Of a stretch of DNA of 64,000 nucleotides, positions 1 through 64,000 are shown piece after piece. How positions within the stretch are numbered: position 1 is the first letter of the stretch; the number at the start of each line of letters is the position of its first letter. Made by a program: the position numbers and the translations under genes. Origin of the DNA: Thermincola carboxydiphila (lineage in GTDB: Bacteria > Bacillota > Thermincolia > Thermincolales > UBA2595). The notes under the pieces are model-generated. The model ran no database searches. It was not told the origin of the DNA and saw nothing but the letters and a program-made list of their open reading frames with translations. The stretch spans positions 1-64,000 of the forward strand of contig JAENYP010000002.1 of assembly GCA_016841725.1 (NCBI GenBank). Direction: 5' to 3'.

Positions 1-30
1 AATTTACTAAAAATTTTTGACCTTAGGGTC

Positions 31-59
31 TTGACATATTACCATAGGTCTTTTATTCT
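31..59 (+). promoter_or_regulatory. Sigma-A-like promoter reading into the large palindrome
   Basis: A perfect -35 box TTGACA (31-36) is followed after 17 bases by TATTCT (54-59). Two related direct repeats, ACCTTAGGGTCTT (20-32) and ACCATAGGTCTT (41-52), are spaced 21 bp apart around the -35 box and could be regulator half-sites. No open reading frame with a ribosome site follows. The first thing downstream is the long palindrome at 100-433, so any transcript would be a structured non-coding RNA. A promoter match of this quality can arise by chance in AT-rich DNA. Confidence 0.4.
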
Positions 60-99
60 CATAAGTCCTTTCGGCAAAAATATCTCTTTATATTTTCAA

Positions 100-433
100 G
101 ATTTTCCCCTTGGACTTTGTTATCCCATTATCGGGTAGGTCCCGGAAATGACCCGTGAAATTTAGTGAGATGTTGTATAAGATTTTCCTTGTGCCGGCGT
201 TGTGAGGAATCTTACCGAAATTCCGCTAAGCGAAGACACGGACCGGAGCCACGGATGGCGGAGCCGCCACTGAGCCATGGATGGCGAATTGGCGGTTTAG
301 TCCGTGGCTTCGCCAGGAACAAGGTTGATTCCTCCATCGCCGGTACGGAAAATTGATACAATAGCTCACCAAATTTCACACTGGTCATTTCCGAGACCTG
401 ACTATAATGGGAAAACAACCAGCCCAAGGAAAA
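100..433. repeat. Very large imperfect inverted repeat (foldback)
   Basis: The left arm (100-243) matches the reverse complement of the right arm (300-433) almost throughout, with small indels; by eye roughly three quarters of positions agree. Shared anchors include CCCATTAT (124-131 and 404-411), CGGAAATGACC (143-153 and 383-393), GAGGAATC (204-211 and 327-334) and a 13-mer differing at one base (231-243 and 300-312). The central 56 bases hold smaller dyads and near-direct repeats of GAGCCACGGATGGCG. The outer right arm includes the last codons of the SMR gene ending at 402, so the left arm holds an inverted near-copy of that gene end. No transposase is nearby. Confidence 0.8.
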
Positions 434-746
434 TCAGCGCCATTCCCACAAAGTGATATTTGTTGAGCTTTTCAGCAAAAAATGCCTTTCCGCCAAGGCT
501 GACCAGAACATAATTTAATCCCGTAAAAGCAAAGGCCGCTGAAAGGTCCAGCTCTTTTAAGGCCAGGTAATAAAAAACCGGTGTGACGATTAGTATGACC
601 CCTGCCAAAATTAGGTATCTATTAAAAATCGTTTTTAAACTGGTCGGACCTTCCCACCTAAAGCTCATACACAGAGCGCCTTTTTTCGCCAGCAGTTGTC
701 CTGCCACTGTGAATAATACCATAAAAAAGACATATAGATAACCCAT
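402..746 (-). CDS. Small multidrug-resistance-type membrane subunit, ArnF-like (second of pair)
   Basis: This 114-residue protein is almost entirely hydrophobic, with four predicted membrane helices, the size and layout of SMR/EamA half-transporters such as EmrE, ArnE and ArnF. I chose the ATG at 746 because AGGAG lies just upstream and it overlaps the stop of the previous gene (TAATG), a sign of translational coupling. It follows a second SMR-type gene, as arnE and arnF do, so the two probably form a heterodimer. From the neighbours I infer flipping of a lipid-linked amino sugar across the membrane; drug efflux is the alternative. The 3' end lies inside a long palindrome. Confidence 0.75.
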   Translation of the reverse strand: MGYLYVFFMVLFTVAGQLLAKKGALCMSFRWEGPTSLKTIFNRYLILAGVILIVTPVFYYLALKELDLSAAFAFTGLNYVLVSLGGKAFFAEKLNKYHFVGMALIFLGLVVFPL

Positions 747-1153
747 TATTTTTCTGCTCCTTTTTGCATCCCCATGGAAATCGCAGAAACTCCTACTATA
801 ATAAGTACACATCCAGTTAACTTAAAAAAAGTTAACTGCTCCTGAAAAATATAATATGAGGCCAACAAGATAAATACAAATGACAGGCTCAACACAGGAT
901 AAGCAAAGGATAAGGGCAAATGCCGCAAAACAGCAATCCAGATTAGTGACCTGGACAACAGGGCGATATACCCGGTGATTACAAAAATATTAAGAAAACC
1001 ACCATAAGCAGAACCCATTTTAAACATTATCTGCCCGAAGACCAACAGCATAAGTGGTAACAGGACAAGCCAGCCATATGACCTTATTGGCATATTGCTG
1101 CTGCCATGCGGCTTCATCTGCATATTGTCACTCCCATATAGCTTCGTCTGCAT
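746..1153 (-). CDS. Small multidrug-resistance-type membrane subunit, ArnE-like (first of pair)
   Basis: This 135-residue protein has a short polar N-terminus of about 25 residues and then four hydrophobic helices, as in SMR/EamA half-size transporters. The start at 1153 has GGGAG seven bases upstream and sits five bases after the stop of the ATP-grasp gene. A near-copy of the same ribosome site plus ATGCAG occurs 30 bases further in, in frame, so an alternative start giving a protein ten residues shorter is possible. The tandem pair with the following gene and the upstream ArnC-like and aminotransferase genes point to an undecaprenyl-linked sugar flippase. The substrate is inferred from context only. 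Confidence 0.7.
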   Translation of the reverse strand: MQTKLYGSDNMQMKPHGSSNMPIRSYGWLVLLPLMLLVFGQIMFKMGSAYGGFLNIFVITGYIALLSRSLIWIAVLRHLPLSFAYPVLSLSFVFILLASYYIFQEQLTFFKLTGCVLIIVGVSAISMGMQKGAEK

Positions 1154-1157
1154 AATC

Positions 1158-2384
1158 TTACTCCCATATACCATGCATAAGGATATCGGTATTGTTTTCA
1201 TCAAGTATTGCCATCTGTGAATCAAACCTGTCCAGCATGTGGTTATATTCCGACTGTGAGTTAGTGTAGAAAGCAAAATAGCCAACCCTTGAGGTCGCGT
1301 TTTCTACTGTACCGATAACATCTCCTGAATTCACAAACAACCTGCCATATCCGGCAAATTCCTCCGGGACTATTATCCTGGTTATCACTCCGGGCCTGGC
1401 CAGCATGAAAAATATTGAGCCCATGGCAGCTTTCCGCACAGCCAGTTCAGGTTTAAAGGTGTTCCTGCCCTCAGCAACAAGGGTGAAATACAGGTCCAGG
1501 ATATCAATTCCGGTTACCCTGGGGATAATTTCCGACTCAAATCCCCCGCCAATTCTATAGCCAAACTCGATTATTTTTATACCTTCACTGCCGGTCACAG
1601 CCTGAACATATAAGGGGCCTTCCCTGATTTCAAATGCTTCTGCAAGGCTGTTTGTTATCCGGTAAATCTCCTGTTCAAAACCGGCGGCGCCCCTGGCCGG
1701 GAAACGCTGCTGTTTGCATATTCCCAGGGCTACAGAATCATCAAAGTGCAGGCGGTCTGTTATCATCAGGGGATATGCCCTCCCCCCCTTAATCCAGCAA
1801 TTGACTGTGATTTCAGCACCTTTGTAATACTCTTCTATGATTACCGTCCCCGTCCGGCTGTATCCCAGGGATGTATTAAAATACCTGTCAGTGGTATCAG
1901 TATCCTCTCTCCCGCTTAGCAGAAATACCCCTCTCTGTCCCTGGCTGTCAACAGGTTTTAATACTACCGGGGATTTAAGTCCTAAACTGCTGAGGTCAGC
2001 CTTTTCTCTGAGCACCCGGAAGTTGGGGCTGGGAATACCTGAACCGGCCATTATTTCCTTCATATACTGCTTATTAGTTACACTCAGTCCCTGAACGGCG
2101 GTTATGGGATGCCGCAGGCCCAGTTTTTCCGAAACAAAAGCCGCCGTATATACCGGCTGGTCTGTGCCTACAGTCATGATGGAGTCTATCCCCTTTTCCC
2201 CCGCATATCTCAGGTTTTCTTCAAGAGAAAAAGTACTTGCCTGAATGAAATCATCAGCCAAAACCCGCCCTGGGGGATTTTTATAGTAGTCTGAGAGATA
2301 TACCTTATAACCCCTGTCCCCGGCCATTTTCAGCAGCGGAACCTGGAGCAGCCCACCTCCCAGCACCATTACCTTTCCCTTCAA
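1158..2384 (-). CDS. ATP-grasp ligase (carboxylate-amine ligase type)
   Basis: This 408-residue protein has an N-terminal nucleotide-fold start (VMVLGGG near residue 5), a pre-ATP-grasp segment with TVGTDQP near 71, the ATP-binding lysine in VLKPVDSQGQRGV (K143), acidic residues IIEEYY near 182 and a C-terminal IEFGYRIGGG segment typical of carboxylate-amine ligases. Such enzymes activate a carboxylate as acyl phosphate and join it to an amine. The TTG start overlaps the stop of the GT2 gene and has GGAGG eight bases upstream. Standing where arn operons carry ArnA and ArnD, it might acylate the amino sugar made by the WecE-like enzyme, for example with an amino acid. That substrate is inference. 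Confidence 0.8.
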   Translation of the reverse strand: MKGKVMVLGGGLLQVPLLKMAGDRGYKVYLSDYYKNPPGRVLADDFIQASTFSLEENLRYAGEKGIDSIMTVGTDQPVYTAAFVSEKLGLRHPITAVQGLSVTNKQYMKEIMAGSGIPSPNFRVLREKADLSSLGLKSPVVLKPVDSQGQRGVFLLSGREDTDTTDRYFNTSLGYSRTGTVIIEEYYKGAEITVNCWIKGGRAYPLMITDRLHFDDSVALGICKQQRFPARGAAGFEQEIYRITNSLAEAFEIREGPLYVQAVTGSEGIKIIEFGYRIGGGFESEIIPRVTGIDILDLYFTLVAEGRNTFKPELAVRKAAMGSIFFMLARPGVITRIIVPEEFAGYGRLFVNSGDVIGTVENATSRVGYFAFYTNSQSEYNHMLDRFDSQMAILDENNTDILMHGIWE

Positions 2385-3145
2385 TTATTTTTCCTCCGTT
2401 CCAGGCTTCCAGCCTGTTCTGCAACAACATACCCAGGCTGCTTCTTATCTAATATTCGCCGCAATACTGGGTTTGCATTTATAAACAGCCGGGCGCTCAA
2501 TCCAGCCATTTTACAAAAGCCGTAATTACTGCTGCCATATTGTCTTTTTCTATGCTCCACATCTGTATTAACAACATTCTGGGTAACCCCGAACATAAGT
2601 GCAGGGATAAATATAAAGGGCATTTCTGTACAGAGCATTTTGTCTGCAATAGTCTTTTTCATCAGCCTAAATGACGACAGGTGTAACCCCTTGGGCTTTT
2701 TGGCAAACAGCTCATTTAGCCGCCTCATAAAATCACTGGCCCTTCTGCGGTGCCAGTTATGTTTTTTATTAACTAATCTGGCAATTACAACATCAGCGCC
2801 TGTTTCCTCCATCTTCCGGATGAGCTTCGGGATATCCTCCGGGGAATGCTGCAGGTCATCATCCATTGTAATAATAAAATCGCCCGACACATAGTTCAGG
2901 CCGCACACAGTAGCATTGTGCTGACCATAATTCACAGCCAGTTTTATGGCAATAATCCTGCTGTCAGCGGCAGCAAGTCCTCTGATTATGTCCCAGGAGT
3001 TATCCTCACTGTGATCATCAATAAAAACCACCTCGAAACTGCTGCCCAGCCGGTCAAAAAGGTCTGAAATCCCTCCGGCCAGCGCCTTAACAGTCCCGGC
3101 GCCGTTATAAACAGGAATTACCACTGAGTACATGATGGCCCCCAT
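2381..3145 (-). CDS. Family 2 glycosyltransferase, ArnC/DPM1-like, without C-terminal membrane helices
   Basis: The 254-residue protein has the GT-A fold hallmarks SVVIPVYNGAGTV at the N-terminus, FIDDHSEDNS near 41, NYGQHNA near 72 and the metal-binding MDDDLQ (D95-D97) followed by SPEDIPKL. NYGQH and this acidic block are characteristic of ArnC and polyprenyl-phosphate sugar transferases, which load a nucleotide-activated sugar onto undecaprenyl phosphate. ArnC ends in two membrane helices; this protein stops before them, so it is probably peripheral. AGGAG precedes the ATG. It lies 15 bp after the GT-C gene and overlaps the ATP-grasp gene, so all are one operon. The sugar donor is inferred to be the product of the WecE-like enzyme. 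Confidence 0.85.
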   Translation of the reverse strand: MGAIMYSVVIPVYNGAGTVKALAGGISDLFDRLGSSFEVVFIDDHSEDNSWDIIRGLAAADSRIIAIKLAVNYGQHNATVCGLNYVSGDFIITMDDDLQHSPEDIPKLIRKMEETGADVVIARLVNKKHNWHRRRASDFMRRLNELFAKKPKGLHLSSFRLMKKTIADKMLCTEMPFIFIPALMFGVTQNVVNTDVEHRKRQYGSSNYGFCKMAGLSARLFINANPVLRRILDKKQPGYVVAEQAGSLERRKNN

Positions 3146-3160
3146 AATAATCTGCTCCTG

Positions 3161-4939
3161 CTATTTCCCCGGAGGTATCAGGATCTCAAAGAAACTGTTC
3201 TCCCACACCATCCGGTAGTTTTTTACTGCAATAAATTCATTCATTATCTTCCGCGAACCTGCAAGGTAATAACCACCTCTTAGAGTTTTCCCCCGCGGCC
3301 AGTCGAACTTCTCAGTACTTCCCCCGGCCCGGACAATAACAGGCAGTTCCGGTCTTTCCGCCAGGGCCCTGTCCAGCATTTTTTGAAATTTCCCTGGACT
3401 GTACAGCATCGGCCAGGAACCATACAGGTAAGGCCTTGTCCCAGTTAAAAAATGCACCATTGGTATTTGTTCGTAAGCCAGGAGGTAATCCCCTTTTTTA
3501 ACATAGTGGGGCATGACCTCCAGCAGTTCGGTAACGACCTGAGCCCTTTCCCGTGTTGTAAAAACACCTTTGAGTTTTTGATGGTCCACTTGATAGGTCA
3601 TACTCATGCGCTGGGGAGAATCCCGGTAGGTGTACCGGTAACCTGCAGCCAGCGCCAGGACAAGCAGTAACACAAAGCCCAATATAATGGTATACCTGTA
3701 ATGCTCTGTTGACAGACCCGGCCTGAATTTAAACTCACCAATACCCTGAACAGCCAGGGGTATCGCCAGGTACATCCCATATACTGAGGTAACATAACCA
3801 TCTGCTGAACCGGCCGGGACAATCAGGAGAATGATTAATGCCGCCAGCGCCGCCGCACAGTTTCCCCTGTCAGTCATGGCATCAGCTATAGTCCTGCTGT
3901 TCAGTTTTCGGCAGGGTGCCAGGTTTAGCGCCAGACCCAGGAGTAAAACCGCAGATACAAGTCCCACCATACCATACCAGTTGCGGTAGAAGTCGTCATA
4001 AATAGAAAGCGGCAGTATTCCGGCAAGAGTAATCACACCATACTGTACAAATTTACTGTTAAATTTGCCGGTCAACCTGAGCACAACCAGCAGAATGCCA
4101 AAATACCCAACCACCGTTACTGTCTTCAAAAAACTTATTTTATAAATATCCAGCAGCGCTGCGGTTAACCTGCCGGTACCGTGATGTCCCTCAGCTTCAC
4201 CAAGCAGGACAACAGTTTCTCCAAATGAGGCCAGGTAATTGTCCAGATGTCCCAAAAACAACATTACAGTCAGAGCTGCCAGGACAGCAGCGCCATATCC
4301 TGCCAGAAACAGGGAAATCCGTCTTCCCAGTTGGGAAATAACTGCCCTGTCCAGGTATCCGTGAAATAATATGCATACACCCAGCATTAATCCCAAAATA
4401 TTTGGCAGCCTGATAAACATATTGAGTCCCAGGACCACCCCTGATATAAACAGATAATGCTGCCTGCTGTTATTTAAGCCTGTAAGCAGATAATAAGAAG
4501 ACCATACATAAAATAATGCTGTAAGAGTGTTATAATTCAGCATAAATCCTGATCTGCCAATAAAGACCATGGCAAAAAACAGTCCGGGAAAAAGGTATTC
4601 TCTTTTCACATACGGCCTAAGGGCCCGATAGGTCAGAAAGAGTGCTGCATATGCCAGAAGAACGCCGGCCAACCTGTATCCGGCGACCCCCAGGGAGTCT
4701 CCAAAAAAGTAGACCCAGAGGCCTCCCAGAATGTTGGTCAGCCAGATGCGGCTGCTTGTTTCGATACTTCGCGGGTCATCAAATACCCAAAGGTAATTAG
4801 TCAGGGAAAAACCGGTATCGGTAAAGTCCAGACCCTGCCAGATATACAAAAGCGGGTAAACTGCAGTCAGCAGAATTATTAAGCGGTACAGGTTTATACG
4901 CTTGTCCTTCACGGCCTTCACGGCCTTCACGGCCTTCAC
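3161..4939 (-). CDS. Multispanning GT-C glycosyltransferase (ArnT/PMT-like topology)
   Basis: This 592-residue protein has ten or more hydrophobic helices and then a soluble C-terminal domain from about residue 430, as in GT-C transferases that use polyprenyl-phosphate sugars outside the membrane. The first loop after helix 1 carries an acidic DFTDTG motif, where GT-C enzymes keep a catalytic aspartate. The GTG start overlaps the wecE stop. The first codons are a 9-bp repeat (GTG AAG GCC three times, then GTG AAG), so several in-frame GTG starts exist. In the cluster it occupies the ArnT role, moving the sugar from its lipid carrier to a cell-envelope acceptor. The acceptor cannot be told from sequence. 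Confidence 0.75.
   Translation of the reverse strand: MKAVKAVKAVKDKRINLYRLIILLTAVYPLLYIWQGLDFTDTGFSLTNYLWVFDDPRSIETSSRIWLTNILGGLWVYFFGDSLGVAGYRLAGVLLAYAALFLTYRALRPYVKREYLFPGLFFAMVFIGRSGFMLNYNTLTALFYVWSSYYLLTGLNNSRQHYLFISGVVLGLNMFIRLPNILGLMLGVCILFHGYLDRAVISQLGRRISLFLAGYGAAVLAALTVMLFLGHLDNYLASFGETVVLLGEAEGHHGTGRLTAALLDIYKISFLKTVTVVGYFGILLVVLRLTGKFNSKFVQYGVITLAGILPLSIYDDFYRNWYGMVGLVSAVLLLGLALNLAPCRKLNSRTIADAMTDRGNCAAALAALIILLIVPAGSADGYVTSVYGMYLAIPLAVQGIGEFKFRPGLSTEHYRYTIILGFVLLLVLALAAGYRYTYRDSPQRMSMTYQVDHQKLKGVFTTRERAQVVTELLEVMPHYVKKGDYLLAYEQIPMVHFLTGTRPYLYGSWPMLYSPGKFQKMLDRALAERPELPVIVRAGGSTEKFDWPRGKTLRGGYYLAGSRKIMNEFIAVKNYRMVWENSFFEILIPPGK
4912..4938. repeat. 9-bp tandem repeat at the start of the GT-C gene
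   Basis: The unit GGCCTTCAC occurs three times in succession (4912-4938), with a partial unit before it. It encodes a Lys-Ala-Val run at the N-terminus of the GT-C glycosyltransferase. Each unit contains a GTG codon in frame, so copy-number change would move the start by three residues without shifting the frame. Confidence 0.8.
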
Positions 4940-6066
4940 CGGTAATACCTCTTCAGCAGTCCCGCTGTATACTCAATATCATCAGCAGCCAGCCCATAAT
5001 ACAGCGGCAGCCTTAACAGCCGCTCACTCTCAGTGGTTGTATACCTGTCTTCACCGTGAAAACATCCATACCTGGTCCCTGCAGTTGAACTATGCAGAGG
5101 GATGTAATGGAACACGCTCCGGACCCCATTCTCACTGAGATACCTGATTATTTTGCTGCGTTCCTCTTTATCCTTAACCTTAATATAAAAGATACTGCCA
5201 TTATGTTCACAGCCTGCCGTGACCACCGGAAGCTCCAGACACCCGCTGCCGGCAAGAGGCATGAGGAGTTCATAGTAATAATTCCAGCTTCTCAGCCGGT
5301 CATCTTTTATTTCATCTGCCATTTCCAGCTGTGCATATAGAAAGGCAGTATTCAATTCACTCGGCAGATAAGATGAGCCCACATCTGTCCAGGTGTATTT
5401 ATCAACCTCACCCCGCATAAATTCAGAGCGGTTGGTACCCTTTTCCCTTACTATTTCCGCTCTTTTAACAAAGCTGTGATCATTTACGATTAATGCCCCG
5501 CCTTCCCCGCAGGTGTAGTTCTTTGTTTCATGAAAGCTGAAACACCCCAAATTCCCAATACTGCCCAGAGGCATGCCCCGGTAGCTGCTCATTACCCCCT
5601 GGGCAGCATCTTCAATGACAGTTAAGCCATATCTCCCGGCAACATCCATAACTGCCTCCATCTCACAGGATACACCGGCATAATGGACCGGCACAATCGC
5701 TTTTGTTTTTTCAGTAACTGCACCGGAAATCAGTTTTTCATCAATATTCATTGTATCAGGACGAATATCAACAAAAACAATTCTGGCACCCCTGAGGACA
5801 AATGCATTGGCTGTGGAAACAAAAGTAAAAGACGGCATAATTACCTCGTCATCCTGTCCGATACCGGCCAAAATAGCCCCCATCTCAAGGGCATGGGTTC
5901 CTGAAGTGGTCATCAGGGCACTAAAACAGCCCAGCTTTTCTTCAAACCAGTGGCGGCATTTTTCGGTAAATTCACCATCACCTGACAGGCTTCTATTATC
6001 TATAATACGTGAGATATAATCAATTTCTTTTCCTGTAACCGGTGGCACATTAAAAGGTATCTTCAT
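4936..6066 (-). CDS. wecE: dTDP-4-amino-4,6-dideoxygalactose transaminase (WecE/RffA type)
   Basis: This 376-residue PLP enzyme of the DegT/DnrJ/EryC1 family resembles Escherichia coli WecE over its whole length as I remember that protein. Shared blocks include PSFTFVSTANAFVLRGA, RPDTMNIDE, VPVHYAGV, EDAAQGVMS and REKGTNRS, and the PLP lysine lies in SFHETKN (K182). WecE converts dTDP-4-keto-6-deoxyglucose to dTDP-4-amino-4,6-dideoxygalactose (dTDP-Fuc4N). Here it heads an operon with an ArnC-like transferase, a GT-C enzyme and paired SMR subunits, so its product probably enters a lipid-linked envelope modification. In enterobacteria the sugar serves common-antigen synthesis. No dTDP-glucose genes (rmlA, rmlB) are in the window. 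Confidence 0.9.
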   Translation of the reverse strand: MKIPFNVPPVTGKEIDYISRIIDNRSLSGDGEFTEKCRHWFEEKLGCFSALMTTSGTHALEMGAILAGIGQDDEVIMPSFTFVSTANAFVLRGARIVFVDIRPDTMNIDEKLISGAVTEKTKAIVPVHYAGVSCEMEAVMDVAGRYGLTVIEDAAQGVMSSYRGMPLGSIGNLGCFSFHETKNYTCGEGGALIVNDHSFVKRAEIVREKGTNRSEFMRGEVDKYTWTDVGSSYLPSELNTAFLYAQLEMADEIKDDRLRSWNYYYELLMPLAGSGCLELPVVTAGCEHNGSIFYIKVKDKEERSKIIRYLSENGVRSVFHYIPLHSSTAGTRYGCFHGEDRYTTTESERLLRLPLYYGLAADDIEYTAGLLKRYYR

Positions 6067-6144
6067 TTTATTTGGTTCCCCTTATATAGTTTGGTTATAT
6101 TTGTTTCATATTGTTAGCCTCTAAAGATGATTCCAATCGTACTA

Positions 6145-6171
6145 TTTCGATAAAAAATGACAAATTCCTTG
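6145..6171 (-). promoter_or_regulatory. Sigma-H-like promoter of the wecE operon (imperfect -10)
   Basis: On the minus strand CAAGGA (6171-6166), followed by ATTT, is separated by 17 bases from CGAAAT, with GAAA at 6148-6145. The AGGA box and the spacing match the other GCAGGA-N17-GAAT sites in this window, but the -10 core is GAAA instead of GAAT. It lies about 80 bases before the wecE start. Confidence 0.4.
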
Positions 6172-6196
6172 TAATTTTTTTATAAAACCCTAAACT

Positions 6197-6240
6197 AATA
6201 AAGGCTTCGAAGCTTATTACGGGCTTCAAAGCCTTTATTT
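6197..6240 (-). terminator. Hairpin terminator after the cytochrome genes
   Basis: An inverted repeat around AAAGGCTTCGAAGC and GGGCTTCAAAGCCTTT forms a long stem just after the pentaheme gene. A T-rich stretch follows on the minus strand. It separates the cytochrome genes from the wecE operon. Confidence 0.7.
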
Positions 6241-6269
6241 AAAAATTAATTAACACTGCCCTGGGGCTT

Positions 6270-6773
6270 TTAGCCGGTCTGCTTCTCAGGTAAGTGACAC
6301 TGCTTGCAGGACTCATTCTCAAATCCCTCAAAGTAATTTTTGGTATGCCCCGCCGATTTATGGCAGGTCAGGCAGTCAAATTTTAACTGCTCATGCTGTT
6401 TATGAAAATTGACGACCCGCTCACCATACTTATCCTGCTGTGACATGTCATGACATTTAATACATCTGCTTTCCGGCACTTCTGTCTCTACCTCATCCAT
6501 ATTAACATCCTGAGTGAAATGAATATATACTTCCCTAAGCCCGTTGGCCTTGACCTTGGCCTTGGCAATGATTCCTTCATCCGTATGGCATTCATAACAG
6601 TGTAACGACTGGTGAACACCGGTATCCCACCCGGCAAAGGCCGTGTTCATTTCATGACAACTGTTGCAGAATCCTGTCTGTGATGTATATTCAACAGCTC
6701 CAATACTTAATACTGCTAAAATCAATACTCCAAGGATAATAATAAACATCTTCAGCTTCTTTCCGTCCGCCAT
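6270..6773 (-). CDS. Membrane-anchored pentaheme cytochrome c, NapC/NirT/NrfH type
   Basis: This 167-residue protein has one N-terminal membrane helix (about residues 8-27) and five CxxCH heme motifs: CNSCH, CYECH, CIKCH, CLTCH and CKQCH. The spacing of the first two motifs and the segment EMNTAFAGWDTGVH match the NapC/NirT/NrfH family. Those proteins are quinol dehydrogenases that take electrons from menaquinol and pass them to an exported partner. GGGAGGG precedes the ATG. It lies 32 bp downstream of the split-Soret-like cytochrome gene and upstream of a terminator, so the two are probably co-transcribed and may be partners. Family members usually have four hemes; the fifth here is at the C-terminus. 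Confidence 0.9.
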   Translation of the reverse strand: MADGKKLKMFIIILGVLILAVLSIGAVEYTSQTGFCNSCHEMNTAFAGWDTGVHQSLHCYECHTDEGIIAKAKVKANGLREVYIHFTQDVNMDEVETEVPESRCIKCHDMSQQDKYGERVVNFHKQHEQLKFDCLTCHKSAGHTKNYFEGFENESCKQCHLPEKQTG

Positions 6774-6805
6774 GCTGTTTATATCCCTCCCTCATTCAGT
6801 ATCTG

Positions 6806-7657
6806 TTAATCTTTCTTGGTATGGTCATCGTGGCAATCGATGCAGTTCATTTTACCCTGTTCGTTATCCAGCAGGCTCTTTTCTCCCTGGTGGCAGGCCA
6901 TGCAGTGGGAATATTCATTGGAAACCTTGAATGCGGGAGCAAACTTCTGTTCCAGGGCTGCATTGAGTAGTTCGGCAGCATGTGCCGCGGTATCACCACT
7001 GAGCTTGGCACAGCGTTCTTTTTTCGCTTTTTCATTAATCCTGGCATCGGCCGCATTTGCCCATGTACTCACAGAAACATGGCAAAGCGGGGAATTTGAT
7101 ACTGTTGTAATCTGATTCTTAATTTCGCAGTATCCTTCATGTTTATCTGAAGGGAATGGAAATTCAGTATACCACCCCATCAGTTCATTTCCAAGGTCAG
7201 CGTGGTCCTTGGCTGCCAGGTTTAGAATCAGCAGGGCACCATTTAAGGCGCCACACAGTGTTCCCCAGCTATATGCACCACCTGCTCCATACATAAACAT
7301 TTCTTTGGGCAGATTATTCCAAGGTCCCCCGACAGTCTCCTGAAGTGTTTCCAAAAGGGCGTTTCCTGCTGCATACATACAGCCACCCTTTTTGTAGTTC
7401 TCATACCCTCTTTTTCTGACCAATTCCACATCAAGTTTCTTATAAGTCCACGGCACAGCAGCAGTTTCACCTTTGGCAGTACCGGAAGTCTTTACTGCAC
7501 CGGCATCAGTTGGCGCAGTTGTGCCACATCCCACTATACCGGTAGCCATCATACCTGTTGCCAACGCCCCGGCACCCAGTAAAAACTTTCTCCTTGTAAG
7601 GCTCTTGGCCTGTTTCTCCAGACCCTCTTTGTCTGTAATCATTTTTTCTTCTGACAT
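6806..7657 (-). CDS. Tat-exported split-Soret-like cytochrome c
   Basis: This 283-residue protein begins with a twin-arginine signal (TRRKFLLGAGALATG, about residues 21-35) ending near a lipobox-like IVGCG. The middle has the cysteine pattern of the C_GCAxxG_C_C redox family (GGCMYAAGNALLE, YSWGTLCGALNGALL, then further cysteines). Two CxxCH motifs, CMACH and CIDCH, lie near the C-terminus. That combination resembles split-Soret cytochrome c of Desulfovibrio. GGGAGGG upstream of the ATG at 7657 decides the start over a longer reading. The NapC-type gene follows directly, suggesting a quinol-linked exported redox pair. The electron acceptor is unknown. Confidence 0.8.
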   Translation of the reverse strand: MSEEKMITDKEGLEKQAKSLTRRKFLLGAGALATGMMATGIVGCGTTAPTDAGAVKTSGTAKGETAAVPWTYKKLDVELVRKRGYENYKKGGCMYAAGNALLETLQETVGGPWNNLPKEMFMYGAGGAYSWGTLCGALNGALLILNLAAKDHADLGNELMGWYTEFPFPSDKHEGYCEIKNQITTVSNSPLCHVSVSTWANAADARINEKAKKERCAKLSGDTAAHAAELLNAALEQKFAPAFKVSNEYSHCMACHQGEKSLLDNEQGKMNCIDCHDDHTKKD

Positions 7658-7952
7658 CAAAAAACCCTCCCTGTTTTTTCTCAAATAATTATACTTCCAT
7701 CCCAATCACAAGCTCCTGTCCTTCAAGCACAACAGTTCGGAGATCATATTTGTGATGGCATTTTCTTATTTATAAAAACTGATAAAGACCACCTCTTTCC
7801 ACTTTCTACTTCCTACTTTTTACAATTTCCGTTTTGAATTATAGGTAAAATTGTCATTTAATTACATGCCGTATTTCTTAGATACTAAGTTCTAATCTCT
7901 TATCTAATTATCCAGTCTTGTTATATAGGCCTTTGTTAACATTCTACCTAGA

Positions 7953-7990
7953 ATAAAAAAATCCTGCTACAGCAGGTAATATTTTTTTAT
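7953..7990. terminator. Short bidirectional terminator
   Basis: The stem CCTGCT/AGCAGG (7963-7968 and 7971-7976) is flanked by A7 on one side and a T-rich run on the other, so it could end transcription in either direction. Confidence 0.6.
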
Positions 7991-8072
7991 TTTACGTATA
8001 TACTTAGTTATTACAATTTTTACAATTTTTTTATTGTTAAAACAATTCAACACCCTGGTTTATCTTATTTGG

Positions 8073-8134
8073 AATAAAAAAGAGGCAGATGCGTGCCGGA
8101 TGACATAGTCTGTCTCCTGGAACCATCTACCTCT
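8073..8134 (-). terminator. Terminator of the SLH gene
   Basis: AGAGGCAGATG (8081-8091) pairs with CATCTACCTCT (8124-8134), with one mismatch. On the minus strand it is followed by a run of six T. It lies 15 bp after the stop at 8149. Confidence 0.75.
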
Positions 8135-8148
8135 ATCACGTTTTTTTA

Positions 8149-8793
8149 CTAACCTTCTGCCACTCTAATAAGAATGGCTGTTATCTCAGCCCTGGTTATA
8201 TTTCTGGCCGGTTTAAAAGTCCCTTCAGGGTAACCGTTTATAATTCCTTGTTGGACACACAGATTTATGCTTTCGGTAAACCTCGCGCTGCTTATATCTG
8301 AGAACCCCGAATCCGTGATTTCTATGCCGGAAAAATCGGTATGCTGCTTAATTAAGGCATGAATTATGGCCACAACCTCTTCCCTGGTAATTTTCTTTTC
8401 CGGAGAGAAATCTATACCAAATATATTCTGTGCATCCTGACCGGTCATGTGACTCAGCATCTCCTTTGCCGCCCCGAATGCCCAGTGCCCTTTATTCATA
8501 TCAGCGATTATTCTTGAGTTATCATACATATCTCCCTCGGGGTAAAGGTCCCCGGCCATCCTGCTCATTATGGCAGCGAACTCTGCTCTGGTAATGTTGT
8601 TTTCGGGTTTAAAGGTCCCGTCAGGATAGCCATTAATATATCCTAATTGTTTTAATTTGTTTATTTCTTCATAAGCCCAGTGTGAAGACGTCAGGTCATT
8701 GAATTGCCCCGCCCATGATGGAAACAGGAAGGTGAAACTCAGAGCGGTTATCAGAGCAAGCATTAGTACCAGCAAGGAGGCTTTTTTAATCAT
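8149..8793 (-). CDS. S-layer homology (SLH) domain protein
   Basis: This 214-residue exported protein has a signal peptide (about residues 1-28) and then three SLH modules covering nearly all the rest. The first (about 32-85) carries HWAYEEINKLKQLGYINGYPDGTFKPENN-like consensus positions followed by ITRAEFA; the third repeats INGYPEGTFKP and ITRAEI. SLH triplets bind pyruvylated secondary cell-wall polymers and hold proteins on the surface. There is no further domain, so this is a bare anchor module, perhaps a structural wall protein. Its own terminator follows. The next gene upstream also carries SLH modules. Confidence 0.9.
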   Translation of the reverse strand: MIKKASLLVLMLALITALSFTFLFPSWAGQFNDLTSSHWAYEEINKLKQLGYINGYPDGTFKPENNITRAEFAAIMSRMAGDLYPEGDMYDNSRIIADMNKGHWAFGAAKEMLSHMTGQDAQNIFGIDFSPEKKITREEVVAIIHALIKQHTDFSGIEITDSGFSDISSARFTESINLCVQQGIINGYPEGTFKPARNITRAEITAILIRVAEG

Positions 8794-8916
8794 GGCAAAT
8801 TCTCCTCATTATGTTGATTTTATTAAAGATATCCATTTATATACTAAATACTATTTGACCATGTTTTGGTTTTTACCTCCCCAAAACGGCTTGTAATATT
8901 TGGTAAATTATTGACT

Positions 8917-11085
8917 TTACCTTGCATTAAGGAAATTATGTATGACCACTGCCGCCTGTCCTCTGGTAAGCTGTGCCGTTGGATTGAAATACCCGTCATT
9001 CCCCTGGACAATGTTCAGTCCATAGGCTACTGCCACATAACCCACAAGTTTCCTGTCGATCTTAGCAGCATCTTTAAAGGGCACGGTAAAAATACCTTTA
9101 TCAATTTCGGCAACATTAGCGTAGTTAAGCGCCCTGATAATAAACTTAACCGCATCCTGCCGTGTCATAAACGAATCAGGAGCCTGCTCACCCTCACGGA
9201 CTATGCCGCTGTTAATAAGAGTCCTGTAAAGTTCTTTATCATTTTCCTTATCAGGTTTATATGGGTAATATGAGTTAACGGTTTTTTGCAGTAAGTAGAG
9301 AAAGTCCCTTTGGGTTATCTTATTGTCAGGCTCAAATTTTTCCCCTGGCAGCGATATGCCGAAGATAGCCAGTTCCTTAATCTTATTTTCTGCATAGTGT
9401 CCGGTAATATCAGTGTATTGTGAAACATTATTTAAATTATAAACCTCACCATTGAAGTCCATGATCGCCCCATTATGGGGGTCTATATTTGCCGGGATAC
9501 CAGGCTTTAATGCATAAACAAGTTTTACATTCTCTACAAGACCATCATAAGGAGGAGGCAGAATTTTGGCTGCTGTATCCTGTTCTCTGTAAGGTGTGTA
9601 CTGCAGCTGCACTCCCACCTTTTCCAGCAGGAAGGCGTTAGCATCAGCCAAACTGATAATTCCTTCAGTCTTCGGAAGCTCTCCCTTGTACCAGTTATAG
9701 CTGTAGCTGATGACACTACCCGTTACCGCATCAACCGCAACACTAAAACCATTATCCGGGAAGTAAGCGCCATTGGTCTTCCGTTCAAATGTAAAATAAT
9801 ACTGCCTGGGTTTTTCATCTTCAGCCATTAATCTATTCTGCTGGTTCCAGGTAGTATACTCGGTTTCGTGATACCTTTCCGGCTGCATGGTTTTAATATA
9901 GTCGGTGGCAATCTTTAATGACTGTTTTTCATCATACTTGGGCTTATCATCATTTTCTCGATAATTGGATTTATAGAAATTTACCAGTTCACCTGTTTTC
10001 GCGTCAATGTTCACACTATAACTGTCATAAATCATAACATCTTTTCCGACTTGTTCCTTTACAAAGTACATGCTCCACAAATAATCCTGTCTATTTATCC
10101 AGCTTTTATACAGATTTATGTTGTTCACTTTATAATCATTTCCAATATTGAGCGCTTTCCTTACAGTTTCCTCTGCTTTGTCTTCATTCATAATGCCGGC
10201 AGCATTCTCAATCGCTTCACGCTCTTTGGGAGTAAGGGAAACTCCCTGATTTCCTCCGCCATAGCTGTGAAGGCCGGAATCTGCCGTCTTCATTTCACCG
10301 GCGCCACCTTCATAATAAATTCCGTAATAAGGTTCAGTAACAACTACTTCTCCCGTACCGGCATCAATTGCGTAATTATTATACACATTTGTATAAACAA
10401 GGTAGGGTTTATACTCGTCCGGTTCATATTTGATTTTATACTGCAATTTCAGTCCAAGATCCCGGACGTAAATTTTCTGGGCCTCGTCAAGAGTTATAGT
10501 GTCTTTGGAATCAAGAAACTCCAGCTCATAATTCCAGTTGCAGTTATAGTTTTCCACTTTACCGGTTACATTGTTGACCGATATATTGACACTGTTCCCG
10601 GAATAGGGAATTCCCTTCTCTACCCTGATATACCGGAAATAATATGATGAATCATTAACGTTCTGACGCTGGCCATCATCCTGGTACTGCAAATTTTCAA
10701 ATGGCGCTGAATTGGTCTTTTTAATAAAATCTTCCGCTTTTTTACGGGCCTCTTCCTTACTTATTGCCGGGAGTTTCGGTCTGTCATTTCCCGGACTGGG
10801 TGTGTAGGAGTAATAGCCGATAATCCTGCCCAATGTATCAATTGACACATTTATACTGCCCCGCTGATTACTTTCATCATTCCACATCAGGTCAAAGATA
10901 GTCCTTTCACCCTGTTTATGCATGTTGTAGCTGAAATTGTCATAGTCATCTGTGATTTCAAAAACAGTTTTAGCCATTTCAATGGCTTTTTCCAGTTCCC
11001 GGTCATACTGGGCAAAACTATAAGCCGGGAAAAGGAAAGTGGTGACAAAAACAATCACCAGTGACAGCGCAAGAACCCTTTTCAT
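8917..11085 (-). CDS. Surface protein with YcdB/YcdC-PepSY-like repeats and C-terminal SLH modules
   Basis: The 722-residue protein has a signal peptide (about 1-25), then two long related regions with PepSY-like motifs such as SKEEARKKAEDFIKK (near 100) and DAKTGELVNFY or DAVTGSVISYSY strings. This is the pattern of YcdB/YcdC-domain proteins of Bacillota. From about residue 550 there are three degenerate SLH modules, including HYAENKIKEL, SFMTRQDAVKF and GYFNPTAQLTRGQAA. PepSY-type domains often inhibit or regulate proteases, but the role here is unknown. It is likely anchored to the wall outside the membrane. It lies 123 bp upstream of the small SLH gene. Confidence 0.85.
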   Translation of the reverse strand: MKRVLALSLVIVFVTTFLFPAYSFAQYDRELEKAIEMAKTVFEITDDYDNFSYNMHKQGERTIFDLMWNDESNQRGSINVSIDTLGRIIGYYSYTPSPGNDRPKLPAISKEEARKKAEDFIKKTNSAPFENLQYQDDGQRQNVNDSSYYFRYIRVEKGIPYSGNSVNISVNNVTGKVENYNCNWNYELEFLDSKDTITLDEAQKIYVRDLGLKLQYKIKYEPDEYKPYLVYTNVYNNYAIDAGTGEVVVTEPYYGIYYEGGAGEMKTADSGLHSYGGGNQGVSLTPKEREAIENAAGIMNEDKAEETVRKALNIGNDYKVNNINLYKSWINRQDYLWSMYFVKEQVGKDVMIYDSYSVNIDAKTGELVNFYKSNYRENDDKPKYDEKQSLKIATDYIKTMQPERYHETEYTTWNQQNRLMAEDEKPRQYYFTFERKTNGAYFPDNGFSVAVDAVTGSVISYSYNWYKGELPKTEGIISLADANAFLLEKVGVQLQYTPYREQDTAAKILPPPYDGLVENVKLVYALKPGIPANIDPHNGAIMDFNGEVYNLNNVSQYTDITGHYAENKIKELAIFGISLPGEKFEPDNKITQRDFLYLLQKTVNSYYPYKPDKENDKELYRTLINSGIVREGEQAPDSFMTRQDAVKFIIRALNYANVAEIDKGIFTVPFKDAAKIDRKLVGYVAVAYGLNIVQGNDGYFNPTAQLTRGQAAVVIHNFLNAR

Positions 11086-11204
11086 TTTTACTCCCCCTCA
11101 AGATTATTTGAAATTACTTTTCAATTAATATGACGGCATCAGATGAAAAATGTTCCATTTCCCAAGAGTATTTTTCAAAAAAACATCAGTTGTCCTGACA
11201 TTCA

Positions 11205-11236
11205 AAACAAAAAAACAAGCTGTCCCAGGACAGCTA
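11205..11236 (-). terminator. Terminator after cheX
   Basis: AGCTGTCC and GGACAGCT (11218-11225 and 11228-11235) form a perfect stem. On the minus strand it is followed by TGTTTTTTTG. It ends the cheY-cheX pair. Confidence 0.8.
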
Positions 11237-11246
11237 ATATGTAAAA

Positions 11247-11720
11247 TTATTTTTTGTTCTCTCTCAAGGCCACACTAATTTCCATGTCTCCAACATCCGT
11301 CTTCAGCGGTACCTGCAGACGCTGTATGTTTATTGTCGAAATCATTACCCCCCGGCCGGTTATTACGGTAGGTGGGGCCAGAGTACAGGGATACCCGGCT
11401 TTTTCCAGTTCTGTACTGGCAATACCGGTGACAACATTTCCCATTTCTGCAATTGCTGATTCCACCATAGCATCAATTACCGGGACAGGTTCCCCCAGTA
11501 CCCCGGAAACAAAATTTTTCACGGCTCTTTCCGAAAGGCCGAACATTACAATCCCCTGAACCGCTCCGGTTACACCAATGAGCACTGTCATGTCTAAGGC
11601 GGTATATGAGGACTTTTGCATAGTAAGACTGCCTATCTGGATGGCTATCGGTTTCCCCAGTTCCTGGCTTAAAACCTGTTTTGTTGCTATGATAAAGGGG
11701 TTAATAAACTCTGCCTTCAA
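11247..11720 (-). CDS. CheX-like chemotaxis phosphatase
   Basis: The 157-residue protein fits the CheX family, which dephosphorylates CheY-P. The active-site pattern of acidic residue and asparagine is visible in ESAIAEMGNVVTG (about residues 87-99). The C-terminal part has the usual strand pairs ending in ISVALRENKK. It follows the CheY-like gene by 20 bp and shares its terminator. With no flagellar or receptor genes in the window, the pair could serve a type IV pilus, c-di-GMP or other output instead of swimming. A GGAGGAG site precedes the start. Confidence 0.8.
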   Translation of the reverse strand: MKAEFINPFIIATKQVLSQELGKPIAIQIGSLTMQKSSYTALDMTVLIGVTGAVQGIVMFGLSERAVKNFVSGVLGEPVPVIDAMVESAIAEMGNVVTGIASTELEKAGYPCTLAPPTVITGRGVMISTINIQRLQVPLKTDVGDMEISVALRENKK

Positions 11721-11740
11721 ATCTTCTCCTCCTCTTCAGT

Positions 11741-12097
11741 TTAGCCTACAAAACGTTTTATAGATGATATTATTTTATCAGGCTGATATGGTTTTACGAT
11801 AAAATCCTTGGCTCCAGCCTTGATAGCAGCCATTACGGTGTTCTGCTGCCCCAGGGCGCTGCACATCACAATCTTTGCTCCGGGGTCTTTTTCAGTAATT
11901 TCTGCTAAAGCAGCCAGCCCGTCCATCACAGGCATGGTAATGTCCATTAAAACCATGTCAGGCTTAATCTGAGAGTATTTTTCCACCGCCACCTGACCAT
12001 TTTCCGCTTCTTCAACATTGTAACCGTTTTCTTTTAGCAGTTTAGCTACACGCATTCTCATAAATGCGGCATCATCAACAACAAGAACTGTCGCCAT
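11741..12097 (-). CDS. CheY-type single-domain response regulator
   Basis: A receiver domain fills all 118 residues. The acidic pocket is VVDDAAFMR (about 6-14), the phosphorylated aspartate is in DMVLMDITMPVMDG, and the switch residues are in VMCSALGQ and KDFIVKPYQPDKI with the conserved lysine. There is no output domain. The ATG at 12097 was chosen because AAGGAGG lies eight bases upstream; a longer reading to 12124 lacks a site. It pairs with the following CheX-like phosphatase. The partner kinase is not in the window. Confidence 0.9.
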   Translation of the reverse strand: MATVLVVDDAAFMRMRVAKLLKENGYNVEEAENGQVAVEKYSQIKPDMVLMDITMPVMDGLAALAEITEKDPGAKIVMCSALGQQNTVMAAIKAGAKDFIVKPYQPDKIISSIKRFVG

Positions 12098-12223
12098 TTG
12101 AGAGTCCTCCTTTTCCTTACTCAACCTAAGTAAAATTCTAACCTAATTTTTAGCAACTGTCTATATAAGCTGCCGCATAACAACAAATTTCTCTTCTCCT
12201 TATTTAATACGACACGAGGTCCG

Positions 12224-13201
12224 CTAAATCCTCTCTTTTCCAGTTTTCATTTCCGGCTCCTGATCTCTGTTAACCGCAATTGTTCCCAGTGTTACCAACA
12301 ACAGGCCGCCAAGCATTATCAAATCAAAACTCTCACCTGGTATAAAAACTGATGACAGAAACACTCCTGATACCGGAATCATAAATTGGTAAATGCCAAT
12401 TTCCCCTGCTTTATTGTATTTCAGCAGCGAGTACCAGAGGGAAAATGCCACTGCAGAAAGAAATGCGGAATAAACCAATAAGACCCAAGCTGTTGTGGTA
12501 AATGAAACGGAATGGGGCTTTAGCCCTGTCAGCCCAAAAGAAATCATCAAAACTGAACCAAAAAGCATCTGGCATCCGGTAACCAAAAGAGGATGCAAAT
12601 TTCCGGAAAGCCTCTTACCCAAGATAAGTCCCACTGCACTGAGAAAACCTGCCATGATCAGGGCGCCATCCCCCTGCCAGCTAAAAACCAGGTTAAAGCT
12701 CTTATCTGAATTAACCAGGATTATTCCCGCCAAGCCTGCCACCATGCCAAAGACCTTGTTCCGGTTAAGCTTATCATTTCGATAATAAAAATGGGCCAGT
12801 AAAACAACAAAAAATACCCCGCTGGAAGCAAGGACAGCCCCCTTCATACCTGAAGTGTGGGCAAGCCCGTAATAAAAGAAGGAATACTGTAAACCTGTCT
12901 GCACAATGCCAAGGAGAAGCAATTCAGCAATCAAAGACCTCTTTAATTTCATCGGCTGCCTTTGAAATAAAATCACAGCAAATAACAAAACGGCAGCTAG
13001 AAAGAACCTCATGCCGGCAAAGATAATTTGGGCATAAAAGTCATCTGGACGCATGCCAAGTTCATCATAGCTGATTTTAAGTACCGGAAAGGCGCTTCCC
13101 CAGAGTAATGAACAAAACAAGGCAATAGCCAGAACCCCATATTTGTTTGTAAGCATTTTGGCCGGTTGGTAGTTGAGGAGCTTTAGTTTTGGAGTTCTCA
13201 T
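12224..13201 (-). CDS. EamA/DMT-family ten-helix transporter
   Basis: This 325-residue membrane protein has about ten hydrophobic helices in two EamA halves, starting with CSLLWGSAFPVLKIS and with the second half near GFLSAVGLILGKRLSG. Family members export amino acids, metabolites or drugs; the substrate cannot be read from sequence. Its ATG directly follows the TAG of the upstream small membrane gene without its own ribosome site, so translation is probably coupled. An internal ATG (MLTNKYG) is an alternative start 15 residues in. The short charged C-terminus ends in a Lys/Arg-rich tail. Confidence 0.85.
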   Translation of the reverse strand: MRTPKLKLLNYQPAKMLTNKYGVLAIALFCSLLWGSAFPVLKISYDELGMRPDDFYAQIIFAGMRFFLAAVLLFAVILFQRQPMKLKRSLIAELLLLGIVQTGLQYSFFYYGLAHTSGMKGAVLASSGVFFVVLLAHFYYRNDKLNRNKVFGMVAGLAGIILVNSDKSFNLVFSWQGDGALIMAGFLSAVGLILGKRLSGNLHPLLVTGCQMLFGSVLMISFGLTGLKPHSVSFTTTAWVLLVYSAFLSAVAFSLWYSLLKYNKAGEIGIYQFMIPVSGVFLSSVFIPGESFDLIMLGGLLLVTLGTIAVNRDQEPEMKTGKERI

Positions 13202-13489
13202 CTATTTAAATATGGTACTGCATACCTGTGCTGAACCGCTGGCAACAATGGTATTAATTATCATCAGAATCCCAAAGGCCGGAAGACTCAATACAAGAAT
13301 CATTTTTTTTCTGTCCGGGTTATCGTAAATCAAGGTCCGGATAATTGCCACCACAACTCCCAGGGTAACTAGAAAAATCGCTGCCAGACCTATGACTATG
13401 GCATTATCCCCAATAACGGAATGTAATAACAGAACCAATAAATTAAGCACAACAAAATTTATGACCAGCAGTTTAGAATAGACGTTCAT
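13202..13489 (-). CDS. Small membrane protein of unknown function
   Basis: This 95-residue protein has three hydrophobic segments (about 7-25, 30-50 and 60-82) and a short tail. I do not recognise the family. GGGAGGAAACCGG precedes the ATG, a good ribosome site. It lies 20 bp after the DUF362-type gene and its stop abuts the start of the EamA transporter, so the three form an operon. Confidence 0.65.
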   Translation of the reverse strand: MNVYSKLLVINFVVLNLLVLLLHSVIGDNAIVIGLAAIFLVTLGVVVAIIRTLIYDNPDRKKMILVLSLPAFGILMIINTIVASGSAQVCSTIFK

Positions 13490-13509
13490 CCGGTTTCCTC
13501 CCCGTATAA

Positions 13510-14622
13510 TTATATTGAGTCACAGAATTCGACACTATCTGTGGATATACCTTCTGCCAATTTTATAATCTTGTATTGTGTTTTCCCCAGGCCAATCTTT
13601 TCGGCATGGGTTATCTGGTTATTATAATCGTTATCTGGCCATAATTCCCTAAGAATATCTTTCCCTGCTTCTTTCTTCAGGATATCAGCTGCAGCCCGGT
13701 CGACAGCAACAGGGTCATAAGAAGCAAGAATGCCAATATCCCGGGTAATCTTATCCTGGGCCTCATTCAAGCAGTCACATTCCCTGGTTATATGAGTCAG
13801 GAAGGTGATATAACAGACTTTACCCTGCTTATTTTTAACAGCTCCCAGAGCATATTCAGCCATCTTTTCCTGAAGTATTCTGCTGCTTCCCCCGAAGGAA
13901 TGATTAATGGCTTCATGCCTGCAGGTTGCAATACATTCAGCACATCCATAGCACTTTTCCTTATCTATCCTGGCAACTCCATCATAAAGCTCTATGGCAT
14001 CCTTAGGACACCACTCGATACAGCTCCGGCATCCCCTGCACCTGTCAGCTATCACTTCAGGTTTTACATCAGCATGCTGTACCTGTTTTCCGCTGCGGGG
14101 AGCAGCGCCCATGGCCACATTTTTGATAGCCGCCCCCATACCGCTGAGAATATGTCCGGTTATATGGCTCAACACCACCATAGATTCACTGTGCAGAATA
14201 TCATTGGCGATTTTTACCGATTTTAAATGGATACCATCAACAGTAATTTCCGAAAAGTTCTTAGACAGCAAACCATCGGCAATAATCACAGGAACACCAA
14301 GGTTTTCGATACTGAACCCATGCCTGTGAGCCTGCATCAGATGGTCAACAGAGTTCTGTCTTTGTCCCTTGTAGAGCGTATTTGTATCTGTGAGGAATGG
14401 CTTTGCTCCTGTAGAAGCTATTCTTTCCAATAGGGGCCTGATCCAGGCAGGCCTGATATGTCCAGTATTGTTTTCCTCCCCGAAATGGATTTTAACGGCA
14501 GTAAATTCACCTTCATTGAAAATGACCGGAAACCCCGCTTCTTCATAAAGCAATAACACTTTTTCAGCTACCACAGCATCTGCCGCCTTGTCCTCCAGCC
14601 TGCAAAACCAAACCTTACTCAT
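13510..14622 (-). CDS. DUF362 family protein with two 4Fe-4S clusters
   Basis: The 370-residue protein starts with the DUF362 domain (residues 1-180, with KIHFGEENNTGHIRP and a metal-like LSHITGHILSGMGAAIKN segment). Next comes a ferredoxin insert with CRGCRSCIEWCP and CYGCAECIATC (about 195-245), then the rest of the domain. This arrangement is common in anaerobes and is usually annotated as an iron-sulfur protein of unknown function. It is probably a cytoplasmic redox protein. It precedes two membrane-protein genes; nothing in the context names a substrate. GGAGGTG precedes the ATG. Confidence 0.85.
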   Translation of the reverse strand: MSKVWFCRLEDKAADAVVAEKVLLLYEEAGFPVIFNEGEFTAVKIHFGEENNTGHIRPAWIRPLLERIASTGAKPFLTDTNTLYKGQRQNSVDHLMQAHRHGFSIENLGVPVIIADGLLSKNFSEITVDGIHLKSVKIANDILHSESMVVLSHITGHILSGMGAAIKNVAMGAAPRSGKQVQHADVKPEVIADRCRGCRSCIEWCPKDAIELYDGVARIDKEKCYGCAECIATCRHEAINHSFGGSSRILQEKMAEYALGAVKNKQGKVCYITFLTHITRECDCLNEAQDKITRDIGILASYDPVAVDRAAADILKKEAGKDILRELWPDNDYNNQITHAEKIGLGKTQYKIIKLAEGISTDSVEFCDSI

Positions 14623-14669
14623 TTATCACACCTCCGTTTTTTTTCCTACCGCTGCCTCACCTTCGAGGC

Positions 14670-14695
14670 AAAAAAAATTCTCCTCCCGGAGAAAT
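14670..14695 (-). terminator. Terminator of the TusA-like gene
   Basis: TTCTCC/GGAGAA (14678-14683 and 14688-14693) forms a short perfect stem. On the minus strand it is followed by a T-run of about eight. It lies between the TusA-like gene and the DUF362 gene. Confidence 0.65.
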
Positions 14696-14732
14696 TCCAT
14701 TAGCACTTGTTTTGCCTCATTCTACTGAATCA

Positions 14733-14966
14733 CTACTGGAGCAGGTGCCTTTTGGCGATAATATTATAAGCTGTCCCGTCTGATACCTTGGGGAGGTAAT
14801 CAAACCCGTGATTCCGGAGTTCTTCTACAAGCCTGTCGGTACTTTGGGCATCCATGGTATCCACTATGATAGTAAGCTCCGCATCCGGCCCCAGCCTGGA
14901 AATAGTATCCTTAAGCTTATGCACCCCGTCCTCAATGCCTGGTCTTAAATCAAGAGTTATGTTCAT
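14733..14966 (-). CDS. Small TusA/DUF2249-like protein without the catalytic cysteine
   Basis: This 77-residue soluble protein begins with LDLRPG and ends with DGTAYNIIAKR, which loosely follows the TusA/SirA pattern (LDLRG-CP at the start, a glycine-containing DG-x-Y-x-I-x-K end). The CPxP motif with the sulfur-carrying cysteine is missing, so sulfur transfer is unlikely if the relationship is real. GGAGG precedes the ATG. It stands alone between terminators, with DedA upstream on the same strand. It could equally be an unrelated two-layer alpha/beta protein. Confidence 0.5.
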   Translation of the reverse strand: MNITLDLRPGIEDGVHKLKDTISRLGPDAELTIIVDTMDAQSTDRLVEELRNHGFDYLPKVSDGTAYNIIAKRHLLQ

Positions 14967-15036
14967 CTTTAACCTCCGGTGTTTTAGCAGATAGTATACC
15001 CTCTTTCCACAAAATCTATAATCTCGATATTTTTAC

Positions 15037-15642
15037 TTAAAGCCGTCGTTTTCGTTTTCTGACAACAAAAAACAAGGCCACAATTATTCCGATAAACGCA
15101 AAAACAATGATATTGAAATCATGCAGGTGGTTCTGCAGCACATCCCACTTATCTGTAAAAATATACCCCAGGTACACCAAGGCAAGGTTCCACGGCAGTG
15201 AACCCAAAAAGGAGTAAAAGGAAAACTTGAAAAAATCCATTTTAGCAATTCCAGCCGGCAGAGAAATAAACGTCCTGACCGCCGGAAGCATTCTTGAGAG
15301 AAAAACCGTGATTTCACCGCGCCTGGCAAACCAATAGTCGGCATCATTGAGATGTTTTTTGGATAAAAAAATGTACCTGCCATACTTGTCTATAAAAGCC
15401 CTGCCGCCATATCTGCCTACAGCGTATGCCAGCCAGCTTCCCGACAGGTTGGCCAAAGATGCAACCAATGCAGCCTGCATCATGCCAAGCTTTCCTTTGG
15501 CAACCAGGTGACCTGCATAAGGCATTACAATTTCACTGGGAATTGGAATACATGCGCTTTCCAGGGTCATTGTAACATATATCGCTAACAGCCTATATTG
15601 CTCAATGTCGTTTTTAAGAATCTGCTCCAGCCACGAAAACAT
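15037..15642 (-). CDS. DedA family membrane protein
   Basis: The 201-residue protein has the DedA pattern: ESACIPIPSEIVMPYAGHL with the conserved glutamate and prolines (about 28-46), a glycine-rich reentrant segment, and SRMLPAVRTFISLPAGIAKM (about 116-135). Several helices follow and the tail is basic (RKRKRRL). DedA proteins work in membrane lipid homeostasis; some flip undecaprenyl phosphate or phosphatidylethanolamine. GGAGG precedes the ATG. It lies between terC and the TusA-like gene with short gaps, so read-through from terC is possible. Confidence 0.9.
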   Translation of the reverse strand: MFSWLEQILKNDIEQYRLLAIYVTMTLESACIPIPSEIVMPYAGHLVAKGKLGMMQAALVASLANLSGSWLAYAVGRYGGRAFIDKYGRYIFLSKKHLNDADYWFARRGEITVFLSRMLPAVRTFISLPAGIAKMDFFKFSFYSFLGSLPWNLALVYLGYIFTDKWDVLQNHLHDFNIIVFAFIGIIVALFFVVRKRKRRL

Positions 15643-15698
15643 TCTGAACCTCCACCCTTATAAATATATACAAATGTTGTTGCTTTTTTATGCAGGTC

Positions 15699-16547
15699 TC
15701 ATTGGCCACTTTCGTGCTCATTGACCACCTTCGTGCTGGGAAACACCATGGAAGCTATTATGCTAAGGATAATTATACTGAATATAATCCCAACTGACAT
15801 TACCAAGGGGATTTCTATATGGAAAAAAAGTATGCTCAGTTTAATTCCGGTGAAGGTTAGGATTACAGCCACCCCATACTTGACAAAGCGAAATGCATTA
15901 TGAACCCTTTCCAGAACAAAATAAAGGTTCCTCAGTCCCAGTATGGCAAAAATATTTGATGCATACACAATAAAAGGGTCAGTTGTTATGGAAAATATTG
16001 CCGGTATTGAATCAATGGCAAATAAAACGTCTGACCCTTCAATAAGGACCAGAATCGCAAACAGGGGTGTGGCATGAAGAATACCGTTTATTTTGACAAA
16101 AAACTTTTCTCCGTCAAGTTCCCGGGAAATGGGCATGATTTTACCCAAAATTCTAAGCAGGTAGCTGTCATTATGACATTCTTCAGCTTCTTTGGAAAAA
16201 AACATTTTTATGCCGCTCAGAATCAGAATTACCCCAAAAATGTACAATACCCAGTGAAACCGGTTTACTATGGAAACTCCCAGGGCAATAAAAATCAGTC
16301 TAAGGACAACTGCCCCCATGATGCCCCAGTTGAGCACCCTTCTCTGATATACCGGCGCAATGCAGTAACTTGAAAAAATAAGCAAAAACAGGAAGAGGTT
16401 ATCTAAACTGAGACTAAGCTCAATGATATACCCACCCAAGAATTCAAGAGCTTTTTGTTTACCCAGGAAGAAGTAAACCCCCACGTTAAATGAAAGCGCC
16501 AGGGTCATCCAAAACACGACCCACCTAACCGCTTTTCTGATTGACAT
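15699..16547 (-). CDS. TerC/YkoY-type membrane protein, probable Mn2+ exporter
   Basis: This 282-residue protein has about seven to nine helices and the TerC signatures GGYIIELSLSLDNLFLFL (about 40-57) and SDVLFAIDSIPAIFSITTDPFIVYASNIFAILG with its acidic metal-site residues. TerC-family proteins such as YkoY and YceF export manganese or load it onto exported enzymes. The ATG at 16547 has AGGGGG a few bases upstream, ruling out a longer reading. The leader carries a yybP-ykoY type riboswitch and terminator, so expression is likely turned on by excess manganese. That regulation is established for the RNA class and inferred here. Confidence 0.92.
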   Translation of the reverse strand: MSIRKAVRWVVFWMTLALSFNVGVYFFLGKQKALEFLGGYIIELSLSLDNLFLFLLIFSSYCIAPVYQRRVLNWGIMGAVVLRLIFIALGVSIVNRFHWVLYIFGVILILSGIKMFFSKEAEECHNDSYLLRILGKIMPISRELDGEKFFVKINGILHATPLFAILVLIEGSDVLFAIDSIPAIFSITTDPFIVYASNIFAILGLRNLYFVLERVHNAFRFVKYGVAVILTFTGIKLSILFFHIEIPLVMSVGIIFSIIILSIIASMVFPSTKVVNEHESGQ

Positions 16548-16612
16548 TTCCTTGCCCCCTCTACAGCAATCATTCCCCTGGCATGCAATAATAAACCGCA
16601 AATAAGTGTGCA

Positions 16613-16657
16613 AATTAAAAAACTCTACATCCACACATTTACGGCGGATGCAGAGTC
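16613..16657 (-). terminator. Riboswitch-controlled terminator before terC
   Basis: ACTCTACATCC (16622-16632) and GGATGCAGAGT (16646-16656) form an 11-bp stem with one G-U type mismatch. On the minus strand a run of six T follows. It sits between the riboswitch core and the terC start, the position of an expression platform. Confidence 0.85.
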
Positions 16658-16662
16658 ACACT

Positions 16663-16745
16663 AGACCTTTGGCCGGCAAAGCCGGGCTTACGCCGTACTA
16701 ACGACTTTGCTTCCCGTTGGTAGAACGGGCAGTTACTCCCTCTGT
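16663..16745 (-). promoter_or_regulatory. yybP-ykoY (Mn2+) riboswitch aptamer
   Basis: Read on the minus strand, the leader has GGGAGTA, a stem around CCCGTT/AACGGG, then GCAAAGTCGTTAGTACGG, a second stem, CCGGCTTTGC pairing back, and a closing AAGGTC. These elements follow the published yybP-ykoY manganese aptamer in order and spacing, including the two conserved loops that form the Mn2+ site. A terminator and a TerC/YkoY-type gene follow directly. Ligand-dependent turn-on is the known behaviour of the class. Confidence 0.9.
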
Positions 16746-16754
16746 CCAACTAAT

Positions 16755-16783
16755 ATTTTATTCTATTAGGGACAAACATTCAA
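16755..16783 (-). promoter_or_regulatory. Sigma-A promoter of terC leader
   Basis: TTGAAT (16783-16778) and TAAAAT (16760-16755) are separated by 17 bases. Transcription would start near 16748, at the 5' edge of the riboswitch, which supports both calls. Confidence 0.65.
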
Positions 16784-16809
16784 CATATATTTGTATAAAC
16801 CTGCTAATT

Positions 16810-19302
16810 TCAGGCTGAAATTTTTTTGGCAAAACCCTTTAACAACAGGGAGTTAATTACCACAGAAACAGAAGAAAATGCCATCGCCAGGCCGGCCCAC
16901 TCCGGTGGCAGCAGCTTTCCCGTTACCGGATAGAGAACCCCTGCAGCCACTGGAATACCAATCATATTATAGACCAAAGCCCAAAAAAGATTCTGTTTTA
17001 TTTTGACAAGGGTTTTACGCCCGAGCCTTATGGCTCGTTCCACATCCATAATATCGTTTTTCACCAGGACCACATCACCGGTTTCCTTGGCCACATCTGT
17101 TCCTGATCCAATGGCTATACCTATATCTGCCTGAGCCAGAGCAGGAGCGTCATTAATACCATCACCCACCATGGCAACTTTGAGGCCTTTTTCCTGATAG
17201 CGCCTGATATTTTCAATTTTATCCCGGGGCAGAACTTCTGCAACAACTTCATCGATACCAGCCTGTGCGCCGACAACTGCAGCCACCTTTTTATTGTCAC
17301 CGGTAATCATAAAAGTCTTCAGACCCAGGTTATGAAGCCTTTTTACGGCCTCAGCCGCGTTTTCCTTGAGCACATCCGAAAGGGCGATAAGTCCTGCAAT
17401 CCTGCCGTCATAAGCCAAAAACATGGTTGTCTTCCCTGACTCTGCCAATCTGCTAAAATCCCGGTCAGCAGCTTTTGTGTCAATATTGTGTTTGCGCATC
17501 AGTTTAAGATTGCCTATGAGCAGTTCTTTGCCCTCAAGGGTACAGATAATCCCATAACCGCTTTCTTCCGTGTAATCTTTGACTTCACTTATTTCTATAT
17601 TATCCTGGTGAGCTTTAGCAACTACCGCCTGAGCCAGGGGATGAATTGAAGGCGCCTCACCGGCTGCAGCAATCTTCAGGATTTGAGACTCGCTGAACGG
17701 TGGATAAGCTGCAATATCAGTAACTTCGGGGGTACCTTTGGTAAGTGTCCCTGTTTTATCAAACCCGATAGCCTGCAGGCCTGCAATGCTTTCGAGCACA
17801 GCCGCAGATTTAAATAATATCCCCCTGTTTAAGCCGACACCACTGCCAACCATTATAGCTGTGGGTGTCGCCAGACCAAGGGCACACGGACATGCAATCA
17901 CAAGTACGGCAATAGCTGCCGTAAATGAGAAAACAAATGTAGCCTGCAGCAGAAAATACCACGTAACAAAAGTAATAACTCCTATAGTAACAACTGTGGG
18001 TACAAAATAATTTGAAATGGTATCTGCAAGGCGCTGAATTGGCGGCTTCACACCCTGAGCGTCTTCCACCATCTTAATAATCCCTGCAAGCACGGTATCT
18101 TTCCCGGTCTTCTCTATTTTCACTTTGATACTGCCTGATCTGTTAATTGTGGCTCCAATAACCTGATCACCGGGTCCTTTCTCTACCGGAATAGACTCTC
18201 CGGTGAGCATAGATTCATCTATACTTGCCTTGCCCTCTGCTATTTCTCCGTCAAGGGGAATCTTTTCCCCAGGTTTTACAATTACGATATCTCCTGGCTG
18301 CACCTCTGATGCAGCAATTTCCCGTTCTGTACCGTCTACAAGAATGCGCGCCCTGTCGGCTTGAAGTTCCAGCAGTTTTTTCAATGCCTGTCCGGCCCTT
18401 CCTTTAGCCCTGGCTTCGAGGTATTTTCCAAATCTGATAAATGCTATCAGCAGCATTGAGGTGTCAAAAAAAGTAGGCCCATGAAAAAACACCTCCGGAA
18501 AAGTTGTCAGGACACTATACCCATAAGCTGAAGTAATGCCTATTGATACCAGAACATCCATATTGGCAGATCTGTTTTTAAGGGCATGGTAAGCTCCACG
18601 GTAAAAGGTCCAACCTGCTGTAAACTGTACAATAGTGGCTATAACCAGGAGAGTGTACATCACCATTGGCGTCATCTCAATAAAATACATTATAGGCATC
18701 ACCGGCAGCGCCAGAACAGCGCTGAATATAAGCCAGTTCCTTTCAATTATCGCAGTCCTGTCAACTTCTTCTGCGCCCTGGTCTTCTATCGGGGTATACC
18801 CTGCGTCCTTAACCCGGTCATGTATTGAGTTAATATTTATTATCTTAGGGTCATAGGCAACAGTTACGGCTTCAGTGGCAAAGTTGACCGAAGCGTTACT
18901 GACTCCCGGCGCTTTCTTAAGGGCCTTCTCAATGGAAAGGGCACAGTTGGCACAAGTCATTCCACTTACCTTAAATTGCGTCTTTGATGCATCGTTTTCT
19001 TCCCTGCCTTCCGCACCCAGCTCAGTCTTCACTACTGAAACCAATTCATTTCCATTAGTGGCAGCCTCTTTTTCCCCCACGGAATAACCCGCTTCTTTTA
19101 CAGCATCTTTTATTTGCTCTAACCTGACCAATTCAGGGTTATAATTAAAAATTGCCCTTGATTCCTTCAGGTCTACCTGCACACCGGATATCCCGCTTAA
19201 CCCTTCCAGGGCCTTTTCTACCCTTTTGACGCAGTGCTGGCATGTCATCCCTGACACCTCCAGCTCTACCCGTTTCATTTTCCTGCTGTTCATTTCGCTC
19301 AC
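16810..19302 (-). CDS. copA: Copper-translocating P1B-type ATPase
   Basis: This 830-residue P-type ATPase has two N-terminal heavy-metal domains (GMTCQHC near residue 18 and GMTCANC near 112), eight membrane helices, the CPCALG transport motif, DKTGTLTKG with the phosphorylated aspartate, the SIHPLA motif and [10 protein letters not shown]. The last two helices carry the Cu(I) signatures (YN-type NMIGIP and [12 protein letters not shown]). It exports Cu+ from the cytoplasm. No CopZ or CsoR gene is adjacent. A TTGACT-N17-TAAAAT promoter lies just upstream. Five bases after the start at 19302 no other gene overlaps; the hypothetical gene at 19509 diverges from it. Confidence 0.93.
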
Positions 19303-19334
19303 TCCCTTATACCCTTACCCGGTATGTTTTCTAA

Positions 19335-19363
19335 ATTTTACCGCCATTTTTATTTAAAGTCAA
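19335..19363 (-). promoter_or_regulatory. Sigma-A promoter of copA
   Basis: TTGACT (19363-19358) and TAAAAT (19340-19335) are 17 bases apart. The predicted start, near 19328, lies about 25 bases before the ATG and its GGGAG ribosome site. Confidence 0.65.
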
Positions 19364-19451
19364 CCATTATAAGGAATTACTTTCATTACGTTTTTCCTAT
19401 TTGGTTTATTATGCACAATCCCTTTTTGGGTTATCAATTCCTGAGCCTAAT

Positions 19452-19480
19452 GCATAAACCAATCTCTGCGTGGGAAAATA
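19452..19480 (+). promoter_or_regulatory. Possible forespore (sigma-F/G-like) promoter
   Basis: GCATA (19452-19456) is followed after 15-16 bases by GGGAAAATA (19472-19480), resembling the sigma-F consensus (G-Y-A-T-A, about 16 bases, GG-rich then A-rich -10). It lies 29 bp before the ATG at 19509. The match is partial. Confidence 0.35.
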
Positions 19481-19508
19481 AAGAAAAATAGCCTTTGGAG
19501 GAGAAAAT

Positions 19509-19811
19509 ATGCCAAGAGAGACTGAAGCGAAAGAAACTTTAGACAAAAATTCCGAAAACCCAGGAGAAAACAAGAAAGCCTCATATGATGGGGTACACAA
19601 TATGTATTCCGGTGTTTATGACACATATTCGGGAGTTCGTGCCGATTATCCCGGTGTGGGTACCAACGGAGAGGCCGCAGAAACAGAAGAGTCTGATCCA
19701 ACAGTAGCTCCCGGCATGAGAGACTTCCTGGAAAAGGATGCTGCCCCGGGGGAAGTAAAAAAAGGTGATTACACTAAAGTAACCACCCTATCTTATGATG
19801 AAACCCACTAA
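19509..19811 (+). CDS. Small acidic protein with four Y-x-G-V heptad repeats
   Basis: This 100-residue hydrophilic, acidic protein has no signal or membrane segment. Residues 27-54 hold four consecutive seven-residue repeats, each beginning Tyr-x-Gly-Val (YDGVHNM, YSGVYDT, YSGVRAD, YPGVGTN). A strong GGAGGAG site sits seven bases before the ATG, and codon use looks ordinary, so I think it is real although I do not recognise the family. The promoter region resembles forespore promoters, so a spore-associated role is possible but unproven. It is transcribed away from copA and converges on the FmdE-like gene. Confidence 0.65.
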   Translation: MPRETEAKETLDKNSENPGENKKASYDGVHNMYSGVYDTYSGVRADYPGVGTNGEAAETEESDPTVAPGMRDFLEKDAAPGEVKKGDYTKVTTLSYDETH

Positions 19812-19850
19812 ATTTGTATTTACAAGCTATGGTTAGGACATACTTTAAAA

Positions 19851-20249
19851 TCAGGCTGGAAAAAACGGTTCTGCCATGAACAGCAGGTTTCCCGGCAGTT
19901 CCATGATATATTTTTCAGCCTGTTCCTTATCTTTGGGAAGTTGGGATACAATAACCGGATTTATCTTCAGGCTGATGCCTTCATCCTCGTCATAGTTAAA
20001 AAATGACCATGACTGCCCCTTCCCTTCCCGCACCACAAGTCTGCCATTCTCTGTGGTGCAGTCAAGCAGGTAACTGACGGCATCATTGCCACACCCGCCT
20101 TTTTCTGTGATTACTTTCATGTTTTCCGACATGCCGATTATATCAACTGCATACTTACATGCCCTATAGCCTAGCAGAACGCCAAAGCAAAGATGACCAT
20201 GGTGCTCCATAAGGCCTTTGATTTCTTCAGAGAGGTTCCTGTTTTCCAT
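19851..20249 (-). CDS. FmdE-domain protein
   Basis: The 132-residue protein matches the FmdE (formylmethanofuran dehydrogenase subunit E) domain family: HHGHLCFGVLLGYR near residue 16, then EKGGCGNDAVSYLLDCTTENGRLVV. In Bacteria such short FmdE proteins occur without the methanogenic enzyme; many bind zinc or a metal through the His-Cys residues. Here there is no zinc-ribbon extension. The gene stands between the YkuD gene and the convergent repeat-bearing gene. Its substrate is unknown. Confidence 0.75.
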   Translation of the reverse strand: MENRNLSEEIKGLMEHHGHLCFGVLLGYRACKYAVDIIGMSENMKVITEKGGCGNDAVSYLLDCTTENGRLVVREGKGQSWSFFNYDEDEGISLKINPVIVSQLPKDKEQAEKYIMELPGNLLFMAEPFFPA

Positions 20250-20293
20250 CTTTGTACCCCCATTTCTTTCACCTTACCCCCATACATTGGGAA

Positions 20294-20971
20294 TCACCTT
20301 TTGATAATAACTTTTGTCCCTTCATTGACATATTCAAAGAGTTCTTCGGCATCTTTTGAATAAAGTCCGATTGACCCTCCGGTCCATGAACTGCCCATAA
20401 ACGGCCCCCAGCCGCCGTGGATAGCTATACCCCCGCCCATCTCGGTATCCTGTGGAGGGGTGACCCCCTTATTTTCGGCATTTTCAATGGCCAGGAAGTC
20501 CTTACTGGTTATGAGCCCCTGGTGTAAACCCTGTAGAGCATATTTTCTGTTGGGGTAATTTAACATCATCAGCCGTGAGCCATAGAAACGTTTTGGCGGA
20601 GAGTAACTTACCTTTTCCGTAATCTTGAACTCCCCGGTTGGTGTTTTGCCATCCCCTGCTTTCTCCTTGTCAGCCAGAGGGTTTTTCCCCAGAGATACCT
20701 GATATTTTTTCAGGACATCATCGCCAGAATACAAAACCAATAAATGCTCTGATTTAACCACCTCGATCCGAATTTCAGTTCCTTGTCCCGGTGTCAAACC
20801 CTTTTCTGCCACAATCCTGGCTATCGGCATATGAGGTTCCCCGGTCACGGTATCCTTCAAAAAAGGAGACAACAGGGTTCCCTGGTAAGCCCATAAATTA
20901 TATGCGCCAATCACCAGAACAATTCCCGCCAGAGATAATATGATAATTTTCTTCAGCCTGTTTTCTGACAA
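20294..20971 (-). CDS. YkuD-fold (L,D-transpeptidase-like) protein lacking the catalytic cysteine
   Basis: This 225-residue protein has one N-terminal membrane anchor (about residues 8-28) and a YkuD domain: YQVSLGKNPLADKEKAGDGKTPTGEF is typical, and IAIHGGW carries the catalytic histidine. The usual SHGC or WTxGC motif reads WTGGS here (codon TCA), so the nucleophilic cysteine is replaced by serine. The enzyme is therefore probably inactive as an L,D-transpeptidase or has another role. AGGAGG six bases upstream decides the TTG start at 20971. It follows the ABC permease by 26 bp and may belong to that operon. Confidence 0.8.
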   Translation of the reverse strand: MSENRLKKIIILSLAGIVLVIGAYNLWAYQGTLLSPFLKDTVTGEPHMPIARIVAEKGLTPGQGTEIRIEVVKSEHLLVLYSGDDVLKKYQVSLGKNPLADKEKAGDGKTPTGEFKITEKVSYSPPKRFYGSRLMMLNYPNRKYALQGLHQGLITSKDFLAIENAENKGVTPPQDTEMGGGIAIHGGWGPFMGSSWTGGSIGLYSKDAEELFEYVNEGTKVIIKR

Positions 20972-20997
20972 GTAGAGACCTCCTGACAGCAGGTTTC

Positions 20998-21753
20998 TTA
21001 CAGATACTGCCACCTGCACCACTTAGCTTCAATCATATCCAGAACAACATACAGAATCAGGCCAAGGAAGCTCATTCCGATAATACCTGCAAACATCTGA
21101 CTGTATGCAGCCATGCTCCAGGCATCCATGATGAAATAGCCCAGTCCCTCTGTGGTGGCAAAAGATTCCACAAAAAACAGGACTGCAATTGCGGTTCCCA
21201 GGCTTATCCGCAGTGAAGTCAGTATTTTAGGCAGACATGCCGGCCATACAACATGGTAATAAATCTGCCACTTAACAGCCCCCAGGGAGGTCATGGAATG
21301 GATATTCTGCATCGGTACTCCCTTTGAAGCATCCCTGGTAGTAACCAGAATCTGAAAAAACACAATCAGCCCGATCATGAAAATCTTGGGTGAATTGCCA
21401 AGCCCCATGAGCAGAAATACTACCGGCAAAAAGACAATTTTAGGAATCGGGTAAACAAGATAAACCACCGGCGCAATATACCTGTCTAATTTTTCTTCCC
21501 GTCCCAGGAGCAGCCCCAGAGGAACAGCAAGGAGCATAGCAGCTATAATACTGATGACCACCCTGAAAGCACTGATATAAAAATGCTCCCAGAGAATCCC
21601 GCTGAAAATCATAAAAAATTCAGTCATGGCCTCCAAGGGGGTGGGCAGGATGTTGTTCTTCACATATATTGCAAGTAAATACCAGAAAACCATGATAATC
21701 AGTGTAGCAGCAAATATTTCGATTGTTTTCTTCCAAAGGGAATTTCTTTTCAT
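20998..21753 (-). CDS. ABC transporter permease, NitT/TauT family
   Basis: The 251-residue protein has six helices and the binding-protein-dependent transport motif with SLGAVKWQIYYHVVWPACLPKILTSLRISLG-like sequence (the EAA loop, about 165-190). This is typical of SsuC/TauC/NrtB permeases. The ATG overlaps the ATPase stop (TAATG). With the ATPase and lipoprotein upstream it forms a complete importer for a small oxidised compound such as a sulfonate, nitrate or a thiamine precursor. The sequence does not tell which. Confidence 0.9.
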   Translation of the reverse strand: MKRNSLWKKTIEIFAATLIIMVFWYLLAIYVKNNILPTPLEAMTEFFMIFSGILWEHFYISAFRVVISIIAAMLLAVPLGLLLGREEKLDRYIAPVVYLVYPIPKIVFLPVVFLLMGLGNSPKIFMIGLIVFFQILVTTRDASKGVPMQNIHSMTSLGAVKWQIYYHVVWPACLPKILTSLRISLGTAIAVLFFVESFATTEGLGYFIMDAWSMAAYSQMFAGIIGMSFLGLILYVVLDMIEAKWCRWQYL

Positions 21754-22499
21754 TATTCCTCTACCCCCAAAAGCCGCCGCAGCCTGGAACACATTCCGTG
21801 AAACTCCTGCTGCTGCCTGTACCCTGGCATTCCCATCATGGGGTTTGCAATCATTTCTTGAATCATGCCGGGACGGTCTGACATGACACAGATTTTTTTC
21901 CCCAGAAATACAGCCTCTTCGATACTGTGGGTTACCAATACAAGGGTTAATTTATGCTCCTTCCAGATATCCAGGATAAAATGCTGCAAAGTCTCCCTGG
22001 TGAGGGCATCAAGTGATGACAATGGTTCATCCATCAGTAAAATTTTGGGCTTTAATGCCAGAGACCTGGCTATACCCACCCTTTGTCTCTGACCGCCGCT
22101 TAGCTGGGCCGGATAGCTGTTTACAAAATCAGCCAGGCCAAGCTTTTTGAGAATGGGACTTACTATATCCTGCTGTTCTTTTCTGTTATATCCCTTTACC
22201 TTTAAACCCAGGCTGGCATTATCATAGACAGTCTTCCAGGGAAACAGCCCGTAATCCTGAAGGATCAGGGCAGTTTCAGCCCCGGGAGCGTCAGGTTCAC
22301 AGCCGTCGATCACTACCCGTCCGGAAGTGGGTTTCAAAAGCCCGGCAATAATAAAAAGCAGGGTGCTTTTGCCACATCCCGACGGCCCTATAATTGACAT
22401 GCTCTCCCCTTCTGCAAGCTCAAAGGTGACATCTTTAAGGGCATCTACCTGATTTTCTGCCTGGTTGTATGTGAGGGAAAGTTCATAAGAATTAATCAT
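21753..22499 (-). CDS. ABC transporter ATPase, NitT/TauT family
   Basis: This 248-residue ATPase shows Walker A GPSGCGKST, the Q-loop LILQDYGLFPWKTV, the signature LSGGQRQRVGIARSLA, Walker B ILLMDEPLSSLD and the H-loop THSIEEAV. The FPWKT form of the Q-loop region is typical of SsuB/TauB/NrtD. I used the ATG at 22499, which has AAGGAA nine bases upstream, instead of the TTG two codons earlier. It lies between the solute-binding lipoprotein and the permease. Confidence 0.93.
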   Translation of the reverse strand: MINSYELSLTYNQAENQVDALKDVTFELAEGESMSIIGPSGCGKSTLLFIIAGLLKPTSGRVVIDGCEPDAPGAETALILQDYGLFPWKTVYDNASLGLKVKGYNRKEQQDIVSPILKKLGLADFVNSYPAQLSGGQRQRVGIARSLALKPKILLMDEPLSSLDALTRETLQHFILDIWKEHKLTLVLVTHSIEEAVFLGKKICVMSDRPGMIQEMIANPMMGMPGYRQQQEFHGMCSRLRRLLGVEE

Positions 22500-22526
22500 C
22501 TGCAAATCTTCCTTTAGTTCCTGACA

Positions 22527-23495
22527 CTAGATCAGGGATTCGTCAACAAGTTCCTCATAAGTAAATGGTTCTTGCAAAAGCTCTTTTTCTACCATCCAGT
22601 CAACTACACTGAGCACATCTTCACGGGTCGGAACCTGAGGAGGGGAAAACGTAGGCGCTTTATAAGTGTCCTTCACAGGTTCGGGTATCCTGGCCTTATC
22701 TATCAGTAGAGACCTGTATTGTTCAGGGTTCTGGGTCAGTTCCTGGCCTGTGCTGCCATAAATCTGAATAAGTTTCCTGATAGCTTCATTTTTTGAGTCA
22801 ACAGACTCTTTACGGAACAGCAGCACAACCTGGGATACATTAATCCCTGAACGGGTATCATCTAAAATCACCTTGGCGCCTTGTTTTTCCGCCAGTGAAG
22901 CCAGCGGGTCCGGAAGCAGCGCTGCCTTGACCTGGTTATTTGACAGCATCTGCACCCTTATGGGCATTTTGGGAATACTTATTTTTTTAATCTGGTCCTT
23001 TGTCAGTCCCTCATTAGCCAGCAACTTATCAGTAACGTATTCAATAATTGTGTTTTCTGAGATTGCTATTTCAACACCGGCCAGGTCTTTGGGGCTTTTA
23101 AAATCTGAATCCGGCGATCCCAGCAGGGCAAACCTCCCTTCTTCAGGGGTCACTCCAAGGGTTATCGAGCCTATCCTGACATCTGTACCTCCTTTTTTCA
23201 GAAGACATGCTGCAATAATATCAGCAGCTTCGCCGTCAATCTGTCCAGCCTGCATAGCAGCATCCCGCTCAGCAGCGCTGGGAAACGGAATAAGTTCCAC
23301 ATTAAGCCCAGCCTGTTTAAATTGGTTTTCCGCCTCTGCCACAAACAGGGGCAGATTATCCTCTATGAACAGAACACCTATTTTCAGCGGCTGGCTGTGA
23401 GGTGATGCGGAATCGGTTTCCTCCGGACCGCTGCAGCCTGTCAGGCTGCCAACCATCAGAAGTAAAACCGCTGCGAAAGTCAATATCTTTTTCAC
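22527..23495 (-). CDS. Solute-binding lipoprotein, NitT/TauT family
   Basis: The 322-residue protein begins with a lipoprotein signal (VGSLTGC lipobox near residue 21) and continues as an NMT1/SsuA-type periplasmic-binding fold (PLKIGVLFIEDNLPLFVAEAENQFKQAGL). The middle has KDLAGVEIAISENTIIEYVTDKLL, the usual hinge region. It captures the substrate outside the membrane for the ABC transporter encoded next. The GTG start has AAGGAGAG upstream. It is the first gene of the importer operon. Confidence 0.9.
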   Translation of the reverse strand: MKKILTFAAVLLLMVGSLTGCSGPEETDSASPHSQPLKIGVLFIEDNLPLFVAEAENQFKQAGLNVELIPFPSAAERDAAMQAGQIDGEAADIIAACLLKKGGTDVRIGSITLGVTPEEGRFALLGSPDSDFKSPKDLAGVEIAISENTIIEYVTDKLLANEGLTKDQIKKISIPKMPIRVQMLSNNQVKAALLPDPLASLAEKQGAKVILDDTRSGINVSQVVLLFRKESVDSKNEAIRKLIQIYGSTGQELTQNPEQYRSLLIDKARIPEPVKDTYKAPTFSPPQVPTREDVLSVVDWMVEKELLQEPFTYEELVDESLI

Positions 23496-23607
23496 CGGTC
23501 TCTCTCCTTTAAATTAGTTTTGGTTTTAGTTTAGCAGTTGTTTTTGCTGCATCTTAATTTTTCGACAGTTCCGGGCAAATTCCCTTTGTAATTTCACGAA
23601 AAAATAT

Positions 23608-23653
23608 GAGCGGCTGATGAGTTCTCCAATAGAGTATACTCATCTGTCCGCTC
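23608..23653 (-). terminator. Terminator after the Flp pilin gene
   Basis: GAGCGG-x2-GATGAGT and ACTCATC-x3-CCGCTC form a long stem (23608-23653). On the minus strand it is followed by ATATTTTTTC. Confidence 0.8.
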
Positions 23654-23662
23654 GGATTACCC

Positions 23663-23827
23663 TTAGTCGGGTATGGCTGCATTTGAATCCGTATAAAGCT
23701 GTACAACTCTTTGTCCTGCCAGCAGCAGGGCACCGGCAGCAGCGACTGCCAGAAGTCCCAGCACCAGGCCGTACTCCGTCAATCCCTGGCCGTTGTTTTC
23801 GGTAACAAGTTTTGCCAATAACTTCAT
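23663..23827 (-). CDS. Flp/Fap-type (type IVb) pilin, small
   Basis: This 54-residue protein matches Flp pilins: a short cationic leader (MKLLAKLVTENNGQG), then LTEYGLVLGLLAVAAAGALLL with the invariant Glu-Tyr pair, and a short polar tail. The prepilin peptidase would cut before the hydrophobic stretch at the glycine. GGGTGGGAG precedes the ATG. Flp pilins form Tad pili for adhesion. No tad assembly genes are in the window, so this is an orphan pilin gene or it is exported by machinery elsewhere. It has its own terminator. Confidence 0.8.
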   Translation of the reverse strand: MKLLAKLVTENNGQGLTEYGLVLGLLAVAAAGALLLAGQRVVQLYTDSNAAIPD

Positions 23828-23990
23828 TGTCTCCCACCCTTCGTGAAAACTTATGGCGGTTCGGAAACACAGTTATGATACCTTCCGTTTAAATATCGTT
23901 AATTCTTTAATTTTACTTTAGCTGTTATTGTGTTTATACTTCCGGATGCCAAACAAGCAGGACTTTGCCGCTCATTGGGTCTGCTGTTAA

Positions 23991-24016
23991 TAAAATAACG
24001 CCCTAAGGCGTTATTT
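23991..24016. terminator. Bidirectional terminator
   Basis: AATAACGCC-CTAA-GGCGTTATT is a perfect nine-base stem flanked by A/T runs, right after the stop of the 38-residue gene. Confidence 0.75.
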
Positions 24017-24018
24017 TA

Positions 24019-24135
24019 TTAGCTTTTTGATTTCACGTTTTCCAGATCGGCCCTGGCAATAACACTCACTATTACACCGGTAAAAAAAGTTGCAATAATT
24101 CCAAAAACAACTGCATCCACCCACGATAGAAACAT
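24019..24135 (-). CDS. 38-residue single-helix membrane peptide
   Basis: The reading frame encodes a short peptide with one hydrophobic helix (about residues 4-27), then a polar tail ending in KSKS. GGGGAGGGG lies a few bases upstream of the ATG and a terminator follows the tandem stops. I do not recognise it. Lone helix peptides of this size may be regulators of a membrane complex, but no function can be assigned. Confidence 0.5.
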   Translation of the reverse strand: MFLSWVDAVVFGIIATFFTGVIVSVIARADLENVKSKS

Positions 24136-24243
24136 TTTTTTACCCCTCCCCAAAATAATTTATTTATTATACGCAAATTCTATTTAGGATTCTGTAAGTA
24201 AATTACAATTAATATAAAATAAATCGTTAATGTTTTTAATGAA

Positions 24244-24411
24244 TTACATCGGTTTGTGAGGCTTTTGACCCTCTTTAGCCTCGTGAAAGGTCCGGGCCAT
24301 ACAAAGGTTGCAAATATAAACGGCCTTAGGGTTTTTTTGCATCTTTCTGTAATCAACATGTTCCTGTGTAATGCCCTCTTTTCTCCCACACATCATACAC
24401 TTAACTTGCAT
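24244..24411 (-). CDS. YlaI-like zinc-ribbon protein (DUF2197)
   Basis: This 55-residue protein starts MQVKCMMCGRKE and has a second CxxC (CNLC, about 35-38), forming a small zinc ribbon. Size, the first cysteine pair at residues 5 and 8, and the spacing recall Bacillus YlaI (DUF2197). The function of that family is unknown. GGGGGGG-rich sequence upstream of the ATG acts as ribosome site. It lies in a cluster of small genes next to comFB. Confidence 0.65.
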   Translation of the reverse strand: MQVKCMMCGRKEGITQEHVDYRKMQKNPKAVYICNLCMARTFHEAKEGQKPHKPM

Positions 24412-24489
24412 TCCTACCCCCCCTTTAAAGTGGCTCTTTTATTATTAATATATCATAATTATAGGAAATTGGATACTTCTATGGGCTGC

Positions 24490-24768
24490 TCAAAAATCGT
24501 GGTGCGGCTCTTTTTGTACCTGAAGCAATGCCTTGGTAATCTCGGTAATCACCTTTATCCTGGTGTCCATGTAAGATGCCAAAAGTTTGGAAAATACTTC
24601 ACCCTTTTGAGATACATAATACTGTGGCGGGAGGTTGTTCAGCGCAATAGCCATTATATCCAAACGGCATTTCTCGCATTTACACAGTCCCTCCTTCTTG
24701 TCAAGGACTTCATCAAGTACTTCCCTGACGACTTTCTCCGTGTAGTTATGAAGTTCCAGAATAGCCAC
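24490..24768 (-). CDS. ComFB-family protein
   Basis: The 92-residue protein (GTG start) matches the late-competence ComFB domain: LHNYTEKVVREVLDEVLDKKEGLCKCEKCRLDIMAIALNNLPPQYYVS. The cysteines CxCxxC and the LPPxYV string are conserved in the family. Related cyanobacterial proteins bind cyclic di-nucleotides. I favour the GTG at 24768, which has GGAAGGGG just upstream and matches family length. An ATG at 24846 gives 118 residues but lacks a ribosome site. A sigma-H-like promoter lies at 24870-24896, consistent with competence or stationary-phase control. Confidence 0.8.
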   Translation of the reverse strand: MAILELHNYTEKVVREVLDEVLDKKEGLCKCEKCRLDIMAIALNNLPPQYYVSQKGEVFSKLLASYMDTRIKVITEITKALLQVQKEPHHDF

Positions 24769-24869
24769 ACCCCTTCCGGCCCAGAGTCTGTTTCGGATGA
24801 AAAATATTTCACAACCAAAGAAATTCCTGGGCTCAGTTTCTGGCATTAAATTTAATTATTCAGTTAATT

Positions 24870-24896
24870 ATTCAGCAAATATTTTGAAATTCCTGC
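24870..24896 (-). promoter_or_regulatory. Sigma-H-like promoter of comFB
   Basis: GCAGGA (24896-24891) followed by ATTT, and GAAT (24873-24870), are separated by exactly 17 bases. This fits the sigma-H consensus (A-G-G-A-W-W at -35, G-A-A-T at -10). Predicted transcription starts near 24863. Confidence 0.55.
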
Positions 24897-24971
24897 AAAT
24901 TATCTGATGACATTTTGGTAAAATTCAGGAAACATGCCGCGCAGAGGATTGTTTTATTCGAGCAAAAGGTT

Positions 24972-25385
24972 CTAATTCCCTTCAATAACATTGTTAGATT
25001 GCCCTGTATGCTCCAAATGCCATTGGGAGAATTCCCCGATGTCTTTTCTGATTGAATTGAAAACAAATGATATTACGGTCACATCATCAACAAATCCTAA
25101 CCCAAGTAGGAAATCAGGAATCATATCAACCGGGTTTAAAAAATAAAGAAGCGCTGCCAGACCTGTGATTATTGTTTTTAAGGGGACTCTTCTATACTCT
25201 CCCCTTGCCCATGCTCCCACCATTTTTATTAACAAATCCATTTCATCACGGACTTTATCAATTTTCCCCTTTTGTTTTTCATACTTGATCAAAGCCCTGT
25301 TAATAATTTCTGTGGTCCTTTTTATGTCTCCAGCAAGGTTTGCCGCCTTACGCCTGCTCGATTCGAAACCCGCAGGTTTTTTCAA
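24972..25385 (-). CDS. YkvA-like membrane protein (DUF1232)
   Basis: The 137-residue protein has a charged N-terminal half and the DUF1232/YkvA core around VPLKTIITGLAALLYFLNPVDMIPDFLLGLGFVDDVTVI (about 67-106), with the hallmark N-P-x-D-x-I-P-D motif. One or two membrane helices pack around it. The function of the family is unknown. AAGGAGAAGG precedes the TTG start. It is preceded by two terminators and the candidate small RNA, so it has its own promoter or depends on read-through. Confidence 0.85.
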   Translation of the reverse strand: MKKPAGFESSRRKAANLAGDIKRTTEIINRALIKYEKQKGKIDKVRDEMDLLIKMVGAWARGEYRRVPLKTIITGLAALLYFLNPVDMIPDFLLGLGFVDDVTVISFVFNSIRKDIGEFSQWHLEHTGQSNNVIEGN

Positions 25386-25440
25386 ACTGACCTTCTCCTT
25401 TCATCCGGCAATTCTTCAGAAATATGATTCCAGTATATTA

Positions 25441-25487
25441 TTAAAAAGGCGCGCATCTTTCAGTTCCCAATTCGCGCGCCTTTTTAT
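25441..25487. terminator. Bidirectional GC-rich terminator
   Basis: GGCGCGC (25448-25454) and GCGCGCC (25474-25480) form a seven-base stem flanked by five A and five T, so it could act both ways. Confidence 0.75.
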
Positions 25488-25499
25488 ACTTCATTCCTT

Positions 25500-25522
25500 A
25501 GCCTTTTCCACAACTGTGGAAA
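25500..25522. repeat. 22-bp perfect palindrome
   Basis: CTTTTCCACA-AC-TGTGGAAAAG is a perfect inverted repeat between the small-RNA terminator and the next terminator. It could be an operator or a short hairpin. Confidence 0.6.
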
Positions 25523-25540
25523 AGATATACTTTTCTGAAG

Positions 25541-25571
25541 TAAAAAAAAGCCTCAAGCTGACGCTTAAGGC
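25541..25571 (-). terminator. Terminator of the candidate small RNA / ddl operon
   Basis: GCCTTAAGC and GCTTGAGGC form a nine-base stem with one mismatch and a four-base loop. On the minus strand eight T follow. It is the 3' end of the candidate RNA at 25543-25640. Confidence 0.85.
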
Positions 25572-25640
25572 AAACACCTTAAATATATAAGGTGAAGGCG
25601 GGCTCTTTGGTAAAAGTAACCAGTATTTACTACGTGATTT
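25543..25640 (-). ncRNA. Candidate small RNA with C-rich anti-SD-like loop
   Basis: A sigma-H-like promoter (25646-25672) is followed by about 98 bases with no reading frame and then a strong terminator. The predicted RNA has a small hairpin (TGGT/ACCA, near 25609-25622), an exposed C-rich stretch GAGCCCGCCTT (about 25595-25605), a hairpin CACCTTA/TAAGGTG (25575-25594) and the terminator stem. C-rich single strands of this kind in Gram-positive small RNAs pair with ribosome sites. The pyrimidine-rich segment recalls CsfG, a small RNA of endospore formers; I could not check that. It lies between ddl and the YkvA-like gene. Confidence 0.6.
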
Positions 25641-25645
25641 TATTA

Positions 25646-25672
25646 ATTCTACAATAATCTCTAAATTCCTGC
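25646..25672 (-). promoter_or_regulatory. Sigma-H-like promoter of the candidate small RNA
   Basis: GCAGGA (25672-25667), then ATTT, and GAAT (25649-25646) are separated by exactly 17 bases, the same layout as the comFB and queE sites. Confidence 0.55.
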
Positions 25673-25717
25673 AAAACATTTTAATTTTTTAAAAACATGC
25701 ATATGATCCAAGCCTTT

Positions 25718-26653
25718 TTAAGCATTATGGGCCTGGAAGGCATAGTTAATCAGTCTTTCAATCAGGTCGGGAAAGTTTATCCCGGCAGCTCTGGCAGCAT
25801 CAGGGAAAAGGCTTGTAGCAGTCATTCCAGGGCTTGTATTAATTTCCAGCACATAGGGTTCATTGTTTTCACTAACCAGGAAATCAACTCTGGACAATCC
25901 CGTGCATCCAACAGCACGGTAAGCCCTGGCAGCAATTCCCCTGATTTCCTTGTCAATTGCTTCTGGAAGCTCTGCCGCAAAATGACTGCTGGCTCCGGTC
26001 GTATACTTGGCATGGTAGTCATATACCCCGGACTGAGATACTATCTCCAGGATTGGGAGAACCACAGGCTCTGAATTACCCATGATAGATACCGTCAGTT
26101 CCCGGCCTTTAATAAACTGTTCCACCAGAATCTCATGATCATACTTCAGACACTCAACAATACCTTCTTTTACGTCCTCTTCCTGGAAGGCAAAGCAGAC
26201 ACCGATTGAGGAACCCTGACTGGCAGACTTTATCACAACAGGCAGTTTCATTTTATTCAAGACCATTTGTGAGATTTCCACAGGTGAGGACCGTTCCCCA
26301 TCAATTACCATAAATTCCGGTGTGGGGATATTTTCGTAAATAAATATTTTTTTGGTCATAATTTTGTTCATTGCCAGAGAACTGGCCATAACTCCCGGTC
26401 CTGTATAGGGTATGCCCAGAATTTCCAGAAGTCCCTGGACACAGCCGTCCTCACCGTATTTGCCATGAAGGGCAATAACTGCAACATCTGGCCCGACCTC
26501 CCGCAGTTTTTCACTGAGGTCCTTTCCGGCATCAATAAGCACAGTATCAAAGTCTTTGTCTTTTAAAGCATCAAATATGGACTTCCCGGTATTCAGGGAA
26601 ACTTCTCTCTCTGTTGACAGACCGCCATACAGGATAGCTACCTTTTTTGTCAT
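25718..26653 (-). CDS. ddl: D-alanine--D-alanine ligase
   Basis: The 311-residue ATP-grasp enzyme shows the Ddl pattern: AILYGGLSTEREVSLNTG at the start, ALHGKYGEDGCVQGLLEILGIPYTGPGVMASSLAMNK, KSASQGSSIGV for ATP binding, and YVLEINTSPGMTATSLFPDAA with the metal-binding glutamate and asparagine. It makes D-Ala-D-Ala for peptidoglycan stem peptides in the cytoplasm. The ATG overlaps the stop of the PHP gene (ATGA), so translation is coupled. The ESPGMT-like NTSPGMT segment and Tyr-rather-than-Phe choices suggest a normal D-Ala enzyme, but resistance-type ligases cannot be excluded from sequence alone. Confidence 0.93.
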   Translation of the reverse strand: MTKKVAILYGGLSTEREVSLNTGKSIFDALKDKDFDTVLIDAGKDLSEKLREVGPDVAVIALHGKYGEDGCVQGLLEILGIPYTGPGVMASSLAMNKIMTKKIFIYENIPTPEFMVIDGERSSPVEISQMVLNKMKLPVVIKSASQGSSIGVCFAFQEEDVKEGIVECLKYDHEILVEQFIKGRELTVSIMGNSEPVVLPILEIVSQSGVYDYHAKYTTGASSHFAAELPEAIDKEIRGIAARAYRAVGCTGLSRVDFLVSENNEPYVLEINTSPGMTATSLFPDAARAAGINFPDLIERLINYAFQAHNA

Positions 26654-27507
26654 ATAACACCTCCGAAATTTATTCCGGATATCCCAAAAAGGCTGAGAAA
26701 TTCTCCGACCTCCTCATAGGGTACCGGGTTTTCACCCAGGATTACCGGTGTTATGGTACCGTGGTAATCACTTCCCCCGGTTTTCAAAAGCCTGTGTTCC
26801 TGGGCTTTTTTATAATATCTCCGGACATATTCCTCTCTGTGTTCACCAAAATAATAATAAAACACCTCCAGCCCGTCTATGTCTTTAAAACATAGTTCCT
26901 CAACTATCCGGTCATTGCGGATTAATCCGGGATGGGCAAGAATAACAATCCCTTCCGAGTCCTTGATAAAATTAACTGCTTCCTCAAAAGGATATGCGTA
27001 GTCAACATATGCTAGACCATTACGTTGTAGATACTTTGTCATAATTTCTATCGCATCAGCCGGTTCTTTGATGTGTCCGGCATTATGCAATGCCCGCATA
27101 ATGTGCCCCTTACTGACGGGGCTGTCCGGATGAGCCAGTTGTTTCACATCATTCCATGAGATTTTAAAGCCAAACTCCCCTAATCTTTCCACTGTTGCCC
27201 TGGCACACAATGTCCTCTGATTGCGAAGCTCTGCAAGTCCCTGCTGCAGACAGCCGTTATCCGGATCATTAAAATATCCAAGCAGATGCACCTCTATGCC
27301 CTGATACAGGGTCAATATTTCAACAGCCGGGATCACCTTAATGCCATATACCACTCCTGCGCGGCGTGCCGGATGATATCCGAAAGTACTTTCATGGTCT
27401 GCAAGAGCAATCGTTCTAAGACCTGCGTCAAAAGCCATTTTAACTACCGTAACCGGGTCAATGTTGCCATCTGACGCAGTCGTGTGAATATGCAAGTCAA
27501 TACACAT
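26650..27507 (-). CDS. PHP-domain phosphoesterase
   Basis: This 285-residue protein begins with the PHP metal motif CIDLHIHTTASDGN. Other PHP histidine motifs include ALADHEST, the segment VILAHPGL and GGSDYHG near the end. The family (YciV/TrpH type) hydrolyses 3',5'-nucleotide phosphates such as pAp or ssRNA ends. GGAGG six bases upstream selects the ATG at 27507 over one 12 bases earlier. It is the first gene of an operon with ddl. Confidence 0.88.
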   Translation of the reverse strand: MCIDLHIHTTASDGNIDPVTVVKMAFDAGLRTIALADHESTFGYHPARRAGVVYGIKVIPAVEILTLYQGIEVHLLGYFNDPDNGCLQQGLAELRNQRTLCARATVERLGEFGFKISWNDVKQLAHPDSPVSKGHIMRALHNAGHIKEPADAIEIMTKYLQRNGLAYVDYAYPFEEAVNFIKDSEGIVILAHPGLIRNDRIVEELCFKDIDGLEVFYYYFGEHREEYVRRYYKKAQEHRLLKTGGSDYHGTITPVILGENPVPYEEVGEFLSLFGISGINFGGVI

Positions 27508-27607
27508 TTTTACCTCCATAGAATATTATATTACCGCGAAACATATTTTTTAAGTATATCATTAAAATTTTAAAAAAATCCGCTACAATTTTACAAGGTT
27601 GAATCAA

Positions 27608-27636
27608 TTGACAAATTAACACTTATCATTTATACT
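27608..27636 (+). promoter_or_regulatory. Sigma-A promoter of tRNA-Trp
   Basis: A perfect TTGACA (27608-27613) and TATACT (27631-27636) are separated by 17 bases, about 20 bases before the mature tRNA 5' end. Confidence 0.85.
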
Positions 27637-27657
27637 AAATGATGTTCGACGAATCGC

Positions 27658-27733
27658 AGGGGAGTAGCTCAATTGGTAGAGTAGCGGTCTCCAAAACCGT
27701 TGGTTGCAGGTTCGAGTCCTGTCTCCCCTGCCA
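27658..27733 (+). tRNA. tRNA-Trp (anticodon CCA)
   Basis: The acceptor stem AGGGGAG (27658-27664) pairs with CTCCCCT (27723-27729). The D arm, an anticodon stem GCGGT/ACCGT around loop CTCCAAA, and a T arm with GGTTCGAGTCC follow in order. The discriminator is G and the 3' CCA (27731-27733) is encoded. The anticodon CCA reads UGG tryptophan codons. It stands alone with its own promoter and terminator. Confidence 0.97.
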
Positions 27734-27747
27734 TAAACACAATTTTT

Positions 27748-27775
27748 ACACTGTAAAAGTTACAGTGTTTTTTTT
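27748..27775 (+). terminator. Terminator of tRNA-Trp
   Basis: ACACTGTAA and TTACAGTGT form a perfect nine-base stem with a three-base loop, followed by eight T. It overlaps the 3' end of the converging GNAT gene. Confidence 0.9.
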
Positions 27776-28319
27776 ATGCAAAAATCCGGTATTTACCGAG
27801 AAACTCATCCCTGAGAATGCCCATTAAGATAATATCATAATATCTCCCATTCCTGTACAACCCTTGTCGTTCCAGGCCTTCTATAGTGAAACCTGTTTTT
27901 TCGTAAACCTTTTTGGCCCTGACATTATATTCAAAGACTTCGAGTCCGACCCTGTGAAAATCCAACTCCAGAAACAGATGCCTTAGCAGGGTAACCAGTG
28001 CATCAGTGCCGAAGCCCTGGTTCCACATCCGCTTCTCTCCTATGAGCATCCCCAGTTCTGCCTTCCGGTTCTCTTTATCTATGGACCCCAGTGATATAAA
28101 CCCAATAGAACTGCCGGTCAGTGATTCAATAATCAGCCGTAAGGTATCATATTCACCCAGGCCCTTTTCATATCTCCGGCTCTCAATTTCAAATGTGGTG
28201 TTAATCGGCGCTCCCCTGACAAGATCCGCAATTTCCGGGTCGTTTTTCCATTTAACCAGCAGCGGAATATCTGCCCTGGTAATGTTCCTTATCCTGACTT
28301 TGTTTCCTGCCAAGTTCAT
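27774..28319 (-). CDS. GNAT acetyltransferase, RimJ/RimL type
   Basis: The 181-residue protein has the GNAT fold of the RimJ/RimL group: IRNITRADIPLLVKWKNDPEI at the start, IGFISLGSIDKENRKAELGMLIG, and the acetyl-CoA loop WNQGFGTDALVTLLRHLF, then NVRAKKVYEKTGFTIEG. Such enzymes acetylate protein N-termini or small amines such as polyamines or sugar amines. The ATG at 28319 has AGGAGG ten bases upstream, ruling out a longer reading. It converges on the tRNA gene. The substrate is unknown. Confidence 0.88.
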   Translation of the reverse strand: MNLAGNKVRIRNITRADIPLLVKWKNDPEIADLVRGAPINTTFEIESRRYEKGLGEYDTLRLIIESLTGSSIGFISLGSIDKENRKAELGMLIGEKRMWNQGFGTDALVTLLRHLFLELDFHRVGLEVFEYNVRAKKVYEKTGFTIEGLERQGLYRNGRYYDIILMGILRDEFLGKYRIFA

Positions 28320-28474
28320 GAAGCGGTATCCTCCTGTTCCTTTGTTGATATTATTATTAGACAATCGTCGGCAGATTCCTCTTAATTAGCTGTGGGATAA
28401 AGCAATGATAAGACATAATCCAAGCCTGGATTAATAAATATTTAATTAAGCATAAACCATTCCGGAGGTCACCA

Positions 28475-30028
28475 ATGAAAAAGTCGTTCGTACACGGAGC
28501 TTTGGTACTAATGGCAGCGGCCACTGTAAACAGGGTAATCGGTTTTATTTATCAGGCAGCTATTTACCGGTTAATTGGGCCCGAAGGTGTGGGTCTGTAT
28601 AATCTGGTGTATCCCATTTATATCCTGATTATTGTGCTCACGACAGCAGGTATCCCATTGGGGATATCCAAACTGGTCTCAGAAGCGGAAGTCAGCGGCA
28701 ACCGCAGGCTTAGCTACCAGATTCTCTGGCTCTCCCTTTTAATCCTGATAGTATCAGGAGGCTTTTTTACGGTAATTTCCTATCTGGCTTCACCACTGCT
28801 GCTGAAGCATGTTTTCGTTAATAAAATGGTGTATCCGGTATTCAGGTGCCTGCTTCCGGGAATTTTCATCGTTTCGTTAAGTTCCGCATTTCGCGGTTTC
28901 TTCCAGGGCTTGATGGACATGAAGCCACCTGCTGTGAGTCAGGTTATCGAACAGGTAATCAGGGTTTTTTTTGGAATAAGTCTGGCTGTTTACCTGCTTC
29001 CGCGGGGAATCCAGTGGGCAGCGGCCGGAATTGCAGGGGCCGGTGTTATCGGAGAATTTTTCGGCCTAACAGTCCTGATAACCAGCTTTCTGCGCCGTAA
29101 GCCATTAAGTATTGTCCTATCCCTGCCAGGTATAACTGTATCATACAATATTTTACGAAAACTTTTTAAAATGTGTACCCCGATAACCCTGGGACGTATT
29201 GCTGCAACTCTAATGCTGTCTATTGATTCAATGCTTATTCCCTATGTACTGAGGGAAGCCGGCCATTCGACATCAACTGCGACAGCAATTTACGGGCAGC
29301 TTACAGGTGTTGCTCTGACCTTACTTTCAGTACCCTCAGTAATCACAGTTTCCCTGGCAACAAGCCTGGTTCCCGCAATTTCCGAGGCAGTAGCCCAAAA
29401 CAGGTCTTGGGTCGTAAGTTCCAGAACCAGTGAAGCCATAAGGGTTACACTTCTGGCTGCCGTCCCCTTTGTTTCTGCATTCATGATACTTCCTGATGCC
29501 ATAACCCAGGCTATTTTTGGTTCTCCTGAAGCCGGACACCTGCTCGCAATATTGGCCTTTGGAGGGCTTTTTGCCTACCTGCAGCAAACAACCACCGGGG
29601 TACTTCAGGGGCTTGGTTATCCGGTAATACCTCTCACAAATATGTTTTTTGCCGGACTCGTCAAGATCCTGGGTATCTATACAATTTCTGCCCGCCCATC
29701 ACTTGGGATAACAGCAATAGCTTATTGTTTCGACATTTTTTTTATTCTGGCTGCCGGACTTAACATCCTGTCACTTTACCGGAAAACAGGTTGTCATTTA
29801 AACCTCAAAAATGACGTCTTCAAACCTGTAACAGCCGGTCTGTTTACGGCCATGATTTATTCAGGATTATATAAGTCACTGTATCAGGCGCTGGGACTAA
29901 ACTTCCTGAGTGTGGCAATTTCACTTGGCTGTGGATTTGTTTTTTACATTTTTGCTGTTGCTTTGATGGGGTCACTGAAAAAAAATGACCTCCGCAGGCT
30001 TCCATATATTAATAGATTAATCCGATAG
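28475..30028 (+). CDS. spoVB: Stage V sporulation protein B-type lipid/polysaccharide flippase (MOP)
   Basis: This 517-residue protein has about 14 helices and matches SpoVB of the MOP exporter superfamily: KKSFVHGALVLMAAATVNRVIGFIYQAAIYRLIGPEGVGLYNL and TTAGIPLGISKLVSEAE are highly characteristic. In Bacillus, SpoVB is needed for spore cortex synthesis, probably handling a lipid-linked precursor; the related MurJ flips lipid II. CGGAGG precedes the ATG. Its presence supports a spore-forming host. The gene is one of the few on the plus strand. Confidence 0.88.
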   Translation: MKKSFVHGALVLMAAATVNRVIGFIYQAAIYRLIGPEGVGLYNLVYPIYILIIVLTTAGIPLGISKLVSEAEVSGNRRLSYQILWLSLLILIVSGGFFTVISYLASPLLLKHVFVNKMVYPVFRCLLPGIFIVSLSSAFRGFFQGLMDMKPPAVSQVIEQVIRVFFGISLAVYLLPRGIQWAAAGIAGAGVIGEFFGLTVLITSFLRRKPLSIVLSLPGITVSYNILRKLFKMCTPITLGRIAATLMLSIDSMLIPYVLREAGHSTSTATAIYGQLTGVALTLLSVPSVITVSLATSLVPAISEAVAQNRSWVVSSRTSEAIRVTLLAAVPFVSAFMILPDAITQAIFGSPEAGHLLAILAFGGLFAYLQQTTTGVLQGLGYPVIPLTNMFFAGLVKILGIYTISARPSLGITAIAYCFDIFFILAAGLNILSLYRKTGCHLNLKNDVFKPVTAGLFTAMIYSGLYKSLYQALGLNFLSVAISLGCGFVFYIFAVALMGSLKKNDLRRLPYINRLIR

Positions 30029-30033
30029 CTAAG

Positions 30034-30073
30034 GCCGCTTAGACATTCGCTTCTTCAAGCAGTAATAAGCGGC
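30034..30073. terminator. First stem of a double terminator between spoVB and surE
   Basis: GCCGCTTA (30034-30041) and TAAGCGGC (30066-30073) form an eight-base stem shortly after the spoVB stop, in the gap between the converging spoVB and surE genes. Confidence 0.5.
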
Positions 30074-30094
30074 GCATGCTCCAATAAGCAGAAA

Positions 30095-30125
30095 CCGGAA
30101 CGGGTACTGCTATAACCCGTCCCGG
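30095..30125. terminator. Second stem between spoVB and surE
   Basis: CCGG-AACGGGT and ACCCGTCCCGG form a GC-rich stem in the convergent gap. Neither side has a strong T-run, so it may be a barrier or structural hairpin. Confidence 0.5.
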
Positions 30126-30145
30126 CCCCAAATAATCCGATTTGT

Positions 30146-30916
30146 TTATAAAATACTGTCTAAATTCCATTCCCTGACCATGCTGATAAAGCTATTGCCG
30201 GTTACATCAAAACACAAGGGGGTAACCGATATTTCGCCATTCTTGACTGAGGCGATATCAGTGCCCGGTTCAGCCATTATATCCATAACTTCGCCGCCCA
30301 TCCAGTAATACTCCTTACCGCGGGGGTCACGCCTTTTTTCAAAAGTATTCTCATAACGCCTCTTACCCAGTCGGGTTACCGTTACCTGGGAAGGTATTCT
30401 GCCGTCTTTCAGGGCAGGCACGTTTACATTGAGAAGCATTTCATCTGGCAGCCCATTACAAGTTACAACCTCTACAAGTCGCCGGGTAAACTCAGCCGCA
30501 AAATCAAAATCCGTACTTTCCCACGAGGCCAGTGAGACAGCGATTGAAGGTACATCATTGATAACCCCTTCAAGAGCAGCTGAGACTGTTCCCGAATAAA
30601 GCACATCTGTACCCAGATTTGGCCCCAGATTAATTCCGGCCACCACTATATCAGGCCTGCGGGGCAGCAACGCCTGTATGGCAAGTTTGACACAATCTGA
30701 AGGTGTTCCATTGACTGCATAACCTTTAGAACTGCTTCCGGAGAACTCAAGTTTCTCAGCCCGCAGCGGTTTGTGGATGGTTATCCCCAGTCCGGAAGCG
30801 CTTCTCGGTCTGTCCGGAGCCACCACATAAACATCCCCGAGCTGTTCCAGGGCTGTTCTGAGTGAATTAATACCCGGGGCTTGTATGCCGTCATCATTAC
30901 TAATAAGAATAAGCAT
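30146..30916 (-). CDS. surE: 5'/3'-nucleotidase SurE
   Basis: The 256-residue protein starts with LILISNDDGIQAPGI, the acidic metal site of SurE, and has further family blocks VVAPDRPRSASGLGIT, VNGTPSDCVKLA and GINLGPNLGTDVLYSGTVSAALEG. SurE removes phosphate from nucleoside 5'- and 3'-monophosphates in stationary phase in the cytoplasm. GGGAGGG precedes the ATG. It follows the YpmA-like gene and a terminator on the same strand, so it likely has its own promoter or reads through. Confidence 0.93.
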   Translation of the reverse strand: MLILISNDDGIQAPGINSLRTALEQLGDVYVVAPDRPRSASGLGITIHKPLRAEKLEFSGSSSKGYAVNGTPSDCVKLAIQALLPRRPDIVVAGINLGPNLGTDVLYSGTVSAALEGVINDVPSIAVSLASWESTDFDFAAEFTRRLVEVVTCNGLPDEMLLNVNVPALKDGRIPSQVTVTRLGKRRYENTFEKRRDPRGKEYYWMGGEVMDIMAEPGTDIASVKNGEISVTPLCFDVTGNSFISMVREWNLDSIL

Positions 30917-30932
30917 AAGTCCCTCCCTATGA

Positions 30933-30958
30933 CTAAAAAAGCAGGCCAGACCTGCTTT
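30933..30958 (-). terminator. Terminator of the YpmA-like gene
   Basis: AAAGCAGG and CCTGCTTT form a stem overlapping the stop codon. On the minus strand six T follow. Confidence 0.75.
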
Positions 30959-31133
30959 ATATTTCGTATATATTGATTGTCATCGTTCCATCTTGATTCT
31001 TATTAAGCCCAAACATAACTTTTTTATGCTTCAAAGTCTTATTCAGATAATCAACAACCTTGTACATTTCTTTATAACTTTGAAAATGTTTGGAGGCAAT
31101 AAGCTCCAGCCTGTCGCTTTCCTGCTCCGCCAT
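30957..31133 (-). CDS. YpmA-like protein (DUF4264)
   Basis: This 58-residue protein has the layout I associate with Bacillus YpmA (DUF4264): a short start, then YKEMYKVVDYLNKTLKHKKVMFGLNKNQDGTMTINIYEI, where the central YK-VVDYLN-L-FGL pattern is shared. The function is unknown. GGAAGGGG lies upstream of the ATG, and a terminator follows. It sits between folE and surE. The match is from memory and moderate. Confidence 0.65.
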   Translation of the reverse strand: MAEQESDRLELIASKHFQSYKEMYKVVDYLNKTLKHKKVMFGLNKNQDGTMTINIYEI

Positions 31134-31227
31134 TATTAAATAATCCCCTTCCGAAAATACAGCCTGAAACTATTGTAATCAGTTTTGGCAAAGAAATCAA
31201 GTGGCCTGTATCCCAAAAATAGCAAAA

Positions 31228-31264
31228 CACCGGCAATCCCTATGAACCAAAAGGGATGCCGGCA
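31228..31264 (-). terminator. Terminator after folE
   Basis: ACCGGCAATCCC (31229-31240) and GGGATGCCGGC (31253-31263) form a long stem with one mismatch. On the minus strand TGTTTTGC follows. It lies just after the folE stop. Confidence 0.7.
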
Positions 31265-31273
31265 TTTCTTTTT

Positions 31274-31837
31274 TTAGTTTTTCCTTATCAGTGAAAAAGC
31301 CTCCGCACGGGTAGCCTGATTGTTCTTAAATAAACCACGCACCGCGGAAGTAAGAGTCATTGACCCGGGTTTTTTAACACCCCTCATTGTCATACACATG
31401 TGTTCTGCTTCAACAACTACCAGCACCCCAAGAGCATTAAGGGATTCCATAATCATATCGGCAATAGTACATGTCAGCCTTTCCTGCAGTTGGGGCCTTT
31501 TGGCAATGGTCTCCACAGTACGGGCCAGTTTAGAAAGTCCGGTGATTTTTCCTTTTCTGGGTATATAAGCCACATGTGCCTGTCCAAAAAACGGCAGCAA
31601 ATGATGCTCACACATGGAATAAAAAGGGATATCTTTAATGAGCACCATCTCCTCATGGTCTTCAGTGAACATCACCTGCAGGTGCTTACGCGGGTCTTCA
31701 TACATACCGCAAAATATCTCTTCATACATCCTGGCCACTCTTGAAGGGGTTGCCACTAAACCTTCCCTTTCAGGATCTTCGCCGATAGCCTCAAGTATCA
31801 TGCGAACTGCTGTTTCAATTTTTTCCTTATCAAACAT
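31274..31837 (-). CDS. folE: GTP cyclohydrolase I
   Basis: The 187-residue enzyme has the GTP cyclohydrolase I signature: [20 protein letters not shown] with the zinc cysteine and histidine, [23 protein letters not shown], and [17 protein letters not shown] with the second zinc cysteine. It opens GTP to 7,8-dihydroneopterin triphosphate, the first step for folate and for queuosine. It follows queE by 13 bp, which suggests the queuosine route; folate use is equally possible. AGGAGG precedes the ATG. The start of the operon has a sigma-H-like promoter. Confidence 0.95.
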
Positions 31838-31850
31838 GTCTAAATCCTCC

Positions 31851-32594
31851 TTACAACTGCCCCATAAATTTGTGCACCTGGGGTATTACTCTGACATCTG
31901 GAATGTACTGTAGCGCCTTTTCCTGCAATTCCATAAGTGCCGCAATGCTCATTGGCCTGACCGGCAATCCGTGATGGGGTGTTACCGGCTGTATAATAAG
32001 AGGTATATTGTGGTCAACCTCTTTTATCAAATTACACGTTCTAATAAGCGCTGACTCTCTTGTCTGTGAAGATACCACAACCTTTACAAAAATTTCTTTC
32101 TCTGCACCTTTTTTCAGGAACTCGGCATGCCTGTTCCATAAATCATCATAACCTGAAGTATCCGGTAATTTTATATCCATGCTTATTATGTCTATTACCG
32201 GCATAACTTTAGCCAAATCTTCCGCAAGAGTGCCATTGGTTTCCAGATAAATCCTGAATCCCCCAGCCTTCAAAATTGCACCCAGCCGGCTGATGAAGTC
32301 CGGATGCAGAAGGGGTTCCCCCCCGGTAAGGCTTACACTGTGCACTGTGGCAGCGGAAACAGTGCCAGTAATTATCCCGGCAACAGTATCTGTCTCTGCC
32401 GGGTTTGGTAAACTGGTAAAACTTCCACTGCCGGGACTGGTCTCTACGCGGAAATATTGCCCGGAAACACAAGCTGTATCACAATAGCGGCAGCTCAGGT
32501 TACATCCGGAAAGCCGGATAAAGACCTGTCTGACACCCGTATAGGGTCCTTCACCCTGAATAGAAGTAAAAACCTCGACCAGATTTGCCGCCAC
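31851..32594 (-). CDS. queE: 7-carboxy-7-deazaguanine synthase (QueE), radical SAM
   Basis: The 247-residue enzyme has the radical SAM cluster motif CNLSCRYC (C31, C35, C38), [22 protein letters not shown] before it and [11 protein letters not shown] after it, the standard QueE layout. QueE converts 6-carboxytetrahydropterin to CDG, a precursor of 7-deazaguanine in queuosine. The GTG start has AAGGAG eight bases upstream. Its spacing variant CxxxCxxC is the usual radical SAM one. folE follows immediately, so this is a deazapurine operon. QueC and QueD are not in the window. Confidence 0.93.
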
Positions 32595-32651
32595 CGATTA
32601 TGCTCCTTATCTGCCATGATATATTTGAATTGTTATGCAATTCTAAATTAT

Positions 32652-32678
32652 ATTCGAGATTTTCACTAAACCTCCTGC
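32652..32678 (-). promoter_or_regulatory. Sigma-H-like promoter of queE-folE
   Basis: GCAGGA (32678-32673) and GAAT (32655-32652) are separated by exactly 17 bases, matching the other sites. Transcription would start near 32645, about 50 bases before the queE GTG. Confidence 0.5.
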
Positions 32679-32713
32679 TAAATTTCGCGATTTTTTTAAA
32701 TGTGTTTTTTGCA

Positions 32714-32740
32714 GCAGGATAATTAAGAATAAAATCGAAT
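32714..32740 (+). promoter_or_regulatory. Sigma-H-like promoter, plus strand, purpose unclear
   Basis: GCAGGA (32714-32719) and GAAT (32737-32740) are separated by 17 bases on the plus strand. The transcript would run antisense into the lipoprotein gene ending at 32809. It could be a chance match. Confidence 0.35.
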
Positions 32741-32808
32741 ACTGCTATTAACTCATTAATTTGTTGGTTTTCTCGCTAAGTTTAATGCTGTCTTTTGGTG
32801 TTTCCCGT

Positions 32809-33447
32809 CTAATTTTCCTTTAATTTGACAAGTTCAAGTTTCTGTAGTTCATTTAAAGAATTCTGTAGTGAAATAAAAGAGTGTTGCGCCTCAGAACTAT
32901 TGAAGTCAATTCCTGCGTTGGATAATATCGAATAATGCTGTGCCACACTATCAAGCTGCTGTGCTGCTTCAGTAATTATCTGCAATTCCTCTGTTGTGAT
33001 ATGACCACCTTTATCAATACTCTCCGAAAGCGGTTTAAGTACTGCACTATATATATGGTTCAGTACTATCCTGGTTTGAACGGTGATATCAAGCATAGGC
33101 TGGCTGATGATTTCTTTACGCATCTCTGCCGAGATGTTTTCCAACTGGGTAAACCGTTTCAATTCGTATTCTTCAGGAAATACAGCTGCTTCCAGAGCGC
33201 CCATAACAATCCCGAGGTATTTGGGGTTATCGGGGTTTACAATATATTTGTTTAAGGCTCCACGAATTATGGAAATCCTGGTATAGTCTTCAGCATAAGC
33301 GCTTTGCAGACTTTTCCGGGCATCATTTCTGAGAAATTCACTGTCATCAGCCACAGATTTATCTCCCGTGCCGCAGCCGGGCAGCAAAATGATTAATAAG
33401 GCAAAAACAAATGATATGGCAGTGACTCTGCTGCTTTTTTCCAACAT
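32809..33447 (-). CDS. Lipoprotein of unknown function
   Basis: This 212-residue protein has a lipoprotein signal (LLIILLPGC, cysteine near residue 25). The rest is mostly alpha-helical and polar, with long helices such as FTQLENISAEMRKEI and QIITEAAQQLDSVAQHYSIL. I do not recognise it. GGGGGTTG precedes the ATG. It diverges from the diguanylate cyclase at 33532, with about 85 bp between, and might relate to it. It is anchored outside the membrane. Confidence 0.7.
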   Translation of the reverse strand: MLEKSSRVTAISFVFALLIILLPGCGTGDKSVADDSEFLRNDARKSLQSAYAEDYTRISIIRGALNKYIVNPDNPKYLGIVMGALEAAVFPEEYELKRFTQLENISAEMRKEIISQPMLDITVQTRIVLNHIYSAVLKPLSESIDKGGHITTEELQIITEAAQQLDSVAQHYSILSNAGIDFNSSEAQHSFISLQNSLNELQKLELVKLKEN

Positions 33448-33531
33448 TCACGCAACCCCCTTTATTATACTTTTTCTCTAATTATTCGATTTTTCCTCTT
33501 TTAAGAATCTAACCGGTTAAGGCGGTGTCTT

Positions 33532-34611
33532 ATGGAAAACCTTAACAATGGCGCCAACGAACTATTCATATGCAAAGCACGCTGGTTGACCATATTAGGT
33601 TTCCCGGTACTTTTGTGGCTTTATAGCGGCAGGGTTTCGCCCGAGCTTCTTTTCGTTTCAGTTATTTTTATTATTTATAATTACTTTTTAAGTTCTTACC
33701 AGAAAAAATTTTCCCTGAGCCGTTATTCGCTCTTTCTGTCCATAATAGACTCACTTTACCTGATTTATATCTTTACCCTGACATTTAATGAATCGGGAGG
33801 ACTGCCACAGGTCTTCTATTTTCTTATCCTGGTTATGGGCATCAGGCACGGCATGTCCAAATACCCACTGATTGTGTTGATTAACATACTGCTTTATCTC
33901 TGCACCTCTGTGGTGGGTTCTGTTTACCGGAAAATTACTTTAAGCCCGGAGTTACTATTAATTCAGATAATTTTTATTGCAGCCTTTGGGATTTTGAGTT
34001 CATTCATCTTCAAGCGAACTTACCAGCAGCATTTGGAAAAAGAAGCATTAATAACAGAGCTGCAGTCGGCCTACCAGCAGTTGTGCATCTATAACGCTCA
34101 AGTGGAGGAACTGGCCAATACAGACCCGCTTACAGGTTTATATAACTACCGTTTTTTTACCCAGCGCCTGGACAGGGAAATTGACCTTTCTAAGAGGTTT
34201 AACAGGCCTTTATCACTTATTATAATTGATATTGACCATTTTAAGGATTTCAATGATACATATGGACACCCATCAGGAGATATTGCCCTGAAAGAGGTAA
34301 CTCTGATTTTCAAAAACAATATCCGGGATAAAGATGTACTATGCCGTTACGGTGGCGAGGAGTTTCTTATCCTTCTTCCCTCAACCGGGATTGAGGAGGC
34401 ATACACATGTGCAGAACGAATCAGGATTTCAGTGGAACAGCATTGTATAAATATGCCCGATACGTCTGACTCTGTCAGTATTACAATCAGTGGAGGGGTC
34501 GCCTGTTACCCCATTGATGCCAACAATGGCGAACAACTTCTCCGGATTGCCGATGAAGTCCTGTATACTGCCAAGCATAAAGGACGCAATAAGATACACC
34601 GACGGAGATGA
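33532..34611 (+). CDS. Membrane-bound diguanylate cyclase (GGDEF)
   Basis: This 359-residue protein has a hydrophobic sensor region of about six helices (residues 15-170), a short coiled linker (about 170-195) and a GGDEF domain. The active site reads RYGGEEF (near residue 272), and the inhibitory site RDKD is five residues before GGEEF, so it is probably active and feedback-controlled. It makes cyclic di-GMP at the membrane in response to an unknown signal. Of the plus-strand genes it is one of few regulators. A strong terminator follows. The upstream lipoprotein gene diverges. Confidence 0.92.
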   Translation: MENLNNGANELFICKARWLTILGFPVLLWLYSGRVSPELLFVSVIFIIYNYFLSSYQKKFSLSRYSLFLSIIDSLYLIYIFTLTFNESGGLPQVFYFLILVMGIRHGMSKYPLIVLINILLYLCTSVVGSVYRKITLSPELLLIQIIFIAAFGILSSFIFKRTYQQHLEKEALITELQSAYQQLCIYNAQVEELANTDPLTGLYNYRFFTQRLDREIDLSKRFNRPLSLIIIDIDHFKDFNDTYGHPSGDIALKEVTLIFKNNIRDKDVLCRYGGEEFLILLPSTGIEEAYTCAERIRISVEQHCINMPDTSDSVSITISGGVACYPIDANNGEQLLRIADEVLYTAKHKGRNKIHRRR

Positions 34612-34649
34612 TTTTTTCATCTTAAAGAAAAAAGGTGCCTGTTTTTAAA

Positions 34650-34702
34650 GAAAAAAGGTTACCTGTCACCTGGAAAACCAGTGTGACAGGTAACCTTTTT
34701 TC
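34650..34702. terminator. Long perfect bidirectional terminator with repeat
   Basis: AGGTTACCTGTCAC-CTGG-AAAA-CCAG-TGTGACAGGTAACCT forms an almost perfect 18-base stem flanked by six A and six T, between converging genes. Just before it AAAGAAAAAAGGT plus a short CCTGT copy is repeated (34624-34641 and 34647-34665). Confidence 0.9.
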
Positions 34703-34751
34703 CTGGGGTTGGAATTGTCTAAGGCCATTTGATGCCACATATAATATCAAC

Positions 34752-35957
34752 TTATTGCAGGCCGAGAGACCTATTAAAACAGTAAACCGCATCGTCATAT
34801 TTTCCAATCTGCTCCATTAATGAAGCCTTGTAGCCCCATGCCTCACGATTATCCGGGTCATATTTTATAATCCGGTCATAACATGCTTGAGCTTCCTGAT
34901 ATCTGTTGAGTTTAATCATACATCCGCCCTTGTTTAAACTCAGCATGCTGTTTTTGGGGTCGATTTTCAGGCCTGCATTATATACTGTCAGAGCCTCCAG
35001 GTGCCTTCCCATAGCCTCAAGACACAGGGCTTTATTGTTAATTAGGGTAATGTCATTGGAGTATTTTCCCAAAGCCATATCAAAACACTTTATGGCTTCT
35101 GCATGCCTTCCCGCCTGACAGAGACAGGTGCCCTTGTTGCTCAGCAGTGTCAGGTCATTGGGGCTCCATTCAAGGGCTAAGTCGTAACATAGCAATGATT
35201 TTTCATGATTCCCCAACTGGGCCAGGGAAAATCCCTTGTTATTCAGGAGTTCAACATTAATCAGCTTAAGCTCCTCTGCTTTTTCATAGCACTTTAGCGC
35301 CCTCTCATGCTCGCCCAGGTTGCTAAAACATAATCCCATATTTACGTATACTGCCGGATTACCGGATTGAATTTCGGCAGCTCTTTTAAAGCGTTCCAGA
35401 GCCTCCACGTATTCGCCGTCAGAACAGAGGCAAAGACCATATTGGAGCAGAGCTTCCGGATTTTCGGGGTCAAAATCCAGCGCCTGCCGGAAACAGGATT
35501 TGGCTTCTTTGCTCAAAGCGTTCTGGTAATAGTACTTGCCTTTGGCGATCATGGCTTCAACTGAGTTGGGCCGGTCTAACAATTGGTGGTTAATTGCAGA
35601 TGGATCAATAACGTCAGGGACGTCTTTCACTTCCCTTGTCTCCACCCAGAAAACCGGGGCCTCATTGATGCCTGAATCAGCAGCTTTGCGAAATGATTCT
35701 CCGGCTTCCTTCACCAGGCCTTTCCTGTACTGTAGATGAGCTATTCTGAAATACAAATCCCCCCTATGAGAAGAGGTGTTGACAGCTTTTTCGTAATAAT
35801 GAAGCGCCTTGTCCTCCTGTTTTGTTATCTCATAGAACCACCCGGTCAGTGAATAAACACTGTTGACGGTAAACAACTGCCTTAACAGCCTTTTCAGAGA
35901 ATCAAATGCCTGCTTAACATTAGAAACCCTTTGATACCGAAAAACCATATTACTCAT
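34752..35957 (-). CDS. Tetratricopeptide-repeat protein
   Basis: The 401-residue protein has an N-terminal non-TPR part and about eight or nine 34-residue TPR units from about residue 40 on, with repeated patterns such as LLQYGLCLCSDGEYVEALERFKRA and NKGFSLAQLGNHEKSLLCYDLAL. No signal peptide or membrane helix is seen, so it is cytoplasmic. TPR solenoids bind protein partners; none is named by context. The gene lies between the diguanylate cyclase terminator and the CO dehydrogenase locus. Codon usage matches neighbours. Confidence 0.85.
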   Translation of the reverse strand: MSNMVFRYQRVSNVKQAFDSLKRLLRQLFTVNSVYSLTGWFYEITKQEDKALHYYEKAVNTSSHRGDLYFRIAHLQYRKGLVKEAGESFRKAADSGINEAPVFWVETREVKDVPDVIDPSAINHQLLDRPNSVEAMIAKGKYYYQNALSKEAKSCFRQALDFDPENPEALLQYGLCLCSDGEYVEALERFKRAAEIQSGNPAVYVNMGLCFSNLGEHERALKCYEKAEELKLINVELLNNKGFSLAQLGNHEKSLLCYDLALEWSPNDLTLLSNKGTCLCQAGRHAEAIKCFDMALGKYSNDITLINNKALCLEAMGRHLEALTVYNAGLKIDPKNSMLSLNKGGCMIKLNRYQEAQACYDRIIKYDPDNREAWGYKASLMEQIGKYDDAVYCFNRSLGLQ

Positions 35958-36089
35958 TTTCAGCCCTCTCCTTTAGTTTATGTCTTTACCTGTTTCTCTC
36001 GTTTTTCATAATAAGGGTTTCAATTTGTTAAATTCCTTTCCCTGCTAGAAAGAGTAAGAATCGTACGTCAAATACCACCATAAAATGAC

Positions 36090-36132
36090 AACGAAAATCC
36101 CCGAAAAGATGCGAACATCTCCGGGGATTTCC
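36090..36132 (-). terminator. Terminator of the CO dehydrogenase operon
   Basis: AAATCCCCG (36095-36103) and CGGGGATTT (36122-36130) form a nine-base stem with inner pairing. On the minus strand a T-rich stretch follows. Confidence 0.75.
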
Positions 36133-36161
36133 TGATTAAGTTTATGCATTTTTCAGGCTGC

Positions 36162-37400
36162 TTAGTGATCCGGACCTGTAAGGGCAGTATAAGAAAAATG
36201 TCCTCCCAAAAGTTTATCCTTTTGTGTCGGCGATATGGTTTCATGTTTTACCAAAGATGTTAAAACACCGGATTTTTCGGTTTTTCCCAACAAAATAAAT
36301 CCTGCTAATTTTCTATTCCGGAAAACAAGTTTTTTATATGTCGAATTATTATCGGAAAGATAAAATGATTCATAATCAGGAAGTTCAGAATTGGCAATTC
36401 CCGCACAAACCAATGAGATGCCGCCTATATTAAGAGAATTCATATTGGTGCTGCCACTATACCGAACTTTTCTTCCCGCCATATTCAGGGCAGCGCAGCG
36501 CCCCTGCTCAACAGCATGGGGCCACAGTGGGTTCCATACCGGCGCATTTCTGACAACATCATACGCCTGGGCCACATCCCCTGCCGCGTATATTCCGGGG
36601 ACGCTTGTCTCCATAAATTCATCAACCAGAAGCCCTTTTTCTACGGCAACCGCCGTTTCCCCGAAAACCTTGAGTTCCGGTTTCACACCGGCAGCAATCA
36701 CAGCCATATCTGCCTCAAGGCTCGTGCCGTCAGACAGGGTAACACTGTTAAGCCTCCCCCCAGCATCACGGTTTACCTCACTAAAGGATTTCCCCAGGTA
36801 AAACCTGATCCCGGCTTCGGTCATCCTGTTCTGAATAATGCCGGCCGCCCTGCTGTCAAGAAAACCCGCCAGAATATGTGGTGCAATCCCCACCAGGCTA
36901 ACACACATCCCCCGTTTATTCAAGGCCATTGCTGCAGTTACCGCCACCAGCCCATCCCCAAGTATAGTGACAGCTTTACTCTCTGTCATTTCAGCAATGA
37001 TGCTGTCTGCATCTGCAATTGTTCTCAGGGTATATACTCCCAGCCCTTTTATTCCTTTAATATCCGGGAGTACCGGTGAGGCCCCGGATGCCACCAGAAG
37101 CCTGTCATAGGAAATAGCAGAAGCATCAGTTAAAGTAATATGCCTTTTCTCCGTATCCAGTCCTACTGCCTCTGTTCCGGCTATAAACCGCACCCCCGAA
37201 GCCCTTAACTGCTCATCAGACCTGATGAATACCGCATCCCTGCTGATTTGTCCTGAAATATAATAAGTTACCAGGCAGCGGGAATAGGCGATATCTTTTT
37301 CCCTGGAAACTACAGTAATCACCGCATCAGGATCAAGACGAACCAGGGTCTCGGCAGCGCTTATCCCGGCTGCACTGGCTCCTATAATAACATAATGCAC
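36162..37400 (-). CDS. FAD/NAD(P)-dependent oxidoreductase of the CODH-FNOR type
   Basis: The 412-residue flavoprotein starts with HYVIIGASAAGISAAETLVRLDP, a Rossmann FAD-binding motif. A second nucleotide motif near residue 145 reads AVTILGDGLVAVTAAMAL, and the FAD-closing GIYAAGDVAQAYD segment follows. It belongs to the pyridine-nucleotide disulfide oxidoreductase class without the CxxxxC pair. GGGGGTG selects the GTG start at 37400 against a longer reading. It lies 37 bp after cooS. In CooF-CooS-FNOR clusters the protein passes electrons from CooF to NAD(P)+. That role is inferred from context. Confidence 0.85.
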   Translation of the reverse strand: MHYVIIGASAAGISAAETLVRLDPDAVITVVSREKDIAYSRCLVTYYISGQISRDAVFIRSDEQLRASGVRFIAGTEAVGLDTEKRHITLTDASAISYDRLLVASGASPVLPDIKGIKGLGVYTLRTIADADSIIAEMTESKAVTILGDGLVAVTAAMALNKRGMCVSLVGIAPHILAGFLDSRAAGIIQNRMTEAGIRFYLGKSFSEVNRDAGGRLNSVTLSDGTSLEADMAVIAAGVKPELKVFGETAVAVEKGLLVDEFMETSVPGIYAAGDVAQAYDVVRNAPVWNPLWPHAVEQGRCAALNMAGRKVRYSGSTNMNSLNIGGISLVCAGIANSELPDYESFYLSDNNSTYKKLVFRNRKLAGFILLGKTEKSGVLTSLVKHETISPTQKDKLLGGHFSYTALTGPDH

Positions 37401-37437
37401 GGTTTCACCCCCGTTAGATACCAAGTTCTGGATTACT

Positions 37438-39303
37438 TTAGAGTCCCAGCGCTGTCCTCTTCTTTTGGATATGCTGCAGTGCCAATCCTGCTGCTGCCAC
37501 CGGGTCTGTTTCAACAGCAAAGACTGCCCCTACCACATCTTCAGCTCCCTGGGTCAGCAGCTGGACCACATTCGGGCTTCCCAGAACCGGAGGTACTGTC
37601 CCCAAGATGGTGTAAATTCCCGAACTGACCACATAAGCGCCAATGGAAACGGCTTTTTCAGACATCCATTCCGGAGCAGCCCCGGCCAGCGGCAAATCAC
37701 TGATATCCACTCCAAGGGCATTGGCCATAGCGGCAGCCACAGTAAGAATTCGGCTGATATCCACACACGACCCCATATGGAGTACAGGTGGGACTCCCAG
37801 GCTTTCACAAACCGCGCGCAGCCCGTCTCCGGCTTCCCGGGCAGCTTCAGGCAGGAGCAAACCCTGTTTGGCACAGGCAATCATGGCACACCCTGTCCCT
37901 ACCACCAGGATATCGTTTTTAATCAGTTCCCTGACAAAAGTAATGTGACCATAGTCGTGTTTATATTTTGGATTATTACATCCTACAACTGCTGCTATCC
38001 CTTTAATGGCACCGGATTTAACGGCATCAAGAAGGGGATTCAGGGAACCTCCCAATGCCTCAAGAATGGCCTCAACACTGAAGCCCGCCATGTATGCCAT
38101 TTTTTCATCAGGAATGTTTACTTTTTCCGGCCTGCGGTTTTTAAAGTTTTCCACTGCTGTCAGCACAATTTTTTTGGCTGTTTCCATGGCCTTGTGTTCA
38201 TCAAAGGGAATATGCTCAGCGCCGGGGAATTTTGCTTTGGGTGAAGTTGAAATAATCCTGGTATGATAGCATCCGGCCACCTGGGTCAAGGCAGGCATGA
38301 TACACTGGACATCAACTATCATTGCTTCCACAGCTCCAGTGATAATGGCCAGTTCCTGCTGCAGAAAATTCCCGGCAACCGGTACTCCATGGCGCATTAG
38401 AATTTCATTACCGGTGCAGCAGATGCCGCACACATTGATGCCTTTTGCTCCCAGCTTTGCAGCTTCAGCCAGGATCTGCTCATCACGGGCAGCATAAACA
38501 ATCATGTCAGACAGGGTCGGCTCATGACCATGGAGGATTATATTAACATGGTCTTCTTTCAATACCCCAAGATTTGAAGACCCTCTGACAGGCTTGGGAA
38601 CCCCGAAAAGGACATCGGAAATTTCAGTCGCAATATGGGAACCGCCCCACCCGTCACCCAGGGAGGTCCTCAGCCCGTGTAAAACCAGGTTGATATAATC
38701 ATTATCAACTCCAATATGGGTTCTGTGCAGGCATTCAACGATTTCCCTGTCAATACCCCTGGGAAGGATGTCAAGTTTTTCCCAGAGCTGTCTCCTCTTT
38801 TCAGGAACACGGTTTATAAACTGAAGTTTCCCTTTCGTACTGCCAAACTCCTCAAGGATTGCTGTGGCAAGGTCAAGAGCAATTTCGTTATTTCCCCTTC
38901 CCGCAGCAGCAATCCCAAACTCATTGGCAAGCGCTTTCAGTTTGGCTTCATCCTTAATGGTGTAATCTGCAGTATCACCCTTGGCAGCTGCATAGAGTGT
39001 ATTAACAATGTCCCGGCCATGGTCCGAATGTGCTGCCGCCCCGGCAGCTATAGCCCGCAGGAGATTCCTGGCTACAATGGTATCGGCAGCTGCCCCGCAG
39101 ACACCCTTTTCAGGACCGTCTCCAAAGGGATCAATCCGGCAGGGACCCATATTGCAGTTACGGCAGCAGATCCCCAACAACCCGAAACCGCACTGCGGCT
39201 GCTGTGCCTTAAGCCGGTCCCAGACTGTCTCTATTCCTTCCTGTTCAGCCTTGACCAGCATCTGTTGTGATGCCAGGTCAATGGTTATATCGTCAAACTT
39301 CAT
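37438..39303 (-). CDS. cooS: Anaerobic Ni-CO dehydrogenase catalytic subunit
   Basis: The 621-residue enzyme matches CooS. N-terminal cysteines CGFGLLGICCRNCNMGPCRIDPFG supply the B and D clusters. The C-cluster ligand positions are all visible: HGHEP, GICCTG, VQCIMP, GCNNPK, GTGCAM and MGSCVD. It interconverts CO and CO2 in the cytoplasm. The ATG overlaps the cooF stop (TAATG). The length and complete ligand set indicate an active enzyme. No ACS, hydrogenase (CooH) or CooC maturation gene lies in the window; nickel insertion must rely on factors elsewhere. The order CooF-CooS-FNOR suggests a role in NAD(P)H supply or redox control. Confidence 0.96.
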   Translation of the reverse strand: MKFDDITIDLASQQMLVKAEQEGIETVWDRLKAQQPQCGFGLLGICCRNCNMGPCRIDPFGDGPEKGVCGAAADTIVARNLLRAIAAGAAAHSDHGRDIVNTLYAAAKGDTADYTIKDEAKLKALANEFGIAAAGRGNNEIALDLATAILEEFGSTKGKLQFINRVPEKRRQLWEKLDILPRGIDREIVECLHRTHIGVDNDYINLVLHGLRTSLGDGWGGSHIATEISDVLFGVPKPVRGSSNLGVLKEDHVNIILHGHEPTLSDMIVYAARDEQILAEAAKLGAKGINVCGICCTGNEILMRHGVPVAGNFLQQELAIITGAVEAMIVDVQCIMPALTQVAGCYHTRIISTSPKAKFPGAEHIPFDEHKAMETAKKIVLTAVENFKNRRPEKVNIPDEKMAYMAGFSVEAILEALGGSLNPLLDAVKSGAIKGIAAVVGCNNPKYKHDYGHITFVRELIKNDILVVGTGCAMIACAKQGLLLPEAAREAGDGLRAVCESLGVPPVLHMGSCVDISRILTVAAAMANALGVDISDLPLAGAAPEWMSEKAVSIGAYVVSSGIYTILGTVPPVLGSPNVVQLLTQGAEDVVGAVFAVETDPVAAAGLALQHIQKKRTALGL

Positions 39304-39803
39304 TACTTACCCTCCTCCGCAAACCTAAAATTTATCAGATATTGATTTCTTTTATCCCTACTGAAAGCATCTATTTCTATAAATTTTATCGCCTTTGTAG
39401 GACATGCCTGTACACATGCAGGGACATCCTCATTAACACAGCGGTCACATTTTATAACAGTGTTTTCTTCCCTTTGCTGCGAAATTGCTCCAAAAGGACA
39501 TACCATGACACACATCCAGCAGCCCACACACCTGTCAGGGTTTACTTGGACAGTCTGTGTCTCCGCATCCCTGAACATGGCGCCTGACATACAGGCATCG
39601 ATACACCTGGCATCCTCACAGTGACGGCACTGCAGCGGAAAAGTTATTTTATCGCCCGTTTCTACACAAACCCGCTTTTTAGGTTTTTTCTTCTCAAATA
39701 CTGAGCCAATAAGGCTTTTCGATTCTGAATGGACAACCGCACAGGCGAGTTCACAGGATTTACACCCCAAACACCTGCTGACATCAATCATGACCTGCTT
39801 CAT
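39303..39803 (-). CDS. cooF: CooF-like 4Fe-4S electron-transfer protein
   Basis: The 166-residue protein has four 4Fe-4S cysteine sets: CLGCKSCELAC, CRHCEDARCIDAC, CVGCWMCVMVCP and CDRCVNEDVPACVQACP. This is the four-cluster ferredoxin of CooF/HycB type that takes electrons from CooS. The ATG at 39803 has GGGGTGGAGG upstream; a longer reading is not supported. cooS follows with overlapping stop and start codons. A sigma-H-like site lies about 90 bases upstream, after a long palindrome region. Confidence 0.93.
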   Translation of the reverse strand: MKQVMIDVSRCLGCKSCELACAVVHSESKSLIGSVFEKKKPKKRVCVETGDKITFPLQCRHCEDARCIDACMSGAMFRDAETQTVQVNPDRCVGCWMCVMVCPFGAISQQREENTVIKCDRCVNEDVPACVQACPTKAIKFIEIDAFSRDKRNQYLINFRFAEEGK

Positions 39804-39893
39804 TCCTCCACCCCCTTTCTGCAAAACGTCCCAGAAATATGTATATGTATTTTATGTTAATTTATATGTTATTTTCTGGTCTTACTCACTATT

Positions 39894-39920
39894 TTTCGCC
39901 ATTTTTCAGAATTATCCTGC
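39894..39920 (-). promoter_or_regulatory. Sigma-H-like promoter of cooF-cooS (imperfect -10)
   Basis: GCAGGA (39920-39915) is followed by ATAATT and, after 17 bases in all, GAAA (39897-39894) preceded by GGC. The -10 core is GAAA instead of GAAT. Transcription would start near 39887, about 85 bases before the ATG. Confidence 0.35.
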
Positions 39921-39975
39921 ACAACATTATTATTAAACTGAAGCACCCGTCTACTTTCGCCTATTAATTAGGGAA

Positions 39976-40087
39976 GGGCAGATATGTTTCCGGAACGACG
40001 AGTCTGATGTCCGCTTGTGGCGGGCCGCGAACGCGGGAGCCGGTAACAAGCGGAATCGTTGCCGTCGTGGAGGAATTATATCTGCCC
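39976..40087. repeat. 112-bp nested imperfect palindrome
   Basis: Outer arms GGGCAGATAT (39976-39985) and ATATCTGCCC (40078-40087) match perfectly. Inside lie ACGACG/CGTCGT (39995-40000, 40063-40068), CCGCTTGT/ACAAGCGG (40011-40018, 40046-40053) and a central CCGCG-AA-CGCGG. The centre is near 40031. It lies between cooF and the solute-binding gene, both on the minus strand. It is unlike a terminator because there is no T-run. Confidence 0.8.
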
Positions 40088-40126
40088 CTCAATTACCTTG
40101 ATAGGCTAAAATAAAGGTGCCCCAAT

Positions 40127-41323
40127 TTATTCAGCCTTTACCGGCTTCTTGCCCATTTCCTGCAAAACCTCATTTAACAAATCAACCTGCACAAATTCAT
40201 TTAAGGGTAAATCCTTGAAATGGCCTTCATTGATCATATAATCATGCAGCCCGGCAGCATAATTCATGCCTGGGTCATAGCTGACTGCTGCCTCCTGCCA
40301 GGACTTTTCAAATTTATCCAAAGTATTCTGCTTTTCCAGGTCTTCCATGGCTGCACCTTTATCAGCAAACCATTTAATACGCAGTTCCCTGTTCAATGCA
40401 GGCAGTTCATCCAGTTTCTCCAGAGCCTTGTCTGTTGACATAACATGAGCCTTCAAAAAGACTTTGACCAGCTCCGGATTATTATTAATCAGCTCTTTTT
40501 GCGTTGCCAGCCAGACACGGGGCTGAATTTCGCCAAACAGGCCATCCGGGTTAAGTGAAAAGACATGACTGCCCGGTACCATACTCAAGGCCGTCGGAAG
40601 GTTATTGGCATTATCAAAGTTAACAATAGCGGCATATTTCCCGTCAGCATAATTCTGCCAGAGGTCACTGACAATATTGTCCCAGACCACTTCCACAGTA
40701 CCTCCATATGTACTGGTCCCCAGCCCTACACCTGATAAAACCCTGTTCAGCTGAAAATCATCGGCATACCTGAGGTTTGCTATCCCCACTTTTTTCCCAT
40801 CCAGATCTTTAAGAGATTTTATTTCGGGCCGGGTAACCAGATTGACGTCATTGGACTGAACGCTTCCGGCAATTACTGTATATTTTTTACTTCCGCCATA
40901 CTTTGATTTTCCGGTGTTATAAGTTGAAAAAGCAGTGTGAGGAATATAAATGAATTCCGGGGCTCCTTTTTTCCTGTCCAACAGGGGATATACTTCCTGA
41001 AGGCCGTGGGCATCGATGAATTCAACCCTTTTCCCTGCCTTCTCCATTTCCTCAGCAAAGATTGGGTACTTCTGATTAATGAACACCTGTGCCGACCCAT
41101 TGGTCATGGCAACATAGGCAATACTCACCAAATCCTTGTCTTTGGTGACATCCCGGCCAATTTCTGCGTTCTTCTCAACTTCTACCACTTCCGGCTGTGC
41201 CTTATCCTGATTCTCCGGATTATTAGCCCCGCTTGGCGTTCCCGATTCACTGTTCCTGCCGCATCCGGCAGCAGCCAGAACCATCACCAGGATTAAAACC
41301 ATTACCCAATTTTTCTTTAACAA
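40127..41323 (-). CDS. Orphan solute-binding lipoprotein, NMT1/phosphonate-like
   Basis: The 398-residue protein has a lipoprotein signal (MVLILVMVLAAAGC) followed by a long Ser/Glu-rich linker and a type 2 periplasmic-binding fold (SIAYVAMTNGSAQVFINQKYPIFAEEM, later SLKDLDGKKVGIANLRYADDFQLNRVL). GGGAG nine bases upstream selects a TTG start at 41323, giving a standard leader. No ABC permease or ATPase accompanies it. It sits between the giant decaheme gene and the CO dehydrogenase operon, so it may serve an importer elsewhere or act as a receptor. The substrate is unknown. Confidence 0.75.
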   Translation of the reverse strand: MLKKNWVMVLILVMVLAAAGCGRNSESGTPSGANNPENQDKAQPEVVEVEKNAEIGRDVTKDKDLVSIAYVAMTNGSAQVFINQKYPIFAEEMEKAGKRVEFIDAHGLQEVYPLLDRKKGAPEFIYIPHTAFSTYNTGKSKYGGSKKYTVIAGSVQSNDVNLVTRPEIKSLKDLDGKKVGIANLRYADDFQLNRVLSGVGLGTSTYGGTVEVVWDNIVSDLWQNYADGKYAAIVNFDNANNLPTALSMVPGSHVFSLNPDGLFGEIQPRVWLATQKELINNNPELVKVFLKAHVMSTDKALEKLDELPALNRELRIKWFADKGAAMEDLEKQNTLDKFEKSWQEAAVSYDPGMNYAAGLHDYMINEGHFKDLPLNEFVQVDLLNEVLQEMGKKPVKAE

Positions 41324-41348
41324 CGCTAAGTTCTCCCTTCTTTTTTTT

Positions 41349-41383
41349 ATATAGAGACCACGCAAATGCGTGGTCTCTATATT
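41349..41383. terminator. Perfect stem-loop after the decaheme gene
   Basis: ATATAGAGACCACGC and GCGTGGTCTCTATAT form a 15-base perfect stem with a four-base loop directly after the stop at 41385. The T-run is on the plus-strand side, so on the minus strand it may instead act as an RNA-stabilising end or depend on a factor. Confidence 0.7.
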
Positions 41384-41384
41384 T

Positions 41385-44300
41385 TTACTTATACCATATT
41401 TCCGTCCTGTAACCGAGATCTCCCGGTCCCGTGCCATCAGCTGAGACCGTGTTAAAACATCTGATAGTAATAAATCTGCCTTCCTTCTCAAACTCTTCGG
41501 AGAAGTAAGTTGAGGTATCTGACGGCATTCCTGACTTAAGTATCCAGCCATTGGCCATTAATTGTTCGTAATAGTAATTCCATACTGTGCCTGCAGCAAT
41601 ATCCGCTCTTCTGGAGGATATAACCACCTGTCCGTTCGCGTAACCATCCGGAGTTGTAGATTCCCCGGTGAAAATGGATGCTTCCATTGGTGTACTCCAC
41701 TGGAAATTGTCATTAAGAGGGATATCTCCCGGGACCTTGTCAGCAAAAGTCATGTTATGCCCCTGCCTGTGGCATCCCGCACAATCAAGGCTGTCACGGG
41801 CAATAGTCCTCTTGACTTCGTTAATGGTACTGGTATGGCAGGTATCACAGCTGTAATTCTTGCCTGCCGTTGTGGCATTACTTATATGTTCTGATGTAAG
41901 TTCGGCCTTATGGCAGGTCTGGCAGTTGCTGTCCAGGCTGCCTGTATGTACAGTGCCGTGGTCAGCGTTCTCATGACATGAGAGGCAGTTCTTGTCATTA
42001 TTGGCAATAGCGCTCTTTATCTTCGTGTCAGTACTCATATGGCAGGTGTTACATGTTATCGGGCTGCCATTGCCGTCTACCCTGCCTGCTCTGGCATGCT
42101 CCCTGGTCAGAGAAGCCGAGTGGCAGTTGCTGCAGTCGGAGGCAGGCACCTTATGGAGGTCAGGTATGTCATGGTTATCCATAACCCTGGTAGCCTTGTA
42201 CAGGTAGCCTACATGTGCCTTGGCCTGGGAACCGGGCTGGTGACAGATTATACAGTCAAAAATTTCCCGGCTCTGTTTTACCCTGATGGGGAACATGGTA
42301 TCATAACCTGCGGCACTGTATTGAATATTAGTAGTATAACCGTGGCCTTCTCCCCAGTCCTCCATTTCATCAGGGTCACCATGGCACTGGGCACAACCTG
42401 CATATGCTGTAATATAATCATGGCACTCCCCGCAATCGGCGCTGTGACTGCCGGAAAACTGCAGTTCCCGGTGCATGGAGCTTTCAATGGGAATGCTCGT
42501 ATTGCTGACATCGTGGCAGGCCGTGCAATTGGTATAATTGGCATCATCCATATCAGGATACCGGTTGGAATTGGTGTAGAACTTCCATGTCTTTGTGGTT
42601 AACAATCCCTGATCGTCTGCCACAGTAAGGATGACTGTATGGTAGCTTTCATCACTCAGCGGTTGGGCCGGTGTGTATGATACCTTCCCGGAGGCCGGGT
42701 CAAAGCTGTGGTTTACCGCAGCCCCGTCCAGTTTCATATCAATTGAAGCAATAGTACCATTGGGATCTCTGACCACTGCCGATATTTCCGGTTCCAAACT
42801 CTCAATGCCATATTGAAGAGGTGTAAAACCGGTTATAACCGGCGGTGACTGAACGGTAAACGTTACCGGATAATTCTTCGTATTACCCAGCTCATCACTG
42901 TAGGTCAGAGTCATGGTATATTCACCGTCTCTGATCACACTTTCGTGACTCAGATAAGCTTCGGTCCTGTCTGTGACAATATAGTCCCCTGTACACGAAT
43001 CATTAAAGCCCCGGTAACGGAGGTTAAGATTCAGGGAATCCATGGACACGATACTGCCATTTAGGGTTTCAGTACCCCTTAAGGCTGCCGAGGCACCCTG
43101 TATATTAATCAGGTCATCCAGCTGTGCAGTAAATTTGAGGATACCGTTTGTGATTACCAGCCCATTATCAAAAGATTTTGTAGTACCGGCAACACCCGTA
43201 TAATCAGTCCTGTAAAGGAAAAACTTCATTTCCGGAGGGGTGGAATCCTTGATAAAATCCCAGGTCTGTGAACCGGTATTGCTAAAAACATCCTCAACCT
43301 CAACATATACCGTAGTGTTTCCGTCAGAAATACTCCCTGCAAAGGAAACCGTTGCGGCATCAGGGTCAACTACCGGCTCCACAGGCTGTCCGTTTACCTG
43401 CATCAAGGCGCTGGCCCAGTTTATCTCATTCCCGTCACTTACCGTGACAGAAATACCTGTCCCCTTGTTTTTACTCCCGGGAGCCGGAGATATACTGCTG
43501 AATTCAGGAGCCACTCCAACAGTAAATGACCAGGTTTCTGTCATCATATTGCCTTTGGTATCAGCTATGCTGACCTCAGCAGTGTGAGTCCCGTCTTCCA
43601 GCCCTGAAGCCGGAACACTTACCGTTCCTTCCCTGTAGCTGTCAACAACCCAGACCGTCTCAGTCCAGCTGCTGCAGGAGTCTCCGTAAGTCCTGGTCTC
43701 ACTATGGCCCTTGTATTCAAACACCGGGGTAACCGGAACACCGTCAAGTTTCGCCCCGACACTGGCCTTATCAAGGTTGTCCTGGGCATCTTTAACAGAT
43801 AATGTCACCACCGGATTTGAAACAGTTACCCTACCTCCCTTTTCAGGGGTCCGGACAACAGGCTCAGGTGAAGATGTATCTGTGTTAAACTGCCAGGCAG
43901 TGGAACCCAGGTTGCCTGAAGTGTCACTTACTTCTATATAGGCCTCATAACTTCCGCTGGGGAAACTGCCGTCATAATAAACCGTGTTTGTCATACTGTC
44001 AACAGCATGGGAAACAACTGCCCCGTTTACCTTCATAACCAGAGTATCCCAATCAATGGCATTGGAATCCTTAACCACTGCAGAAATCCTGGCAACCCCG
44101 CCCTGACTGCTCCCTGCAGCGGGTACAAACCCGCTGAACGACGGCGGTGTGCCTACACTGAATGACCATGTTTCTGTCATGGTATTCCCTTTTGTATCAG
44201 CTATGCTTATTTCTACAGTATGGCTGCCGTCCTTAAGTCCGGAAGCCGCAAAGCTTATCGTTCCTTCCCTGTAGCTGTCAACTACCCATACGGTTTCTGT

Positions 44301-45557
44301 CCATGTCGTGCAGGAATCACCATAGGTCCTGGTTTCATTATGTCCTTTAAACTTGAATACCGGTGTTACCGCAACACCGTCCAGCTTGGCAGTGGCGCTG
44401 GCTTGATTTAGATTGTCCAGGCTGTCCCTCACCACGAGAGAAACCTGCTGACCGGCATTCTCTATTGTACTGCCCTGTTCCGGAGTCCGGGTAACCGGCT
44501 CAGGAGACCCGGTATCTGTGGTAAACTGCCATTTCTTTGTCCCCAGGTTTCCATCTGAATCTGCGGCCTCCAGATAAACTTCATAACTGCCGGTAGGAAA
44601 ACTGCCGTCATAATATACTGTATTTGCTGCTCCGTCAACATTATGTGCTACGATTACTCCATTTATTTTCATGACCACACTGTCCAGGTCGACTGAATTG
44701 GTATCACTTATCACGGCAGAAACCCTGGTAACCGTCCCCTGGAAGCTGCCGGCCCCAGGTACAAGCCCGCTGAACGACGGCGGTGTGCCTACCGTGAATG
44801 ACCAGGCTTCTGTCATAGTATTACCTTTTATGTCAGCTATGCTTACCTCCACCTCATGGGGTCCGTCAGCAAGTCCTGAAGCTGCAAAACTTACCGTCCC
44901 TTCCCTGTAACTGTCCACAACCCATACTGTCTGGGTCCAGGTACTGCAGGAATCACTATAGGTCCTGGTTTCATTATGTCCTTTAAATTTAAACACAGGT
45001 GTTACCGCTTTACCATCAAGTTTTAGCCTTAGGGTAGTTTGGTCAAGGTTGTCCAGCCTGTCACTGATGCTCATGGAAATCTGCTGGCTGGGAGAGGATA
45101 TGACTGCATCCCTGGCAGGAATTATGTTTGCCGGGTCTGGAGCGGCATCAACCGTAAAAGTCCAGGAATCAGTTTCGTCACTTCCATTTATGGAATCATA
45201 AACACCGACACTGACTGTGTAATCACCGTCTTGCAGCCGTCCCGGAGGAGTATAAGATATTAGGCACGTTCCCTCCGAAATTTCGGCCAAAGGCTGCACA
45301 GTTTCGGAGTTAATTGTCATACTTACACTATCAGCAGAAACAGTCCCTTCGGTGAATGATATGTTGATTCCTATCTCAGGTACTGCATTACCGGTAGTGC
45401 TCCCACCAACCGGGTACTGACCGCTGTATGAAACCCCACCCGCGGCGGCTGCTGCAGCAACATAAGCGGATACAGCCGCCACAAGAACACACAAAATCAA
45501 AATCAGCCTTTTGGGAAGGCTCATCAAACGATAAGCACTAACGATTTTTTCTGTCAA
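41385..45557 (-). CDS. Giant surface protein: Ig-like repeats fused to a decaheme cytochrome domain
   Basis: This 1390-residue protein has a signal peptide (about 10-40), then beta-rich Ig/bacterial-surface modules. Three of them are near-identical units of about 212 residues (roughly 150-780), each containing the block TYGDSCTTWTETVWVVDSYREG. More divergent modules follow to about 1000. Ten CxxCH motifs (CTACH, CGECH, CAQCH, CIICH, CSNCH, CNTCH, CLSCH, CQTCH, CDTCH, CAGCH) lie at about 1005-1265, and a heme-free domain of about 125 residues ends it. The TTG start has AGGAGG upstream. No LPXTG or SLH anchor was seen. A stalk lifting a heme module across the wall is inferred. Confidence 0.88.
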   Translation of the reverse strand: MTEKIVSAYRLMSLPKRLILILCVLVAAVSAYVAAAAAAGGVSYSGQYPVGGSTTGNAVPEIGINISFTEGTVSADSVSMTINSETVQPLAEISEGTCLISYTPPGRLQDGDYTVSVGVYDSINGSDETDSWTFTVDAAPDPANIIPARDAVISSPSQQISMSISDRLDNLDQTTLRLKLDGKAVTPVFKFKGHNETRTYSDSCSTWTQTVWVVDSYREGTVSFAASGLADGPHEVEVSIADIKGNTMTEAWSFTVGTPPSFSGLVPGAGSFQGTVTRVSAVISDTNSVDLDSVVMKINGVIVAHNVDGAANTVYYDGSFPTGSYEVYLEAADSDGNLGTKKWQFTTDTGSPEPVTRTPEQGSTIENAGQQVSLVVRDSLDNLNQASATAKLDGVAVTPVFKFKGHNETRTYGDSCTTWTETVWVVDSYREGTISFAASGLKDGSHTVEISIADTKGNTMTETWSFSVGTPPSFSGFVPAAGSSQGGVARISAVVKDSNAIDWDTLVMKVNGAVVSHAVDSMTNTVYYDGSFPSGSYEAYIEVSDTSGNLGSTAWQFNTDTSSPEPVVRTPEKGGRVTVSNPVVTLSVKDAQDNLDKASVGAKLDGVPVTPVFEYKGHSETRTYGDSCSSWTETVWVVDSYREGTVSVPASGLEDGTHTAEVSIADTKGNMMTETWSFTVGVAPEFSSISPAPGSKNKGTGISVTVSDGNEINWASALMQVNGQPVEPVVDPDAATVSFAGSISDGNTTVYVEVEDVFSNTGSQTWDFIKDSTPPEMKFFLYRTDYTGVAGTTKSFDNGLVITNGILKFTAQLDDLINIQGASAALRGTETLNGSIVSMDSLNLNLRYRGFNDSCTGDYIVTDRTEAYLSHESVIRDGEYTMTLTYSDELGNTKNYPVTFTVQSPPVITGFTPLQYGIESLEPEISAVVRDPNGTIASIDMKLDGAAVNHSFDPASGKVSYTPAQPLSDESYHTVILTVADDQGLLTTKTWKFYTNSNRYPDMDDANYTNCTACHDVSNTSIPIESSMHRELQFSGSHSADCGECHDYITAYAGCAQCHGDPDEMEDWGEGHGYTTNIQYSAAGYDTMFPIRVKQSREIFDCIICHQPGSQAKAHVGYLYKATRVMDNHDIPDLHKVPASDCSNCHSASLTREHARAGRVDGNGSPITCNTCHMSTDTKIKSAIANNDKNCLSCHENADHGTVHTGSLDSNCQTCHKAELTSEHISNATTAGKNYSCDTCHTSTINEVKRTIARDSLDCAGCHRQGHNMTFADKVPGDIPLNDNFQWSTPMEASIFTGESTTPDGYANGQVVISSRRADIAAGTVWNYYYEQLMANGWILKSGMPSDTSTYFSEEFEKEGRFITIRCFNTVSADGTGPGDLGYRTEIWYK
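43500..45120. repeat. Three ~636-bp tandem repeats in the decaheme gene
   Basis: Nearly identical segments begin near 43628, 44262 and 44900, a spacing of about 636 bp. They encode the Ig-like units of the surface protein. The closeness at DNA level suggests recent duplication or ongoing recombination, so repeat number may vary between strains. Confidence 0.8.
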
Positions 45558-45740
45558 GACATATCCCTCCTATTCGGCTCTGTAGAGTGGCGCTTGTGAA
45601 ACTTATTTCATTCCAGGAAATAATAAAATGACCTCTACTCACCATGGTAAAAGAAAACAATTCCCGGGTAATACTGCAAGCTGGTAGTTAAAGTCATTTC
45701 TATTAAAAAGTAATCTTGTCATTTTCTACGGCTACTCGTG

Positions 45741-45782
45741 TACTATTAAAAATAGTATATAATAATACTGGTAATTTTTCTA
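45741..45782 (-). promoter_or_regulatory. Possible promoter and overlapping 17-bp dyad before the decaheme gene
   Basis: TAGAAA (45782-45777) and TATACT (45759-45754) are 17 bases apart on the minus strand. The inverted repeat TACTATT-AAA-AATAGTA (45741-45757) overlaps the -10 and start region, as an operator would. The -35 is poor. Confidence 0.4.
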
Positions 45783-45827
45783 CCTCTTTCCTTTAATTTC
45801 TTCCCAAGCTTTATCTCAATTAATATA

Positions 45828-45855
45828 CCAAAAAGACCGGCTAATTGCCGGTCAA
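45828..45855 (-). terminator. Terminator of the second TPR gene
   Basis: GACCGGC (45835-45841) and GCCGGTC (45847-45853) form a seven-base stem; on the minus strand five T follow. It begins within four bases of the stop. Confidence 0.8.
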
Positions 45856-45858
45856 TCA

Positions 45859-46923
45859 TTAGCAGGGAGTATTATCACGCCACTTTTCTTTAAGCTGTAC
45901 CAACCTTTCATCCATCGAAACCCTGCTGTTTTCACCCTCTGCTTGGTTTTCCCCGCTTCTCACTGCGGCCTTCTCCTGCGCCAATTCACCGGATTCATCG
46001 ATTTCCTGCAGAATCATTCTGGCCTTTTGATGATTTGGCAGCTGCCTGAGGGTTTCCCGGAGATGTTTTATACTCAGTTCTTTTTCTCCCAGGCTCCTAT
46101 ATGAACACCCCAGGTAGTAATGTGCTGTTCCGTTGTTTTTGTTTATATCAAGTGATTTATTCAGGCTTGCTATTGCCTCCCAGTATTTTTTCTCTCTAAG
46201 ATAAGCTACCCCAAGGTTTTTCCACAGATGTGCCAGCTTGGGCGCTATTTCTACCGCCTTCTGGTGCATCACAACAGCATCCCCACCCCGCCTGATTTTA
46301 AGATAAATCCGGCCCATCTGGTCATATACATACTCCAGCCTGGGGTTTATCTCCGCCACCTTCTGGAGCGTTTCCAATGCCTTGTGAAAGTGTTTCTTGC
46401 CTGTATATGCAAGACTTAACTGGTACCAGGCAAACTCAAAGTTGGGGTTAAGTTCCAGGGCTTTATTCAGTGCTGCAATGGCTGCATCCCAATTTCCCAG
46501 TGAATTATATGCTTTACCCAGGCAAAAGTGTCCTTTCCCGTGTTTTTCTTCCAGGTTAACCAGTCTCTGGAGATAAGCAACCGCATCTTCATGCCTCTGC
46601 TGTTCACAGGCTATATAGCCCAGGCGGTAAAGGGCCTGGACATAATTTGGGTTGTAGTGCAGGGCATTCTCAAAAGACCTGATGGCATCTTCCATCCGCT
46701 TTGACTTCATATAGGAATAACCGAGCCCGTAATGTGCCAGGTACATGGAAGGGTCAAGTGCAATCGCTTTCATATATGCATCGACGGCCTCCCTGAATTT
46801 TTCAGCCCGGGTATAGGTATAGCCCAGTCTTAATAATGACCAGATATCCTGGGGATTGTTTTCTACTGCCTTCAGGTATACTTCTATCTGTTCATGTATA
46901 CTGCTGAAATCATCTTTTTTCAA
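45859..46923 (-). CDS. Tetratricopeptide-repeat protein
   Basis: This 354-residue cytoplasmic protein consists of about eight TPR units (for example LGYTYTRAEKFREAVDAYMKAIALDP and LGYSYMKSKRMEDAIRSFENALHYNP) and a polar tail of about 40 residues. GGGAGGG selects the second TTG, at 46923, over one six bases earlier. It stands upstream of the decaheme gene with a terminator between. Partner proteins are unknown. No signal peptide is present. Confidence 0.85.
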   Translation of the reverse strand: MKKDDFSSIHEQIEVYLKAVENNPQDIWSLLRLGYTYTRAEKFREAVDAYMKAIALDPSMYLAHYGLGYSYMKSKRMEDAIRSFENALHYNPNYVQALYRLGYIACEQQRHEDAVAYLQRLVNLEEKHGKGHFCLGKAYNSLGNWDAAIAALNKALELNPNFEFAWYQLSLAYTGKKHFHKALETLQKVAEINPRLEYVYDQMGRIYLKIRRGGDAVVMHQKAVEIAPKLAHLWKNLGVAYLREKKYWEAIASLNKSLDINKNNGTAHYYLGCSYRSLGEKELSIKHLRETLRQLPNHQKARMILQEIDESGELAQEKAAVRSGENQAEGENSRVSMDERLVQLKEKWRDNTPC

Positions 46924-47046
46924 AAACAACCCTCCCGCAAACTAAACCATTTACTTTTAAACTTATGATGTAATCTTTTATTTATGACTACATCTGCACC
47001 TTGGTAAGTTTGCGTTTGGCCGGAAAATGTTTAAATTTTATTGAGC

Positions 47047-50000
47047 TTAAGTTGCTTTAGTTACAACCCTGCTTCCTGTCCCGTCCTGCTGTGCCGGGAT
47101 TACTTCCAGACAGCGGGGCAGCCTGTTTCTCAGTTCAGGCACATGTGTAATCACACCTACCATCCGGCTGCCATCATGAAGCCTCTCCAGAGTACCCATG
47201 ACAATCTCCAGTTTTTCCTGGTCCAGGGTGCCAAAACCCTCGTCAAGGAAGAAGAAACCCAGTGGGTACTGGCCCTTCAGCTGAATCTTTGATGACAGGG
47301 CCAGCGCCAGTGCCAGTGAAGTAAGGAAGGTCTCCCCTCCTGACAGAGTATTCACAGGCCTCCTCTGTGAACCGCTGTAATCATCCCGCATCACAAAATT
47401 ACCTCCTTCGTCAAGTTCCAGGCTGTATCTCTGTCCGGTAAGGGTCCCCAACCTGAGGGAGGCTTCGGCAGCCATATCTCTCAAATGTTCTTCAGCAAGA
47501 AACTGAACATATTTTCTTCCCTTGAGGAGACTTACCAGTTGACCCGCCAGTTCCCGCCTGCGCAGAAGGTGCTTCTTTTCCTCTCTGAGCCGATTCCACA
47601 GCTCATGTTTTTCCCGGAGTACTTCCAAGTGTTTTTTCAGCGCCCCTTCTGACCTCACAGCCTCAGCATATTCAGCAGACTGGGTCTCCAGGATTTCCCT
47701 GGCCTGCTCCAGTTTTTCGCAGTCAAATTCAGAGACCCCAATTTTGTCCCGCAGCCCCCTGATTCCTTTTTCCAGATGGTCCAGCAGCTTATCATACTCA
47801 TTGATTCTATTTTGTATCCCGCTCCGCTCGCCAGGTTCGATCAGGGATTGCCTAAGGCCTGCAATGCTGTCAAACCCCTCATTGGTCACCTGGGCCTGAA
47901 GTTCGGTGCGCAGCCGTTCCAGGCTCTCGCTTAACCCACTCATACCTGCAGCAGCCACAGCCAGTTCCCGGGATATTTCCTGTTTCTCGTTCTGCAGCAA
48001 TTCCCATGCCTTCCGGGCTTCGATAAGTTCTCTCTGCAATAAGGCAATTTGTTCCCTGACCTCTTTTGCATAGATACCGGCAGTTTTCCCGCCGGTTATT
48101 TCATCTATCATGGATTTCTGTTCCATCAGGCTTTTATTTGCGGCCTGCTGTGATTTCTCCAGTCCGGCTTTTTCTGCAGCCAGTTCCCTGTACCTGGTCC
48201 TCAGTTCAACAAGTTCTGCTTCAGCGGCTCTTATATTATCATCAGATGCCCTGATTTGGGCATCCAGGGACTTAATATCGGTTTCTGCATTTACCAGGAT
48301 ATTTCTGGCTTCACGGATCTTTTCCCGGTCCCGGCAGGGATCCCCCGGCAATCCGAGCAGGCCGCCGGTTTCAGTGTTTGCGGCAGCCTCCGCCAGCATT
48401 GTTAAGGCTGTGGCAAATTTCCCAGCCGCTGCTTCTAAAGCCCGGGTTTTTATTTCCCTGTTGGGCAGGTATTCTGTTTTAATATCTGAAGCGATGTTTT
48501 TGTAAGTGTTATATGCTATCCCGGCTTCACGCTGCCATTCCAGGAGCTGTTCCAGTCTCTGCCCGGCCTCAGCCGCCATGGTTCTGGCATCTTCCAAGCC
48601 ACTGTCATCCCCGTCAGCTTCTGCCGCAGGCTGGGGGTGATTTAGTGACCCGCATACAGGACAAGGTTCTCCGGTCCTGAGCCGGTTTGCCAATGCCCCT
48701 GCCATGTTCCCTGCCATTACTCTTGCCAAGGATTCGTCCTGAAGTCGTTTGGCGTCAGAAGCTTGTCTGACAACGGCGGCAGCCTTATTCATCAGTTCTG
48801 AAAAGCCCTTTTCATCAGGGTTTGCGTCCGTGACTTCCATGTTTTCTGCAAGTATTTGCAACATTTTTTCTTCCTGGACGGAAAGCGTCTTTTGTTTTCC
48901 CGCCAGCGCATTTTTCACTTCGGTTTCCTGTTTTTCGGCTCCCTCCAGTTCGGACAGCGCAGACAGGCATTTTTCCAATGCGCCGCGGCATTCCAGAATC
49001 CGTAACAGGGCTTCACGCTTTGTCTTAAAGGAATTGCTATCCTTCCTGGCATCTTCCAGCAGTGTTCCCTTTTTTCGGCCTTCATCAGAAACCATATCCA
49101 TATGCCTGGTTTTCTCATCAATGTCTTTTCCTATTCTGCCGGTTTCTGCCTCCAGCAGGAAGGCTTGTTTTTCATATGCCACTGCCAGGGCCGCCCGTGG
49201 CAGTGCTTTTTCCTTTAAATCATCAATTACCTCTTCTTTTTTTTCTGCAGCCTGCAGCCGGACTAAAACTTCTGCTTCCCTCTTCCCGGCCTCTGCCAGC
49301 TTTTCTTCCAGCCGGTTCAAAACTGTGCCGGCATCTGCGGTCTTCCGGACAATTTCCTCCTCCTGCTCCAGGAGCCTGCGCATGGGTTCTGCTTTCAGAG
49401 ACCTTTCCAGCAGCTCCCGCTGTTTATCCAAAACCGGCCTTTCAGTATCCAGCCGCTGTTTTTCTTTTACCATTGTCTCTAGCTCGCTGTGTAGTCCGGC
49501 GGTTTTCTCCAGTTCCCTGAATTCAATTTCAGCCTTCTTCCTTAACATATCCTGCTGAATTACTGCCTGTACCTGTTTTCCCAGGTCAGCCTCAGCTGCT
49601 GCAATTACTTCCTCAGAAGCCTCACCGAGCTGGGCCAGGAGCCCAATATTGGCTTCCAGCCTGTTTTTCAGCTCATTTTCCAGGTCAGTTACCTTTTTTG
49701 ATAACTGCTCCCCATATCTCTCAAGCCTTAATATGTTTTCCAGCATCCGGGCCCGCTCGCCCCCGGTTAGTTTGAGAAACTGGTCAAATTTCCCCTGGGG
49801 GAGGATTACTGCCCTGGAAAAGTCCTCATAAGACATCCCCAGAAGTTCCGTTATTCTGGCATCCACGTCACTCGCCTTATCTGCCAGGACGGAATCTGAA
49901 GTGGTTTGTACCAGCCTGGCATTCTTTATTTTGACAGAATCAGGGTCATGCCTGTCCCTTTGATAAAGCCGTTCGGCAAGGAATCTTTCACCACCCAGGG

Positions 50001-50241
50001 AAAACTCAAAAGTAACCGCAAGCCTGTCCTCATACTGGTTCATTATGCCGCGGGTCCCGCTTTTGGCCCTGGTCACCTTTCCAAAAAGGGCCAGGGTGAT
50101 TCCGTCAAGAATTGTTGATTTCCCGGCGCCTGTCGGTCCAAATACCCCGAAGATACCGACAGCGCCCAACTGTCCGAAATCAATGACCTGTTCTTCACGA
50201 TAACTCTGCAGTCCTCTGAACTTAAGCATCACCGGCTGCAT
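47047..50241 (-). CDS. sbcC: Nuclease SbcCD subunit C (SMC-like ATPase)
   Basis: This 1064-residue protein has the Walker A motif GPTGAGKST at the N-terminus, two long coiled-coil arms with a zinc hook CPVCG near residue 528, and a C-terminal half with LSGGETFLTSLALALALSS and Walker B FFFLDEGFGTLD. With SbcD it cuts hairpins and DNA ends, removing palindromes. That is noteworthy since the window contains two long palindromes. GGGAGG precedes the ATG at 50241, inside the overlap with sbcD. Translation is probably coupled. Confidence 0.95.
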   Translation of the reverse strand: MQPVMLKFRGLQSYREEQVIDFGQLGAVGIFGVFGPTGAGKSTILDGITLALFGKVTRAKSGTRGIMNQYEDRLAVTFEFSLGGERFLAERLYQRDRHDPDSVKIKNARLVQTTSDSVLADKASDVDARITELLGMSYEDFSRAVILPQGKFDQFLKLTGGERARMLENILRLERYGEQLSKKVTDLENELKNRLEANIGLLAQLGEASEEVIAAAEADLGKQVQAVIQQDMLRKKAEIEFRELEKTAGLHSELETMVKEKQRLDTERPVLDKQRELLERSLKAEPMRRLLEQEEEIVRKTADAGTVLNRLEEKLAEAGKREAEVLVRLQAAEKKEEVIDDLKEKALPRAALAVAYEKQAFLLEAETGRIGKDIDEKTRHMDMVSDEGRKKGTLLEDARKDSNSFKTKREALLRILECRGALEKCLSALSELEGAEKQETEVKNALAGKQKTLSVQEEKMLQILAENMEVTDANPDEKGFSELMNKAAAVVRQASDAKRLQDESLARVMAGNMAGALANRLRTGEPCPVCGSLNHPQPAAEADGDDSGLEDARTMAAEAGQRLEQLLEWQREAGIAYNTYKNIASDIKTEYLPNREIKTRALEAAAGKFATALTMLAEAAANTETGGLLGLPGDPCRDREKIREARNILVNAETDIKSLDAQIRASDDNIRAAEAELVELRTRYRELAAEKAGLEKSQQAANKSLMEQKSMIDEITGGKTAGIYAKEVREQIALLQRELIEARKAWELLQNEKQEISRELAVAAAGMSGLSESLERLRTELQAQVTNEGFDSIAGLRQSLIEPGERSGIQNRINEYDKLLDHLEKGIRGLRDKIGVSEFDCEKLEQAREILETQSAEYAEAVRSEGALKKHLEVLREKHELWNRLREEKKHLLRRRELAGQLVSLLKGRKYVQFLAEEHLRDMAAEASLRLGTLTGQRYSLELDEGGNFVMRDDYSGSQRRPVNTLSGGETFLTSLALALALSSKIQLKGQYPLGFFFLDEGFGTLDQEKLEIVMGTLERLHDGSRMVGVITHVPELRNRLPRCLEVIPAQQDGTGSRVVTKAT

Positions 50242-51439
50242 CGGCATCACCTCCCTCAAGGAGTTCTAGGAACAGGTCCACCAATTCCTGTTCAGGAGAG
50301 GAACCTGTTTCCCTGGCAGCGAAACGCCTGAACTTTTCTTCTGCCGAAAGCTCCGAGAGCCGCCTGACATTACCGGTTTCTTCTTCACTAACCCCTGGCA
50401 GCAGAACCCGTATGCTGATCACACCGGGGTGCAGTTTCCTTAAATCAACCACCTGCGAAGCAGTGAGCGGTTCCGCGCTCTCGATTTCCATATCAGCCCA
50501 CAAATGACGGTTTTCCTCAGACTCACACCAGCTGTAGGCCTCCTGATAGCAGGAAAACCTGAGAGAGCGCAGGGGCTTTCCGCTGGTTAGGCTTAATGTG
50601 GTCACCTCTGCTGTTTTTCCCGGGACTGCATCAATAATGACAATTTCCTTTTGCCTGTCAGCCTCTGAAAAGCTGTAGCAGAGAGGTGATCCCGAATAAC
50701 GGCAGGGTACCGGGCTGCCGCCAACCTTTTGGGGGCGGTGCAGGTGTCCCAGGGCTACATAGTGGGCATTGGCCGGCAGAGCGGCGGGTTCCACCACATA
50801 GGCTCCGCCAAGCTGTATTTCCCGTTCTGACTCCGAAGCTCTGCCGCCAAGAACAAACAGGTGACTCACCGCAAGGTTTACCGTATCCTCCCGGAAGTGA
50901 GCCGCACCTTCACTGAAGGCCAGTCTGACCCTTTCCGAATAGGCAAGCTGCATGTCCTTATCCTCGAGGGACCCGGACAATATCTCATTAAGCCTCTGTT
51001 CAGAGGGATATGGCAGGACGACAACCAAGGCATGCTCACGGCAGCCAGGAACCACAATTTCCGCCCACCCGGGACCTCCCGTAACCAGAGTCCCCCCAGT
51101 TATCTCTTCACCGGGATAACCGTAAAGATATATGCCGTGCTTTTGTGCTATGGGATTGGCGGCATGAAGGCGGTCCGGACTGTCATGATTTCCGGCAATG
51201 GCTATAACCCCCCTGAGACCGTTTCCAGCAAGCCGTTCTACAGCCTCATAAAACAATTCCTCGGCCTCTGCGGGCGGGTTATAGGTATCAAACACATCCC
51301 CGGCAATTAATATCAGATTGATTCCGTTTTCGTCAACAATAGAACAGAGTTCATCAATAAACCGGCGCTGTTCCGGGATCCTGCTCCTGCCTTCCAGGGT
51401 GCGGCCGAGATGCCAGTCTGATGTATGTAGAATTTTCAT
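50222..51439 (-). CDS. sbcD: Nuclease SbcCD subunit D (Mre11-type phosphoesterase)
   Basis: The 405-residue nuclease has the metallophosphoesterase motifs KILHTSDWHLGRTLEG, IAGDVFDTYNPPAEAE, AIAGNHDSPDRL and later ALGHLHRPQ. It is the nuclease partner of SbcC, with a double-metal site. The 20-bp overlap with sbcC ensures coupled translation. It lies 18 bp downstream of addA, so addB-addA-sbcD-sbcC seem to be one repair operon. Confidence 0.95.
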   Translation of the reverse strand: MKILHTSDWHLGRTLEGRSRIPEQRRFIDELCSIVDENGINLILIAGDVFDTYNPPAEAEELFYEAVERLAGNGLRGVIAIAGNHDSPDRLHAANPIAQKHGIYLYGYPGEEITGGTLVTGGPGWAEIVVPGCREHALVVVLPYPSEQRLNEILSGSLEDKDMQLAYSERVRLAFSEGAAHFREDTVNLAVSHLFVLGGRASESEREIQLGGAYVVEPAALPANAHYVALGHLHRPQKVGGSPVPCRYSGSPLCYSFSEADRQKEIVIIDAVPGKTAEVTTLSLTSGKPLRSLRFSCYQEAYSWCESEENRHLWADMEIESAEPLTASQVVDLRKLHPGVISIRVLLPGVSEEETGNVRRLSELSAEEKFRRFAARETGSSPEQELVDLFLELLEGGDADAAGDA

Positions 51440-51456
51440 TGTTTAAACATCTCCCC

Positions 51457-54400
51457 CTAACACTTTACTTCACTGCCGGCTGCAAAAAAGTACAGGTATT
51501 TCTCCTTCACCGGTCTCTTCAGTATCCGTTCCACAGCGATTCCGTATAGGTTTAATTGGCCCTGATATCTCTTTGCGGTTTCTGCGGTTCTTCCCGGTGG
51601 AATATAGTCGGTCTTGTAATCAATAAGGATATATCCGTCAGCTTCGTCGATCAGGCAGTCAATGACACCCTGGACTATTACCTTTTCCCCTCCGTTACCT
51701 CCTAAAACACCTGTATCGCCAGTATCACCTGTGTCAAAATATATTTCTGCTACCGGCACTGCCATGGTGAAAGCCATTTCCCGTTTAACCCTGGGAGCAG
51801 ATTTCATTTTGTGCCCCAGAGGCCCGTTGAAGAACTTCAGAACAGCACCAATGCTGACTGCTGCCGCCTGTTCACCTGTAAGCAGCCCGGCTGCCTGCAT
51901 GCTCTGCACCTGCCGGACAATAGAATCATGATTTATCTCTTCTTCCAGTTTCATGTGCTGCATCACCACGTGCATGGCCGAACCTTTTTCCGCCGGAGAC
52001 AAACCGGATATCCTTTGCAGGAATTTGGGCCTGACACCTTGTATATCTATCATTTTCTCTCTTGCTTTATCGGTCACTAAGTCGGCTTCCACTGCTTCAT
52101 CTGCCACTATAGCAAACCTTTTCTTTAATTCGGTTACCGAGGCCTTGGCAGGTATTCCGGCAGACTCTGTAGAGGGATATTTCCAGTTAAGGCCCTTATC
52201 CAGAAATTCACCATAGCTGTCTTCCATTACAACCGGTTCCAGGCGTTTTACCTGTTCCATAAATTGCGCCTTCTCAGAGCCTGTCTCAGACAAAACAGCT
52301 ATAGATACCCATGGCTCAGGGAATATTAGCTCCCACCTCGTAATATCGGCCAGCACTGCCAAATCATCCCCTGTTTCGGGGGAGAGTTTTCTCAAGGCGG
52401 CGCCATCGGGATGCCTTGACAAAGCAGGGCCTATCCAGTCCAGGTAATTCCTGGCCGACATTAGGGCGGTCTCAGGCAGAAAGCACTGTCCGGGGTCGGC
52501 CCTCCGGCCGGTTTCACACCATCCAAGAGATGCCTTGGCAAGATTTTGCACTGTTCCTACCAGGACCAGCTTTTCCTTTGCCCTGGTAAGAGCTACATAC
52601 AGTATTCGCATCTCCTCGGCCAGGAGTTCTTTTTTCAGGCAGAGCCTAATGGCATGCTGGGCAATAGTCGGATAGGTCAGGCGCAGCTCCGGGTCCACAA
52701 CCGGCAGCCCCAGGCCCATTTTCTTATGGAGCAGCGATTTTTTGCTGAGGTCTGCAGTATTAAACTGTTTACCCAGCCCGGCAACAAATACCACCGGAAA
52801 TTCGAGCCCCTTGCTCTTATGAATACTGATTATCCTGACCACATCTTCATTCTCACCCAGCGCCCCGGCAGTTCCCAGGTCGCTTCCTGTCTCCCGGAAC
52901 CTTTCAATAAACCTGAGAAACCTGAAAAGACCCCGGTAACTGGTAGCCTCAAACTGGCGGCACCGGTCATATAAAGCACGCAGGTTTGCCTGGCGCTGAG
53001 CGCCTCCGGGCATACCGCCCACGTAGGCGAAATACCCGGTTTCATGCAGCAGCCTCCAAATAAGGTCTGAAAGGGGTCCCCTTCTTGCCAGGGTCCGCCA
53101 GGTTTCCAACCGCTCCAAAAATTCCCTCAGCTTGATACCGGGACCTATACCGGAGGCAGCGCATTTTTGCACCGCATCATAATAATCACCTGTATTGTCA
53201 TGGGTGCGCACAAAGGCCATTTCATCGGCGCTGAGCCCAACCACCGGAGAGCGCATGACGGCGGCCAGAGGGATATCCTGTCTCGGATTGTCTATTACCC
53301 TAAGGAGGGACATCATTGTCTCCACTTCAACAGCCTCAAAATATCCAGTGCCCAGGTCGGCATAGGCGGGAATTCCCATGGCCCTGAATTCCTCAAGAAA
53401 TACATTTGCCATATTCCTTGTTGTCCTAAGCAGGACAACAATATCGCGATACCTTGCCGGCCGGTAATCCCCGGATTTCCCGTCAAACACATAAAGACCC
53501 GGAGTGTCGTCATCTTTTTTGCCTAACACCATTTCCCTGATTCTCTTTGCCGTCACCCGCGCCTCCCGCTGAGTGGCATCCAGGTCTTCCGGCCCCAGGC
53601 CTGCATCAGGGCCAAAATCCCCTTCCCGGGGCAGCCCTTCAGCACGCGGCAATTCTTCAGCTTGTGTCAGCTCTTGAGCTTGTGTCAGCTCTTGAGCCTG
53701 CGGCAATTCTCCATCTCCGGAGACATAATGCTTTTCCAGCAGATGTACTTCAACAGGGGTATCAGCTGCTGTAGAAACATTGGCTGCACAGTCAGGATAC
53801 TGCGCCCCGGGGACCAATTCAGCCTTTTGGTCATAGACTAGGTTGTCAAGGGTTCCACTCATCAGCTGCCTGAATATATAGTTAACTGCAGCCACAACTT
53901 CCCGGCGGCTGCGGAAGTTCCTGGTCAGGTCAATTCCTCTCTCCGGCCCCCCCTGGGAACGTGGGTAACAGTGATACTTTTCCAGAAACAAATCGGGCTC
54001 TGCCAGGCGGAACCGGTAGATACACTGTTTGACATCCCCTACCATAAACCGGTTAGTGGCGTTCTCCCCTATTCCGGAAACAAGCTTCAGGATTGTTTCC
54101 TGGACCTCATTTGTATCCTGATACTCATCAACAAAGACTTCAGTAAAATACTCCTGCATTTCACAGGCAGCTTCAGAGGGAATTATCCTGCCAGGGGATG
54201 AGTCCGGGTCCATCAATATTTTCAAACAATAATGCTCCAGGTCCGAAAAATCAACCAGGGAACGTTCATTCTTGGCTTTGGCGTACCTTTCCCTGAACTC
54301 CAGAGCCAAGCCCGCCAGCCTCTTCACCGGAGGTGCCATCATTAAGAGGTCTGCAGTCAGGTCTGCCGCCGGTCGGGAGAAAAAATCGTCCTTTATTTTA

Positions 54401-55338
54401 TTGACCATCTTTTTCACTTCATCCCGGCTGTTTTTTACTTTGTCCCGGGCATATTCGTCAATATCACTCCCTTTACAGGGCTTCAACTTACCAAACTGGG
54501 CATTGCTAATTTCACTATATAGTACCTCCCAGGAGATTGAGGCCGCATTCAGCAAATCGTCAACCAGAAGGATATCATCACTCAGGGTTTGCAGGTAGAC
54601 AGCAGGACCGCCGGGCATGGATGCTGTCCTCACCGCAGCAGCAAGGGTGTGACGACACCCCTTAAGAAGCAGTTGCACTGATTCCATTATTGACTGGCCC
54701 CACTCAAGGTTCTCAGGGGCTCCCCCCCCTGCAGCCAGGTACTTTTCATAAATACCTTCCAGCCATTGTTCAGGCCATGGATTGCTGTGAGAAAACTCAT
54801 AGAGGTTCAGGACCATGTCCTGGAGAAAGCTGTCATCCCGTAAGCCGCCATATGCATCAACCAGTTTAAGGAACTCCTCATCTCTGTTCTCATAACAGTC
54901 TTCAAACAACTCCTCCAGTACCTCAAGGCGCAGCAGGGCGGCCTCATTATCATCAGCTATCCTGAAGGCAGGGTCCAGGTCTGTTTTATAAAAATACCTG
55001 CGCAGAATGTCGAGGCAGAAGGAATGCAGGGTAGTTACCGAGGCCCTGTTTAGAAGAGTAAGCTGGCGTCTTAAATGCAGGGAATCGGGGTTATTGTTTA
55101 GTTCGCGGACAATAGCGGCACTTATCCGCTCCCGCATTTCAGCAGCCGCCGCCTTAGTGAAAGTCACCACCAGCAGCCTGTCCACATCAATAGGGCTGTA
55201 GATATCAGTAACCTGCCTGATAATCCGTTCTACAAGCACGGCGGTTTTTCCGGCGCCGGCCGCAGCAGAAACCAGGAGGTTACAGCCTCGTGCAGTTATG
55301 GCATCATGCTGTTCCGGAGTCCATGTGGGAGCACTCAT
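51457..55338 (-). CDS. addA: Helicase-nuclease AddA (RexA)
   Basis: This 1293-residue UvrD-type helicase carries Walker A SAAAGAGKTAVLVERI near residue 24, LHSFCLDILR, VFVDEYQDTNEVQ, GDVKQCIYRFRLAEPD, HKSKGLEFPVVFVAG, and a C-terminal RecB-type nuclease with GVIDCLIDEADGYILIDYKTD. It repairs double-strand breaks with AddB. A run of six-residue repeats (E-L-x-x-A-E/Q) lies at about residues 545-580 between helicase blocks. The ATG overlaps the addB stop. AAGGAGG precedes it. Confidence 0.96.
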   Translation of the reverse strand: MSAPTWTPEQHDAITARGCNLLVSAAAGAGKTAVLVERIIRQVTDIYSPIDVDRLLVVTFTKAAAAEMRERISAAIVRELNNNPDSLHLRRQLTLLNRASVTTLHSFCLDILRRYFYKTDLDPAFRIADDNEAALLRLEVLEELFEDCYENRDEEFLKLVDAYGGLRDDSFLQDMVLNLYEFSHSNPWPEQWLEGIYEKYLAAGGGAPENLEWGQSIMESVQLLLKGCRHTLAAAVRTASMPGGPAVYLQTLSDDILLVDDLLNAASISWEVLYSEISNAQFGKLKPCKGSDIDEYARDKVKNSRDEVKKMVNKIKDDFFSRPAADLTADLLMMAPPVKRLAGLALEFRERYAKAKNERSLVDFSDLEHYCLKILMDPDSSPGRIIPSEAACEMQEYFTEVFVDEYQDTNEVQETILKLVSGIGENATNRFMVGDVKQCIYRFRLAEPDLFLEKYHCYPRSQGGPERGIDLTRNFRSRREVVAAVNYIFRQLMSGTLDNLVYDQKAELVPGAQYPDCAANVSTAADTPVEVHLLEKHYVSGDGELPQAQELTQAQELTQAEELPRAEGLPREGDFGPDAGLGPEDLDATQREARVTAKRIREMVLGKKDDDTPGLYVFDGKSGDYRPARYRDIVVLLRTTRNMANVFLEEFRAMGIPAYADLGTGYFEAVEVETMMSLLRVIDNPRQDIPLAAVMRSPVVGLSADEMAFVRTHDNTGDYYDAVQKCAASGIGPGIKLREFLERLETWRTLARRGPLSDLIWRLLHETGYFAYVGGMPGGAQRQANLRALYDRCRQFEATSYRGLFRFLRFIERFRETGSDLGTAGALGENEDVVRIISIHKSKGLEFPVVFVAGLGKQFNTADLSKKSLLHKKMGLGLPVVDPELRLTYPTIAQHAIRLCLKKELLAEEMRILYVALTRAKEKLVLVGTVQNLAKASLGWCETGRRADPGQCFLPETALMSARNYLDWIGPALSRHPDGAALRKLSPETGDDLAVLADITRWELIFPEPWVSIAVLSETGSEKAQFMEQVKRLEPVVMEDSYGEFLDKGLNWKYPSTESAGIPAKASVTELKKRFAIVADEAVEADLVTDKAREKMIDIQGVRPKFLQRISGLSPAEKGSAMHVVMQHMKLEEEINHDSIVRQVQSMQAAGLLTGEQAAAVSIGAVLKFFNGPLGHKMKSAPRVKREMAFTMAVPVAEIYFDTGDTGDTGVLGGNGGEKVIVQGVIDCLIDEADGYILIDYKTDYIPPGRTAETAKRYQGQLNLYGIAVERILKRPVKEKYLYFFAAGSEVKC
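53640..53712. repeat. 18-bp minisatellite inside addA
   Basis: The unit AGCTCTTGAGCTTGTGTC and near variants recur about four or five times, encoding hexapeptides such as ELTQAQ and ELTQAE. It falls in a linker between helicase motifs. Confidence 0.75.
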
Positions 55339-58300
55339 GATTTACCTCCTTCCCCGGCAGCTGTCATTGAAATCCTCTGCCAAAGCTCATTTTCCGGGAC
55401 AGGGCGCAAGACCCTGAAAAGGTTGCCTTCCATGAGGGTATCAAAACTGCATACAGGTTTGAAGCGGCAGTACCGGCAAGCATTTTGACTCCGCATTTTA
55501 TAAGGAGTGATATTGACATTACCACCGAGTATTTCCTTGCCGTAATCCTGAAATATGGTCTCTATGAAACGGCGCAGCAGTTCAAACTGCTTTTCTCCAA
55601 TAACCGGTGCACTGCTGTAAAAAGTCCCGTCATTCTTTATCCCAACCGGAAATAGGTCGGAATAGCCTGTCTCTGTCCAGGCATCCATTAACCTGAATAC
55701 ATCCCGGTCATCCAAGAGCAGTCCCTTCATCTTTAATTTTAGAGTTACTGCTCTCTCTGCCTCCTCGGGTGTCATTGGTCCAGAGACCGGCAGCAGAGGA
55801 TCGGTAACTGTGAAGTACAGAATCCCGGCAGGCTTTACCTGGCAGTCCTGGGCCTGGGTTTTGGCGAAATAATCCAGAGCAACATGAAGGTATGTAAGCA
55901 GCTGCAGGCTCAGGCCGTAATAAACCTCCTCAAGGTTTAAGCGGCGGTCTCCTGATTTGTAGTCAATAACTCGCAGATAAATGCTGTTTTCTGAAACGGC
56001 CTTGTCAAGCCTGTCAATGCGCCCGGCCAGTTCCAGGGTTTCACCTCCCGGAAGCTGGATAACCTTTGCCGGCATCAGACCGCCCGGCCCAAAGGAAATT
56101 TCCAGCCCACAGGGCCTGAAACTGCTGCGGCGCGCATGCTCAGTAAGAACCAGGGCGGCCCGGTTAACTGCCCTTTTAAGTTTCCCTGCCAAGTACCGGT
56201 ATCTGGCGCTGCTCAATAGAATTTGATTTTGCAGCCCCGGTATCAGGTCGTCAACTGTCTGTTCACTGAGCCGGAGACAGTCCTCCCTGCTCAGGTTACC
56301 CCAGTCGTCCCCATGCCGCTCCACCTCATGGGCAAACCTTTTCAGGGCAGCATGGAAAAGTTCCCCCATATCAGGGGCTTCCAGACGAAACATATTCCTT
56401 TCCTTCAGCTTTAGCCCGTAAGAAGAAAAATGTGCAAAAGGGCAGGCAGCAAAACGCTCTATTCTGGAAACACTGGCCTTGATGTTTTTCCCATAAAGCA
56501 TACTGCTGGTACTTCTTGAGAGGTTTTTTACAGTATTGTCTCCAAATACCGCTTCAATGACCTGTCCGGCCTGACCCGAAATATCCCTGGTGACAAACCG
56601 GTTGTACAGCTCCCACCAGATACCGTGAACAGGCCTTCCCGCTCTGGCATCACGGAGCCTTCCAGCCAGATAAGACAGGGCTCTCCCGGGATGTACCAGG
56701 AATTCCAGGCCTTCAGCCTCACTACCGGCAAAGGGTTCTACCTGGAAACTGTCTTCTCTGACCTCTGGAAGCAGTTCCCTGATCCTGGATATCACCGGTG
56801 ATACCCCAATAGCCCTGCCCTCGTCGTCAGCCAAAGGGTAACTCACCCACAACCGCTCACTGGCCCTGGTGAGGGCGGTATAAACAAGGAACTGTTCCTC
56901 AAAAGATTTTTTCCGGCTTCCCGGCGCCAGACTGATTCCTGCCAGTTCCAGCCTTTCCCGTTCTATATCATTAAAGATTCCGTCATCAGAAATCCTGGCC
57001 GGCAATACTCCTTCATTGGCTCCCAGGATAAACACGTTTTTAATATCCGGGTTGCGGGAGCGGTCAAGGGAACCCACCACCACCTGGTCAAGCCCGGGAG
57101 GTATCATTCCCAGTGTCAGGCCGGCAAAACCTGCTTCCAGGATTCCCGCATAAGCAGGCAAATCTGTCTGCTCATCTCCCAGGGCTTCAACCACCTCATC
57201 AAATAGATCCATAACACTTTTCCAGACCTGGGTATGCTCCCTGGCAGTCACTATATTTCCTGCAGCATGATCGGTTTCCCTCCACCTGTTAAGTGTATCC
57301 CCCGCCCCCAGGTCTTCCAGCAGTTCATATAGAATAGCTGTCATTTCCCGGACATTCCCGGCAGTGTCAATCTTACGGCAAAAATCCGCCAGCGCCCCGG
57401 CTGCCCTTCTCCTTATATCGTTAATCTGTTCCAGATCGGCCCTTTCTTCTTCAGTTAGATTCCGGTCCTCCCCCAGGGAATCCTGTTTCCTGTAAACCCA
57501 ATCCCTGTCATCTGTCCATCGAAATCCCCTGATACCGTGGGCTAGCACGTAATTTTCCAGATTATAGATACTTTCCCTGTCAACCGGAACCAGATCTGTT
57601 TTCAGGTATCGGAATACCGGCTCATAAGCCCAGTTCTTCACAGACGTTTCCAGTGCGGAACGAATCAGTTCAATCAGGGGATGGTGCATTACTTTTCGTT
57701 TATGATCAATAAAAAAAGGTATCTGGTGGTCTGTGAAAATACCTGTAATCAAGTCATGGTACATTTCCAGTTCCCGCAGCAAAACTGTGGAATCACGCCA
57801 TCGCCTGCCTTCATCTCTCGCCTGGCGGATAATTTCCCGGGCACATGCCTCAACTTCAGCCCGCCTGTTGGCAGCAGCAACAATTCTGACATTTCCCGGG
57901 CTTTGAGCATATTGCGGCGCCGGATAACTAAAAAAGTATTTCTCCAGATGGGCCAAGTCACCTGCCGAACAGAAACGCCGGGGCGGCTCATCAGAGAATG
58001 CGGCTGGACCGGCGATTTTTACCTGCAGCCTATCCCCGATAGTTTTCAGTTTGTTATAAGTCTCCCATACGGGGTAAAATACATCGTTTTCGGTGAGGTT
58101 GTCCGCCACACTTGTGGAATCAATACAAAGAGCTATATTCACTGAGCCGGCTGACTGCACGATGGCCTCAATTACCTTCAGTTCCTGTGGCGTAAATCCT
58201 TTAAACCCATCTATCCAAAATTCAGCCTGATCAAAGGTCCCGGCCTTGGACATCTGTTCTGCCAGCAGGTTCAGGTAATCATCCGGATCTGTATAACTGT

Positions 58301-58814
58301 CTTCAAGTTGTTTTTCCAGTTCTCTGTACAAAAAAGCCATATCAATTAATTTATCTGTCAAAAGCAATCCTTTTTTTGCCAGCACCAATGCCGCATTTTC
58401 CAGTTTCTCCGGTGATATCAGGTAAGTCTTCATCTCCCCGATACTCCTGGCAAGACAATCTGGAAAACCGGGACGTCCGGCAGTACTTCCAAACAATCTT
58501 AATTCATGCTTGTGCTTTTCCAAAAGCCTGCGCAAAATCATCCGTTTACCAAGTTCACCCACCGGAATTCGCGCCGCTCCCCCCGTCTCCAGCAGTACCC
58601 TGTATGCAAGCCTGCGGAAGCTCAATACCTGTGCTCTCACAGACCCCTCCAGGCCAAGTTTTGCTGACAGGTAATATTCCATCTGGAAGGTCGCCTGTTC
58701 CGGTACTAATATTATTATGGGGGACCCGTCCGGACTCCGCTCAAGCTCCTCTTTAACATGTTTAAAGATATACCTCGTCTTCCCGGCACCGGCACGGCCC
58801 AGTATAAACCGCAA
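55335..58814 (-). CDS. addB: Helicase-nuclease AddB (RexB)
   Basis: The 1159-residue protein starts RFILGRAGAGKTRYIFKHV, the AddB Walker A region, and ends with a RecB-type nuclease (RVIDYKSGDRRL) and iron-sulfur cysteines: one in ACPF and three in CRYCRFKPVC. These hold the 4Fe-4S cluster that ties the nuclease domain. The second TTG, at 58814, has GGAGG eight bases upstream and matches the family N-terminus, so I chose it over the longer reading to 58856. It is the first gene of the repair operon. Confidence 0.93.
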   Translation of the reverse strand: MRFILGRAGAGKTRYIFKHVKEELERSPDGSPIIILVPEQATFQMEYYLSAKLGLEGSVRAQVLSFRRLAYRVLLETGGAARIPVGELGKRMILRRLLEKHKHELRLFGSTAGRPGFPDCLARSIGEMKTYLISPEKLENAALVLAKKGLLLTDKLIDMAFLYRELEKQLEDSYTDPDDYLNLLAEQMSKAGTFDQAEFWIDGFKGFTPQELKVIEAIVQSAGSVNIALCIDSTSVADNLTENDVFYPVWETYNKLKTIGDRLQVKIAGPAAFSDEPPRRFCSAGDLAHLEKYFFSYPAPQYAQSPGNVRIVAAANRRAEVEACAREIIRQARDEGRRWRDSTVLLRELEMYHDLITGIFTDHQIPFFIDHKRKVMHHPLIELIRSALETSVKNWAYEPVFRYLKTDLVPVDRESIYNLENYVLAHGIRGFRWTDDRDWVYRKQDSLGEDRNLTEEERADLEQINDIRRRAAGALADFCRKIDTAGNVREMTAILYELLEDLGAGDTLNRWRETDHAAGNIVTAREHTQVWKSVMDLFDEVVEALGDEQTDLPAYAGILEAGFAGLTLGMIPPGLDQVVVGSLDRSRNPDIKNVFILGANEGVLPARISDDGIFNDIERERLELAGISLAPGSRKKSFEEQFLVYTALTRASERLWVSYPLADDEGRAIGVSPVISRIRELLPEVREDSFQVEPFAGSEAEGLEFLVHPGRALSYLAGRLRDARAGRPVHGIWWELYNRFVTRDISGQAGQVIEAVFGDNTVKNLSRSTSSMLYGKNIKASVSRIERFAACPFAHFSSYGLKLKERNMFRLEAPDMGELFHAALKRFAHEVERHGDDWGNLSREDCLRLSEQTVDDLIPGLQNQILLSSARYRYLAGKLKRAVNRAALVLTEHARRSSFRPCGLEISFGPGGLMPAKVIQLPGGETLELAGRIDRLDKAVSENSIYLRVIDYKSGDRRLNLEEVYYGLSLQLLTYLHVALDYFAKTQAQDCQVKPAGILYFTVTDPLLPVSGPMTPEEAERAVTLKLKMKGLLLDDRDVFRLMDAWTETGYSDLFPVGIKNDGTFYSSAPVIGEKQFELLRRFIETIFQDYGKEILGGNVNITPYKMRSQNACRYCRFKPVCSFDTLMEGNLFRVLRPVPENELWQRISMTAAGEGGKS

Positions 58815-58929
58815 TTCCAAGCCCTCCACCCCACATTCTTTCGGTTTTAGGAACAATTCGCCACATAATTTAATTATTCCTTTACTTTGGCAGCCCGCTT
58901 AATGCTTTCCTGCCTGCCATCAATTGCCA

Positions 58930-58962
58930 AAAAAAAACCGTCCCTCTGTTGACAGGACAGTT
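58930..58962 (-). terminator. Terminator after the Mrr-like gene
   Basis: A short imperfect stem (GTCC/GGAC) is followed on the minus strand by nine T. The T-run is the stronger part of the evidence. Confidence 0.55.
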
Positions 58963-58969
58963 ATGCCGT

Positions 58970-59572
58970 TCATGGAATTATATTGGACATTTCCCTGCGG
59001 AAATAGTTTTCCAGAGATCCAAAGTGTTCAATCTTACCCCTGCTGGTAAATCCGTAAAATGGTCTTCTCCTGTTGCCAAACTCATTGTTGCACAGCGCTT
59101 TTTTTAGTTCCAGAGGACTGATTCCCATAATCAAATCACTGCCCGCATCATATTTTTGGTTTACGAGTACAGGAGAAACACGCGCCAGACCAATCCTGTT
59201 TTCAAAAGCATACCTTACGGCTCCTCTGTTGAAAGGATACCTGGAGGTAATGTATAGTTTTCTGATATTTCGCTCTGAGAAGTTTCTCAGGCTGACCATA
59301 AATTGCTTCAGTATATCCACTGTAACAATCTCAGCATCATCACAGTTGATGAACCAGTAATTATAGCCTGACATACCATTCCCGGAATTGTGGCGAAGTT
59401 CTGCCACTAAATTAAATTGTATGCTTCCTGATGACCGCATTTCATTAATCGAGAAAACAACCGGTGATTCCATAAGTGATCCATCAAGCAACCGGGCCTC
59501 ACAAACCGCTTTCAGCGCTGATAATACTTTTACCTTTAAATCACATGCTGTCAATGACTTTTCCATACTCAT
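58970..59572 (-). CDS. Unknown protein with distant Mrr/PD-(D/E)xK-like C-terminal pattern
   Basis: This 200-residue cytoplasmic protein has no obvious motif for a known enzyme. Its middle reads IRKLYITSRYPFNRGAVRYAFENRIGLARVSP, which resembles the end of Mrr-type restriction endonuclease domains (a threonine-serine start, an alanine-rich helix and a leucine strand). The preceding stretch FNLVAELRHNSGNG could cover a catalytic strand, but a clear D-x(n)-E/Q-x-K motif is not seen. If related, it may be an inactive nuclease fold. It lies upstream of addB with its own terminator, and an operon relation to the 166-residue protein is likely. Confidence 0.5.
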   Translation of the reverse strand: MSMEKSLTACDLKVKVLSALKAVCEARLLDGSLMESPVVFSINEMRSSGSIQFNLVAELRHNSGNGMSGYNYWFINCDDAEIVTVDILKQFMVSLRNFSERNIRKLYITSRYPFNRGAVRYAFENRIGLARVSPVLVNQKYDAGSDLIMGISPLELKKALCNNEFGNRRRPFYGFTSRGKIEHFGSLENYFRREMSNIIP

Positions 59573-59583
59573 AGCTGACTGTT

Positions 59584-60084
59584 TTATTTACCCACTTTTG
59601 AGCAAATACAGTCGTAAATCTCCTTAGTTTCTTCTTGATTGTCAGCAAACATTTTTCCTGTTTCTGCGGTAAAATAATGTTTCTCGCTGCCATCCCTCAC
59701 TACTAACCAATGCCGGGGGCTTAAAGGCCGAATTTTGCCGAGCCAGACTACTTCAAGTCCCTCAGCATCAATCGACAGATTCAAGGGAATTTTCTGACCT
59801 TTGTAGCCCAAATATTGAACCCCCTCCGGGGTTACTGTCAATATCCCGCTTCCGCTTAGCCCGGTTAAACCCACAATAAATGATACACTTCTCTCATGCC
59901 TGGCCGGAAAAGCCATATTAGCTATAAGTCCGGGATTTTGAACCAACACCTTTTTCTGAACATCTCTGATAAGATTTCGTTTGCTTCTGATGTATACAAA
60001 CACCAAAAAGATTGCAATAATGATTAGAGATGATATAATTGCTGTATCAGATAACGGGTATGTATAGAGTCCGGAAATGTTCAA
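59584..60084 (-). CDS. Single-helix membrane protein of unknown function
   Basis: The 166-residue protein has a short outside segment, one helix (about 12-32), and a cytoplasmic part of about 130 residues with beta-strand rhythm (GILTVTPEGVQYLGYKG, then IDAEGLEVVWLGKIRPL), vaguely reminiscent of PH-like domains. I do not recognise the family. It precedes the Mrr-like gene by 11 bp. The upstream region is shared with the diverging hemerythrin gene. Confidence 0.6.
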   Translation of the reverse strand: MNISGLYTYPLSDTAIISSLIIIAIFLVFVYIRSKRNLIRDVQKKVLVQNPGLIANMAFPARHERSVSFIVGLTGLSGSGILTVTPEGVQYLGYKGQKIPLNLSIDAEGLEVVWLGKIRPLSPRHWLVVRDGSEKHYFTAETGKMFADNQEETKEIYDCICSKVGK

Positions 60085-60168
60085 ATTCGTCTCAGCTCCG
60101 TTGCATTTATTTTCGGTATCTGAGGATATTATTACATATCTTTTTGTTCGTTTCCTGCCATAAGGGTT

Positions 60169-60218
60169 TGAAATGCAGGTTTTAAGGTGTGAAATGCGGT
60201 TTTCATGGAATGAAATAC
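60169..60218 (+). promoter_or_regulatory. Three 21-bp-spaced direct repeats before the hemerythrin gene
   Basis: TGAAATGC, TGAAATGC and TGAAATAC begin at 60169, 60190 and 60211, exactly 21 bp apart (two helical turns). Each is followed by GG or AGG and, in the first two, TTTT. This looks like an array of regulator sites on one DNA face. Confidence 0.6.
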
Positions 60219-60280
60219 GGTGAGGTGTTGTCCTGATTTTCCACCAGTGCCAGGAAAATCTTGAACAACACTCACCGTAT
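60215..60280 (+). repeat. Long imperfect hairpin in the hemerythrin leader
   Basis: ATACGGTGAG-x-TGTTGT with GATTTTCC on one side pairs with GGAAAATC and ACAACA-x-TCACCGTAT on the other, around a ten-base loop. The third direct repeat overlaps its left arm. No T-run follows, so it is not a simple terminator. Confidence 0.75.
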
Positions 60281-60311
60281 CGGACAAAAAACCAACTAAG
60301 GAGGAACTAAT

Positions 60312-60716
60312 ATGGACTGGATGAAAACATATCACGAGGATCACAAATCAGTACTGGTGCTGTTGGCCAAGTTTACAGGCAACATATTGGACCTGAAAGC
60401 AGGGCTGTCGACACCCTATACTTTTGTCGAATTCAAAGAATTTGCAGATGTAATCAATAATGTCATCATCCCTCATTTTAAGAAGGAGGAAACCACAATT
60501 TATGCTGAAATTCGAAAAAAGAGCCCTGCAGGGTCGGATTTCATAGATGAAATGCTGCGGGAACACGAAGAACTCTATACTCTCTTTGATGCATACGCAC
60601 ACGCTGTGGAGATACAGGATACGGAAAAAATCATCGCAATCAGTTCCCGGCTTGACCATGTTCTCAGACATCACATAATGAAAGAGGAAGATCAACTGGC
60701 ATCTTTCCTGAAATAA
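60312..60716 (+). CDS. Hemerythrin-like di-iron protein
   Basis: This 134-residue protein is a hemerythrin HHE domain of four helices: HEDHKSVLVLLAKF near residue 8, IIPHFKKEETTIY, LREHEELYTLF and LRHHIMKEEDQLASFL, providing the histidine and acidic ligands for two irons. Such proteins bind oxygen or nitric oxide or store iron; in anaerobes they often protect against oxygen. AGGAGG precedes the ATG. Its leader has three 21-bp repeats and a long hairpin. It is on the plus strand, opposite to its neighbours. Confidence 0.9.
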   Translation: MDWMKTYHEDHKSVLVLLAKFTGNILDLKAGLSTPYTFVEFKEFADVINNVIIPHFKKEETTIYAEIRKKSPAGSDFIDEMLREHEELYTLFDAYAHAVEIQDTEKIIAISSRLDHVLRHHIMKEEDQLASFLK

Positions 60717-60760
60717 GGGAATTTTATATTTCTGTTACAGGGCTTAAATGAGCACTGTGT

Positions 60761-61894
60761 TCAGTCGAGGCGTTTGTTTAGTCTGACCACTGACAGGACA
60801 AGTATAATTATAACAAAAGCAGTTAACATCATGATATCCTTCCACAGAAAAGTGAATCCAACCCCTTTTAATATAATTCCCCGTAAGATCTCCAAAAAAT
60901 AGGTCAGAGGCAGAGCATAACCAATCGCCTGAATTACTTGGGGCATCGATTCCCTGGGAAACATAAAACCTGACAGGAGCACACTGGGCAGGATGATAGC
61001 AAATCCTATCTGCATTGCCTGAAGCTGGGTTTTGGCAATTGTGGAAACAAACAGGCCCAGCCCCAGGGCGCCCATTAAAAATAGAAAAGAAAAAAATAAC
61101 AGTTGAACAATACTCCCATTTACCGGCACATGAAACCAGAACACACCGAAACCAAGTATGATTAATACATCAACAAAAGCGATAACTGTATATGGAATCA
61201 ACTTGCCGATAATAAGTTCTGCAGGCCTTACCGGTGTTATTATCAGTTGTTCAAGTGTCCCTCTCTCCCGTTCCCGGACTAAGGCAAAGGCCGTAAGAAG
61301 GATTGTAATGTTCTGCATAATCAGGCCCACCAAGCCCGGGATATTAAACTTCATACTCTCCATATCAGGGTTGTACCAGATCCTGTATCTCAGATCCACA
61401 GCGGGCTGAAAATCGCCGCCAGTTCCCGACTTCCTGATTGTTTTTACCTTTATATCATAGGACTCTTTCTGAGTAATTACCTGGGCTGTTGAAAGTGCGG
61501 TGCGGGCCACCAGGGGGTCTGACCCGTCAACCAAAAGCTGCAGCGCTGCCTGCTCGCTACGGTGCAGCTTCACCGCATAGTCCCGGGGAATAATTAGCCC
61601 CACCTTGGCCTCCCCACTGTCAAGAAGACGGGTCATTTCATCGGAGCTTTCAACATACAGATCAGGATCAAAATATCCGGTGTTTCTGAAAACAGTGATC
61701 ATCTGCCTGCTCTGCTGGCTCTTGGACATATCCAGGACAGCTGTTTTTATGTGGTCCACATCTGTAGTTACCGCATAACCAAATATCATCAGCATCATTA
61801 CCGGCACAATAAAAGCCATAACCAAACTGGGCGGGTCTCTTCGAATCTGGATTATCTCTTTTTTTACAATTGACATCATCCTGCGTATGTTCAT
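60761..61894 (-). CDS. ABC-2 type exporter permease (YbhR/YbhS-like)
   Basis: This 377-residue permease has an N-terminal helix, a large extracytoplasmic loop (about 45-175) and five or so helices at the end, with REREQGTLEQLIITPV-like REREGTLEQLIITPVRP near 222, the typical ABC-2 motif. It ends the adaptor-ATPase-permease operon. A single permease gene suggests a homodimer. The exporter, with an HlyD-type adaptor, resembles Ybh drug or cation exporters. Confidence 0.88.
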   Translation of the reverse strand: MNIRRMMSIVKKEIIQIRRDPPSLVMAFIVPVMMLMIFGYAVTTDVDHIKTAVLDMSKSQQSRQMITVFRNTGYFDPDLYVESSDEMTRLLDSGEAKVGLIIPRDYAVKLHRSEQAALQLLVDGSDPLVARTALSTAQVITQKESYDIKVKTIRKSGTGGDFQPAVDLRYRIWYNPDMESMKFNIPGLVGLIMQNITILLTAFALVRERERGTLEQLIITPVRPAELIIGKLIPYTVIAFVDVLIILGFGVFWFHVPVNGSIVQLLFFSFLFLMGALGLGLFVSTIAKTQLQAMQIGFAIILPSVLLSGFMFPRESMPQVIQAIGYALPLTYFLEILRGIILKGVGFTFLWKDIMMLTAFVIIILVLSVVRLNKRLD

Positions 61895-61907
61895 TATTTC
61901 CCTCCCC

Positions 61908-62681
61908 TTATGGGATTAATATCTCCTTGTCAAATAATTCCCTGACCCTGTTTAGTTCCTTACTCCCCACTAACGAAATGAACACATCCTCGAGGGTTTT
62001 ATACCCAAATTCCTTTTTAAGGTTTTCCGGTGTTCCGTAAGCTGTTAATATACCATTATGGATAAAACCGATAGAATCACATAGTTCAGCCTCATCCATA
62101 TAATGGGTTGTCACAAATACTGTAATCCCGGAATTTGAAAGATACCTGATAATTTCCCAGAAAATTCTCCGGGAAACCGGGTCAACACCTGCCGTAGGTT
62201 CATCCAGGAACAGCAGTGGCGGCCTGTGAAGCAAAGCACATCCCAGGGCCAGTCTCTGTTTCCAGCCCCCTGACAGCATCCCTGCCTGAAAACCCTCCCT
62301 GCCGTCAAGGCTGGCTAGTTCAATAACCTGAGAAATGCGCTGTTTCTGCTGAGATCGGTCAAGACCGTAAATCCCCGCATAGAACTCCAGGTTTTCCATA
62401 ACTGTAAGTTCTTCGTACAAACTAAACCTTTGTGACATGTATCCGATATTTTGCTTTATTTTCTCAGCCTGGGAGTATATATCATATCCTAATACCTGTC
62501 CGCTGCCAGAAGTCGGGGTCAGAATGCCGCAAAGCATCCGGATCGTAGTAGACTTCCCGGAGCCGTTGGAACCCAGAAAACCGAATATCTCACCCTGTTT
62601 CACTGCAAAGGAGACCTGGTTAACCGCGACATGAGCTCCGAAGCTTTTGGTCAGTTCCTTCACCTGAACTGCAGTTTGCAC
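61908..62681 (-). CDS. ABC exporter ATPase
   Basis: The 257-residue ATPase has Walker A GSNGSGKST, a Q-loop near YMSQRFSLYEELT, a signature LSGGWKQRLALGCALLH, Walker B LLFLDEPTAGVDP and H-loop THYMDEAE. It is the CcmA/YbhF type that powers ABC-2 permeases. Its ATG follows the adaptor gene by two bases, and the permease follows by 13 bp. Confidence 0.92.
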   Translation of the reverse strand: MQTAVQVKELTKSFGAHVAVNQVSFAVKQGEIFGFLGSNGSGKSTTIRMLCGILTPTSGSGQVLGYDIYSQAEKIKQNIGYMSQRFSLYEELTVMENLEFYAGIYGLDRSQQKQRISQVIELASLDGREGFQAGMLSGGWKQRLALGCALLHRPPLLFLDEPTAGVDPVSRRIFWEIIRYLSNSGITVFVTTHYMDEAELCDSIGFIHNGILTAYGTPENLKKEFGYKTLEDVFISLVGSKELNRVRELFDKEILIP

Positions 62682-62683
62682 TG

Positions 62684-63748
62684 TTATTCCTCCTTACGGG
62701 TTAGGATCCGGACATCTGCCGGAAGCCCCGGTTTCAAAATATCTTTTCCGTCAGTCACCGTAATTTTTACTGCAAAAACCATATTTACCCTTTCATTCTT
62801 GGTCTGAAGGTTTTTGGGAGTAAACTCAGCTTCGGGGGAGATAAAGGCTGCCTCGCCATGAAATACTTTCTCGGGAAAGGCATCAATACTGATTTCCGCT
62901 TGCTGCCCCAGTTTTATTTCCGGTAATTCAATCTCACTCACATAAACATCAATCCACAGGTCTCTGTTCACCAGTATAGTTACCAATCCGGCTCCCGGTG
63001 CAACCACTTCCCCTTTATTGAAGTTTACTGAACTTATGATCCCGTCAACCGGAGCATATAGAATCGTTTTTGCCAGATTAGTCCTGGCAATTTCCAGGTC
63101 TGCCTGGGCCAGTTCAACCCCGGCATCAGCGATATTGACCACCTCCCGGGTAGCCCCATTTTTCAGCAGCTCAAGCTGTTCCTCTGCCGATCTTTTTTGC
63201 AAGCCATAAGACTCATATTGGGCCTTTGCTGTCGCAAATCCGGTCTCAGCATCAGATAACTGCTGTTGGGTAGCTCCCCCTTCGGCAAACAGCCGCCTCA
63301 ACCGTTCCCTGGTCTCGCCGGCATTTTCCATTGTACGCCTGGCTCCCTGCTGCAGAGAATCAAACTGCTTGACCGTAAACTGTGCCTGAGCTATTAATTG
63401 TTCTCTGTTTCCTGACTTAGTCTCCCTGGCCTTCTCAACGGCAGCCCGGAGTCCGGCCTCTGCCTTGTTTACCTGGAGAGCCTGGACTTTGGAGTCAAGC
63501 CGCCCCAAAACCTCTCCCTTTTTGACATAAACCCCTTCTCTAACAGTTATATCGGTAATCCTTCCCCCGGTCTCAGCGCTCACATTCACTTCTGTAGCAG
63601 AGACAGTACCTGAAGCATAGATTCCGTCATCAGCCTTGCTGCCACAGCCCGTCGCTGTTAACAGAAATACTGCCAGGACCGATAATGCAGCACCTGCTAA
63701 TAATATTCCTGACCCTTTTTTTGAAAATCTGCCATACAGTGTTGTCAT
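62684..63748 (-). CDS. HlyD-family membrane-fusion adaptor, lipoprotein
   Basis: The 354-residue protein starts with a hydrophobic leader ending LLTATGC, a lipobox, then HlyD-type modules: VSATEVNVSAETGGRITDITVREGVYVKKGEVLGRLD (lipoyl-like), a long coiled coil (about 85-205), and ILYAPVDGIISSVNFNKGEVV with the barrel. In Gram-positives such adaptors link ABC-2 exporters to wall or bound partners. The ATG overlaps the tetR stop (ATGA). The operon is tetR-hlyD-ATPase-permease. Confidence 0.9.
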   Translation of the reverse strand: MTTLYGRFSKKGSGILLAGAALSVLAVFLLTATGCGSKADDGIYASGTVSATEVNVSAETGGRITDITVREGVYVKKGEVLGRLDSKVQALQVNKAEAGLRAAVEKARETKSGNREQLIAQAQFTVKQFDSLQQGARRTMENAGETRERLRRLFAEGGATQQQLSDAETGFATAKAQYESYGLQKRSAEEQLELLKNGATREVVNIADAGVELAQADLEIARTNLAKTILYAPVDGIISSVNFNKGEVVAPGAGLVTILVNRDLWIDVYVSEIELPEIKLGQQAEISIDAFPEKVFHGEAAFISPEAEFTPKNLQTKNERVNMVFAVKITVTDGKDILKPGLPADVRILTRKEE

Positions 63749-64000
63749 TCCTTTATACTCCCTCCCTCAGGCCTTTTTCTGATTCCGTTTAAAAATATGT
63801 CCGTAATTGTGTCAATAACTCCTTCCTCTTCAAAGGCAATATATTTATCTCCCGCCAAATACTCTCTCCACAACACAAATATGCCTGTCATTCCGGCTAG
63901 AGCGCGTGCCGCAACAGGAGGTTCAATATCTTTGTACTCACCGTCCTTAATCCTTTGCGAAATATACCTTTCCAGCAGGCCCGCTGCCTCCATCACGATT
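63745..64000 (-). CDS. TetR-type regulator, C-terminal part only (continues past the window)
   Basis: About 85 residues of a minus-strand reading frame reach the window end without a start; the visible ATG at 63996 is internal. The helical pattern PVAARALAGMTGIFVLWREYLAG and EEGVIDTITDIFLNGIRKR is typical of TetR C-terminal ligand domains. The DNA-binding part lies beyond 64000. The stop overlaps the adaptor start, so it likely controls the exporter operon. The family is inferred from context and helix pattern. Confidence 0.65.
   Translation of the reverse strand, partial: IVMEAAGLLERYISQRIKDGEYKDIEPPVAARALAGMTGIFVLWREYLAGDKYIAFEEEGVIDTITDIFLNGIRKRPEGGSIKE

Follow-up and report, generated by a model that had tools for sequence, protein, structure and literature searches.

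An intergenic RNA locus next to ddl

The window is a 64,000-nt stretch of the Thermincola carboxydiphila genome (contig JAENYP010000002.1). The locus lies on its minus strand, between the D-alanine-D-alanine ligase gene ddl and a DUF1232 gene (Table 1). Read on this strand, GCAGGA (25672-25667) is followed by 17 bases, GAAT (25649-25646) and about 98 nt up to the end of a T8 tract at 25542. The original prediction of about 98 non-coding bases ahead of a strong terminator was confirmed (25639-25542, with a 9-bp stem and T8). In the alignment of seven loci no conserved reading frame was seen, and indels between relatives fall in the leader and the loop. A non-coding, intergenic unit with its own promoter and Rho-independent terminator has the make-up of a trans-acting small RNA (sRNA), and the locus is a candidate of this class.

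Table 1. Features of the RNA locus and its flanking genes, in window coordinates
Feature	Position	Strand	Basis
Sigma-H-like promoter, GCAGGAATT - 11 nt - GTAGAATTA	25644-25672	minus	Direct reading and orthologue pattern
Predicted small RNA, about 98 nt	25542-25639	minus	Start inferred 7 nt past the -10 element; fold and orthologue set
Invariant pairing segment (core) GCCCGCCTTCACCTT, 15 nt	25589-25603	minus	Same in 7/7 genomes
Conserved hairpin CACCTTA / TAAGGTG, A/T loop	25575-25594	minus	Same 7 pairs in each of the 7 sequences
Intrinsic terminator, 9-bp stem and T8	25542-25571	minus	Direct reading; stem 25571-25550
ddl, D-alanine-D-alanine ligase, directly upstream of the RNA	25718-26653	minus	Pfam PF07478/PF01820
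DUF1232 gene, downstream of the RNA, neighbourhood not conserved	24972-25385	minus	Family search and neighbour comparison

The 98-nt strand is predicted to fold at -28.4 kcal/mol, compared with -16.2 +/- 2.7 kcal/mol for shuffled sequences (z -4.6). Two inner hairpins had been proposed. The hairpin at 25594-25575 is robust and conserved, whereas the more 5' hairpin is weak and falls in the variable leader. The C-rich stretch had been described as exposed, which holds for most of its length. The unpaired probability along GCCCGCCTT ranges from 0.12 to 0.97 in the window's genome, the first bases being paired and the rest mostly unpaired. The CACCUUA half of the pairing segment is inside the stable hairpin.

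No Rfam family matched the RNA, whether the window was scanned at the gathering score or the surroundings of the site with E values up to 10. Near-matches to RprA (E 1.4) and STnc40 (E 0.14) are under the gathering scores and were set aside as chance. Two other features were observed nearby. An inverted repeat AAAAAGGCGCGC...GCGCGCCTTTTT (25447-25485), in the interval that separates the RNA from the DUF1232 gene, resembles a bidirectional terminator. Further along the minus strand, a 54-aa ORF (23663-23827) resembles, by eye only, a Flp-type pilin.

Conservation across the order

BLAST against 61 genomes found the RNA in two genomes of the same genus, in three other genera of the same family, and in one genome from a different family within the order. 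With a covariance model made from the seven RNA loci, exactly one strong copy was obtained in each of the seven near-complete genomes of the order (E <= 8e-17). Among 398 genomes of the phylum, these seven were the only strong matches. In three less complete order genomes (61-75% complete) the RNA was not matched, though one of them, G008, has the rsmH site described below. Weak model matches outside the order (11 places in 9 of the 398 genomes, E 2e-4 to 0.01) seem to be ordinary terminators, the core being absent from all six places that were read. A pattern scan of contigs returned nine stretches. Four are members of the order, and the other five are without the hairpin-terminator arrangement and seem to be chance.

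The alignment of the seven loci separates into conserved modules, namely the promoter, the 15-nt core, the hairpin and the terminator. The core GCCCGCCTTCACCTT is identical in 7/7 genomes, and the original proposal had required such conservation of the C-rich stretch among relatives, while the loop and the terminator vary. The leader 5' of the core is 16-56 nt long depending on the genome, and the predicted RNA is 79-119 nt. All seven pairs of the hairpin next to the core are unchanged in the seven sequences, and its loop differs. In the terminator stem, two pairs are changed on one side with pairing kept. The gene directly before the RNA is ddl in six of the seven genomes and a PHP gene in G009; the genes after it differ among genomes. 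These observations argue for an independent RNA gene.

A sigma-H-type promoter

The sigma-H consensus used here is AGGAWWW-N11/12-RNNGAATWW. The strict pattern occurs at 91 sites in the 3.88-Mb genome of the window, compared with 9 for the reversed control. An excess over the reversed control is seen in the other nine order genomes too, which indicates that the pattern reflects a real promoter class. A promoter of the form GCAGGA-N17-GAAT had been predicted, and orthologues bear it out: the strict pattern is present at six of the seven RNA loci, and G009 is one base off, with GAAA for GAAT. In G005 the promoter was recovered by direct pattern search, since the MAFFT alignment misplaces it. The promoter-pattern excess and the single strong copy in 7/7 near-complete genomes mean that the RNA locus is not a chance pattern.

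The sigH gene (spore_sigH) was found above the cut-off in nine of the ten order genomes. With the promoter pattern and the sigma factor gene both present, the RNA can be placed in a putative sigma-H regulon. Downstream proteins were read by eye at 24 of 30 sampled sigma-H-like sites; a response regulator, a ZapA-like and an HU-like protein were among them. The window holds a second site of the strict pattern, AGGAATTTCAAAATATTTGCTGAATAA, at 24894-24868 (minus). It immediately precedes a ComFB gene (24490-24846, minus), and fewer than 800 bases separate it from the RNA.

Complementarity to the rsmH leader

In the genome of the window, the best complement of the core outside the RNA locus is AAGGTGAAGGCGGG, directly before an ATG. 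This ATG opens rsmH, a member of the MraW methylase family (E 1.7e-123). The same sequence immediately precedes the start codon of rsmH (mraW) in six of the eight order genomes with rsmH (G000-G004, G008), where 14 of the 15 core bases pair with the leader. The exact 14-mer has 14 sites in the ten order genomes, comprising the seven RNA loci, six rsmH leaders and one DUF2325 leader (G005), and no further exact site was found in them. The chance expectation, by arithmetic from genome sizes, is about 0.2 sites. The conserved segment thus has its complement in the ribosome site of an mRNA from a different locus, as had been predicted for the C-rich segment, and the 14-nt match makes rsmH its candidate target.

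Upstream of the pairing site the leader sequence varies, and the site itself is fixed in six genomes. The predicted pairing shrinks to 9 nt in G005 and 8 nt in G009. For comparison outside the order, 23 rsmH loci were collected, with 22 readable leaders (L180, near a contig end, was not counted). In these 22 leaders the longest run had 4-7 Watson-Crick pairs; allowing G-U raised this to no more than 9.

The seed duplex at rsmH is calculated at -29.4 to -29.5 kcal/mol in the six genomes, -14.1 in G005 and -12.0 in G009. Among 182 candidate starts in the window, none gave a seed duplex better than -23.1 kcal/mol. Cofolding of the whole RNA with a 100-nt leader was run for seven genomes. The gains were modest. 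In G000 the gain was -17.8, versus a shuffled-target mean of -8.4 and minimum of -16.4; in G001, G003, G004, G005 and G009, some of the 50 mono-shuffled targets were equal or better.

Part of the match is expected because AAGGUGAA is itself a Shine-Dalgarno sequence. We take the telling part to be GGCGGG, between the Shine-Dalgarno sequence and the ATG. Translation does not require these bases to be conserved, and they are conserved jointly with the RNA core. No co-varying change of RNA and target was seen; the two are conserved together. G005 and G009 keep the core intact although rsmH pairing there is weak, so rsmH cannot be the sole reason for its conservation. A strong target was not found in G009.

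The dcw operon and its promoter

The division and cell-wall (dcw) operon in the genome of the window runs mraZ, rsmH, an ftsL-like gene, a penicillin-binding protein gene, mur genes, mraY, ftsW-like and murG-like genes, to a murA-like gene. The first three were named by Pfam, with MraZ and MraW above the cut-off and DivIC/FtsL below it. The genes past these three we take to be as listed, from their N-terminal sequences. The ftsL start is 2 nt after rsmH.

A sigma-H-like site is present about 80-140 bases upstream of mraZ in all eight rsmH-bearing genomes (L134-L141). It is exact in G003, G004 and G008, and has one mismatch in G000, G001, G002 and G009 and two in G005. In the eight genomes it is followed by GTGG-type repeats at the operon head, which resemble MraZ boxes. 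Since sigma-H-like sites are found at both loci, one and the same sigma factor probably drives the dcw operon and the RNA predicted to mask its second gene.

Further candidate targets

The original prediction was that the RNA represses many genes. The counts do not bear this out: near-full complements with up to three mismatches are not in excess in the genome of the window (129 versus 125 in the control). With up to one mismatch and the RNA itself excluded, the ten genomes also gave no excess (28 versus 25). The core-complement search in the ten genomes returned 35 places, 31 of which were read in context.

A shorter pattern, GAAGGCGGG-N0-10-ATG, gave 77 matches versus 32 for the reversed control in the ten genomes, and 70 of the 77 loci were read. 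Many of the matches are inside genes, such as mraY and a leuS-like gene. Others precede start codons. GAAGGCGGG stands before a 65-aa Cys-containing protein (MYKCPLG...) in three genomes of the same genus (L203, L221, L202), and before a HypC-like protein in two genomes. The G000 copy of the 65-aa protein has no Pfam family. At the DUF2325 leader of G005 (L155 1208-1492), 16 bases including one G-U can pair with the RNA (TAAGGTGAAGGCGGGT), with a calculated seed duplex of -32.2 kcal/mol. DUF2325 is a possible second target in this genome. The small Cys-containing protein, the HypC-like protein and DUF2325 are all weak leads as candidate targets. Target prediction with the C-rich segment, which had been suggested at the outset, indicates a single main target, rsmH, and a small number of further candidates.

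Proposed circuit

We consider it likely that the locus encodes an order-specific, trans-acting sigma-H sRNA, which would pair with the rsmH ribosome site and put the dcw operon under an incoherent feed-forward loop. The promoter, terminator, conservation, complementarity and its position, and the presence of sigH and hfq are supported by the sequences, and from these we infer the following course. The sigma-H promoter would make the RNA at growth stop or at the start of sporulation. The C-rich segment GCCCGCCUUCACCUU would then form a 14-nt pairing with AAGGUGAAGGCGGG, a stretch reaching from the Shine-Dalgarno sequence up to the last base before the rsmH AUG. For this, the hairpin holding the CACCUUA half must open. 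Pairing in the cell is expected to block 30S binding and to lower the amount of RsmH, the 16S rRNA C1402 methyltransferase; ftsL, just behind rsmH, might drop together with it. Sigma-H would in this way turn on the dcw operon and hold back its second gene through the RNA. Hfq probably assists via the U-rich tail. The hfq gene is present in all ten order genomes and the RNA ends in T8, a combination consistent with an Hfq-dependent sRNA.

A more far-reaching version is that sigma-H transcribes murein and division genes for the needs of sporulation and at the same time silences rsmH through its own sRNA, so that new ribosomes lose C1402 methylation and translation is re-tuned at sporulation entry. 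We hold this version to be tentative, plausible but less likely than not.

Alternative explanations

The core could also act more broadly. By mimicking the 16S tail, it would pair with Shine-Dalgarno sequences and repress many mRNAs with AAGGUG(AA) or GGCGGG leaders, rsmH being merely the best match. Retention of the core in G005 and G009 despite the weak rsmH match fits such a role, as do the perfect site before DUF2325 in G005, the GAAGGCGGG sites before the small Cys-containing and HypC-like proteins, and the more than doubled count of GAAGGCGGG-N0-10-ATG over its control. The GAAGGCGGG excess, however, includes coding positions (mraY) and a general leader bias, and near-full complements are not enriched genome-wide. 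We take this explanation seriously without favouring it. Another explanation is that the element belongs to the 3' UTR of ddl, as a terminator or stabiliser freed from the transcript by processing and without a regulatory role. The RNA is always on the same strand, just downstream of ddl (six genomes) or the PHP gene (G009), and its terminator is the first same-strand terminator found after ddl. Its own sigma-H-like promoter in 7/7 genomes, an invariant core that termination does not need, and the complement at rsmH leave this improbable.

A cis-acting attenuator or riboswitch would account for a conserved structure with a terminator at its end. Such an element would be expected to keep its downstream gene, which is not constant among the genomes; the leader length varies and Rfam gave no match, so that the chance of this reading is very slight. 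The last candidate is a divergent form of the sporulation RNA CsfG, to which kinship had originally been suggested. The C-rich segment, the sporulation-type promoter and the presence of Hfq are in its favour. CsfG is antisense to the ylbH-leader motif, as far as the cited account describes it (PMC3574147). The corresponding model RF00516 (ylbH, the strand opposite to CsfG) returned no match for the window at the gathering score, for the surroundings of the site with E up to 10, or for the genome of the window at E <= 1. CsfG-like CTCTTCCTCCG..TTTCTCCTCTCCC is found on the reverse strand of several ylbH-model candidates in relatives (L021, L022, L024, L025, L027, L030), all below the gathering score. 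The core of the present RNA differs from this sequence, and in G005 a single contig carries both the present RNA and a CsfG-like locus. Identity with CsfG is therefore rejected, and we give even a divergent relationship next to no credence.

Relation to known small RNAs

FsrA, RsaE and other C-rich Gram-positive sRNAs pair with ribosome sites through a C-rich segment. The predicted pairing mode of the present RNA is like theirs, but the promoter type differs and Rfam gave no match here. In discoordinate operon control, sRNAs of the RyhB and Spot 42 type pair with a gene inside an operon. Pairing with an internal gene is likewise predicted here; the RNAs are unrelated, and in the present case a single sigma factor seems to serve both operon and RNA.

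To our knowledge, few sRNAs with convincing targets have been described in deep-branching Clostridia-like lineages, and none with targets was found in print for this order. A published account of the present RNA was not found by searches of the literature on Thermincola, on Desulfotomaculum/Clostridia sigma-H small RNAs, or on rsmH/mraZ/mraW sRNAs. We file it as a putative new sRNA family whose predicted circuit is unusual. The proposal is directly testable, since the sigma factor, the RNA, its target gene and the bases that pair are all predicted from sequence alone. If it is true, cell fate would be linked to ribosome modification through a sporulation-type sigma factor with two actions, starting the dcw operon and restraining rsmH. 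This suggests a new way for relatives of spore formers to tune ribosome modification and division at growth stop. A 2026 preprint reports that, in Bacillus subtilis, a sporulation checkpoint is bypassed when mraW (rsmH) is lost, through altered translation (PMC13317604).

CsfG is a sporulation-linked sRNA, as is predicted for the present RNA, and resembles it in having conserved pyrimidine-rich stretches; it is Hfq-associated in B. subtilis, in the cited accounts (PMC3574147, PMC9147052). The two differ in sequence. CsfG uses sigma-F/sigma-G in the forespore, whereas the promoter of the present RNA is of sigma-H type by sequence. CsfG is also without known targets in these accounts, and it occurs separately in relatives. 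By analogy, the nearest known system in role is StsR of Rhodobacter sphaeroides, a stationary-phase sRNA which is reported to bind the dcw 5' UTR and the UpsM sRNA (PMC8307010). The likeness is in role only: the present RNA, too, is predicted to be a stationary-phase, alternative-sigma-dependent sRNA acting on dcw operon expression through mRNA binding. StsR belongs to another phylum with other sigma factors, and the present RNA is predicted to bind within the operon, at the start region of rsmH.

Follow-up and report, generated by a model that had tools for sequence, protein, structure and literature searches.

The window, a 64,000-nucleotide stretch of DNA, contains a gene that probably encodes a Sec-exported, Ig-stalked decaheme c-type cytochrome, displayed at the cell surface for electron transfer and carrying a heme-free C-terminal domain (CTD) that may dock or cap it. 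The CTD, which measures about 125 residues, defines a family of multiheme cytochromes from electrode- and iron-reducing Thermincola relatives; the domain carries no name in the searched libraries and is retained while the stalk and the heme number vary. As listed in Table 1, the chain runs from a signal-like N-terminus through approximately nine Ig-like domains and ten CxxCH motifs to the CTD, which has no heme motif. A sequence-only reading had placed a signal peptide, Ig repeats, ten CxxCH motifs, and a heme-free C-terminal domain on one chain, with which the open reading frame (ORF), the motifs, and the Pfam matches agree. Its view of the product as an exported multiheme cytochrome with an Ig-type stalk in a Thermincola relative is likewise borne out by the signal-like N-terminus, the CxxCH motifs, and the match to Big_13.

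Table 1. Features of the cytochrome locus, in window positions.
Feature	Positions	Strand	Basis or remark
Multiheme cytochrome gene	41385-45557	-	1390 aa; TTG start, GGAGGG ribosome-binding site 5' of TTG
Signal peptide region, aa 1-42	45432-45557	-	Read from sequence: basic n-region, hydrophobic stretch, AAAAAAG
Stalk, aa ~43-1000, ~9 Ig-like domains	42558-45431	-	Big_13 match; domain count from sequence reading
Cys-Ig domain 1, aa 139-258	44784-45143	-	TYSDSCSTWT
Cys-Ig domain 2, aa 351-470	44148-44507	-	TYGDSCTTWT
Cys-Ig domain 3, aa 563-682	43512-43871	-	TYGDSCSSWT
Cys-Ig domain 4, divergent, aa ~771-905	42843-43247	-	C855; 4 Cys-Ig matches in ORF
Decaheme region, aa 1011-1263, ten CxxCH	41769-42527	-	Cytochrome_C7 match; 11 further His
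CTD, heme-free, aa 1264-1390	41388-41768	-	Family alignments and AF2 model
15-bp hairpin between cytochrome and lipoprotein genes	41349-41382	.	Related hairpin at the same place in L076
Lipoprotein, NMT1/THI5-like substrate-binding domain	40127-41319	-	NMT1 35.4 bits; directly downstream of cytochrome

Orthologue and Ig-Like Stalk

The window genome (G000) comprises 3.88 Mb in 40 contigs. An orthologue of the cytochrome, L076, was found in a congeneric genome within a syntenic block; it is equally long (1390 aa), shares 85% identity, and retains 10/10 CxxCH motifs and 4/4 Cys-Ig cysteines. The dN/dS of ~0.17 between the two indicates that the window cytochrome is under purifying selection. Since length, hemes, cysteines, and synteny are all kept at this identity and dN/dS, the architecture is not a product of chance. 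The N-terminal signal-like region was read as closing with an Ala-rich, AxA-type end, and resembles the N-termini of L076 and another locus, L067.

The Pfam profile Big_13 matched the stalk with 99.2 bits over three stretches (cut-off 27), which identifies its modules as Big_13 Ig-like domains. Some of them differ from Big_13 in having an inserted segment with one conserved cysteine and a DxC[TS] motif, and are denoted Cys-Ig here. The block TYxDSCxxWT recurs at aa 199, 411, and 623, giving a period of 212 aa, and each 212-aa unit is composed of two Ig-like domains, a Cys-bearing one and a plain one. The sequence-only reading had described three nearly identical 212-residue beta-rich repeats; the number and the period hold, but the units share only 64, 59, and 49% identity. 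The conserved cysteine and TYGDSC-WT block that it saw in each repeat proved to be the cysteine-bearing Ig insertion, and the search it proposed for a TYGDSC-type repeat family did find such a family in a survey of 399 genomes.

The Cys-Ig module matched in 31 of these 399 sampled genomes at E ≤ 0.001, and all strong matches (E below 1e-9) in this search lay within CTD-positive genomes. Most of the strong Cys-Ig proteins found were CTD cytochromes. The module also occurs outside them, in a multiheme protein without CTD (L068:2755-7836, an ORF of 1693 residues with 38 CxxCH motifs and three Cys-Ig domains) and in a Calx-beta protein of a congeneric genome (L069), which is a real heme-free Cys-Ig protein. 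Two other heme-free candidates were set aside: L067 runs into a contig edge and is similar to the N-terminal part of the window protein, so that it is probably a truncated orthologue, and L032:4664-5617 abuts an ORF with hemes and CTD and may be part of a split or frameshifted gene. Our literature searches found no papers on Ig-like multiheme proteins.

Decaheme Region and the CTD Family

The decaheme region matched Cytochrome_C7 (PF14522) with 37.8 bits against a cut-off of 24.8. Together with ten CxxCH motifs and 11 other histidines counted in the region, this identifies a multiheme c-type cytochrome with several CxxCH motifs and candidate axial histidines. The further histidines would be enough for bis-His ligation, which suggests electron transfer more than catalysis. 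ResB homologues are present in the window genome, and the c-type heme would be attached outside the membrane by a ResB-type apparatus. An AlphaFold model of the heme region plus CTD gave a pLDDT of 52, with the heme region mostly below 50, which was too low for a fold search.

Searches with the CTD against Pfam, NCBIfam, and PDB sequences yielded no noteworthy match. Its AF2 model (aa 1259-1390; built from the window sequence and eight relatives) exhibited a mean pLDDT of 86.2 and an alpha/beta layout, for which Foldseek detected no fold match in the PDB at E ≤ 0.001. The domain is present in 9/10 genomes of the class and in 15 of the 399 sampled genomes of the phylum, one of these 15 matching weakly; contigs were scanned with a profile built with closer relatives. 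In all 30 complete CTD ORFs (12 genomes; a duplicate locus, L080, is omitted from the count), the CTD is C-terminal and preceded by 8-14 CxxCH motifs, and a histidine four residues past the last CxxCH is invariant in the family alignment. The window protein belongs to this family, since the conserved CTD ends its multiheme chain, and it is one of seven CTD-ending cytochromes in its genome. Beyond the 30, L091 has ten CxxCH motifs, and the open frame L092 has three together with a divergent CTD. A match in Poseidonia (L035) was discarded, as it covered 36 residues around one heme motif. The stalks of the family are mostly Cys-Ig, with FlgD-type Ig in L016:4512-8183, and some members have no stalk. 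In the CTD tree, several paralogues of the window genome cluster with counterparts of similar architecture from other genera, with mixed support. The window CTD has a pI of 4.4, and 27 of the 30 distinct CTDs have a pI below 6.5, which disfavors a basic, wall-polymer-binding domain.

A 370-aa membrane protein without hemes (L046:1471-2580) has an unannotated extracytoplasmic C-terminal domain that can be aligned to positions 54-115 of the CTD, with the features DIP, YY..L...GW, and F.KG.R in common. This match to the CTD profile is weak (17.5 bits; E 8e-4 in another search); it suggests a wider CTD superfamily and is regarded as a lead only.

Wall Pathway and Gene Neighborhood

Contig C25 of the window genome carries, in this order, genes for a 10-heme NapC/NirT membrane cytochrome, a 12-heme and a 17-heme cytochrome, TPR and NHL proteins, a 6-heme cytochrome, and a 14-heme cytochrome ending in the CTD. 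The same cluster order was found, with 48-69% identity, in G009, a 3.2-Mb genome from another family of the same order as the window genome. TherJR_1117 and TherJR_1122 have 10 and 6 hemes, respectively, and TherJR_1122/CwcA has been proposed as a wall-crossing cytochrome (PMC7911101). The C25 cluster plausibly fits this ImdcA-CwcA wall pathway, as judged by heme counts, spacing, and gene order. In both genomes, the 14-heme CTD cytochrome directly follows the CwcA-like gene, and directly past it in G009 lies an ORF of 2115 residues with 58 CxxCH motifs (L083:8701-15048). A 58-heme protein has been reported from T. ferriacetica (PMC4582578, PMC7096707), which this ORF fits, in accord with G009 probably being this species. 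Bioelectrochemistry has yet to explain how electrons move across and beyond the thick Gram-positive wall; as a CTD member adjoins the proposed wall cytochrome in this probable T. ferriacetica genome, the role of the domain is testable in a cultured electroactive organism.

Other candidate redox genes were noted in the window genome. Contig C9 has a 3062-residue open frame with 42 CxxCH motifs (L070:7744-16929), and window positions 6270-7705 hold two adjacent ORFs, one membrane cytochrome-like with five CxxCH motifs, the other with two CxxCH motifs and a twin-arginine-like N-terminus. Further along the window lie genes for CO dehydrogenase, an iron-sulfur protein, and an NAD-linked oxidoreductase. 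Those at 36162-39824 (NAD-linked oxidoreductase, CO dehydrogenase catalytic subunit, and ferredoxin-like protein) adjoin the lipoprotein and cytochrome genes and are conserved in G002; the matching stretch of the congeneric genome G001 (L088, a contig end) has the lipoprotein and a TPR gene, with no oxidoreductase, CO dehydrogenase, or ferredoxin-like ORFs listed between them. An M23 peptidase gene adjoins the FlgD-Ig CTD cytochrome in the window genome, and a BLAST-related ORF occupies the same position in G009.

Wall anchoring was examined in both the protein and the genome. The Pfam scan detected no SLH domain in the window cytochrome and no sortase was matched in the genome, in agreement with the sequence-only reading, which saw no wall anchor. 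SLH domains are plentiful in the genome, and SLH matches occur within the window at 8149-9081, in and near the ORF 8149-8793.

Proposed Role

We propose that electron transfer by the window protein probably takes place at the cell surface and not through the wall, with its heme unit most likely displayed there and fed by other cytochromes. The stalk would act as a mechanical, not an electrical, element, holding the heme unit at the surface or further out. There, electrons would pass between the protein and other envelope cytochromes, as well as an external acceptor or a partner cell. The CTD may pack against or cap the last heme and may serve to dock the cytochrome onto a partner or a structure of the surface. 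Reach would not be a family-wide requirement, since some CTD members are stalkless.

The sequence-only reading instead had the Ig stalk span the wall, making the protein itself a wall-crossing electron conduit. An Ig domain is roughly 4 nm long, so that approximately nine of them would reach about 35-40 nm. Gram-positive walls measure 20-80 nm (PMC7911101). With such a stalk, the heme unit could lie outside, yet its electrons would then need another route: the motif count over the whole ORF found no CxxCH in the ~1000 stalk residues, and all ten motifs fall within 253 residues at the far end (motif span aa 1011-1259). Since the stalk has no heme motifs, the window protein would not conduct through the wall alone. 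The stalkless family members also count against a conduit, and another wall route is plausibly present in the CwcA-like cluster. We therefore consider the conduit highly improbable.

It is rather unlikely that the protein is an Ig adhesin carrying a heme unit, serving in contact between cells and in direct interspecies electron transfer. Adhesins are commonly built as tandem Ig and Calx-beta proteins, and L069 provides a heme-free Cys-Ig/Calx-beta protein in a congeneric genome; however, the strong Cys-Ig proteins found were mostly CTD cytochromes, and neither an adhesive domain nor a ligand was recognized for the window protein. The NMT1-like lipoprotein beside several CTD members could point elsewhere and counts against surface display for electron transfer: cytochrome and lipoprotein may work together at the envelope, with a soluble substrate or a shuttle instead of minerals. 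Relatives of the lipoprotein adjoin CTD cytochromes in eight loci, one of which (L073) is from another family of the phylum, and at one locus a chemoreceptor and a pentaheme lipoprotein are encoded as well. A lipoprotein-family fragment (81/379 positions, 90-aa frame) also lies near a CTD cytochrome in G005. Such a pairing nevertheless appears quite improbable, as most CTD cytochromes have no lipoprotein neighbor, and among the 14 lipoprotein matches below E 1e-140 in the class search, six are not adjacent to a CTD cytochrome, against eight that are; three of the six lie beside a hybrid-cluster-like protein (L085, L086, and L090). The hairpin between the two window genes speaks against it as well, and because of this hairpin co-transcription is not claimed. 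The adjacency of substrate-binding lipoprotein and CTD cytochrome, seen for about half of the lipoprotein relatives, is put forward as a new lead.

Within surface display for electron transfer, a further and speculative proposal, which we think unlikely, is that the CTD and Cys-Ig insertions form a dedicated surface-display or assembly system. Through the CTD, multiheme units would be linked with one another or with a common partner, and the single cysteines of the insertions would cross-link stalks, giving a cytochrome layer outside the wall.

Comparison with Known Multiheme Cytochromes

The window protein has ten hemes in common with the MtrC/OmcA-type decaheme cytochromes. Its heme motifs, however, lie in one run, and the sequence shows no pair of pentaheme units separated by a beta-barrel domain; the match to MtrC/MtrF domain II/IV (PF22113; 27.6 bits) falls below the cut-off of 30. 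At the level of sequence, this separates it from the type. ImdcA, PdcA, and CwcA (PMC7911101) are multiheme c-type cytochromes of the same bacterial order; their reported descriptions contain no Ig stalk, and by description this sets the window protein apart from them. OcwA is a nonaheme protein with an NrfA/MccA-related fold (PMC6703420). The window protein, with ten CxxCH motifs and no match to OcwA in the PDB sequence search up to E 0.1, is not assigned to the OcwA type by its sequence. It resembles OcwA (TherJR_2595; PMC6703420) as a Gram-positive multiheme cytochrome, and the surface location known for OcwA is the one we infer for the window protein.
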